Shown piece by piece: positions 1-36,374 of a DNA stretch of 36,374 nt. The notes beneath the pieces were generated by a model. It did not search any database, had not been told where the DNA came from, and was given only the letters and a program-made list of their open reading frames with translations. The DNA lies in assembly GCA_945871085.1 (NCBI GenBank), contig CAMBVX010000023.1, positions 1-36,374 on the forward strand, written 5' to 3'. Each line of letters begins with the position of its first letter. The stretch's first letter is position 1. Both the position numbers and the translations under genes were made by a program. The DNA comes from Opitutus sp. GAS368. GTDB lineage: Bacteria; Verrucomicrobiota; Verrucomicrobiia; Opitutales; Opitutaceae.

Positions 1-374
1 CGTTCCAGACCGAATTTCTCGACCAGCACCCGCGTGTAGTCGTCGCGCGTGAAGGTCGTCCACACGTCCATCTGCGGATTGACGAACCGGATGTCCTTCA
101 GCGGCACGATCGAATCGGAGATCTCTTTCGTCCAATATTTCCGACACGATTTGATCATGCCGACGGGAAACCCGTGGAGAGAAATGTCGAAGATATGCCC
201 GCCCTTACGGGTGAACCACGTGGCGAGTCCGCCAAATTGGTAGTGATGCTCAAGTAGCAGCACGCGGTGGCCGGCCTTCGCGAGCACGTTTGCCCCCGTA
301 AGGCCGCCCAAACCGCTGCCAATGACGATCACATCATACTCATCGGCGACACCTTTAAGCCAGTCGTAAGCCAT
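1..374 (-). CDS. Phytoene-desaturase-like NAD(P)/FAD-dependent oxidoreductase, N-terminal part (runs off the window)
   Basis: Only the first 124 codons are present; the gene continues past position 1. The start is ATG at 374, reading [19 protein letters not shown]. Residues about 14-45 form a classic Rossmann FAD-binding fold: [17 protein letters not shown] followed about 20 residues later by an acidic residue (LLLEHH) and then the GG motif (QFGGLATW). This is the architecture of CrtI/phytoene-desaturase-like and RetSat-like oxidoreductases. It resembles the oxidoreductase at 1300-2730, two genes upstream in the same direction, so the cluster holds two such enzymes. It is probably co-transcribed with the 415-1269 gene, whose stop lies 40 bases before its ATG. 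The substrate is unknown; a lipid or polyene bound to ACP, or a carotenoid-like chain, is an inference from the neighbours. No Shine-Dalgarno sequence precedes the ATG. Confidence 0.8.
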
Positions 375-414
375 GGAGCGTCAAGAGTGAGTCCGCTCCC
401 GGCCCGAGCGCAAC

Positions 415-1269
415 TCAGAGTTTGAGCGCACGCAGATACTTAAAGGAATCCGGGATGGATTTCAGCGGCATGACGGTTTCGTCTTCGAGGAAATAGTGCT
501 TCACGCCGATTTTATGCGCGGCGTTGAGGACCTCGGCCCATTGGATCTGACCTTCGCCCACCGCGACTTTGGCCGTCGCCGGGCTGCCGCCGGTGTGCCC
601 GCCGCGGGTGAAATCCTTGAGCATGTCTTTGATGTGCACCATCGACCAACGGTTCGGATATTTTGCCAGCAGCTTGGCCGGGTCGAGTCCGGTAATATAG
701 ACCCAGTAAACATCCATCTGGTAGGTCACGAGGTCGGCCTTGGTTTCGCGGACCAAAATATCGAACATCGTCTCGCCGTTGCCTGCGGCCGTCGGGCGAA
801 ATTCGAGCCCGTGAGGATGGTAGCCGAAGCGCAGTCCCTCTTTTTTGCAGGCCGCACCCCACTCGTTGAACTTCGCGGCCATCGCATGGGCCATGGCCTC
901 GGAAAACGGCTTGTCTTTGCTCACTGGAGGATAGGGCACGACGACGAACTTCAGGCCCAAGATTTTCGCGTCGCGGATCACGGCGGCGATGTCTTTTTCA
1001 AAGAGGCCGTAGCCAAAATGGCCGCTGACGGGAACGAGCCCTCGCGATTTCAACTCTGCCGCGAAAAGCTCGGGCGTGAGGCTGCCGGTGCCCGCGACTT
1101 CGACTTCCTTGATGCCATACGACTTCGCGAGATCGAGCGCGCCCGTGGTGCTTTCCTTGGTTTGCGCGCGGAGGCTGTAGAGCTGAAGACCAAGATGGTC
1201 GCGGAAATCGGCGGCATGCAGCGCGGCGGCAATGAGAGGCAACAGAGCGAGGCGGAGGAGTTTTTTCAT
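415..1269 (-). CDS. Exported sugar phosphate isomerase/epimerase-like TIM barrel protein
   Basis: A 284-residue protein with an N-terminal signal peptide (MKKLLRLALLPLIAAALHA, likely cut before ADF). It is followed by a xylose-isomerase-like/AP-endonuclease-2 TIM barrel: GLQLYSLR near residue 28, KEVEVAG near 54, GYHPHGLEF near 150, YQMDVYWV near 185, VHIKD near 213 and YFLEDE near 260. These are positions where the family carries metal-binding Glu, Asp and His residues. In Verrucomicrobiota and Planctomycetota such exported proteins are common and usually of unknown substrate. It lies between two FAD oxidoreductases, 30 bases after the first, in the same direction, so it is probably part of the same transcript, although a sugar-type enzyme in an acyl-chain cluster is unexpected. 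The bases before the ATG (CCCCTCCTC) are pyrimidine-rich, with no Shine-Dalgarno. Fold assignment is firm; specific activity is not known. Confidence 0.85.
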   Translation of the reverse strand: MKKLLRLALLPLIAAALHAADFRDHLGLQLYSLRAQTKESTTGALDLAKSYGIKEVEVAGTGSLTPELFAAELKSRGLVPVSGHFGYGLFEKDIAAVIRDAKILGLKFVVVPYPPVSKDKPFSEAMAHAMAAKFNEWGAACKKEGLRFGYHPHGLEFRPTAAGNGETMFDILVRETKADLVTYQMDVYWVYITGLDPAKLLAKYPNRWSMVHIKDMLKDFTRGGHTGGSPATAKVAVGEGQIQWAEVLNAAHKIGVKHYFLEDETVMPLKSIPDSFKYLRALKL

Positions 1270-1299
1270 GAGGAGGGGAATCGGGATGTCGTCGGCGTC

Positions 1300-2730
1300 T
1301 TAGCCCTTTTGCAAGATGTGATAGTTGGCCATCGAAATACCGCTCAGCATGGCACCGACAATTCCGAGAAAACCCTGATCGGTGCCGCAGAGATAAAGAT
1401 TTCCGAGGTCGGTTCGGCCCTGACGGTGTTTTACGGCTGCCCCATAAATCGCGCCGCCGAAGTGACCGGTGAACTTGGTAATCGTGCGGGGCGTGAACAT
1501 GTCCGTCGTGAGCGTCGCTGCCGCCAGTGCATCGTCACTCGCGAGCGGGGGCAGAAACCGCCGGGCGCTGCGCAGCACCCCGGTGAACCACCGCAGCTTG
1601 TCGGCCTGGTAGTCGGCTTCAGGCAGAATGGCCCAGCGATCATAGTTGGCGAGGCAGGTGACACGAAAAATGCCCTCGGGGAGAACGCGGCCGACGCCGT
1701 AGTCGAAATTATTGGGAATGCAGATGACGCCGCTGCGGGGATCGACCTGCGCGGTCGGGCGCACGTAATCGAAGCGCGACGAATCATTGAAAAAAATAAT
1801 CGTATCGCTCCCCCACCCCAGTTCCGCCGGTTGCCGGTCGAGAATACTGATCGTCTCGACGAAGGAGAGCGTGCGGGGGGCGGGGGGCAGCTCGCTGGAG
1901 CTCGCCGCTACCAGCCGCTCCGTTTCCGGCGCGCCAATGGAGGAAATGACGTGGTCGGCGGTGATTTCTTCACCGCTGTCGAGGAGGACGGCGCTCGCCC
2001 GGCCCGCGTGCGCGATGATTTTTTGCACGCCGCATTTCATCCGCCGCTCGCCACCGGCCGCCCGATATTTTTCCAGCAACACGCGCAGCACGACCCGAAC
2101 ACCCTCAAACGGCCGCGCAAATCCTTCGAGGAAGAGCGCCTTGAACATGATCACGAACTGGCCGAACTCCATATCGTGTTCCGTCGCGCTGCCGTAATAC
2201 ATCAGCGGGCAGAACAGCATGTCTTCCAGGAGCAGATCGGAGATATGCCGACGCACGACTTCCCGGGCCGAGATCGGCGCAGCCTCGAGCGAAACATCGT
2301 CAAACGTCCGGACGGCGGCCACCAGCTTCCGGAATCCGTCGGCTTGCGCAGGAAACATCGCGGCCACTTCGCCCTCGAAGACGACAAAATCATTCGTGAA
2401 GCGCAGCGACGTTTCCCCGCGTGGGCCGAACGCGATCCGCGACTGTTTCTGTTCACAAAGGGCAAACTCATCTCGGTCGATCCGGAGCTGACGGAGGAGT
2501 TTCCCGAGCGGCGTGCCCTTGACGCCGGGTCGCACGAAATTGGTCATCGCGTGAAGACCCACGTCGAATTTCCGTCCGGCGATACTATAAAAACTATTGA
2601 GCCCGCCGACGGCGTTGTGGCGCTCAAAAATGCAGACCTTCTTCCCGAAGTGCGCTAGGCGGATGCCAGCGGCGAGGCCGGACATGCCCGCGCCGATGAT
2701 GACCACGTCGTAGTGGGAGCGGGTGTTCAT
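1300..2730 (-). CDS. Phytoene-desaturase-like NAD(P)/FAD-dependent oxidoreductase
   Basis: A 476-residue protein when started at ATG 2730 (MNTRSHYDVVIIG); a TTG four codons upstream is less likely. The N-terminus has the dinucleotide-binding motif DVVIIGAGMSGLAAGIRL, the acidic end IFERH and the VGGLNS motif. The C-terminus has the FAD-closing segment LYLCGTDQGFLGIVGAMLSGI seen in CrtI-type desaturases and isomerases. The middle carries the typical HVISSIGAPETE strand of the second Rossmann region. The gene starts 62 bases after the ACP stop codon, which is after the beta-ketoacyl synthase, so an ACP-bound substrate is plausible. CrtI-like enzymes desaturate, saturate or isomerise hydrophobic chains; which of these applies cannot be read from the sequence. 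The long plus-strand ORF over this gene is a GC-rich shadow. Confidence 0.88.
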   Translation of the reverse strand: MNTRSHYDVVIIGAGMSGLAAGIRLAHFGKKVCIFERHNAVGGLNSFYSIAGRKFDVGLHAMTNFVRPGVKGTPLGKLLRQLRIDRDEFALCEQKQSRIAFGPRGETSLRFTNDFVVFEGEVAAMFPAQADGFRKLVAAVRTFDDVSLEAAPISAREVVRRHISDLLLEDMLFCPLMYYGSATEHDMEFGQFVIMFKALFLEGFARPFEGVRVVLRVLLEKYRAAGGERRMKCGVQKIIAHAGRASAVLLDSGEEITADHVISSIGAPETERLVAASSSELPPAPRTLSFVETISILDRQPAELGWGSDTIIFFNDSSRFDYVRPTAQVDPRSGVICIPNNFDYGVGRVLPEGIFRVTCLANYDRWAILPEADYQADKLRWFTGVLRSARRFLPPLASDDALAAATLTTDMFTPRTITKFTGHFGGAIYGAAVKHRQGRTDLGNLYLCGTDQGFLGIVGAMLSGISMANYHILQKG

Positions 2731-2792
2731 GCGTGGCGACAAAAAAGGCCGGGAATCGTCCCGGCCGAAATATTCACTCCCGGTGCTCGACC

Positions 2793-3056
2793 TCAGTTCT
2801 TGCCAGCCAAGGCGTCGAACTTCGGTGTCAGGTATTCCGCGCAGCTGTCGAGGCTCGCGAGCTGTTGATATTCTTTTTCCGGGACCTCGATACCATGGCG
2901 TTTGCGGAGCTCCATCACGATGTCCAAAAAGTCCATGCTATCGAGCTGGAGCTGGTCGCGCAGCCGCACCTCGGGTTTAACGTTGCTCAAGTCCTCGTCG
3001 GGGGCGATGTCGGCAATAATATCGAGCACCACCTGCTTGCATTCGTCTTTGGTCAT
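2793..3056 (-). CDS. Acyl carrier protein
   Basis: An 87-residue ACP. The phosphopantetheine attachment serine is Ser40 in LQLDSMDFLDI, the usual DSL motif here as DSM. The protein is acidic in its first 35 residues and is predicted to be a four-helix bundle. Its start is ATG at 3056, only 15 bases after the stop of the beta-ketoacyl synthase, and it precedes the FAD oxidoreductase, so it is very likely the dedicated carrier of this cluster rather than the housekeeping AcpP (which is usually next to fabG/fabF in a fatty acid operon). The C-terminal tail (LTPKFDALAGKN) is longer than that of a minimal ACP. The leader before the ATG has no Shine-Dalgarno. Confidence 0.93.
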   Translation of the reverse strand: MTKDECKQVVLDIIADIAPDEDLSNVKPEVRLRDQLQLDSMDFLDIVMELRKRHGIEVPEKEYQQLASLDSCAEYLTPKFDALAGKN

Positions 3057-3071
3057 AGTCGGGAGCCGGAA

Positions 3072-4310
3072 TTAGGGGACAAACCGTTTAACAATCAACG
3101 TGGAATTTATCCCGAGCATCCCGAAGGAATTGTTAAGAATGGTGTCTACTCTGGCAACCGCCCGCGGCTGATTGAGCACCAGCCCCGGCAGCGCACAGAG
3201 CGGATCGAGGTCGTCGACGTTGATGGTCGGATGGACCACTAGGTCGTCGAAGGACGGCAAGTTGCCCGCCAGTTCGAGCGCGCCAGCCGCGCCCATACAG
3301 TGGCCGATGTAACCCTTGGTGTTGTTGATGAAGGTGTCAGGGCAGCCCTCGCCAAAAACCGCCCGGATCGCCTCGCATTCCTGAATGTCGCCGAGCGGAG
3401 TGGCCGTGGCGTGGGTGTTGACGATATGGATGTCACGCGCGACGAGGCCGGCCCGGCTGATCGCGGCCCGCACGCATTCGGCCTGCCGCGTGGGATTCGG
3501 CAGCACGTAGTCGCTGGCGTCGCTGTTGACATGGTAGCCGCCAATTTCTCCGTAGATTTTGGCGCCGCGTGCGTGGGCATCCTCCAGCCGCTCCAGCGTG
3601 TAGAGCGCGCCACCCTCGGAGATGACGATACCGTTGCGCGCTTTGTCGAAGGGCCGCGAGGCCTTGCGCGGGTCTTCGTGCGTGGCGAGGGCGTTTTGGG
3701 ATTTGAAACCGGCGAAGATCCCAAACGTATGGATGCTCTCGCTCACGCCGCCGCAAATCGCGAGGTCCACCTCGCCCAAGCGCAGCATCTGCGTGGCGTG
3801 GATCAGGCCCATGTTTCCCGCGGCACACGCGGCACCGATCGTGTAAGCGGGTCCGGTCACACCAAGATTGAGCGAGGCTTCACCGGCAGGGTTATTGGCG
3901 ACGGTGCGGGGATTGTGGTAGTGCGACCAAAACTTCGTGTCGTAGTTAAATTTCGAGATATTGTAGATTTCGTTCTCGGTCTCGACGTTGCCGTGCTCCG
4001 TGCAGCCGATGTAAATGCCCACACGGTCCTTCGCCACGGCCTCCCACTTCAGACCACTATCGGCGAGCGCTTCGCGCGCACAGTAGATCGAAATACTCCC
4101 GGCCCGCGTGCCGACACGCACCTCTTTCTTTTTTTGGTGTTTCAGCGCGTCGTAGTCGCAGACACCCGCGAGCTGCGAACCCATGTAGCGGATCTCGCGG
4201 CGTTGAATTCCGGCCACGCCTGCGAGGAGATTTGCGCGAAACTGCGCGAGCGAGTTACCGTTGGGAGCGGTCAGACCGACACCTGTGATGACGATGCGCG
4301 AGAGCTTCAT
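3072..4310 (-). CDS. Beta-ketoacyl-ACP synthase (FabF/KAS II-like) of a specialised acyl cluster
   Basis: A 412-residue thiolase-fold condensing enzyme. From ATG 4310 (MKLSRIVITGVGLTAPNG) the catalytic triad is visible: Cys162 in GAACAAGNMG, His300 in VNTHATATPLGD and His337 in GYIGHCMGAAGA, with the conserved Lys332 in NNTKG. The GFGG-like C-terminal loop is NNSFGMLG. The nucleophile motif AACAAG departs from the usual TACAS/SACAS of housekeeping FabF, and the insert around residues 112-140 (YNISKFNYDTKFW) is unusual, so this is probably a divergent KAS that serves the neighbouring ACP. A TTG start nine codons upstream is also open, but the family normally starts just before the RVVITG strand. 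The gene leads the minus-strand cluster and is divergent from galE, 62 bases away. Confidence 0.9.
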   Translation of the reverse strand: MKLSRIVITGVGLTAPNGNSLAQFRANLLAGVAGIQRREIRYMGSQLAGVCDYDALKHQKKKEVRVGTRAGSISIYCAREALADSGLKWEAVAKDRVGIYIGCTEHGNVETENEIYNISKFNYDTKFWSHYHNPRTVANNPAGEASLNLGVTGPAYTIGAACAAGNMGLIHATQMLRLGEVDLAICGGVSESIHTFGIFAGFKSQNALATHEDPRKASRPFDKARNGIVISEGGALYTLERLEDAHARGAKIYGEIGGYHVNSDASDYVLPNPTRQAECVRAAISRAGLVARDIHIVNTHATATPLGDIQECEAIRAVFGEGCPDTFINNTKGYIGHCMGAAGALELAGNLPSFDDLVVHPTINVDDLDPLCALPGLVLNQPRAVARVDTILNNSFGMLGINSTLIVKRFVP

Positions 4311-4372
4311 TAAGTTGGAAAGGAAATCGCTAGCCAACCTCCGCCCGAAAGCAATACAACCCTCCTTTACCT

Positions 4373-5365
4373 ATGAACGTTCTCGTCGTCGGAGGCGCCG
4401 GTTACATCGGCAGCCATTGTGTGCGCCAACTCGCCGCTGCCGGTCACCGCCCCGTGGTGCTCGACAATTTCGCCTATGGCCACCGTGGAGCCCTCCCGTC
4501 CAATGTGACCGTGCACGACGCGAATCTGGGCGATGAAGCCGCCGTGAAACGGATCCTCCTCGATGAGAAAATTGAAGCGGTCATGCATTTCGCGGCCTTC
4601 TGTTACGTCGGCGAATCCGTCACCGATCCGATCAAGTATTACCTGAATAACAGCGCCGCCACCCTGCACCTGCTGAACGCGATGCTCGAAGTGGGCCTGA
4701 AAAAATTTATCTTCTCCTCGACCTGCGCGACGTTTGGCGTGCCGGCGACGTTGCCGATCCATGAGGATCTTCCGCAAGCCCCCATCAATCCTTACGGTCA
4801 GACCAAGCTCGATATCGAACTCGCGCTCCGCTCACTCGCGCCCGCCACCGGACTGAGCTTCGCGGTCTTCCGCTACTTCAACGCCGCCGGTGCTTCCGAG
4901 GACGGCTCCATCGGGGAAGATCACCACCCGGAGACTCACCTGATCCCCGTGGCGATCGATGTCGCGACCGGCAAACGCCCGCATCTGGAACTTTACGGCA
5001 CCGACTACCCCACTCCCGATGGCACGTGCCTGCGCGACTACGTGCACGTGGACGATTTGAGCCGCGCCCACATCGCCGCTTTCGAAAAACTCTCCGTGCC
5101 CGGCACCCAACTCTTTTTCAACCTCGGCACCGGCCAGCCGACCTCCAACCGGGAAGTCATCCGCGCGGTCGAGAAAATCGTCGGTCGCCCCGTCAAGGTC
5201 ATCGAAAAGCCCCGACGACCCGGCGATCCGCCCGCGCTCTACGCGGACTCGTCAAAAGCCCAGCGCGAACTCGACTGGAAAGTGAAATTTGGCGACATCG
5301 AGTCGATCGTGGCAACCGCGTGGAAGTGGCATTCGACGCATCCCCAGGGTTACGCTGATCGATGA
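4373..5365 (+). CDS. galE: UDP-glucose 4-epimerase
   Basis: A 330-residue extended short-chain dehydrogenase. The NAD-binding glycine motif is GGAGYIGSH (residues 7-15); the catalytic residues are in SSTCATFG (about 115-122) and Tyr141-x-x-x-Lys145 (YGQTK). The family signatures RYFNAAGA, ETHLIP and GTCLRDYVHV are all present, the last two typical of GalE rather than of other sugar epimerases. It interconverts UDP-glucose and UDP-galactose in the cytoplasm, feeding surface polysaccharide or galactose use. The stop codon overlaps the start of the btpA-family gene (ATGA), implying translational coupling. The leader just before the ATG is CCCTCCTTTACCT, pyrimidine-rich and without a Shine-Dalgarno. 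Confidence 0.95.
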   Translation: MNVLVVGGAGYIGSHCVRQLAAAGHRPVVLDNFAYGHRGALPSNVTVHDANLGDEAAVKRILLDEKIEAVMHFAAFCYVGESVTDPIKYYLNNSAATLHLLNAMLEVGLKKFIFSSTCATFGVPATLPIHEDLPQAPINPYGQTKLDIELALRSLAPATGLSFAVFRYFNAAGASEDGSIGEDHHPETHLIPVAIDVATGKRPHLELYGTDYPTPDGTCLRDYVHVDDLSRAHIAAFEKLSVPGTQLFFNLGTGQPTSNREVIRAVEKIVGRPVKVIEKPRRPGDPPALYADSSKAQRELDWKVKFGDIESIVATAWKWHSTHPQGYADR

Positions 5366-6168
5366 AAACTCCCGGGCTCTTCGCCGTCGCCCAGCCCGTG
5401 ATCGGCATGATCCACCTCGGCGCGCTGCCCGGCACGCCCGCGAGTCGGCAATCGTTGCACGAAATCGAGGCGCAGGCGTTGCACGAGGCGAAGATCTATC
5501 GAGAGGCTGGCGTGCACGGTCTGATGATGGAAAACATGCACGACACGCCCTACCTCCGCGGGAAGGTCGGCCCTGAAATCGTCGCAGCAATCGCGGTCAT
5601 CGCCCGCGCTGTGAAGGTCGCATCGCGCTTACCTTGCGGCCTGCAAATCCTCGCCGCCGCCAACCTGGAGGCCCTCGCCGTCGCCCATGCGGCGGGCCTC
5701 GACTTCATCCGGGCCGAGGGCTTCGCCTTCGCACACGTGGCCGACGAAGGGATCATCCAGTCCTCGGCGGCCGACTTGCTCCGCTACCGTCGCGCCATCG
5801 GCGCCGAACGCGTGCAGGTGTGGGTAGACGTGAAGAAAAAACACAGCTCGCACGCGATCACCGCCGACGTCGGTATCGGCGAGACGGCGCACGCGGTCGA
5901 ATTCATGCGCGGCGATGCAGTGATCGTGACCGGAACTGTGACCGGCGACGCCCCAAAGCTCGACGACGTGCGCGCCGTGAAACAGGCGACGCGGTTGCCC
6001 GTCTACCTCGGCTCCGGGGTAACGGCGGCAAACGTCGGGGAATTTCTCCGGGAAGCCGACGGCGTCATCGTCGGTTCCGAGTTCAAAATCGGCCGCCACT
6101 GGTCGGCTGCCGTCGATGCGAAGCGCGTGCGACGATTTATGGCGGCGGTCGCCGCCGGTCAGAGGTAG
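5362..6168 (+). CDS. BtpA/SgcQ family TIM barrel protein
   Basis: A 268-residue protein of the BtpA family (PF03437). Recognisable segments are VIGMIHLGALPGTP near the N-terminus, GLMMENMHDTPY near residue 53, DFIRAEGF near 114, VDVKKKHSSHA near 155, DAVIVTGTVTG near 180 and GVIVGSEFK near 235. In cyanobacteria BtpA affects photosystem I stability, and SgcQ lies in a sugar cluster of enteric bacteria; the biochemical function is not settled. The four-base overlap with galE is the main clue here and points to sugar or nucleotide-sugar metabolism (inference). Its TAG stop codon is contributed by the left edge of the inverted repeat 6165-6248, so the repeat may have defined the present C-terminus. 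Confidence 0.9.
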   Translation: MKTPGLFAVAQPVIGMIHLGALPGTPASRQSLHEIEAQALHEAKIYREAGVHGLMMENMHDTPYLRGKVGPEIVAAIAVIARAVKVASRLPCGLQILAAANLEALAVAHAAGLDFIRAEGFAFAHVADEGIIQSSAADLLRYRRAIGAERVQVWVDVKKKHSSHAITADVGIGETAHAVEFMRGDAVIVTGTVTGDAPKLDDVRAVKQATRLPVYLGSGVTAANVGEFLREADGVIVGSEFKIGRHWSAAVDAKRVRRFMAAVAAGQR

Positions 6169-6248
6169 GACCGGGTCTCTGACCCGCCCTGATTGCGAAC
6201 ACCCCGCGCACGGACTACCGCGAGGGCGGGTCGGAAACCCTGCCCTAC
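6165..6248. repeat. Long imperfect inverted repeat (copy A) between convergent btpA-like gene and lepB
   Basis: The two 26-base arms are 6165-6190 (begins GTAGGACCGGGTCTCT, ends GACCCGCCCT) and 6223-6248 (reverse complement begins GTAGGGCAGGGTTTCC). They match at 22 of 26 positions around a 32-base loop that contains CACGGACT. A second copy with the same arms and the same loop octamer lies at 28284-28360. Both edges read TAG into the flanking gene: 6166-6168 is the stop of the btpA-family gene and 6245-6247 the stop of lepB. The location between convergent genes suggests a bidirectional terminator or mRNA-end stabiliser; there is no T-tract, so it is not a canonical intrinsic terminator. A REP-like, transposase-mobilised family is a possibility. 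Confidence 0.85.
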
Positions 6249-7582
6249 TTCGCCGGGCCCCAGTGCTTCGTGAACGGAAAATAGATAAACAGCGGCCGAC
6301 CGGCGACATCCTTGCCCGGCACAAAGCCCCAGTAACGACCGTCCGCGCTGTTGCCGGAGTTATCGCCCAACGCAAAAAACTGGCCCGGCGGAACCTTGGC
6401 CTTTTCACCGAGCGCCAACAGTCCAAACGGCTGGTAGCCACCATATTTCCCGCTCTGCTCGTTGTTTCCCTGAAACGCGCGGGAGCCCTCGATCGGTCTT
6501 CCATTGCGCAACAGCACGCCCGTGCCAGCGGACTTTATGATCGTAGCCCCGTCGCCGGCGGTCTTGCCGCCGACTATTTCAATTTCGTCGCCAGGGGTTC
6601 CGACGAGACGCTTGATGTAATATTGATCGCCGTAGGTGTCAGCGATGCCCTTGATATTGCCCGTCCTAAAAACAAATCCCTGACCGGCGTCCGGGCGCAC
6701 AAAATGGTAACTCATCCGGTCCACGAACAACTGGTCGCCGGTCAATTCATCGAATGAAAGGAACCGTTCTCCAGCACGCACGAAACGGCCGGTGCGGATA
6801 CACCGGACATTTTCTCCATCGACGTTGCGCACCTCGAACTGGCCCGCGCGCATCTTCTTTTCCACTTCGGCATTGAAGCTTTGAGTCGTGAATTTTTTGC
6901 CGGGGGAGACCAGCGCCTCGGACACAACCCAGTCCATGTCGAAGTCCATCGGCAGGCTCACTTTCACGGGCTTATCGCCGACAAAGAGCGTGTATTCCCG
7001 CAAGTCGGTCGGAATCACCAGCCAAGATCGCCCCGACACAATCCGCGCGCGCACAGCACCACGGCTCTGTCCGCCAAAAACCGGGACCAACACCTCTCCG
7101 TCGCTCGGAGCATCGAGCCGATGAGGCCACGCGCCAAACAAGACGGCGCGCGCCGCGACGGCGGCCGACGACGGTTCCTCCGCCGGCTTCATAAAAACTT
7201 CCGGCGTCATGCCGTTGTAGGTTGGCCACATCGAGTTCGTCGGGATCTTGAAGGGCTGCACGAAATACGTGCGGATGCCGAGGATCACGATCGCCGCCAC
7301 GAGGAAAAACTCGACGTTTTCGACCAGAGCGCTCTTGGGGTAAATCGCTCCACCCGTGCGACGAAGCACCTCCTCCAGCGCCTCGATCTCGAGCTTCAGT
7401 TTTTCGGCCCCGGCCTTCTCTTTGAGCAGTACGCGGAGCATCGCGGTATGCGCCTGCAGTTCGCCCACCAACGCCGCCGTGAGCACGTCGCGGCGGAAGT
7501 GGTAGACGCGGTCGGCGACTTCGAGCCAGTTCGTCGCGTTCTCGCGCATCTTTTTTTCCTGGGACTGAAAAAGGCCGAACAT
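6245..7582 (-). CDS. lepB: Signal peptidase I with a large insertion
   Basis: A 445-residue type I signal peptidase, which cleaves signal peptides on the outer face of the inner membrane. The catalytic serine is Ser117 in KIPTNSMWPT and the general base is Lys324 in YYIKRLVGTPGD; the C-terminal box is GDNSGNSADGRYWGFVP (normally GDNRDNSxDSR). A charged, helical N-terminal part (residues 1-88) precedes one membrane segment at about 90-108. About 200 residues separate Ser and Lys, against about 55 in E. coli LepB, so a big domain is inserted in the periplasmic part. The gene starts 12 bases after lepA, as in the classic lepA-lepB order. Its TAG stop is provided by the inverted repeat at 6165-6248. 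Confidence 0.93.
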   Translation of the reverse strand: MFGLFQSQEKKMRENATNWLEVADRVYHFRRDVLTAALVGELQAHTAMLRVLLKEKAGAEKLKLEIEALEEVLRRTGGAIYPKSALVENVEFFLVAAIVILGIRTYFVQPFKIPTNSMWPTYNGMTPEVFMKPAEEPSSAAVAARAVLFGAWPHRLDAPSDGEVLVPVFGGQSRGAVRARIVSGRSWLVIPTDLREYTLFVGDKPVKVSLPMDFDMDWVVSEALVSPGKKFTTQSFNAEVEKKMRAGQFEVRNVDGENVRCIRTGRFVRAGERFLSFDELTGDQLFVDRMSYHFVRPDAGQGFVFRTGNIKGIADTYGDQYYIKRLVGTPGDEIEIVGGKTAGDGATIIKSAGTGVLLRNGRPIEGSRAFQGNNEQSGKYGGYQPFGLLALGEKAKVPPGQFFALGDNSGNSADGRYWGFVPGKDVAGRPLFIYFPFTKHWGPAK

Positions 7583-7594
7583 GGGTCGAGGGGA

Positions 7595-9391
7595 TCAGTT
7601 GTTTTGTAGCACCTTGATGAAGGCGTCCGGTGGGATGGAAACTTTGCCGATTTGTTTCATCTTCTTTTTGCCCTCCTTTTGTTTGTCGAGGAGTTTGCGT
7701 TTGCGGCTGATGTCGCCGCCATAGCACTTCGACGTAACGTCCTTGCGCATTTCCTTCACGTTGTCGCGGGCGATGACTTTGCCGCCGATCGCGGCTTGGA
7801 TCGCGACCTTAAACATTTGCGGCGGGATAATCTCGGCGAGTTTCTCGCACAGCTGGCGCCCGCGACTGTCGGCCTTGTCCCGATGCACGATACAGGAAAA
7901 CGCATCGACCGGGTCGCCGTTGATCATGATGTCCATCTTCACGAGGTCGGCCACCATATAGTCGCCGAGTTCGTAATCCATCGAGCCATAGCCGTGCGTG
8001 ATGCTTTTCAGCCGGTCGTTGAAATCGACGAGGATTTCATTGAGCGGCAGCGAGCACTTCAACATCACGCGGTTCATGTCGAGGGTATCGGTGTGGTCGC
8101 AGAGCCCGCGCTTTTCCATGATCAACGCGAGGATGTCTCCCATCGAATCGTTGGGCAAAATGATCTGCGCGCGAATCGTCGGCTCCTTGATCTCGATGAT
8201 CGTGCCGGGGTCCGGCATGTTCACCGGATTGTCGACCTCGATGAGGTCACCGCCGTGTTTGATCACGTGGTAGATGACACTCGGATACGTCGAAATGATC
8301 TCTACGTCGTGCTCGCGACGGATGCGCTCCTGGATGATCTCCATGTGCAGGAGACCGAGAAAGCCGCAGCGGAAACCGAAACCGAGCGCGAGGGAGCTTT
8401 CCGACGCATAGACGAAAGCCGCATCGTTGAGACGCAGTCGCCCGAGCGCAGCCTTCAGTTTCTCGTAGTCGTCGCTCTCGAGCGGATAGAGCCCGCAGAA
8501 AACCAGTGGGCGCACTTCCTTGTAGCCGGGCAGCATCTCCGTCGCCGGCCTGCTCGCAATCGTGATCGTGTCGCCCGTTTTTACGTCAGCGGTATTCTTG
8601 ATGCTGGAAACAATATAGCCGACATCACCCGCACCGAGTGACGCGATCTTCTCCATTTTCGGCATGAACACGCCCACTTCCTTCACCTCGGCCTTCTGGC
8701 CCGTGCTCATCAGCATCATCATGTCGCCGGCCTTGATCGCGCCGGAAAAAACGCGCACGTAGGCGATACAGCCACGGTAAGAATCGTAAAGGGAGTCGAA
8801 CACCAACGCACGCGTCTGGGGATATTCCTGCCAGCGCGGTGCCGGCACGCGCGCCACCACGGCTTCGAGAATGTCGACGATACCGATCCCGGACTTACCG
8901 CTCGCGAGGATCGCCTCTTCGGCTGGAATGGTGAGAATATCCTCCAACTGCCGCATGCAGAGTTCGAGATTAGCGCTGGGCAAGTCGATCTTGTTAATGA
9001 CCGGGATGACCTTGAGTTTCTGGCCGAACGCGAGGTGGGCATTCGCCACCGTCTGCGCTTCGACGCCCTGCGCGGCATCGATCAGCAACACGGCGCCTTC
9101 ACACGCGGCCAGCGAGCGCGAAACCTCGTAGGAAAAATCCACGTGGCCCGGCGTGTCCATCAGGTTGAGTTTGTAATCCTGCCCGTCCAGCGCCCGGTAG
9201 GTCATCGTGACCGGGTGAGACTTGATCGTGATCCCGCGTTCCCTTTCGAGATCCATCGAATCGAGATGCTGCGCCGTCATCGAGCGCATCGCGACCGTGT
9301 TAGTGTGTTCGAGCAGGCGGTCGGAGAGCGTGGTTTTTCCGTGATCGACGTGAGCGATGATGCAGAAATTGCGGGTGTTGTTGGCAGACAT
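7595..9391 (-). CDS. lepA: Elongation factor 4 (LepA), ribosome back-translocating GTPase
   Basis: A full-length 598-residue LepA. The GTPase motifs are G1 AHVDHGKTT (residues 13-21), G2/G3 in RERGITIKSH and DTPGHVDF, and G4 NKID. The LepA-specific C-terminal domain ends with the expected basic stretch (SRKRKLLDKQKEGKKKMKQ, then IGKVSIPPDAF). It binds the ribosome and acts on stalled or mis-translocated complexes. It is three bases after fabD and twelve before lepB, so the three genes very probably form one transcript. The leader before ATG 9391 (GCTGCCTGAACG) has no Shine-Dalgarno. Confidence 0.98.
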   Translation of the reverse strand: MSANNTRNFCIIAHVDHGKTTLSDRLLEHTNTVAMRSMTAQHLDSMDLERERGITIKSHPVTMTYRALDGQDYKLNLMDTPGHVDFSYEVSRSLAACEGAVLLIDAAQGVEAQTVANAHLAFGQKLKVIPVINKIDLPSANLELCMRQLEDILTIPAEEAILASGKSGIGIVDILEAVVARVPAPRWQEYPQTRALVFDSLYDSYRGCIAYVRVFSGAIKAGDMMMLMSTGQKAEVKEVGVFMPKMEKIASLGAGDVGYIVSSIKNTADVKTGDTITIASRPATEMLPGYKEVRPLVFCGLYPLESDDYEKLKAALGRLRLNDAAFVYASESSLALGFGFRCGFLGLLHMEIIQERIRREHDVEIISTYPSVIYHVIKHGGDLIEVDNPVNMPDPGTIIEIKEPTIRAQIILPNDSMGDILALIMEKRGLCDHTDTLDMNRVMLKCSLPLNEILVDFNDRLKSITHGYGSMDYELGDYMVADLVKMDIMINGDPVDAFSCIVHRDKADSRGRQLCEKLAEIIPPQMFKVAIQAAIGGKVIARDNVKEMRKDVTSKCYGGDISRKRKLLDKQKEGKKKMKQIGKVSIPPDAFIKVLQNN

Positions 9392-9394
9392 CGT

Positions 9395-10312
9395 TCAGGC
9401 AGCGGTGGTCAGATCGGTAAATTCGGCGAAGCTCTTCACGCTCCAGGTTTTTTCGGTGCGGCGCGCGAGTCCGGCGAGGACTCCGCCCGGTCCGAACTCC
9501 CAAAACTCCGTCACTCCCGCCGTCGCCGCACTGCGCATACAGTCCTCCCAGAGCACGGACGACACGACTTGTTTCACCAAGGCCGCCTTGACCGCAGTGG
9601 GCTCGCTCACGGTTTGGCCCGTCGTATTCGTGAACACCGATAATCTCGGCGCCGCGAACGAAACACCCTCGAGATAAGCCGCAAACGCCGCGCGCGCCGG
9701 CTCCATCAGCCGCGAGTGATACGCTCCGGCGACGACGAGCGGAATCACTTTTTTCATGCCGCGAGCTTTCGCCCCGGCGACCGCCGCCTCGATCTTCCCT
9801 TTCTCCCCGGAAACGACGATCTGGCCGGGCGCATTAAAATTGGCCGCCTCGAGGTCGAATTCCCGGCACAGGTCGGCGACCTTCGCGCGGTCCTCGCCGA
9901 TGATCGCGGCCATTCCGCCCGTCGTCTGCTCGCACGCCAGCTGCATGAGCCGACCCCGCTCCGCCACGATGCGCACGCCCGTCGCAAAATCGAACACCCC
10001 CGCCGCGCAGTAAGCCGTGACTTCACCAAGGCTCAGGCCAAGCGCAAATTGCGGCTCGCCGGCCGGCAATTTCCCCTGCTCGCGCAATGCGGCGACGAGC
10101 GCCAGCCCGTGGACGAAAAGCGCCGGCTGGCAAACCTTCGTCTGGGTCAGCTCCACCTCGGGGCCCTCAAAGCTGACTTTGGCCAAGTCCCAGCCCAACA
10201 CGTGGCCGGCTTCATCGTAGAGCGCACGCGCCGCAGCTGACTGATCATACAGCGATTTGCCCATGCCGACCTTCTGGGCGCCCTGTCCTGCAAATAAAAA
10301 TGCCAATGCCAT
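9395..10312 (-). CDS. fabD: Malonyl-CoA:ACP transacylase
   Basis: A 305-residue FabD with the N-terminal FLFAGQGAQKVGMG motif. The nucleophile elbow is GLSLGE with Ser94; most FabD proteins have GHSLGE, so the His before Ser is replaced by Leu. The catalytic His199 is in GAYHSRLM, and the C-terminal VTEFWEFGPGGVLAGL segment is typical. It transfers malonyl groups to ACP for fatty acid synthesis in the cytoplasm. It sits directly upstream of lepA rather than in a fab operon. It could also supply the ACP of the specialised cluster at 1-4310, though nothing here shows that. Confidence 0.95.
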   Translation of the reverse strand: MALAFLFAGQGAQKVGMGKSLYDQSAAARALYDEAGHVLGWDLAKVSFEGPEVELTQTKVCQPALFVHGLALVAALREQGKLPAGEPQFALGLSLGEVTAYCAAGVFDFATGVRIVAERGRLMQLACEQTTGGMAAIIGEDRAKVADLCREFDLEAANFNAPGQIVVSGEKGKIEAAVAGAKARGMKKVIPLVVAGAYHSRLMEPARAAFAAYLEGVSFAAPRLSVFTNTTGQTVSEPTAVKAALVKQVVSSVLWEDCMRSAATAGVTEFWEFGPGGVLAGLARRTEKTWSVKSFAEFTDLTTAA

Positions 10313-10358
10313 CGTTAGAACTCGCGAGACAATCGCCCGCCCTCCCGGAATCCAAGCC

Positions 10359-11240
10359 CTAAAAACGTTTCAGCGGCTTGAAATACTTCGTGTCGTCGTT
10401 CGGCTTGGCGAACGCCGGTGTGCCCGTCTTTTGCGGAGGAGGCTCCAAGGCAGGAGCGATTCCCTTGGGCGCAGGGACCGGGACGGCTGCCGGCGGCAAC
10501 ACCGCGATGGCTACGGCCGACACGCCCGGCAGCGCGGGCGCCGAAAACTCCCGCAAAAAGGGATTTTCTCTTGGGGGCACCGGCAGGCCAATGGGCGGCT
10601 TCCGTCCGGAGAAGGAGAGTCCACTCAGCTCGGCGGAGTTGCCGAGTGCCGTCGGACCCGACGACGACTCACCGCGCGCCACCAAATTGGCCGCACTCTC
10701 ATTACCCATGCCCGGTTGCAGCAATTTGAAATCCTGCGGCGTCATCCAGCCCGCCATAAAATTCGTCAGCGGATTCACCACGGATTCCGCGCCGGCACGC
10801 GGCTCCCGGCGGTCGACCTTGCCACCGGCCTCAACTCGGTTGCGCCCCCCCTCCTCACGGTCGTTCTCGGTTCCGCTTTCATTCAACTTATCGTCTCGTC
10901 GCAGCGCCTTTCCGTCAGCGGCGGGCTCGGGCGTCTTCGCCATCGCGTCGACCAACCAATTGGAGGACTTCTTCGATGCCGCCGCTTCGCCGGAAGGTTT
11001 TCGGAGACTGGTACGTTGCGGCGTCACGAGGCCGAGGTGCATTTCCGGCGTCGCCAAAGTCGGCAGGTCAGCGCGCGGTTGTTCGGTGCCGCTCCGTGCA
11101 GCTTTGATTACTTCGAGGTCGCGCTTCGCGGCGGCGATGCTGTCTTCGCGCGGTGGGGCAGGCGATTCCGTCGACGGTTTTTCCGCGGCCAGCACGGTGG
11201 CCACCAAACCGAACCACGCCAATGACCGCACCACCTGCAT
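10359..11240 (-). CDS. Hypothetical secreted, low-complexity protein translationally coupled to pilT
   Basis: A 293-residue protein with no family that I recognise. It has a signal peptide (VVRSLAWFGLVATVLA, probably cut near AAE). The mature part is rich in Pro, Ala, Ser, Glu and Arg, with no predicted membrane segment and a mid-protein charged stretch (residues about 110-150, with RRDD and REEGGRNRVEAGG). One more ordered island is PLTNFMAGWMTPQDFKLLQ, near 160. The ATG (11240-11238) shares one base with the TGA of pilT (TGATG), so translation is very likely coupled. The position between pilT and fabD suggests a periplasmic accessory role, possibly with the pilus machinery, but this is inference. 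Confidence 0.7.
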   Translation of the reverse strand: MQVVRSLAWFGLVATVLAAEKPSTESPAPPREDSIAAAKRDLEVIKAARSGTEQPRADLPTLATPEMHLGLVTPQRTSLRKPSGEAAASKKSSNWLVDAMAKTPEPAADGKALRRDDKLNESGTENDREEGGRNRVEAGGKVDRREPRAGAESVVNPLTNFMAGWMTPQDFKLLQPGMGNESAANLVARGESSSGPTALGNSAELSGLSFSGRKPPIGLPVPPRENPFLREFSAPALPGVSAVAIAVLPPAAVPVPAPKGIAPALEPPPQKTGTPAFAKPNDDTKYFKPLKRF

Positions 11241-12343
11241 CAGGATTTGATAAAGATTCCCTTGAAGTTCATCTCCAGCGCCTGGGGATTTGGCGAGTAG
11301 CGCAGCGCATCGGCCTTGCCGATGACCCCGGCCTTCCAGAGGCGATAGAGATCCTTGTTGAAGGAAAAACTCGCGGAGTCGCTGCTGCTATCCAAGAGCC
11401 CCTGAATTTTTTCGAACTGACCCTCGAGGATGAGGTTCTTCACCGTCGCATCAGCAGTCAGGATTTCGTTTACCGGCTGCCGTCCATTGCCATCAATTTT
11501 CGGCACGAGCTTCTGACAAATAAACCCCCGCAAAGAGCCCGAGATCGCGCGCCGGGCCTGGAGTTGTTCCTCGGGTGGAAAAAACTCGAACACCCGCGTG
11601 AGCGACTGGGCGACCGTCGCGGCGTGCATCGTAGAAAATACCAAATGCCCGGTCTCCGCCGCACTGATCGCCGTCTCAAACGTTTCGCGGTCGCGCATTT
11701 CACCGATGAGGATGATGTCGGGGTTTTGGCGCAGGACGGCTTTGATCGCCAACTCGAAGCTCGGCACATCGAGCCCGATTTCGCGCTGCTGAAACAACGA
11801 CTTGTCATCGGGAAACGTATACTCGATCGGGTCTTCGATCGTGACGATGTGTTTGTCCATGTTCTGGTTCACCCAGTTCATCATGGCGGCCATCGTCGAG
11901 CTCTTGCCGGAGCCGGTCGCACCGCAAATCAGCAAAATACCGTCCTTGGCCTGCACGAGCTTGACCAAGGCGTCCTGGGTCTGCCCCAACCCAAGTTGTT
12001 CGAACGTCGGCACGGTGCTCTTGATATGACGCATCACGATGCTCACGAGCCCGCGCTGGTGAAACGCATTCACGCGGAAACGCCCGATGCCCTCGACCGC
12101 ATAAGCGAAGTCGACCTGCCCCAAATCCTCCCACTTGGACCGGAATACTTTCGGCACGTGCTCCACGACCCAAGCCTCCGCCTCGGGGCACGTGATCGGA
12201 TCCATATCCACCGGCTTGAGCTTGCTGGAGAGCCGAACGTAGCCGGGCTTGTTGGACTTGATGATAATGTCACTCACCCCGCTGTCCACGGCGAGCTTGA
12301 GCAGATCGTTAATGATTTCGGTATGCGGTGTGATGGTGGACAT
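11240..12343 (-). CDS. pilT: Type IV pilus retraction ATPase, PilT/PilU family
   Basis: A 367-residue secretion ATPase of the PilT/PilU group. Walker A is GATGSGKSST (141-150), the Asp box VTIEDPIEY lies at 167-175, Walker B is DIILIGEMRD (209-218) and the His box is TGHLVFSTMHAATVAQ. The retraction-specific AIRNLIRE motif appears as VKNLILEGQ near residue 312, shared in shape but altered. It powers pilus retraction (twitching, DNA uptake or adhesion) at the inner membrane. Pilin and PilB are not in the window. The next gene downstream is coupled through TGATG. The opposite-strand dapA starts 70 bases away. Confidence 0.92.
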   Translation of the reverse strand: MSTITPHTEIINDLLKLAVDSGVSDIIIKSNKPGYVRLSSKLKPVDMDPITCPEAEAWVVEHVPKVFRSKWEDLGQVDFAYAVEGIGRFRVNAFHQRGLVSIVMRHIKSTVPTFEQLGLGQTQDALVKLVQAKDGILLICGATGSGKSSTMAAMMNWVNQNMDKHIVTIEDPIEYTFPDDKSLFQQREIGLDVPSFELAIKAVLRQNPDIILIGEMRDRETFETAISAAETGHLVFSTMHAATVAQSLTRVFEFFPPEEQLQARRAISGSLRGFICQKLVPKIDGNGRQPVNEILTADATVKNLILEGQFEKIQGLLDSSSDSASFSFNKDLYRLWKAGVIGKADALRYSPNPQALEMNFKGIFIKS

Positions 12344-12412
12344 GGGTAAAAAAGCGTTGCGGATTCCCTATTTCGCCGTGCTCTGTTCCGCAAGGCTACA
12401 CTGCCCGCTCCC

Positions 12413-13300
12413 ATGAAACTCCGTCCGCTCACCGGCACGATCACCGCGCTCGTAACGCCCTTCCACCAAGGCCAGGTTGACTATGCCAGCCTCAAGAAAC
12501 TCGTCTCCTACCAAATAAAAGGAGGCATCGATGGCTTGGTGCCGGTTGGCACCACGGGAGAATCGCCCACGCTTTCCCACGAGGAGCATCTCGATGTCAT
12601 TCGCGCGGTGATTGCGACTGCCGCCGGACGCGTGCCCGTGATCGCTGGCACCGGTTCCAACTCGACCCACGAGGCGGTCGAACTCACCAAACTTTCCCAC
12701 GAGGCCGGCGCCGATGCGATGCTCGTCGTCGCGCCCTACTACAATAAGCCCAGCCCCGAGGGCCTCTTCCGCCACTTCTGTGCCGTCGCCGACGCGACCG
12801 ACAAGCCGATCATTCTTTATTCGATCCCCGGTCGCTGCGGCATCGAGATCGGCGTGCCCGTCGTCGAGCGCCTCCGGGCCAAATACGCTCACATGCGCTG
12901 GATCAAGGAAGCCGGCGGCAGTGTCGATCGCGTCGATCAGCTCAAACAAGCCCTCGGCTCCGACCTCACCGTCTTGAGCGGCGACGATTCGCTCACCCTG
13001 CCCTTCATGTCCGTCGGGGCCGAAGGCGTGATCAGTGTCGCGTCGAATCTCTTCGTCCGCGAGGTCTCGCAACTGGTCCGTCTCGCCTTGGCCAACGATT
13101 TTGCGAAAGCGACCAAGCTGCACCGCAAGCTCTACCCCATCTTCAAGACCCTCTTCATTGAACCGAACCCAGTGCCGATCAAGGTCGCCGTGCTGCGCGC
13201 CGGGATCATCGCGTCCGCCGAAGTGCGCGAACCGCTGTGCGACATGAGCGCAGCCAACGCCGAGCTCCTCGAAAAGGCGCTCGCCGCCCTCGTTAAATAA
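12413..13300 (+). CDS. dapA: 4-hydroxy-tetrahydrodipicolinate synthase
   Basis: A 295-residue class I aldolase of the DHDPS family. Schiff-base lysine Lys165 is in RWIKEAGG, Tyr136 in ILYSIPGRCG, Arg141 in the same segment, and the pyruvate-binding GTTGE motif is at residues 46-50. It condenses pyruvate with aspartate semialdehyde in lysine and diaminopimelate biosynthesis. It is 12 bases from dapB, the next step in the pathway, which distinguishes it from the paralogue at 28376-29302 in the sialic acid locus. The leader is C-rich (ACTGCCCGCTCCC), with no Shine-Dalgarno. Confidence 0.97.
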   Translation: MKLRPLTGTITALVTPFHQGQVDYASLKKLVSYQIKGGIDGLVPVGTTGESPTLSHEEHLDVIRAVIATAAGRVPVIAGTGSNSTHEAVELTKLSHEAGADAMLVVAPYYNKPSPEGLFRHFCAVADATDKPIILYSIPGRCGIEIGVPVVERLRAKYAHMRWIKEAGGSVDRVDQLKQALGSDLTVLSGDDSLTLPFMSVGAEGVISVASNLFVREVSQLVRLALANDFAKATKLHRKLYPIFKTLFIEPNPVPIKVAVLRAGIIASAEVREPLCDMSAANAELLEKALAALVK

Positions 13301-13312
13301 TTTCGTCCGGCC

Positions 13313-14044
13313 ATGCCTCTCTCGATTTTGATCAACGGCTCTCGTGGCCGCATGGGCCACGCCCTCGCGGCCGCCGCCCAGGAAATGGGCGTCACCATCG
13401 GCGGTGCCGTTGATGTCGGCGACGACATCGCGGCCGGTCTCGCGCACAGCGATGTCGTGGTCGATTTTAGTTCCCATCAGGCGACCCGCGCGGTGCTCGA
13501 GCTCGCCGTCGCAAGCAACAAGGCCGTCGTCCTCGGCACCACGGGCCACAGCGCCGACGAAAAAAAGCGACTGCTCGCCCTCGCGGCGAAGGTGCCCTGC
13601 GTGTGGGCCGGAAATTTCTCCGTCGGAGTAAATTTGCTCTTCGCGCTCACCCGGCGCGCCGCGAGCATCCTCGGTTCCGACTACGACGCCGAGGTCGTCG
13701 AGATGCACCATCGTTTCAAGAAAGACGCCCCCAGCGGCACCGCCGCCCGCTTGCTCGAGATCATTCTCGAAGAGCGCAAGCTAACGGCGGCGGCGCTTCG
13801 CCACGGGCGCGAGGGTATTGTCGGCGAGCGCACCGCGACCGAAGTCGGCATTCACGCCCTGCGCGGGGGCGACGTCGTGGGCGATCACACCGTGATGTTC
13901 GCCGCTCTCGGGGAACGGATCGAACTGACACACAAAGCCAGCGACCGGGGGATTTTTGCACGGGGTGCCCTGCGCGCCGCCCAGTGGGTCGTCCAGCAAA
14001 AGCCCGGGGTATACGACATGCAGGACGTGCTCGGCCTGAAGTAG
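13313..14044 (+). CDS. dapB: 4-hydroxy-tetrahydrodipicolinate reductase
   Basis: A 243-residue DapB. The nucleotide-binding motif is INGSRGRMGHAL (residues 7-18) and the signature EMHHRFKKDAPSGTA (130-144) holds catalytic His and Lys residues. VGTTGHS and GERTATEVGIHALRGGDVVGD match the family. It reduces the DapA product with NAD(P)H. The gene follows dapA after 12 bases and is shorter than E. coli DapB (about 273 residues), owing to a compact N-terminal half, as in other short DapB proteins. Confidence 0.97.
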   Translation: MPLSILINGSRGRMGHALAAAAQEMGVTIGGAVDVGDDIAAGLAHSDVVVDFSSHQATRAVLELAVASNKAVVLGTTGHSADEKKRLLALAAKVPCVWAGNFSVGVNLLFALTRRAASILGSDYDAEVVEMHHRFKKDAPSGTAARLLEIILEERKLTAAALRHGREGIVGERTATEVGIHALRGGDVVGDHTVMFAALGERIELTHKASDRGIFARGALRAAQWVVQQKPGVYDMQDVLGLK

Positions 14045-14128
14045 CGAATCTCGGGCCGCCCGCTGCGCGTGTCCCGCTCCCCGCCCGCTTTCTCGCGACC
14101 CTTCACGCCCGCCCCACCATATTAATTG

Positions 14129-14731
14129 ATGATCACCTCGATCCAAGGCACCCTCGCTGCGTCAACTTCGTCGCACGCGATCATCGAACTTAACGGCTTC
14201 GGTTACGAGGTGAACATCCCCGTGACCACCGCCGAAAAACTCTCATTGCCCGGCGCGAATGTGAAGCTCCATACACTCGTGATTTATCGCGAAGACGCGC
14301 AGACCCTTTACGGATTCACCACGCCCACTGAGCGGGATTTCTTCCGATTGATGATTGAAAACGTGACCGGCGTCGGGCCCAAAGGCGCGCTCGGGATCAT
14401 GGGCCGATTGTCGCTCTCTTCACTGGAAGACGCGATTCGCGCAGGAGACATCGCGGCGTTGGCCAAAGTCCCCGGCATCGGCAAAAAGACGGCCGAGCGG
14501 TTGGTCGTCGAGCTCCGCGCGAAAGTCGGCGCGTCCGACGGTTCCGCGACAAATCTCACTGGAGAGTCCGCCCCCGCTCCCTCGGGCGCCAGCACCCATC
14601 GCGACGCCGTCGCCGCCCTGACCGCCCTCGGCTACAAAGGTGCGGACGCCGATCAAGCCGTTCGCCACGCCGCCCTCGCCCTCGGCGCCAAAGCGACGAC
14701 TGAGGCGCTCATCAAGAAAGCGCTGAACTGA
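14129..14731 (+). CDS. ruvA: Holliday junction branch migration protein RuvA
   Basis: A 200-residue RuvA from ATG 14129 (MITSIQGTLA); a TTG one codon earlier is possible but unlikely. An N-terminal OB fold is followed by two helix-hairpin-helix motifs, VTGVGPKGALGIM and KVPGIGKKTAERL, and a C-terminal domain (DAVAALTALGYKGADADQAV) that contacts RuvB. RuvA binds four-way junctions and loads RuvB. RuvB and RuvC are not adjacent in the window. The gene starts 84 bases after dapB, with no clear terminator between them, so read-through transcription is possible. Confidence 0.96.
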   Translation: MITSIQGTLAASTSSHAIIELNGFGYEVNIPVTTAEKLSLPGANVKLHTLVIYREDAQTLYGFTTPTERDFFRLMIENVTGVGPKGALGIMGRLSLSSLEDAIRAGDIAALAKVPGIGKKTAERLVVELRAKVGASDGSATNLTGESAPAPSGASTHRDAVAALTALGYKGADADQAVRHAALALGAKATTEALIKKALN

Positions 14732-14786
14732 ACCACAAAAAATTAAAGTTTTCCACGCGGGCGGGAAACGCGGGCGCGCGGTCGGA

Positions 14787-15545
14787 TTATTTCTGAAACT
14801 GAAATGCGGTCATCTCCACCACGCCTTGCCGCGCCGGGCGATTGCGGCCACCGTAGATGGAGTCCTTCGCCGCCTCAAGCGGTCGCGCCTCAAACCGGAA
14901 GTCGTCCACCTGCATGCCCCGCATCGGCGCGATCTGCAGGTTATTGATCCAGTCGAATTGCGCCGCCAGCGCACCTTCCGAAGACGCTTCTGCTGTGGCC
15001 AGGCTCTTGCCGAGCGCCAACGAGCCAAGGGCCAGGCCTAGTGGCAACTCGCTGCGACGCGCAGCCGGCACCGTCACGGTGCGCGCAAAACTTAACTTCG
15101 TGGCGATGTTTTCGCCCGGGCCAAACAGCACGCCGGTTTCGACCGCAGCGGTGACGGGAGCCCCCACCGAATGCGCCGCGGGCATAACCGACACCGGACG
15201 GCCCAAAGAGGGGGGAGGGGCCTTGCGGTTAGCGACGAATACGAATGCGACGCACGCGGCCGCCGCGAAAAGACCCGCCGTGCCCAAAACGCCGGGTCTC
15301 CACGAGACGCGACCGGGCCGCTCCAACTCGGCCTCGCTGTTACCCACCACTTCAGTATCTGCGGCCTGGTGATTGAAGTCTCGGGCGAGCAGCGTGCAGG
15401 CCTTCTGGATACGACAATATTCTTGATATACGCGGCGGCGCTCCGGGCTGCGCTGGACCTCGGCCTCGAGCCGGGCGGCATCAGACGCAGCAATCTCGTG
15501 ATCGAGGTAGAGATTAAGTAGTTCAATAAATTCAGAGTCTTTCAT
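14787..15545 (-). CDS. Putative membrane anti-sigma factor
   Basis: A 252-residue protein with one predicted membrane segment at about residues 86-106 (VLGTAGLFAAAACVAFVFVA). The N-terminal cytoplasmic part (EFIELLNLYLDHEIAASDAARLE) has the length and amphipathic character of an anti-sigma domain; the zinc-binding HxxxCxxC motif is not intact (only C-x5-C with a distant His), so it may be a zinc-free variant. The C-terminal periplasmic part has no recognisable domain. It is directly downstream of, and in the same direction as, the ECF sigma factor at 15599-16204, the normal place for a cognate anti-sigma factor. The intergenic stretch is made of degenerate 12-base tandem repeats. Function is inferred from position and topology. 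Confidence 0.65.
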   Translation of the reverse strand: MKDSEFIELLNLYLDHEIAASDAARLEAEVQRSPERRRVYQEYCRIQKACTLLARDFNHQAADTEVVGNSEAELERPGRVSWRPGVLGTAGLFAAAACVAFVFVANRKAPPPSLGRPVSVMPAAHSVGAPVTAAVETGVLFGPGENIATKLSFARTVTVPAARRSELPLGLALGSLALGKSLATAEASSEGALAAQFDWINNLQIAPMRGMQVDDFRFEARPLEAAKDSIYGGRNRPARQGVVEMTAFQFQK

Positions 15546-15605
15546 GGCGGTCGGTGTGGTGGTCAGATTGGTAGTCAGTCTGCTGGTCGGTCTCGTCGTC
15601 AGGCC
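15546..15605. repeat. Five degenerate 12-base tandem units between sigma and anti-sigma genes
   Basis: Successive 12-mers on the plus strand are GGCGGTCGGTGT, GGTGGTCAGATT, GGTAGTCAGTCT, GCTGGTCGGTCT and CGTCGTCAGGCC. The shared core is GGTCxG. They fill the whole gap from the anti-sigma start codon to past the sigma stop codon (15599-15601 lies in the last unit). There is no conventional ribosome binding site before the anti-sigma ATG; the repeats occupy that position. Confidence 0.6.
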
Positions 15606-16204
15606 TGGAAGTCCTCGCCGAGCTTGGAGCGGAGACTCTCGCGGGCTCGGGCGATGCGGCTCTTCACGGTGCCCACGGAAATGGCCAAGATGGCCGCGAT
15701 TTCCTCGTAAGACAGGTTCTTGACGTTGCGCAAAACCAGGATCTCGCGGTGTTTCGCCGAAATTTTTTCCATGCCCTGCCCGATTCGATTCACGAACTCC
15801 TGATTGACCGCAATATCGTCCGGCGATTCGACATCCGCCGGGATGATATCGGCCAATGTCATGTCGTTTTCGGAGCTCACCGGGGCGTCAAATGAGACGG
15901 ATTTATCGCGTTTCCGGCGCCACCAATACCAGTAACGGTTACGCGCTAGGTTAGTCGCGATCTGGTAGAGCCACGTAGAAAAGGCAGAGTCGCCGCGGAA
16001 ATTCACCAAGCCCCGGTGGGCGCGAATAAACGCATCCTGAGTCACCTCCTCCGCGTCCTGTTGGTTGCGCAGGAGTTGGTGGACCATCGAGTAAATACGA
16101 TCCCAGTAACGCGAAACCATCTCATCAAAAGCGGCCTGATCACCGTTCTTAAAACGATCCACGAGGACGCGGTCGAAGGCCACTTCTTGAGCTTTGGAGG
16201 TCAT
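15599..16204 (-). CDS. ECF-type RNA polymerase sigma factor (sigma-70 family, RpoE-like)
   Basis: A 201-residue ECF sigma factor. Region 2 (DRFKNGDQAAFDEMVSRYWD to AFSTWLYQIATNLARNRYWYW) includes the DAEEVTQDAFIRAHRGL helix; region 4 is LVLRNVKNLSYEEIAAILAISVGTVKSRIARARESLRSKL. The start is ATG 16204, preceded by GAGGCAG eight bases upstream, one of the few good Shine-Dalgarno sequences in the window; a TTG 15 codons upstream is not needed. The downstream membrane protein is the likely cognate anti-sigma factor. A WYWWRRKRD insert between regions 2 and 4 is characteristic. The regulon and trigger are unknown. Confidence 0.92.
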   Translation of the reverse strand: MTSKAQEVAFDRVLVDRFKNGDQAAFDEMVSRYWDRIYSMVHQLLRNQQDAEEVTQDAFIRAHRGLVNFRGDSAFSTWLYQIATNLARNRYWYWWRRKRDKSVSFDAPVSSENDMTLADIIPADVESPDDIAVNQEFVNRIGQGMEKISAKHREILVLRNVKNLSYEEIAAILAISVGTVKSRIARARESLRSKLGEDFQA

Positions 16205-16269
16205 ACGTTCTGCCTCACTGTGATTGGAATATTTTTGGATTGTTCCCAAGATGTAATAAAAGACTCGAG

Positions 16270-16298
16270 TGCATAGGCTCGGTCGGGAGTCCGGTCAA
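16270..16298 (-). promoter_or_regulatory. Possible sigma-70-type promoter of the ECF sigma gene
   Basis: On the minus strand, TTGACC (16298-16293) and TATGCA (16275-16270) are separated by 17 bases, about 65 bases upstream of the ATG at 16204. The -35 matches well (5 of 6), the -10 only 3 of 6, so this is a weak prediction. Confidence 0.3.
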
Positions 16299-16380
16299 TC
16301 GCCGCGCGCTGCATTCAAGGGCGAAATTCCTTGCCAACCCCCGGGGCCAAAATCCATTTGTTTCCTTCCCACGGATAGGA

Positions 16381-16455
16381 GGGCTGGTAGCTCAATGGTA
16401 GAGCAGTTGCCTTTTAAGCAATTGGTTCCGGGTTCGAATCCCGGCCGGCCCACCA
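16381..16455 (+). tRNA. tRNA-Lys (anticodon UUU)
   Basis: A complete cloverleaf. The acceptor stem GGGCTGG pairs with CCGGCCC (16445-16451, one G-U pair), with discriminator A and an encoded CCA at 16453-16455. The D arm is GCTC-AATGGTA-GAGC, the anticodon arm GTTGC-CTTTTAA-GCAAT with anticodon TTT, and the T arm CCGGG-TTCGAAT-CCCGG. It lies 176 bases from the divergent ECF sigma gene and 24 bases before the response regulator. Confidence 0.97.
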
Positions 16456-16479
16456 CCGTCCCCTTTCACTCAACCGCCC

Positions 16480-17127
16480 ATGAAACGCCTCGTCCTCATC
16501 GAAGACCAAACCGCTATTCGCGAAATGCTGGTCGAAATTCTGCGACTGGACGCCAACTATCAACTGGTTGGAGAAGCGGGTGATGGCCAAGCCGCCGTGC
16601 AACTCTGCTTAGACACGAACCCTGACATCTGCGTGCTGGACGCCAAGCTACCCGGACTTAATGGCGTAGATATCCTCCGACGCATCAGTAAGAAACTACC
16701 GCAGATGCGCGTGTTAGTTTTTTCAGGTCACGAAAACCCCGTGCTCGTCCGCGAAATGCTGGAGGCCGGGGCTCACGGGTTTGTCGAAAAGACTGCCGGG
16801 CTCTTCGAGTTCAAGAAAGGTCTCGAAACCGTCGCCAACGGGGGCACTTATTTTGGTCCGGCCGTCGCCTCCCTTCTGCGCAACGTGGTGGCCAACCCGG
16901 ACACGAGCAGCGCGCCGGATTTCCTGACGGACCGTGAGCGCGAAATCCTGCAACTCGTCGCCGAGAGTCACAGCACGAAGGAAATCGCCGCCAAACTCGG
17001 CATCAGTGCCAAGACGGTCGACAACCACCGCACGAATCTCATGCGGAAGCTCAATCTCCATGACGTCGCCAGCTTGACGCGCTATGCGCTCGAAATCGGA
17101 CTCATCCAACCGAAAAAGACCTCCTAA
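16480..17127 (+). CDS. NarL/FixJ-family response regulator
   Basis: A 215-residue two-domain regulator. The receiver domain has acidic residues Glu8 and Asp9 (VLIEDQ), the phospho-acceptor Asp54 (DICVLDAKLPG), Ser82 (VLVFSGH) and Lys104 (GFVEKTAG). The LuxR-type DNA-binding domain is at about residues 149-205 (LTDREREILQLVAES, then TKEIAAKLGISAKTVDNHR). No histidine kinase is next to it, so the partner is unknown. It lies directly downstream of tRNA-Lys. A weak intrinsic terminator follows at 17147-17169. Confidence 0.95.
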   Translation: MKRLVLIEDQTAIREMLVEILRLDANYQLVGEAGDGQAAVQLCLDTNPDICVLDAKLPGLNGVDILRRISKKLPQMRVLVFSGHENPVLVREMLEAGAHGFVEKTAGLFEFKKGLETVANGGTYFGPAVASLLRNVVANPDTSSAPDFLTDREREILQLVAESHSTKEIAAKLGISAKTVDNHRTNLMRKLNLHDVASLTRYALEIGLIQPKKTS

Positions 17128-17146
17128 AAGCCTTGCGGCAACGGCG

Positions 17147-17169
17147 GCGATTGCCCAATCGTTTTTTAT
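17147..17169 (+). terminator. Probable weak intrinsic terminator after the response regulator
   Basis: CGATT (17148-17152) pairs with AATCG (17157-17161) around a GCCC loop, followed by TTTTTTATT. The stem is only five to six pairs, but the T-run is good and it lies 20 bases after the stop codon. Confidence 0.4.
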
Positions 17170-17193
17170 TCCGTCCAGACCTCTCTGATTCTC

Positions 17194-17760
17194 ATGAAAC
17201 TTGTCTCGAAGAAACTTTGCCTCGTCCTCGCCAGCGCCGCGCTCCTTTTTGTGGGTTGCAGCAAAAAGCCCGAGCGCCCGAATCCGGGTGCCACGGTGCT
17301 TGGACCGCAAGGCGGCGGCGAAAATATCGCCCCCCCGAGCAATCTTTCCACCGTATCTGATCTCAATACATCCCTCCTGCCTCGCTTGGCCGATGGCGTG
17401 ATTGACGATGGCAGTACCATCCGCGGTCTGCTCCAGGCCGTTTATTTTGAATTTGATCAGTCGGCCATCAAACAAAGCGAACGCGAGAAACTGAAAGCCG
17501 CCAAAGAGTATCTCGACAAAAATCCCGCCCAGCGCCTCCTCCTGGAAGGTCACGCGGACTGGCGGGGCACCGCCGAATACAATCTGGGGCTCGGTGATCG
17601 CCGTGCAAATGCCGCCAAGAAATACCTCCTCTCGCTCGGTGTTCTGGCCGACAAGCTTGAGGCCAACTCGAAGGGCAGCCTTGAGGCCAAACCCAATGCC
17701 GATGCCACCACGATGGAGAAAGACCGCCGCGTCGAATTGGTCATCATCAAGGCCAAATAA
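17194..17760 (+). CDS. Pal-like OmpA-family outer membrane lipoprotein
   Basis: A 188-residue lipoprotein. The signal peptide ends in a lipobox-like LLFVGC (Cys22). The C-terminal OmpA/Pal peptidoglycan-binding domain (about residues 80-188) has VYFEFDQSAIK, LEGHADWRGTAEYNLGLGDRRANAAKKYL and the late KDRRVELVIIK. The linker between lipid and domain is short and Gly/Pro-rich. It likely tethers the outer membrane to peptidoglycan as part of the Tol-Pal system; tolB and other tol genes are not adjacent, so the assignment to Pal itself is likely but not certain. A strong terminator follows. Confidence 0.88.
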   Translation: MKLVSKKLCLVLASAALLFVGCSKKPERPNPGATVLGPQGGGENIAPPSNLSTVSDLNTSLLPRLADGVIDDGSTIRGLLQAVYFEFDQSAIKQSEREKLKAAKEYLDKNPAQRLLLEGHADWRGTAEYNLGLGDRRANAAKKYLLSLGVLADKLEANSKGSLEAKPNADATTMEKDRRVELVIIKAK

Positions 17761-17788
17761 AAAAACACTCCCGGACGATTTCAAAGCG

Positions 17789-17818
17789 AAAAGCCCCGGA
17801 ATTTTCCGGGGCTTTTTT
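17789..17818 (+). terminator. Strong intrinsic terminator, probably bidirectional
   Basis: AAAAGCCCCGGAA and TTCCGGGGCTTTTTT form a GC-rich stem with a tiny T-rich loop and a T-run on each strand (the A-run on the left is a T-run on the minus strand). It lies between the OmpA-family gene and the convergent M20 peptidase gene, so it can end both transcripts. Confidence 0.88.
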
Positions 17819-17836
17819 ACGGGCAAAGATCGCGCC

Positions 17837-19213
17837 TTAACTTTTTTCCGCCAGCGCCGCGAGCACACGACGGGACGTCTCAATCCCCTTTTTCATCACC
17901 TCGAGATTAAAACTCTCGTTGGGCGCGTGAAGATTATCCTCGGGCAGAAAAAGCCCAAACATAACCGAATCCAATCCGGTGACCTGCTTGATCTGGGCGA
18001 TGATCGGCACGCTGCCACCCTCGCGCAAATACAGCGGCGCGCGTCCCCAGACTTCTGACACCGCTTTGTCCGCCGCGCGAAACGCCCGCGCCAGCACCGG
18101 GGACTGTTCCTTTGGAGTGTTCGAGCGGTCCGGCGGCACCACGACGTAAGGATCGCCTTGGTGCTGATCCACGAACTCGATTTTCACCCCGGACGGCGTG
18201 CGAGCACGGATCGTATCCATCACCAGCTGTTTGATTTTTTCGGGCTCTTGGTTCGGCACAAGTCGGCAGCTGATCTTCGCGAACGCCTTGCTCGGGATGA
18301 CCGTTTTAGTCCCCTCCCCTTGGTAACCGCCGCCGATGCCATTGAACTCGAGCGTCGGCTGAAACCGCAGCGCTTCGAACGGCGAGAAGCCCGGGGTGGT
18401 GTAGAAAGTATCGATTCCGAGAAACTCTCTATAGCTCTTCTCGTCGGCCCCCAATTTCTTCAATTCGTCGCGCTCCCACGGGTGCACGTCGAGCACGTCG
18501 GCATAGAATCCCGGCACATTTACCCGCCCGTCTGGCGTGTGCAGCGTCGCAATAATCTCTGCGAGCGCCTGGATCGGATTGCGCAAAACACCGCCGTGGA
18601 GCCCCGAGTGCAAATCACCCTTGGCTCCGGTCACGTGGACGTCGAACAGCGCGAGACCGCGCAAGCCGCAAGTGAGCACGACTTGATCGGGGGTGGGCAG
18701 CGCTGTGTCCGAAAGGTAAACGAAATCCGCCTCTTTCAGACGGTCTTTGTGGCTCTCAAGAAATTTGGGGAAACTTGGGCTCCCCATCTCTTCTTCGCCT
18801 TCGATGAGAAACGTAATCCGCAGCGGAAGATTCGGATTGGCCTCTAACAACTGCGCGACGGCCGCGATGTTCGTCATCAGCGGCCCCTTGTTGTCAGCGG
18901 CACCGCGACCATAGATGCGGTTGCCGATGATCGTGGGCTCAAATGCCGGCGTCTTCCACAAATTCAGGGGATCGGCGGGTTGCACGTCGTAGTGCCCGTA
19001 GATCACAACATGCGGCCAGCTCGCGTCTCCGCCGCGTTGGGCGAAAATGATGGGGTGCAAATCAGTTTTCACCACCTCGACCGTAAAACCGAGCGAGCCC
19101 AACAGAGTCGCAACGAATTCTTGGGCCGCCTGCATTCCGTCCCGAAACTTGGAGTCGGCGGAGACGCTGGGATGGCTGATAAATTCTTTTAGTTTTTCAA
19201 CGGGGTCGAACAT
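17837..19213 (-). CDS. M20 family dipeptidase / metallopeptidase
   Basis: A 458-residue protein from ATG 19213 (MFDPVEKLKEFISHPSV). The open frame extends 71 codons further upstream, but that sequence is low-complexity and GGTGG lies six bases before this ATG. Metal ligands and catalytic residues are recognisable: His-x-Asp in VIYGHYDVQPAD, GRGAADNKG, the catalytic Glu pair in EGEEEMGS, YLSDT and the late His in PEDNLHAPNE. This is the CNDP/Dug1-like dipeptidase subgroup rather than ArgE/DapE. No signal peptide is visible, so it is cytoplasmic and probably recycles peptides. The gene starts 50 bases after the M48 peptidase stop codon. Confidence 0.93.
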   Translation of the reverse strand: MFDPVEKLKEFISHPSVSADSKFRDGMQAAQEFVATLLGSLGFTVEVVKTDLHPIIFAQRGGDASWPHVVIYGHYDVQPADPLNLWKTPAFEPTIIGNRIYGRGAADNKGPLMTNIAAVAQLLEANPNLPLRITFLIEGEEEMGSPSFPKFLESHKDRLKEADFVYLSDTALPTPDQVVLTCGLRGLALFDVHVTGAKGDLHSGLHGGVLRNPIQALAEIIATLHTPDGRVNVPGFYADVLDVHPWERDELKKLGADEKSYREFLGIDTFYTTPGFSPFEALRFQPTLEFNGIGGGYQGEGTKTVIPSKAFAKISCRLVPNQEPEKIKQLVMDTIRARTPSGVKIEFVDQHQGDPYVVVPPDRSNTPKEQSPVLARAFRAADKAVSEVWGRAPLYLREGGSVPIIAQIKQVTGLDSVMFGLFLPEDNLHAPNESFNLEVMKKGIETSRRVLAALAEKS

Positions 19214-19263
19214 TCCGCCACCGTGACCCACTTCGCGCCTAGCCGCCAACCGTAAAAAACTGC

Positions 19264-20070
19264 CTACTGGAATTTCGCACGGTTCGCCTCGTAGAGCGGC
19301 ACCACCTGCGGCATAAACGCCTGCAAATCCGCGATCCGTTTCGCGTCGGACGGGTGCGTCGACAGCCAGGCCGGAAGCACCGCTCCGGTTTGAGCGCCCT
19401 CTTTCTGCCTCGTCATTTTCTGCCAAAAGCCAATCGCAGCCCGCGGATCGTAGCCCGCCCTGGCGGCATAGACCGCGCCCATGCGATCGGCTTCGCTCTC
19501 GTTGCCACGGGAATGTGGGAGCACGCGAGCGAGCGTGGTCGCGCCTCCGTAGGCCAGGAGAAAAAGATCCCGTGTTTTCGCGTCCGTTTTTTCCTCGACG
19601 GCGGCCGCACCCACGGCCCCGACCCCGGCGATCACCATCGCCTCAGACATACGTTCCGCACCGTGGCGTGCGATGACATGCCCAATCTCATGCCCGATCA
19701 CAATCGCCAGTTCACTGTCGTTCTCCGCGAGTGCCAACAGCCCCGTGTAGACCCCCACTTTTCCACCAGGCAATGCGAACGCATTCGCGTCCTTCGACTC
19801 GAAGACGACGAACTCCCACTTCGCATCGGGCAACTGATCGCCGACGGCTTGGGCGATGCGCGCCCCGATCCTTCGCACTCGAACGTTCTGTCCGGCGTCG
19901 GTCGAGATCCTTTCCGTCCGGCTAATTGCCCCGAACGACTCCTGGCCCAGCGCGAGCTCCTGCCCCTGCGAAATCAGCATGATCGACTGCCGGCCCGTAA
20001 CCGGATTGGTGTAGCAGCCAGCCAAGGTTAATAGCGCGGTCGCGAAGAGTCCAATAACGCCAGTTTTCAT
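19264..20070 (-). CDS. M48 family metallopeptidase, lipoprotein
   Basis: A 268-residue protein from ATG 20070 (MKTGVIGLFATALLTLAGC); the frame is open upstream through DedA, but that is a shadow. The lipobox LTLAGC marks Cys19 for acylation. The zinc motif HEIGH is at 127-131 and the third ligand Glu190 is in NESEADRMG; the segment NAFALPGGKVGVYTGLL is the M48 hallmark. It resembles the periplasmic BepA/LoiP/YcaL proteases that act in outer-membrane quality control. It lies 68 bases after the DedA gene in the same direction and before the M20 peptidase, so the three may be transcribed together. Confidence 0.93.
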   Translation of the reverse strand: MKTGVIGLFATALLTLAGCYTNPVTGRQSIMLISQGQELALGQESFGAISRTERISTDAGQNVRVRRIGARIAQAVGDQLPDAKWEFVVFESKDANAFALPGGKVGVYTGLLALAENDSELAIVIGHEIGHVIARHGAERMSEAMVIAGVGAVGAAAVEEKTDAKTRDLFLLAYGGATTLARVLPHSRGNESEADRMGAVYAARAGYDPRAAIGFWQKMTRQKEGAQTGAVLPAWLSTHPSDAKRIADLQAFMPQVVPLYEANRAKFQ

Positions 20071-20138
20071 TTTGGAAGTTTTTGCAGTCCTACTCAGTGA
20101 TGTAAGCGGTCCTCCGCACCCAGTGCGCTCCCGTAGCG

Positions 20139-20762
20139 TCAGCGACTCTTCTTTGCGCGCCGGGACCAAAACCACAGGCCGATGCAGCCGAGTGCCGCAA
20201 TAACCACAATCCACCGCGAGAAGGAGTGCGTCACGGCCAGGCTCCGATTGAGCTGCTCGATATCGTCTTGAAACTTCACCCAGAGCCAATGCCCGAGCCA
20301 CACGAAGACCGGGACACTGATCAGCGCGGCGAACCCATCGAAGAAAAAAAACTTCCAAAACGAGACCCGCATCGACCCAGCGGTGAAAAAAATCGGCGCG
20401 CGTAGGCCCGGCAAGAAGCGCCCAAGGAACAATCCCTTGGGGCCATGACGTTCGAACAGAACCTCGACCTTCTCCTGTTTGTCCGCCGGGAAGAACCGCT
20501 GGAACCACGGGGCGGTCCGCAAACGCGTGCCCAAATATCGCCCCGCAAAAAAGGTGATCGAATCGCCGCCCATCACTCCCACATACATGATGGCACTCAC
20601 GTGGATCCAAGCCCGGTCATCCAACACGCCCAAGGCTCCCGCCGCAATGAGGACGATATCTTCGGGGATCGGCAGGCCCAACCCGCAGAGCAAGAGGACT
20701 GCAAACGGTCCCCAGAGCGACAACGGGGTCCCCTGGAATTGATCCAAAATGGCCTCAAGCAT
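20139..20762 (-). CDS. DedA family membrane protein
   Basis: A 207-residue inner-membrane protein of the DedA/SNARE-associated (VTT) family. The conserved motifs are GLGLPIPEDIVLIAAGAL near residue 27 and GRFLPGLRAPIFFTAGSM near 115, with hydrophobic helices before, between and after them and a final helix near 185-200. DedA proteins act as undecaprenyl-phosphate or phospholipid flippases/scramblases needed for envelope integrity; the specific lipid is not predictable from this sequence. The leader (GTCCCTGACCAC) lacks a Shine-Dalgarno. About 150 bases without a visible feature lie between this gene and purH. Confidence 0.92.
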   Translation of the reverse strand: MLEAILDQFQGTPLSLWGPFAVLLLCGLGLPIPEDIVLIAAGALGVLDDRAWIHVSAIMYVGVMGGDSITFFAGRYLGTRLRTAPWFQRFFPADKQEKVEVLFERHGPKGLFLGRFLPGLRAPIFFTAGSMRVSFWKFFFFDGFAALISVPVFVWLGHWLWVKFQDDIEQLNRSLAVTHSFSRWIVVIAALGCIGLWFWSRRAKKSR

Positions 20763-20912
20763 GGGTGGTCAGGGACGGCACGGAAGTCCGATGGTGGCGT
20801 AGATAAATACTCGCAGCGGCACAGAAAAAAATCTGCATAATGGCGTGGATTTCATCGAATGAGCCTAGGCCGTTTGTTTTGGCAACGTCCAAGACGGATT
20901 CACGCGCTACTA

Positions 20913-22469
20913 TCAGTGCTTAAAATGCCGCGAACCCGTGAACACCATTGCCATGCCACGCTCGTCTGCCGCGGCAATAACCTCCGCGTCGCGCACCGAA
21001 CCGCCGGGCTGAATCGCGGCCGTGGCTCCGGCCGCAGCCGCAGCAATCAGGCCGTCTGCAAACGGAAACAACGCCTCGCTCGCCACGACCGCTCCGCGCA
21101 GATCGAGCCCCGCTTCGCCCGCTTTCCAAACTGCGATGCGCGAACTGTCCACGCGGGCCATTTGGCCGGCACCCACCCCGAGGGTCTGTTCGCCGCGGCA
21201 GTAAACAATCGAGTTGGACTTCACGTGCTTGCCGACTTTCCAGCCAAACATCATCGCGGCCCATTCGTCGGCGGTCGGCTCACGTTTCGTTACGACCTTA
21301 AATTCCTTCACATTGCCGAGTGTGCGGTCTCGATCCTGCACCAGCACACCGCCGACCACCGACCTAATTTCCTGCAACGCGTCGGCGCCGATGCCACCCT
21401 TGGCAATCATCAGCCGCAGGTTTTTTTTCTTCGAAAAAATTGTCATGGCCTCGTCGCTGAAGCGCGGCGCGATGATCACCTCCGTGAAGATCTCGGCGAT
21501 GGCCTTCGCCAATGCTCCATCGAGTGTTTGATTGACGATGATGATACCACCAAACGGTGCCTGCCGATCGGTGGCGTAGGCCTGCTCCCACGCCGCAATG
21601 AGCGAGTCCGCGCTCGCGACTCCGCACGGGTTCGTGTGCTTCAAGATGGCCACCGTCGGGCGCTCAAACTCACCGATCAGGTAAGTGGCCGAGGTGATGT
21701 CCAAAATATTATTGTAGGACAGTTCCTTGCCTTGAAGCTGCGAAAAATGCTCGTGGAACGTGCCGTAGAGCGCCGCTTTTTGATGCGGATTCTCCCCGTA
21801 GCGAAGGGACTGCGCTTTTTTCCACGACCGCGTCAGCGCCGGGGGAAATCCGCTCATCGCCTCGAGGTCGGGCTCGACCGCCTGGGACTCCAGATACCGC
21901 GCGATCGCCGCGTCATAACTCGCCGTGCGCTGAAACACCTTGAGCGCGAGCTTGCGGCGGAGTTCGAGCAACCCATCCGGGTTGGCTCCCGTTGCCATCG
22001 CCGCGAGCACCGCGTCGTAGTCAGCCGGGTCGCACACCACACTCACACTCTCGTGATTTTTAGCCGCGCTGCGCAGCATCGAAGGACCGCCGATGTCGAT
22101 GTTCTCAATCGCCTCTTCGAAATGAACGTTCGGTTTCGCCACGGTCTCCTCGAAGGGATAGAGGTTCACGACGACGAGATCGATCAGCTCGATGGCGTTC
22201 GCTTGCGCTTGCGCGAGATGCTCGGCCTTGTCGCGCCGACAGAGCAATCCGCCGTGAATCTTCGGGTGGAGAGTTTTGACCCGACCTTCCATGATTTCGG
22301 GAAACCCGGTGTGCTGGCTCACCTCCGTCACCGGCAGACCGCGCTCGGCCAGCAATTTCGCGGTGCCTCCGGTCGAGAGCAAGGTGTAGCCGTGCGTGCG
22401 CACGAGCACCGTCGCGAACTCCACCAGACCACGTTTTTCGCTAACCGAGAGCAGGGCGAGTTTGGCCAT
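20913..22469 (-). CDS. purH: Bifunctional AICAR formyltransferase / IMP cyclohydrolase
   Basis: A 518-residue PurH from ATG 22469 ([14 protein letters not shown]). The N-terminal MGS-like cyclohydrolase domain has [11 protein letters not shown] and [11 protein letters not shown]; the C-terminal formyltransferase has KHTNPCGVA, the [17 protein letters not shown] segment and SNSIVYC. It performs the last two steps of purine synthesis in the cytoplasm. It is a single gene, with no other pur gene adjacent. It is divergent from apaG across about 100 bases. Confidence 0.98.
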
Positions 22470-22570
22470 AAGTGCGCGTTTCTGCGCGGCGCCACGACGT
22501 GCGGCAAGGCCGAAAACAATCCTGCTCACACTACGCTTGCCCACCGGGGGTTTCCAAGTCTCTTGAGAGC

Positions 22571-22957
22571 GTGTCCAGCTCCTCCAGCGAACTCTCGGGC
22601 CTGACCGCCCGCCTCGACAAACTCCACTATCACCACGGTGGCGCGAGCCTGCCGGCCGACAAACCCCACGCTTTCGTCTACTTTGTCACCATTCAAAATC
22701 GATCCGAACACACCGTCACCCTGCTGGGTCGAAAATGGGTGGTCGCTCACGCCGACGGCACCCGGCTGGTCATCGAGGGAGACAAAATCATCGGCGAAAC
22801 GCCCCGGCTTACCCCCGGCGAAGAGTTTTCCTACAACAGTTATCATGTCACCGGCACCGATGCCCAGGCCCACGGGAGTTTTCACGGCGTGAATGAACTC
22901 GGCGAAAAGGTCCACGTCATTTTACCCCCGTTCGACATGAGCCTGCCCCGGAACTGA
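22571..22957 (+). CDS. apaG: ApaG (DUF525) domain protein
   Basis: A 128-residue protein if translation starts at GTG 22571 (coding [21 protein letters not shown]); the open frame goes further upstream to another GTG at 22472, but the family is about 125 residues and the upstream part is not conserved-looking. Recognisable ApaG elements are [21 protein letters not shown], the [22 protein letters not shown] region and the VILPPFDMS ending. ApaG is a small fibronectin-like fold with a pyrophosphate-binding proposal; its role is not settled. There is no ATG in frame near the start, so the GTG assignment needs confirmation. Confidence 0.85.
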
Positions 22958-23026
22958 AGAGCCAAAAAACATTCGCGTAAATTCGTCCTCGTTCTCGGCA
23001 GGGTTATCGTTTTGCCTGTCCGGTTC

Positions 23027-24385
23027 ATGAAACTCACAGACCTGAACCGCGACGGCGGCATTGGTGCCAATTCGCTGTTCGTCCAAATCGGCGACCTCAA
23101 TATTTTGGTCGATTGCGGCCTAAATCCCAAGAGCATCGGCCGCGCGGCGACCCCCGATCTCTCCAAAATTCGTGGCCTCACCCTCGACCTGATCATCATC
23201 ACGCACTGCCATCTCGATCACATCGGCAGCCTGCCGGTCGTAATGCGCGAGCACCCGAACACGCCCGTCCTCCTGACGACGTCCAGCCGTATGCTCATTG
23301 AGCGTATGCTGCATAATTCGGCCAACGTCATGATGCGCCAGAAGGACGAAGCCAACATCCCCGACTATCCACTCTTCACCCACGACGAGATTGATCGCAT
23401 CGGCAAACGCCTCAACGGCCTCCCCTACGGCCACGCGAAACATTTCCGCGGCGCGAAGGATGAAATCGAAATTATCTTTCACCCCGCCGGTCACGTGGCC
23501 GGCGCCGCCGCCGTCGAGCTGCACCACAAGCACCGCCAGATTTTCTTCACCGGCGACGTCCTCTTCGAGAATCAGCGCACCCTCCTCGGTGCCAAGTTCC
23601 CCTCCGGCCACTTCGACACCCTGATCACCGAGACGACGCGCGGCACGACTGAGCGCCCGATCGGCAAAGAGCGCGTCAACGAAGTCGCACGCCTCGTCTC
23701 CACGATTAACGACACCATCCAGCGCGGCGGTTCGTTTCTCCTCCCCGTGTTCGCGCTCGGTCGCATGCAAGAGGTCCTCGCGATCATTCATGACGCCCGC
23801 AAGTTCGGACGCTTGGTCGACTGCCCCATTTTCGCCTCCGGTCTGGGCATGGATCTCGCCGACTATTTCGACGAAATCAGCCGCAAGACGAAGCACGTAA
23901 ATTTTAACCGCAGCATCATCAAGGACCTGAAAATCAAGCCCACGCCGCGCAAGCTCGTCGCCGGCGAAGATCCTAAGCAAAACGCCCTCTACATTATCAG
24001 CTCCGGCATGTTGGTCGAGCGCACCCCGAGCTACACGCTCGCCTCGGGCCTGCTCGGCAACGCCCACAATACGATCGGCTTCGTCGGCTACTGCGATCCA
24101 GATACTCCCGGCGGCAAACTGCTCGCAGCCAAAGCCGGCGACACCTTTGTTTTCGAAACGGCCCACGTGAAGGCCAAGATCAAAGCCCGCGTCGAACGCT
24201 TTGAATTGAGCGGTCACGCCGACCGCGAAGAACTCCTCGAATTCGCAATCCAGACCGGCGCGCGCAGCATCGTGCTCACCCACGGCGACCAAGCCGCCCG
24301 CGACTGGTTTGCCGCCCAACTCGCCGAGAAAGCGCCCAACTCCAAGGTGCTCGATCCGGTGCCATTGAAGACGTATCAGGTGTGA
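23027..24385 (+). CDS. Beta-CASP metallo-beta-lactamase-fold RNA-processing-type hydrolase
   Basis: A 452-residue protein from ATG 23027 (MKLTDLNRDGGIG); a TTG five codons upstream is an alternative. The metal-binding motif THCHLDHIG has His60, His62, Asp64 and His65; HPAGHVAGAAAVEL and FFTGDVLFENQRTLL give the next ligands. The beta-CASP part follows (TTRGTTERPIGKERVN, then GGSFLLPVFALGRMQEVL), and the C-terminal ELSGHADREELLEF contains the RNA-metabolising MBL motif. It resembles Ysh1/CPSF73-like bacterial proteins, thus probably an RNA endo- or exonuclease. Its neighbours do not narrow the role. Confidence 0.9.
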   Translation: MKLTDLNRDGGIGANSLFVQIGDLNILVDCGLNPKSIGRAATPDLSKIRGLTLDLIIITHCHLDHIGSLPVVMREHPNTPVLLTTSSRMLIERMLHNSANVMMRQKDEANIPDYPLFTHDEIDRIGKRLNGLPYGHAKHFRGAKDEIEIIFHPAGHVAGAAAVELHHKHRQIFFTGDVLFENQRTLLGAKFPSGHFDTLITETTRGTTERPIGKERVNEVARLVSTINDTIQRGGSFLLPVFALGRMQEVLAIIHDARKFGRLVDCPIFASGLGMDLADYFDEISRKTKHVNFNRSIIKDLKIKPTPRKLVAGEDPKQNALYIISSGMLVERTPSYTLASGLLGNAHNTIGFVGYCDPDTPGGKLLAAKAGDTFVFETAHVKAKIKARVERFELSGHADREELLEFAIQTGARSIVLTHGDQAARDWFAAQLAEKAPNSKVLDPVPLKTYQV

Positions 24386-24434
24386 GTCGTTCGCACCTGA
24401 CACCGGTCCTCGCCCAGCGGCTCGGTCGCGACCA

Positions 24435-24453
24435 AGCCGGCAAACGACCGGCT
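24435..24453. terminator. Small GC-rich hairpin between convergent genes (weak)
   Basis: AGCCGG (24435-24440) pairs with CCGGCT (24448-24453) around a seven-base loop, between the MBL gene and the convergent phosphatase, overlapping the latter's stop codon. No T-run follows, so terminator function is doubtful. Confidence 0.25.
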
Positions 24454-25256
24454 CAGGCCCCCATCAGCTCCCGCAACCGTGCGCACATCGCGGGGCCGCC
24501 CGCCACGTAGATGATCTGCTTCATCTTCAAATCAAAGACGCGCAGCGGCAGTTGCTCGCCGTTGAGAAAATGCACTTCACCGCCGGTCGCCCGCACCAGC
24601 GGGATGGCCGCTGCGAGATCCCAGATCTTCACGTTGTAGTCGACGCAGCCGTCGAGCATGCCCGCCGCCACATAGGCGAGGTGCAACGTCGCACTGCCCA
24701 GGCCACGAATCTTGAATTGCGAGAGCACGCCACTCGCCATGGGCATCAGCTTTTTGTCGAAGGGACTGTGAAAACCAATCAGCGTTTCCCGGGTGAACGG
24801 TGCATTCTTCACGCTGGCCGTGCGTTCTCCGTCGTGGAGTCCGAATCCCGGCCCACCGTACATGAGCACCCGGCGACTCAAATCGTAAACGACCCCGTAA
24901 ATGGGCTCCCCGTGTTCGCAGAGGGCCAGCGAAATTGCGCAGTGAGGAATCCCCAACGCAAAATTGTTGGTGCCGTCGATCGGATCGAGCACCCAGGAAA
25001 ATCGCGCCGTCACGGGAATCGGCGCAGCCGTTTCCGCCAGTTCCTCGCTGAAAAACTGGTCGGCTGGAAACTGAGCGCCGAGCGCGCGGAAAATATCCTC
25101 TGAAATAGCCACATCCACCGCTGTCACCCGCGTGCCGTCGCTCTTCCATTTGCTTTCAGCCCGACCGAATTCGCGGTGCAGCAGTGCAGTTTGAGCGAGG
25201 ACCGCGACCTTGGCGGCGGCAATGCGAGAGAGTAATTCCGGTGACGACATAGCCAT
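24453..25256 (-). CDS. Inositol monophosphatase family protein
   Basis: A 267-residue member of the IMPase superfamily. Metal-binding motifs are SEELAE near residue 70, DPIDGTNNFALG near 91-102 and WDLAAAIPLVRATGG near 213. It dephosphorylates a sugar or nucleotide phosphate (inositol-1-phosphate, PAP or a related substrate); the exact substrate cannot be told from sequence. ATG codons at 25256 and 25250 are both possible starts. A weak GGATTGG precedes the first. It follows the FmdB-like gene in the same direction after 67 bases. Confidence 0.9.
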   Translation of the reverse strand: MAMSSPELLSRIAAAKVAVLAQTALLHREFGRAESKWKSDGTRVTAVDVAISEDIFRALGAQFPADQFFSEELAETAAPIPVTARFSWVLDPIDGTNNFALGIPHCAISLALCEHGEPIYGVVYDLSRRVLMYGGPGFGLHDGERTASVKNAPFTRETLIGFHSPFDKKLMPMASGVLSQFKIRGLGSATLHLAYVAAGMLDGCVDYNVKIWDLAAAIPLVRATGGEVHFLNGEQLPLRVFDLKMKQIIYVAGGPAMCARLRELMGA

Positions 25257-25323
25257 CCAATCCGCGCTATTCCCCGCCCCGGCTCAAACAGAATTCCCAC
25301 GCCGGCCAAAATCGGCCTCGGAC

Positions 25324-25905
25324 TCACGCGTAGTCGTAAAGCGCCGGATCACGGCGGAGCGGGGGGCGTGGTTTGAACCGATGCTTCGCCTCTTTTGGAT
25401 TTTTCGGCGGCGAACCATCGCTACCCATGCCACCCATCCCGCCCAGGCCCATGTCGTCGCCATAGGGATCGCCGCCTTCCGGCTTCTCACCGCCACCCAA
25501 CTGCTCTTCCAGCGAATCCGGATCGGCGCCCTCTTCCAATTTACGCACGACTTCCTCCATCTCACCGTCGATCTTTTCGCCAGTCATCTCCGACATTTTC
25601 CGCATCATCCGTGCCATCGCTTTCGGGTCATTTTCATCGACGCTGGAAAACTCTTTTTCCATCGCGCCCATCGCCGCTTCCATGCGTGCATCCTCGGCGG
25701 AATCACTGGCCGGGCCGGCCGGCTTTGGCTCGGCGGACTCGTCCCCTTTGCCAGCCTTGGTCACCGCAAACGCCGAGACCAGTTTGCGCAGCTTAAACTT
25801 CGGATTTCCTGGGCACTTCGGGACCAACTTACCCTGCGCCAGAGTCTTGGCGTAGAACTGGTAGATCGTGTGGTTGTCCTGACAATAATACTCGTAGATC
25901 GGCAT
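25324..25905 (-). CDS. FmdB-type zinc-ribbon protein with degenerate cysteines and acidic tail
   Basis: A 193-residue protein from ATG 25905 (MPIYEYYCQDNH). The N-terminus MPIYEY is the FmdB/CxxC_CxxC regulator signature, and the second half-site is KLVPKCPGNPKFKLRKLVSA. Each CxxC pair has lost its second Cys (CQDN and CPGN), so only two cysteines remain, too few for a normal zinc ribbon. Residues 60-193 are an Ala/Glu/Met-rich helical stretch, then an acidic Gly-rich tail (GGGEKPEGGDPYGDDMGLGGMGG) and a basic end. The function of FmdB proteins is obscure (proposed regulators). It is divergent from nanM across 175 bases. Confidence 0.8.
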   Translation of the reverse strand: MPIYEYYCQDNHTIYQFYAKTLAQGKLVPKCPGNPKFKLRKLVSAFAVTKAGKGDESAEPKPAGPASDSAEDARMEAAMGAMEKEFSSVDENDPKAMARMMRKMSEMTGEKIDGEMEEVVRKLEEGADPDSLEEQLGGGEKPEGGDPYGDDMGLGGMGGMGSDGSPPKNPKEAKHRFKPRPPLRRDPALYDYA

Positions 25906-25999
25906 ACGCGTTGGGTTGTAGTAAAGTCCGCGCGATGCGCAAGCGGCCACCGTAGAACCTCAAATATCCACCGCCCCGCGCACTCGCGATTTACCCATC

Positions 26000-26024
26000 C
26001 GCTGGTTCAACAATTGAGCCAGCG
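26000..26024. promoter_or_regulatory. Palindrome, candidate operator of the sialic acid locus
   Basis: GCTGGTTCAA (26001-26010) and TTGAGCCAGC (26014-26023) form an inverted repeat with nine of ten matching bases around a CAA spacer; one more C-G pair flanks it. It lies 56 bases upstream of the nanM-like ATG in the region divergent to the FmdB gene. Symmetric sites of this size are typical for dimeric GntR- or LacI-type regulators, and such a regulator is encoded two genes downstream. Binding is not shown. Confidence 0.5.
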
Positions 26025-26080
26025 CTCCCCCGCTTGCCTGCGTCAGCTGGCTGCGCCATCCGTTTTCCGTTCCCTCACCT

Positions 26081-27163
26081 ATGCCCCCTCTCACCGCCAC
26101 ATTCTTTCTCATCACCCTCGCTCTGACCGCGAGCCTGCGCGCCCAGCCCACCGCCGCCATGATCAATCCGCTGCAGTGGGAAGAACTGCCTGCCCTGCCG
26201 GACCGCGAGGGTTTTGCCGGCAGCTATGCCGGTGTGAGCGGGGGCGCTCTCCTCGTCGCCGGCGGCGCAAATTTCCCCGCCAAACGCCCATGGGAGGGCG
26301 GCACGAAAATCTGGTATGACCGCGTCTTCGTGCTCGAAGCCACGTCGACCGCGTGGCGCGAGACCGGGCGTTTGCCGCAGGCCGGCGGCTACGGCGTCTC
26401 CATCAACACTCCCGAGGGCTTCGTCCTCATCGGCGGGGGCAATGCGTCCCACAATTTCAACGAAGTCTGGCTGGCGGGTTGGGCGGTCAATTCCCTCACG
26501 TTCACCGCGTGGCCTCGTCTACCCAAACCGCTCGCGATGGCGGCCGGCGCGCTCGTCGGTCGCGTGATCTACGTCGCCGGCGGGCTCGACCGTCCCGACG
26601 CACCAAAAGCGCAGAACGCATTTTTCGCGCTCGACCTTGATCGTCTTTCGAACGGCTGGCGCGAACTCCCTGGTTGGCCAGGACCGGATCGTTTCCTGGC
26701 GACAGCCGGTGCCCACGATGGTGCCTTTTTTCTCTTCAGCGGAGCACGCCTCGTCGCCGACGCTGCCGCCCCCGGCAAGACTTCGCGCGAATGGCTCCGT
26801 GACGCGTATCGCTACACCTCCGCGACCGGTTGGAAACGCATCGCCGATCTGCCGCGCGTGGCGGTCGCCGCGCCCTCCCCGGCCCCCGCCGTTAATGGCC
26901 GCCTGCTGATCTTCGGCGGTGACGATGGTGCGCAGGCCGCCCTCGCGCCCACGGCCCACCAAGGATTCCCGCGCGACACCCTCGCCTACCGTGCATCGGA
27001 CGACACGTGGAGCCACGTCGGCGAAGTGCCCTTCTCGCTTGTCACGACCACCCTCACGACGTGGCGCGGACAGATCGTCGTGCCCGGCGGCGAAGCCCGG
27101 CCCGGCGTGCGCTCACCCCGCGTCTGGGCTGCGGAATTAAACCTACCTCCCGTCAAAAAATAG
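26081..27163 (+). CDS. nanM: Kelch-repeat sialate mutarotase-like protein (NanM family)
   Basis: A 360-residue protein with a signal peptide (FFLITLALTASLRAQ, cut near PTAA). It has kelch-type blades: WEELPALPDREGFAGSYAG, LLVAGGANFP, WRETGRLPQAGGYGVSI, VLIGGGN, VIYVAGGLD, FFLFSGARLV, LLIFGGDDG and IVVPGGEARP. The KRPWEGGTKIWYD segment and the GFAGSYAG start are characteristic of cyclically permuted mutarotases. NanM speeds conversion between sialic acid anomers in the periplasm after sialidase release. The gene is followed by a GntR-LacI regulator and shares the locus with sialidase and lyase genes, which supports the assignment. The leader is CCGTTCCCTCACCT, without a Shine-Dalgarno. Confidence 0.85.
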   Translation: MPPLTATFFLITLALTASLRAQPTAAMINPLQWEELPALPDREGFAGSYAGVSGGALLVAGGANFPAKRPWEGGTKIWYDRVFVLEATSTAWRETGRLPQAGGYGVSINTPEGFVLIGGGNASHNFNEVWLAGWAVNSLTFTAWPRLPKPLAMAAGALVGRVIYVAGGLDRPDAPKAQNAFFALDLDRLSNGWRELPGWPGPDRFLATAGAHDGAFFLFSGARLVADAAAPGKTSREWLRDAYRYTSATGWKRIADLPRVAVAAPSPAPAVNGRLLIFGGDDGAQAALAPTAHQGFPRDTLAYRASDDTWSHVGEVPFSLVTTTLTTWRGQIVVPGGEARPGVRSPRVWAAELNLPPVKK

Positions 27164-27204
27164 TTTCGCCGCCGCGCTGCGCTTGGTGCGTCCTCGGCAC
27201 GCCC

Positions 27205-28287
27205 ATGACGCTGATTCCCCATCGCACCGTCGCCAGTCAGCTCGCCGTGCAACTGCGCACCGAGGTGGAGAAAGGCACGTGGCGCGGTTGGTTGCCCAGC
27301 GAACGCGTTCTGAGCCGCACGCTCCAGGCGAGCCGCAACACCGTGCGCGCGGCGCTCGAACAATTGAAAGCCGAGCGTCTGATCGAACCCGTCCGCGGAC
27401 TTGGTAATCGGGTGGTCGGCGCAGCCCCATCCCCCTCCGCGCCGGTGCCGGCCAAGACCGTCGGCGTGCTCATCCCCGAGCCCATCGGCCGTCTGCGCCC
27501 GCTCATCGCGCTGTGGATCGACGAACTGAAGGATCTGCTCGTCGAGGAAGGTTACCGACTCCGCATCCACGAGGGCCGACAATATTATCAGACCAATCCG
27601 GCCCGCGCCCTCGAGCGACTGGTTGGCCAACACCCACACCGCGCGTGGGTCCTCACGCTCTCGTCGGAGGCGATGCAACGCTGGTTTGCGCGGCGCGGTG
27701 CCCCTTGCCTCGTCGCTGGTTCCACCTACCCGGACGTGACCCTGCCGCACTACGATTTAGACTACCGGGCGATTTGCCGGCACGCCGCCGGTGCGCTCCT
27801 GCGTCTCGGTCATCGCCGCCTCGCGCTGCTCAACCGCGAATCGCGGCGCGCCGGCGACGTCGGCAGTGAACGCGGATTTCTCGAAGGCGTGCGCCAATCG
27901 ACGCACACCGACGCCACCGCCGATATCGCCTACCACCGCGATGACGTCGAGTCAGTCGCACGCGCTCTGCGCTCCCTGCTCGACCGGAAAAACCCACCGA
28001 CTGCCCTCGTCGTGAGCAATTCCTACGCTTACCTCTCCACCGCCAGTCTCCTCGCCCAACGCGGGCTGCGCGTGCCCCAGGACATCGCGCTCATTTCGCG
28101 CGACGATGATCCGTTTCTGGCTTCGCTCGTCCCTGAGCCGGCGCGCTACCGCGTCGATCCGCATACGTTCGCCAAAAAAATCGTCGGATCACTTCGGCAG
28201 ATGCTCAACCGCAGCCCCGCCTTGCGTTCGCCCGCCCTGCTGCTGCCGAAATTTATCGTGGGTGGGTCCACGGCGGCGCGGCCGTAG
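27205..28287 (+). CDS. GntR-type HTH / LacI-type sensor hybrid transcription regulator
   Basis: A 360-residue regulator from ATG 27205 (MTLIPHRTVASQLAVQL). Residues 1-75 form a GntR winged helix (GWLPSERVLSRTLQASRNTVRAALEQLKAERLIEPVRG). Residues about 85-355 are a LacI-family periplasmic-binding-type sensor (VGVLIPEP, LDYRAICRHAAGALLRLGHRRLALL, VPQDIALISRDDD, and the C-terminal dimer segment). This GntR-LacI combination (AraR-like) is common in sugar loci. It is 41 bases after nanM and probably controls the sialic acid genes through the palindrome at 26000-26024. The TAG stop is provided by repeat copy B. Confidence 0.88.
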   Translation: MTLIPHRTVASQLAVQLRTEVEKGTWRGWLPSERVLSRTLQASRNTVRAALEQLKAERLIEPVRGLGNRVVGAAPSPSAPVPAKTVGVLIPEPIGRLRPLIALWIDELKDLLVEEGYRLRIHEGRQYYQTNPARALERLVGQHPHRAWVLTLSSEAMQRWFARRGAPCLVAGSTYPDVTLPHYDLDYRAICRHAAGALLRLGHRRLALLNRESRRAGDVGSERGFLEGVRQSTHTDATADIAYHRDDVESVARALRSLLDRKNPPTALVVSNSYAYLSTASLLAQRGLRVPQDIALISRDDDPFLASLVPEPARYRVDPHTFAKKIVGSLRQMLNRSPALRSPALLLPKFIVGGSTAARP

Positions 28288-28360
28288 GACGAGGTCTCCG
28301 ACCCCGCCCTCGTCGCACACGGACTGCGCGAAAAAGAGCGGGTCAGAGACCCCGCCCTAC
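28284..28360. repeat. Long imperfect inverted repeat (copy B) between the regulator gene and the lyase gene
   Basis: The left arm 28284-28310 (GTAGGACGAGGTCTCC and so on) and right arm 28335-28360 (reverse complement begins GTAGGGCGGGGTCTCT) differ by four substitutions and one extra C. The loop (28311-28334) shares the octamer CACGGACT with copy A (6165-6248). The left edge TAG (28285-28287) is the stop of the regulator gene; the right edge ends 16 bases before the convergent lyase stop codon. Arms of A and B agree at most positions, showing one repeat family. Confidence 0.85.
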
Positions 28361-28375
28361 GCCAAACTTCCGTCG

Positions 28376-29302
28376 TTACGCGACGGGCCGACAGGCGAAA
28401 TCAAAGAAACCGATCTCGGTTAGTTGCGCCCGCAGCGTGGTCAGCTGCGCCGCGCTGGGTTGCGCCAACGGCAATCGCACCGGACCGCAATCAACGCCGA
28501 GCATCGCCATGAGCGCCTTCGAGGCCGCGAGGTGGGTGACGCCGACGCCGTTACAAATCGCGATCATCTTGATCGCCGTGTCCTGCAACGTCCGCGCCGT
28601 GACCTCATCGCCGGCCTGGTGCGCCGCGAGCACACGGAGGTAAAGCGGGGCCGCGTAGTTGTAGGTGCTGCCCACGGCTCCCCGGGCACCGGCTTTCCAG
28701 CCTTCGAGCAATAATTCGTCGCGACCGAAAAGAATATCAAAGCGACCGCCCGCCGCAGTGACGCACGCGTTGTAGTCTGGAAAATCTTCATAGGTGTATT
28801 TCACGCCCACGAGGGTCGGAATCCGCTCGGCTGCCTTGGCCAGAAACTCCGCCACCGGCAGCGTCACGCCGGTCATTGAGGGAATGTTGTAGTAGTAAAA
28901 TGGCAGGGACGGCGCGGCGGAGGCAACCGCCTCACACCAGTCGACGAGTTCGTCCGTATTGCGCGGTTTGAAAAACATCGGAGCCAGCGCGGAGACCGCC
29001 GCCGCGCCGATTTTCTCCGCATGGGCGGTGAGTTTGCGGGCGTCTTCGAGGCACGTGTGACCGACGTGGACGATCACGGGCAGACTCTTGTCGGCGGACT
29101 CCACCCATTTGGCGGAAACGGCCAGACGCTCCTCCAGCGTCAGCGAAAGCCCCTCACCGGTCGTGCCACACACGAAGGCGGCGCTCACGCCGTTTTCCCG
29201 CAGGAACCGCGCGTAGGTCGGGATGACGTCGAGATTGATCGAGCGATCAGCGTTGAAGGGCGTGAAGGGTGCGGCGACGAGGCCGCGGAATCGATTTTGC
29301 AT
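28376..29302 (-). CDS. nanA: N-acetylneuraminate-lyase-like aldolase (DHDPS superfamily)
   Basis: A 308-residue class I aldolase from ATG 29302 (MQNRFRGLVAAPFTPF). The GTTGEG pyruvate motif is at residues 46-51, the Tyr138 motif is YYYNIPSMTGV, and the Schiff-base Lys168 is in VGVKYTYEDF. The VGVKYT segment and YNIP resemble N-acetylneuraminate lyase rather than the biosynthetic DapA (which here is a separate gene at 12413-13300 with IKEAGG). NanA splits sialic acid to N-acetylmannosamine and pyruvate in the cytoplasm. It follows the eroded sialidase by 20 bases. An ATG-free upstream extension of 15 codons is open but not expected. A related aldolase specificity (for example another keto-acid) cannot be excluded. 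Confidence 0.82.
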   Translation of the reverse strand: MQNRFRGLVAAPFTPFNADRSINLDVIPTYARFLRENGVSAAFVCGTTGEGLSLTLEERLAVSAKWVESADKSLPVIVHVGHTCLEDARKLTAHAEKIGAAAVSALAPMFFKPRNTDELVDWCEAVASAAPSLPFYYYNIPSMTGVTLPVAEFLAKAAERIPTLVGVKYTYEDFPDYNACVTAAGGRFDILFGRDELLLEGWKAGARGAVGSTYNYAAPLYLRVLAAHQAGDEVTARTLQDTAIKMIAICNGVGVTHLAASKALMAMLGVDCGPVRLPLAQPSAAQLTTLRAQLTEIGFFDFACRPVA

Positions 29303-29322
29303 GGAAGAAAGGGAGGGGCGAA

Positions 29323-30108
29323 TCAGGGAGCAGGGAGTGCGATGCACACGAAGGTGATGCGTCCGTAAGCACGTTTCTCACCGTTCTCGTAAAGGGAGCC
29401 GACGGTGTCGGGAGCCAGCGGAACAAGAGTGGAGTAGGCCGACCGACCGGGCGCGAGCACGGCCTGTTCACGCAAGGTCATTCCGTCGTCGCCACTCGTT
29501 TTCACCGTAAGCTGGAGGCGAGACTGGGCGGCGGGAGTGGGGGAAATCAAATGGCCGCCCGCGCCGGGCTTCGTCTCGTGGCGGATCAAACTCGCCTGAC
29601 ACACCGGCTCGACGAGCCGGTCGGCCGCGGTAATTTCGGACCGCGTCGCGCCGCCAGCTGTGCTCGGCGCGTGGGCGTGCACGGTGCGACCGTGATTCGA
29701 GCGCATGTTCATCATGAGCGTGCCGCGACCGTCGAAGAGTTCCGCCACCTGGCACATATTGACCTTCGGGCGAATGGGGGCGCCGACCTTCCTCGCCTTG
29801 CCGTGATCGGTCGAGTTGGAAATCCACACCGTGCCCGTGCCCTGGGCCATGCGGGCGGCGATCTCGCGCTCGCCATCGGTGCCGAGAGGGTGCGGGCGGA
29901 GCAGCCAGAGTGTGCCGGTGGACTCGTCGAGAACGGGGCACGGATTGCCGCAGGTATTGTCGGCGGCGTCCCCCACGACTTGTTGCGCGCTCCAAGTGAG
30001 GTCGCCATTTTGGCCGGACGTGAAGACATCACGCTGCTCGACGGCGGGCGCGGCAACGGCGGCGGTGCAGAGCACGAAGAAAGTGAAGAGGACTTTGCGA
30101 TGGAGCAT
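29323..30108 (-). CDS. Eroded sialidase homologue with internal deletions, probably inactive
   Basis: A 261-residue single open frame with a signal peptide (VLFTFFVLCTAAVAA). It begins like a BNR sialidase (VFTSGQNG), but the next normally conserved 40-50 residues, which hold the RIP motif Arg and the catalytic Asp, are missing: the text jumps to DLTWSAQQVV, then NTCGNPCPVLDE. A second gap follows STDHGKARKVG; about 70 residues with the ATGPG segment are absent before NMCQVAELFDG, where the catalytic Glu (normally NECxVxE) is Met. The third Arg region (QSRLQLTV) and nucleophile Tyr (GRSAYSTLVPL) remain, and EPVCQASLIR is intact. Sialidases of this family normally have 370-390 residues. It is in frame, so it might still be expressed, for example as a binding protein. 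It stands between TonB receptor 1 and nanA. Confidence 0.75.
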   Translation of the reverse strand: MLHRKVLFTFFVLCTAAVAAPAVEQRDVFTSGQNGDLTWSAQQVVGDAADNTCGNPCPVLDESTGTLWLLRPHPLGTDGEREIAARMAQGTGTVWISNSTDHGKARKVGAPIRPKVNMCQVAELFDGRGTLMMNMRSNHGRTVHAHAPSTAGGATRSEITAADRLVEPVCQASLIRHETKPGAGGHLISPTPAAQSRLQLTVKTSGDDGMTLREQAVLAPGRSAYSTLVPLAPDTVGSLYENGEKRAYGRITFVCIALPAP

Positions 30109-30176
30109 GGCAGGATGTGCGGGGAAGAGTCGAAGTTGGCGTGACCGACCTCACGCCGCTCCGCCTCCAGCCTTTC

Positions 30177-33100
30177 CTAGAACCGGCCCTTGAGCCCGAT
30201 GGTGATGATTGAGCCGAGTTCCTGGCGGCGGCGCTTCTTCAGGTATTCGGCGGCGCCGGGCGGATACTGCGTGTTGTCGATGTTGAAGCCGGGATCGTTG
30301 ATGTCGGTCATCGAGCCAAAGATCGCGAGCTGCTTGGTAAGGCTGAACTGAGCATTGAGGCCGACGCGGAGACGCTCGCCCTGGTAGTTAAAGGTTTCGG
30401 CGGGGATCCCGTTCGCGGTGCTGACGCCAACGGCGCCCTGACGCGTCTCGCCTTGATAGGTGAAGGTGAGCTTCACGTAGAAACGCGGGCGCACGAAATT
30501 GATGCCGCCGGCGTAGTTGCTCGGGGCGAAGGCAGAGAAGTCGGCTTGGTCGCCACCGCGGAGCCGAAGCCTGGTGGCGTTAGCGAAAATCTGAAAGCCG
30601 CGAGCCCACTGCGGGAGAAAGAGAAGCTGTTGATTGTAGGCGAACTCGAGGCCGGTGATGCGCGCGCTGCCACCATTCCTGAGCGTGGTGATGTCGTAGC
30701 CAAGGTAGAGCGGGTCGTCCGGGAGGCCGTAGCGATCGAGCAGCTCGGGCGTGGCGTCGGTCGTGACCGAGTCGAAGAAATCCTTGATGTTGCGCTGGAA
30801 CACGCCGACGGAGCCGTAGCCGCCCTTGATCTGGTAAGACTCGAGTGAGAGCTCGTAGCCGCGGGCGATCCACGGTTTCAGGCCGGTGTTGTTCACCGTG
30901 ATCGTCGGATTCGCGACGGTCGGCTCGGAGATCGCGCTGCCGGGAATGATGTTGTTGAGATTCGGCCGGGCGATGGTCTGCGAGTAGGCACCGCGGAGAA
31001 GGAGATTTTCGGCGAGCGTGTAGGTGAGGTTCAGGTTCGGATAGAAATCGTGGTAGGTGCGGATCGCGCGGGTGCCACGCTCCGTGTAGCGCAGGCGGGC
31101 CCGGGCGAGGACGTCGGTCGTGAGCAGCACGGGTTGAATGCCGGCCTGCGCGGCGTTGCCGTCAACGAGCGTGCCAGTGGCGGTCTTCTGGTATTGCGCG
31201 GTGGGATCGTCGAGCTGGCCCTGGCCGTCGTCCTTCGTCCGCTCGAAACGCACACCACCGACGACGAGCAGACGATTGTTCAGCAGGCGAACATCGCCGC
31301 GCACGTAGCCGGCGGTGATGGTCTCGGCGAGCCTGCGCGAGTTGGCCGTATAGTTCTGGAGGTAGGTCGCTTCGTTCTGCACGAACCAGTCGGGGTGCTC
31401 TTGGAAGAGCCGGTGGTATTTCGGGAGGCTGATCCAGCCGACCTTGTTGCCGAAGAGCGTGGGCGCCTCGTTGATGAAAGCGGTGTCGAAGACGTCGAAG
31501 TTCGACGCGAGCTTGGCGGCGCTCGTGATTTGGCCGTTGGGCGTGAACGTCCACGTCTTCGCGAACGAGCGCGCGTCGCGCACCTGTTGGTCGACGTAGA
31601 CGCCCGTCTTGAACGTGAACGGCAGCGGCGCGGAAAAGCGGCGCGTGAGGTCGAGCTTCGCCGTGCGTTTCTGCGAGCGAACCTTGTTCTGGTTGGACGT
31701 GGGATTGCCGAGCACGAAATTGCCGCCACCGAAGATGTCGACGGGCACGCGCGCGGCATTCGTGGCGGAGTAGCGCACCGGGATGTTCGCATCGCTCTCG
31801 CCGATGCCTTCGCCGCGCAGGATCAGGCCGGTGATGGAGGACGTCGCGGCGTTGAAGTGGCCATTGTCGATGTCGTCGAGGAACGACTCCGAGCGCGAAA
31901 GGGCACCGAGGGCATGGACGGTCCAGGTGTCGCCGCGGTGAACATATTTCACCGTGAGGTGCGTGGTGTCGGCACCGGTTTCCTGATTCGTGCCGGCGCC
32001 CTGGGTGACGGTGCCAACGGCAGTGGCGGCGCCTTGCGTGAAGGTGGCGTTGCCGGCGGCGCCGGCGCCATAGGTGGTGGCGTAGCTGAGGCGCATGATG
32101 TTGTTGGACACGTAGCGGTGCTGGATGCTCGCGCTCAACACGCCGCGCTCGGTGACCTTCCAGTCCGCGCCGGCTTGGGCGGACCAGGACTGGATGACAT
32201 TGGCGAGGCTGAGCCAGGTGCTGGTGCGCTGAAAGCCGTTGTTGAAATTCCAGTCGGCTTGGGTGTCGAGGGCCCCGTCGCGCTCCATCGGCTTCAGGCG
32301 CCACGAGCGCGAGCCTCCGAAGCTGAGGGCGAACTTCCGGTTCACCGGATGAAGGTAGGTGAAATCAAACGACGGCTGTTGGAATTCGGGGCTCAGTTTT
32401 TTCGTGGGGCCGCGTGGGCCGCCGTCGAAGGTGAGTCCGGTGTAGCCGTCGGTGATGAGGTAGACCTTGTAGTCGAAGACCGGGCGCTTCGCCTCAAAGC
32501 CGCTTTTACTGATGATGTTGACGGAACCGCCGATGCCGTTGGCGGGCTGGTCGGGCACGGGGGTCTTGGTGACTTCGATGCGCGAAATGTTGGCCATCGG
32601 GACGTCGAGGAGGGATTGCGTGCGGCTGTTGCCGCGGGCGCTGGCGAGGTCCGCGCCGTCGAGCTGCATCACGGTGTTGCTCTCGGGGAAGCCGCGCAGC
32701 GCCATGGAGCTGGCGGTCTGACCGCCGTCGACGATGCCGACACCGGGGAGGAAACGCATGAGTTCGCCGATGCCTTCGGCGTTGCGGTCGCCGAACTCGT
32801 CGAAGGCGACGATCTGCTTGATGTTGGCGGCGCTCTTGCGCTCGTTCTGCGCGATAGCTTGGGCGCTCATTTCGCGGTCGGCGACGACGTTGTAGGTCGC
32901 GAGCGTGACGACGGAACTCGCGGCAGTGGCACCGGCGACGGCGAGATCGAAATCGCGCTGCGCGACGGCGGCGGCCGTGACCGGCACGACGGCGGTGGCG
33001 GGTTCGAGGCCGACGTAGGACACGGCAAGACGAGCTTCACCAGCGGGCACGCCCGCGAGGCGATAGGCACCGAAGTCGTCGGTTTCTGTGGTGAGCTGCG

Positions 33101-33263
33101 TGCCCTCAACGACGACGCGGGCGGCGCGGAGGGCGCTGCCAGTGGCGGCGTTGAAGATGCGGCCCTCGATCGCGCCGGTGGGGGCGGATTGCGCGCGAGC
33201 GCCGACGGCGACGGCGAAGATGAGTGCGAGGAACAGCGCAGCGAAACGGAGTGGGGCCTTCAT
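30177..33263 (-). CDS. TonB-dependent receptor 1 with N-terminal carboxypeptidase-like domain
   Basis: A 1028-residue outer-membrane receptor from ATG 33263 (MKAPLRFAALFLALIF), with the signal peptide cut near RAQS. Residues about 32-110 are a CarboxypepD_reg-like beta domain (GAIEGRIFNAATGSALRAARV and DDFGAYRLAGVPAGEARLAVS). The plug follows (IVAFDEFGDRNAEGIGELMRFLPGV, then GGSVNIISKSG), then the 22-strand barrel, ending in a terminal aromatic residue (GLKGRF). No SusD partner is nearby, as usual for Verrucomicrobiota. It probably imports sialic acid or oligosaccharides, judged from its neighbours. It follows the intact sialidase after 56 bases and is clearly paralogous to receptor 2 (34626 onward) along the whole shared C-terminal part. 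Confidence 0.9.
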   Translation of the reverse strand: MKAPLRFAALFLALIFAVAVGARAQSAPTGAIEGRIFNAATGSALRAARVVVEGTQLTTETDDFGAYRLAGVPAGEARLAVSYVGLEPATAVVPVTAAAVAQRDFDLAVAGATAASSVVTLATYNVVADREMSAQAIAQNERKSAANIKQIVAFDEFGDRNAEGIGELMRFLPGVGIVDGGQTASSMALRGFPESNTVMQLDGADLASARGNSRTQSLLDVPMANISRIEVTKTPVPDQPANGIGGSVNIISKSGFEAKRPVFDYKVYLITDGYTGLTFDGGPRGPTKKLSPEFQQPSFDFTYLHPVNRKFALSFGGSRSWRLKPMERDGALDTQADWNFNNGFQRTSTWLSLANVIQSWSAQAGADWKVTERGVLSASIQHRYVSNNIMRLSYATTYGAGAAGNATFTQGAATAVGTVTQGAGTNQETGADTTHLTVKYVHRGDTWTVHALGALSRSESFLDDIDNGHFNAATSSITGLILRGEGIGESDANIPVRYSATNAARVPVDIFGGGNFVLGNPTSNQNKVRSQKRTAKLDLTRRFSAPLPFTFKTGVYVDQQVRDARSFAKTWTFTPNGQITSAAKLASNFDVFDTAFINEAPTLFGNKVGWISLPKYHRLFQEHPDWFVQNEATYLQNYTANSRRLAETITAGYVRGDVRLLNNRLLVVGGVRFERTKDDGQGQLDDPTAQYQKTATGTLVDGNAAQAGIQPVLLTTDVLARARLRYTERGTRAIRTYHDFYPNLNLTYTLAENLLLRGAYSQTIARPNLNNIIPGSAISEPTVANPTITVNNTGLKPWIARGYELSLESYQIKGGYGSVGVFQRNIKDFFDSVTTDATPELLDRYGLPDDPLYLGYDITTLRNGGSARITGLEFAYNQQLLFLPQWARGFQIFANATRLRLRGGDQADFSAFAPSNYAGGINFVRPRFYVKLTFTYQGETRQGAVGVSTANGIPAETFNYQGERLRVGLNAQFSLTKQLAIFGSMTDINDPGFNIDNTQYPPGAAEYLKKRRRQELGSIITIGLKGRF

Positions 33264-33319
33264 TGTAGAGGGACGAAGCAAGCGACTTTCGTTTGGCAAG
33301 GAGCAGCAATCGGCCGGAG

Positions 33320-34615
33320 TCAACGGGTGCGCACCGCGGGCACGGAGGAGTCGCGGCCGGCAGTGAGCCATTCGAGATTAAACCGGGCGAGCGTGAGGCG
33401 GGCGTAGGGCCAGTCGGTGCGGGTCGAGTTGGGGCGCGTGGCACCGGGACGTCCATTCTCGTAGAGGCAGAGGATCGTGCCGTCGGGCAGCACCGCGAGA
33501 TCGCTGTAGGCGCTGGGGCCCGGTTCGAGCGAGCGCGTCGCCGCCCAGGTCCGTCCGTCGTCCGAGCTGAGCTTCACGGAGAGATTCTCGCGGTCGCGGC
33601 GAGAGCCGGGGGTGGCCGCGCCGCTGGCGCGCGCCAGAGAGACGGGGCCGGAGAAGAGCAGGCGCGTTTTCCCGGGCGCGGCCGGATCGTCGTAGCTGAA
33701 GAGGCTCGCCTGGCAGATGGGCTCGATGAGCGCCTCGGCAAACTCAGGCGGGCTCCAGCCGGTGGATCCGTCGCGACTGAAGGTGACGATCTTTCGATGG
33801 ACCGGGGCATGGTTGCGCGCGATCAGCATCACGCGCCCGTCGCCCAGCTGCGCCACGATGGGCTCGTTCGTGCCCGGCGTGTCGACCGCGGCGCGGGGGA
33901 CGGCGATTTCACCACGTAGCCAGGTCGCGCCGCGATCATCGCTAAAGATTGTCGCCACCACGGCGGTGCCGTGCGCGCCGCCCTCGGCTTTCGCCAGCCA
34001 TACGGGGACGACCAAGCGACCGCTCCGGAGTTGGATGCCATGGCCGGGCCCCGTCGCGATCACGCGCCACGGCCACTCGGGACGAAAGCGATCGGCGGCG
34101 GCGGTGATGTCGACGGGCCGGCTCCACGTGAGGCCGTCGTCGGTGCTGCGCACGTAGAACGTGCGCAGGTATTCCACGCAGTAGATGAGGTGCACGGAGC
34201 CATCGCGGTCGGCGATCGCCACGGGGTTGTTGACGGTCTGCTGGCCCGGGTCGCCGATCACCTTGCCGGGAGGTTGGTCGGCGTTGGCGGGATTACGCGG
34301 CAGGCGCGGACCGACGTGGGCGACTTGCCGGGCGCGATCGAATGTGCGGCCACCGTCAGTGCTGCGGCGCCGGTGGATCTCGATCTCGCCCCAGTCGAGA
34401 CCGGAGAACTTTCGCGCCTCGCAAAACGCGAGGACGGTGCCCCGCGCCGTGACGACGAGGCACGGGATGCGGTAGGAAACGAACCCGTCGGTCTTTTCCT
34501 CGAAAAGATGGGTTTTCTCCAGCAACGGCGCGGCGGCAACCGTGGAGACGGCACTCCCCAACGCGGCGGCGAGCGTAAACGTGGCGGTCGAGATCAGAGC
34601 AGAAGAACAGCGCAT
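33320..34615 (-). CDS. Exo-alpha-sialidase (BNR/Asp-box), apparently intact
   Basis: A 431-residue secreted enzyme from ATG 34615 (another ATG two codons upstream is equally possible) with a signal peptide ending near VAAAP. The RIP motif is SYRIPCLVV with Arg49, and five Asp-box-like motifs are visible: RSTDGGRTF, RSTDDGLTW, FSDDRGATW, FSRDGSTGW and LSSDDGRTW. The catalytic Glu is in NEPIVAQ, a second Arg in LIARNH, and the nucleophile Tyr in GPSAYSDLAVL. It releases terminal sialic acid from host or environmental glycoconjugates. It starts about ten bases after the stop of receptor 2, so the two genes form one unit. The much longer open frame upstream is a shadow. Confidence 0.92.
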   Translation of the reverse strand: MRCSSALISTATFTLAAALGSAVSTVAAAPLLEKTHLFEEKTDGFVSYRIPCLVVTARGTVLAFCEARKFSGLDWGEIEIHRRRSTDGGRTFDRARQVAHVGPRLPRNPANADQPPGKVIGDPGQQTVNNPVAIADRDGSVHLIYCVEYLRTFYVRSTDDGLTWSRPVDITAAADRFRPEWPWRVIATGPGHGIQLRSGRLVVPVWLAKAEGGAHGTAVVATIFSDDRGATWLRGEIAVPRAAVDTPGTNEPIVAQLGDGRVMLIARNHAPVHRKIVTFSRDGSTGWSPPEFAEALIEPICQASLFSYDDPAAPGKTRLLFSGPVSLARASGAATPGSRRDRENLSVKLSSDDGRTWAATRSLEPGPSAYSDLAVLPDGTILCLYENGRPGATRPNSTRTDWPYARLTLARFNLEWLTAGRDSSVPAVRTR

Positions 34616-34625
34616 GGGCATGATT

Positions 34626-36374
34626 TCAAAACGACCCGCGCACGCCGACGTTCGTGTAGAAGCCGAGTTCCTGCCAACGCGTCGGCTTGGCGTAGTCGGG
34701 CGTGCCGGGCGCGTAACGCTGGAGGTCTTGCACGAATCCGCCCCAGTCAACCACCGACGCGTAGAGCGCGTAGCGGCGCGTGAGGTTGTAGGTGGCGTTA
34801 ACGCCGAACCGCATGCGCTTGGCCTGGTAGTTGAAGGTGTCGGCCGGCACCGTGGCACTCGCCGCGACGGCGCCGGTGCGGGTATCGCCGAGATAGCTGA
34901 TCGTGGTTTTGAGCGCGAGACGGCCGCGGACGAAATTGATGCCGCCGCCGAGCGACTTGGGGTTGTAGCCGGAGAAATCGGCCGTGTTGCTGCCGCTGAG
35001 ATTGAGCTTGGTGAAGTTGACGAATGCTTGCAGCCCGCGCGCCCACGAAGGCAGGAACGTGAGCGATTGCCGATAGGACATCTCGAAGCCGTCGATCTGG
35101 GCGTCGCCGGCGTTGGTGCGCGTGGCGATCTGGTAGGTGAGCAGCGAGGGATCGCTTTCGAGGCCATACTGCTCGAGGAGCGCGGGTGTGGCCGCGGTGC
35201 TCACGCTGCCAAAGAAATCCTTCACGCTCTTGCGAAACACACCGATCGAGCCGAACCCGTCCTTGATCTGGTAGCTTTCGAGGGAGAGGTCGTAGCTCTT
35301 CGCGCTCCACGGCTTCAGGCCGGCGTTGTTGACCGTGATCACCGGGTTGGCGACGTCCGGATCCGAAATCGAAGTGCTGGGAATGACGTTGTTGATATTG
35401 GGGCGGCCGAGCGTGTGCGCGTAGGCGGCGCGGAGGATGAGGCTCTCCGAGAGATTGAACGACGCGTTCACACTTGGGTAGTAGCCGTCGTAGTGACGAT
35501 CAGCCGTCGCGCCGCGCTCCACGTAGCGGAGTTTGCGCAACACGAGCGGATCCGTGGAGAGCGGGACGCGCTGGATACCGGCGAGGTTGGGATTGCCGTC
35601 GACGAGTGTGCCGTTCGCGTTGCGCTGAAACTGGGCGTTGATGTCGTTCAGCGGGCCCGTGCCCTTGTCGTCAGTGCGCTCGTAGCGGACGCCGGCCACC
35701 ACCCAGAGCCGGTTCTTGAAGAGACGCGCATCGGCGCGGAAGTAACCGGCCGAAATGGTCTCCCGCAGCTTGCGCGAGTTATTGACGAAGTCTTGGTGAA
35801 TCTGCGCTTCATCGAGGACGAACCACGCGGGGTTCGCCTTGTAGAGATCGAACATTTTCTGACCACTGATCCAGCGCACCTTTTTACCAAAGACGGTCGG
35901 CGAATCGGTGATGAAGGCCTCGTCGAAGACATCGAACCGGCTCGCGAGGCGGTCGGCGGCGAGCGTTGAGCCGTTGGGACGGAACGCCCACGTCTTCCCG
36001 GAGCGGCGCTGGTCAGTGGTGTAGGTGTCGATGGCCGTCCCGACCTTAAGCGTGAACGGAATTTTACCGAGAAAGTCCCGGGCCAGATCGAGACGGAGGT
36101 TGCGCTTGTGCGTGTTCCAATCGGGCTGATTGGTCGTCGGGTTGCCGAGTGTGTAGTTGCCGCCGTCGTAGACATCGACCGGAGGACCGGCGCGCGTGGC
36201 GCTGTAACGCGTGGGGATGGTGCCGCCCGACGCCGGGATGTCGTCACCGCGGAGCACGACGCCGGTGAGCGTGGCGGGCGCAAGGTTGAAAAAGCCCGCA
36301 TCAATGTCGTGGCGGTCGGAAGCGGAGCCGGAGAAAGTGCCGTTCGCCTCCCAGCGCCAGAGGTCGCCGCGATG
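34626..36374 (-). CDS. TonB-dependent receptor 2, C-terminal part (runs off the window)
   Basis: The frame is open to the right edge; 582 codons are visible and the N-terminal domain and plug are beyond the window. The first visible residues are HRGDLWRWEANG, which align with HRGDTWTVHALG of receptor 1. Later segments are also shared, for example NINNVIPSTSISDPDVANPVITVNN against NLNNIIPGSAISEPTVANPTITVNN, and LSLESYQIKDGFGSIGVFRK. The C-terminus is GVRGSF. It is an outer-membrane barrel for TonB-driven import, and its linkage to a sialidase suggests a sialylated or sialic acid ligand. Start and full length cannot be given. Confidence 0.88.
   Translation of the reverse strand, partial: HRGDLWRWEANGTFSGSASDRHDIDAGFFNLAPATLTGVVLRGDDIPASGGTIPTRYSATRAGPPVDVYDGGNYTLGNPTTNQPDWNTHKRNLRLDLARDFLGKIPFTLKVGTAIDTYTTDQRRSGKTWAFRPNGSTLAADRLASRFDVFDEAFITDSPTVFGKKVRWISGQKMFDLYKANPAWFVLDEAQIHQDFVNNSRKLRETISAGYFRADARLFKNRLWVVAGVRYERTDDKGTGPLNDINAQFQRNANGTLVDGNPNLAGIQRVPLSTDPLVLRKLRYVERGATADRHYDGYYPSVNASFNLSESLILRAAYAHTLGRPNINNVIPSTSISDPDVANPVITVNNAGLKPWSAKSYDLSLESYQIKDGFGSIGVFRKSVKDFFGSVSTAATPALLEQYGLESDPSLLTYQIATRTNAGDAQIDGFEMSYRQSLTFLPSWARGLQAFVNFTKLNLSGSNTADFSGYNPKSLGGGINFVRGRLALKTTISYLGDTRTGAVAASATVPADTFNYQAKRMRFGVNATYNLTRRYALYASVVDWGGFVQDLQRYAPGTPDYAKPTRWQELGFYTNVGVRGSF

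Follow-up and report, generated by a model that had tools for sequence, protein, structure and literature searches.

A shortened sialidase homologue in an Opitutus sialic-acid locus is very probably the remnant of a decaying gene

The minus-strand open reading frame (ORF) at 29323-30108 is very probably what is left of the original sialidase gene of its locus, and its amino acids show no detectable constraint. It is an ordinary gene, probably redundant, in mid-decay; a new function for it is not supported. The original prediction had named recent neutral erosion and a selected non-catalytic role as the two explanations of its in-frame losses, of which the first is borne out and the second is not. 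The window analyzed is an entire contig (G000:C23; 36,374 nucleotides) from a fragmented assembly of 630 contigs. This genome is referred to as G000 and the other members of the genus as G001 to G008.

The gene and its locus

The minus strand of this sialic-acid locus carries, in order, a receptor, a complete sialidase, another receptor, the short ORF, and a nanA-like lyase. A GntR-type regulator and a NanM-like mutarotase are found on the plus strand. The features are as follows:

26081-27163, plus strand: NanM-like mutarotase
27007-28287, plus strand: GntR-type regulator with a Peripla_BP_3 domain; start uncertain
28376-29302, minus strand: nanA-like lyase (DHDPS family), downstream of the short ORF
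29323-30108, minus strand: shortened sialidase homologue of 261 codons, very probably decaying (ORF, Pfam, dN/dS, codon model, invariant-site loss)
29389-29391, minus strand: Y240, Tyr of the Tyr/Glu pair, retained
29518-29520, minus strand: R197, third Arg of the triad, retained
29701-29703, minus strand: R136, second Arg of the triad, retained
29755-29757, minus strand: catalytic Glu changed to Met118 in G000 (Glu retained in G007)
29800-29814, minus strand: approximate junction of deletion 2 (69 codons), with a fused Asp box STDHG
30001-30006, minus strand: approximate junction of deletion 1 (44 codons; RIP Arg and Asp gone), DG joined to a DGG repeat
30031-30108, minus strand: signal-peptide-like start, codons 1-26, judged by eye
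30177-33371, minus strand: TonB-dependent receptor upstream of the short ORF, under purifying selection
33320-34615, minus strand, within ORF 33320-35167: complete second sialidase, under purifying selection; the start (34615 or 34621) is an estimate
34626-36257, minus strand: second TonB-dependent receptor, cut by the contig end

The short ORF begins with ATG and contains no internal stops, in agreement with the claim of an open frame, and a signal-peptide-like start is kept. Its score against Pfam BNR_2 is 47.6 bits (cutoff 31.4), the solved structures that it matches are sialidases or are named after them, and alignment reveals two internal deletions of 44 and 69 codons. The family, in which 78 of 252 genomes hold a match, was represented by 16 complete aligned proteins, and six active-site positions are invariant in all 16: R44, D69, E235, R253, R313, and Y356 (L108 numbering). 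The catalytic residues we take to be those assigned in the Micromonospora sialidase (1eur). In an ungapped alignment to 1eur the Arg, Glu, Arg, Arg, and Tyr match and the Asp is off by one residue; the Asp stretch is deleted from the short ORF under either placement. The RIP Arg and the Asp stretch fall inside deletion 1 and the Glu is now Met118, which confirms the loss of these three residues. The homology to BNR sialidases is clear, and the complete Arg triad with Asp and the Glu/Tyr pair is lacking. Three Asp-box Trp residues have been lost and one is retained; two are absent from both G000 and G007.

The second sialidase, which did not figure in the original prediction, agrees with 1eur at six of six active-site positions in an alignment judged by eye. 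In the stretches fetched from family relatives G064 and G078 the gene order is receptor, sialidase, nanA, and the receptor at 34626-36257 is nearest (79-81%) to their sialidase-adjoining receptor. In G000, G003, G007, and G008 a second sialidase with its own receptor separates the old sialidase from the old receptor, an arrangement found on a single contig in G000 and G003 and pieced together from contig ends in G007 and G008. Compared with congeners, the region 30177-34615 exhibits a synonymous divergence of about.2-.3, and the flanking genes mostly.5-.9 (.36 for IMP with G008). This suggests that the second sialidase and receptor may have spread between species as a module by recombination.

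Elsewhere in the window, a 252-residue ORF at 14787-15545 (minus strand) has no Pfam match, is rated not coding by a periodicity filter, and has many indels relative to G007; it is possibly not a gene. GH33 sialidases are named among the abundant families of freshwater Verrucomicrobia in one report (PMC5673642). Among the papers listed by literature searches, none was recognised as treating this gene or frame-keeping pseudogenes.

Decay among relatives and rate of change

The short protein has a match in all nine genomes of the genus, although those in G001, G004, and G005 are other sialidases. The gene itself forms a decay series: intact, frameshifted, interrupted by a stop, shortened, reduced to a 79-residue stump, and not found. 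It is apparently intact in G006, where it is split across two contigs. In G002 it is broken by a frameshifting deletion, and in G003 it is full length with an in-frame TAA and has lost 17 of 95 invariant positions; two versions occur in this genome, with 8 differences over 284 bases. G007 shares the shortened gene and both deletions (64% protein identity), and G008 has deletion 1, in an in-frame stump read over two contig ends. No recognisable copy was found upstream of nanA in G001, G004, or G005 (in G004 one of two contigs is informative, since the other stops about 95 bases before nanA). Such a range of states, from frameshift and premature stop to stump and failure to find any copy, is what neutral erosion would leave. 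It had been foreseen that relatives might carry the shortened form with the catalytic residues supplied elsewhere; G007 does have the shortened form, and its locus also includes a complete sialidase gene.

Both deletions are older than the split of G000 and G007, and the Glu-to-Met change is confined to the G000 line. Not every case follows from redundancy: the old gene is broken in G002, where no second sialidase was found with the short protein as query (the genome is 89% complete), and is kept in G006, where a relative of the second sialidase is present.

Several assemblies break within this gene (G003:C45/C344, G006:C282/C295, and G008:C339/C94), and the two G003 ends disagree at some bases where they overlap, a pattern that a polymorphic gene in decay might produce. 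In G006 (L098:606-1057) two remnants of a G000-type receptor (82% and 67% identity) adjoin the old sialidase beside a different receptor; they may represent a second gene decaying in this locus.

Between G000 and G007 the short ORF exhibits a dN of.221 and a dS of.188 (NG86), and the resulting dN/dS of 1.18 takes no account of the substitution spectrum. Divergence is similar at codon positions 1, 2, and 3 (.160,.227, and.168). By comparison, the adjoining receptor has a dN of.023 and dS of.201, and the second sialidase.033 and.243. Four-fold sites have changed at 15 of 112 in the short ORF and 83 of 559 in the receptor. Since dS is higher in the flanking genes (.59-.91 in nanA, GntR, NanM, and IMP;.50 in the outer receptor), the stretch from the second sialidase to the short ORF has a more recent common history, probably through recombination, and the adjoining receptor is therefore a fair neutral yardstick.

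A branch codon model gives an omega of.052 for the background,.168 for the stem,.665 for G000,.977 for G007,.814 for G008, and.276 for G003. It employs 10 of the 16 rows on a fixed topology with a four-way root, which is partly at odds with the inferred tree, itself weakly supported at several outgroup nodes and built with the first 21 codons masked in the 13 rows other than G000, G007, and G008. In the codon alignment G007 and G008 were mapped onto G000 by hand with one 2-codon gap, and in the other rows the columns for two G000 codons were shifted to positions beside TW. An omega of 1 on the three shortened tips jointly is not rejected (LR 0.71, df 3, p.87), whereas the background value of.052 is, for both G000 (p 4.6e-7) and G007 (p 5e-32). 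For G000 omega is poorly bounded (fixed at 0.25, p.058; at 2, p.24; at 4, p.13). On the stem an omega of 1 is rejected (p.0067; for G003, p.062), and a value below 1 is expected there if the gene worked during part of the stem.

Changes between G000 and G007 affect 36 of 94 positions that are invariant among 12 relatives and 52 of 139 variable ones (p.89). Invariant positions have been lost at 21 of 96 in G000 and 36 of 94 in G007; leave-one-out controls on the 12 rows, in which the G002 row is itself broken by a frameshift, lose 0-7 of 94-103. The similar divergence of the three codon positions, an omega indistinguishable from 1, and unprotected invariant sites uphold the suggestion of neutral erosion; together with sporadic loss among close relatives they are the marks of a neutral remnant. 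Polarised changes number 21 of 349 on the G000 line and 58 of 386 on the G007 line, and four-fold changes in the receptor are similar on both (24 vs 30). The slower G000 line of the ORF, beside similar receptor rates, makes it possible that some constraint acted on G000 until recently. The signal-peptide codons differ between G000 and G007 at 8 of 78 nucleotides, and at 4 of 26 amino acids vs 88 of 233 elsewhere (p 0.03, uncorrected).

The decaying gene tends towards higher GC. On the G007 line (L097:3095-3871) AT-to-GC changes are found at 29 of 140 sites and GC-to-AT changes at 18 of 246 (p.0002), and in G003 (L101, L102) at 28 of 200 and 19 of 318 (p.003), with 13 of 126 and 11 of 228 (p.07) in another contig piece. 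The commonest class in both is A:T-to-C:G. The G000 line shows no significant GC bias (6/117 vs 9/232). This gain contrasts with bacterial mutation generally, which is usually reported to be AT-biased.

The open frame and other explanations

In G064 exactly 44 codons separate the DG of GADGYH from that of STDGGKTW, and exactly 69 separate SKDHGATW from SDDHGATW. The deletion lengths thus equal the spacing of internal in-phase repeats, so that each deletion joins one repeat to another in phase and in-frame loss needs no selection. The repeat ends are identical at 10 of 21 bases for the first pair and 20 of 30 for the second; to judge from the observed spacing, slippage or recombination between repeats is the likely cause of the deletions. 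One antisense frame of the same DNA, another feature outside the original prediction, is also stop-free for 262 codons in G000 (one stop in G007), and the open frame consequently says little here. The contention that in-frame loss speaks against a pseudogene must therefore be divided: the two large deletions follow the repeat spacing and lend it nothing, and the scarcity of small frameshifts is in its favor.

The short ORFs of G000 and G007 differ by a single 6-nt indel (broken into two by blastn) and about 139 substitutions (139 or 140 in two counts), and neither has acquired a stop. Spacers show 66 indels per 572 substitutions between G000 and G007, 45 per 373 with G003, and 40 per 404 with G008, rough ratios from blastn gaps with coding regions inferred from three-base periodicity. 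Overall the spacers have about 0.06-0.12 indels per substitution, and three less diverged ones, counted by hand (2 indels per about 35 substitutions), give.058. The probability of seeing one indel or none is.23 at a ratio of.02,.08 at.03, and.003 at.058. The simulated probability of no stop on the G007 branch is.19 under its own spectrum and.10,.035, and.03 under three others; on the short G000 branch of.05 it is.40-.59.

Fewer indels and stops than the spacers suggest leave room for possible selection on the frame, for example against polarity on nanA. In such a case the peptide would be irrelevant and translation through the region would be selected, since stops or frameshifts would lower nanA expression by Rho polarity or translational coupling. 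The gene would be a "spacer ORF" kept translatable, perhaps with its signal peptide, inside a receptor-sialidase-nanA transcript, its sequence drifting down to the 79-codon stump of G008. The likely nanA ATG (29302-29300) is only 20 nt past the stop of the short ORF, and every deletion in the short clade, including that of the stump, is in frame, with no stop or frameshift in G000, G007, or the stump. However, G003 has its TAA, G002 its frameshift, and three genomes carry nanA without a recognisable copy, which makes it doubtful that frame-keeping, if present, is strong or general; both large deletions are in frame for reasons of repeat spacing, and an indel ratio of.02-.03 would make the result not unusual. 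We consider this explanation unlikely, at perhaps one chance in several.

A selected non-catalytic protein that binds or presents sialic acid together with the TonB receptor is very improbable. It would account for the retained frame, start, and signal-peptide-like segment, for two of three triad Arg and the Tyr, and for the low G000 rate. However, omega is about 1 on all shortened tips, family-invariant sites are unprotected, both G000 and G007 have lost the same two Asp-box Trp, and three congeners have no copy that was found. AlphaFold yields a mean pLDDT of 46.6 and a pTM of.45 for the short protein (18-row alignment) as against 86.5 and.87 for an intact orthologue (16 rows). A six-bladed propeller is thus not confidently predicted for the short protein, although a poor model is no proof against a fold. 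Purifying selection on the retained protein, as a lectin would require, was not found, and with neither constraint nor a confident fold the lectin was rejected.

Diversifying selection on an exposed secreted peptide, for which the NG86 ratio above 1 and the excess at codon position 2 might be cited, is more improbable still: omega is nowhere significantly above 1 (a value of 2 on G007 fits worse, p.068), the excess at position 2 fits lower GC and faster change at A/T sites, and losses of Trp, Gly, and Pro look destructive. An assembly or sequencing artefact, to be considered given the many contigs and the homologous gene at contig ends in G003, G006, and G008, has next to no chance of being correct and was rejected, because both deletions are shared with G007, another species, and the first also with G008; the flanking genes are normally constrained.

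Probable course of the decay and comparison with known systems

The preferred explanation, a decaying remnant of the original sialidase gene, would have the following course. With a second sialidase and receptor at the locus, the old enzyme probably ceased to be needed. Stretches of 44 and 69 codons would have been lost by recombination or slippage at the in-phase repeats, which left the frame intact. Point changes accumulated at about the neutral rate, among them the Glu-to-Met change on the G000 line, which came after deletion 1 had removed the Arg and Asp. The product, a secreted fragment, would be expected to be unstable or not to fold and to have no sialidase activity, and the sialidase activity of the locus would come from the adjacent complete enzyme.

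An open frame and signal peptide in GC-rich DNA are accordingly poor evidence of a new role for a defunct enzyme, and the internal repeats of propeller genes permit large in-frame losses. Within the genus a single gene can be followed through successive stages of decay, from intact to not found. Frame-keeping, if true, would be a clean case in which translation itself, not the protein, is selected.

The intact relatives L108 and L109 are presumably bacterial exo-sialidases of the GH33 type (PDB 1eur/1w8n). The short ORF is homologous to these along its retained blocks, with conserved TCGNPCP, CQ, MRS, the R of SRLQ, and YENG, and shares a signal-peptide-like start and a nan locus setting; it differs in lacking the RIP Arg, Asp, Glu, and 113 codons, and in having no confidently predicted propeller. 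The catalytically inactive trans-sialidase lectins of Trypanosoma keep their fold. The short ORF resembles them as a sialidase homologue that, from its residues, would be without catalysis, whereas it is without detectable constraint and has lost about 30% of its protein. Bacterial pseudogenes that stay in frame while selection is relaxed are a known kind. The short ORF departs from these in having few small indels for its substitutions, and is like them in its omega of about 1, its lost invariant residues, the complete paralogue nearby, and congeners in which the gene decays to absence.
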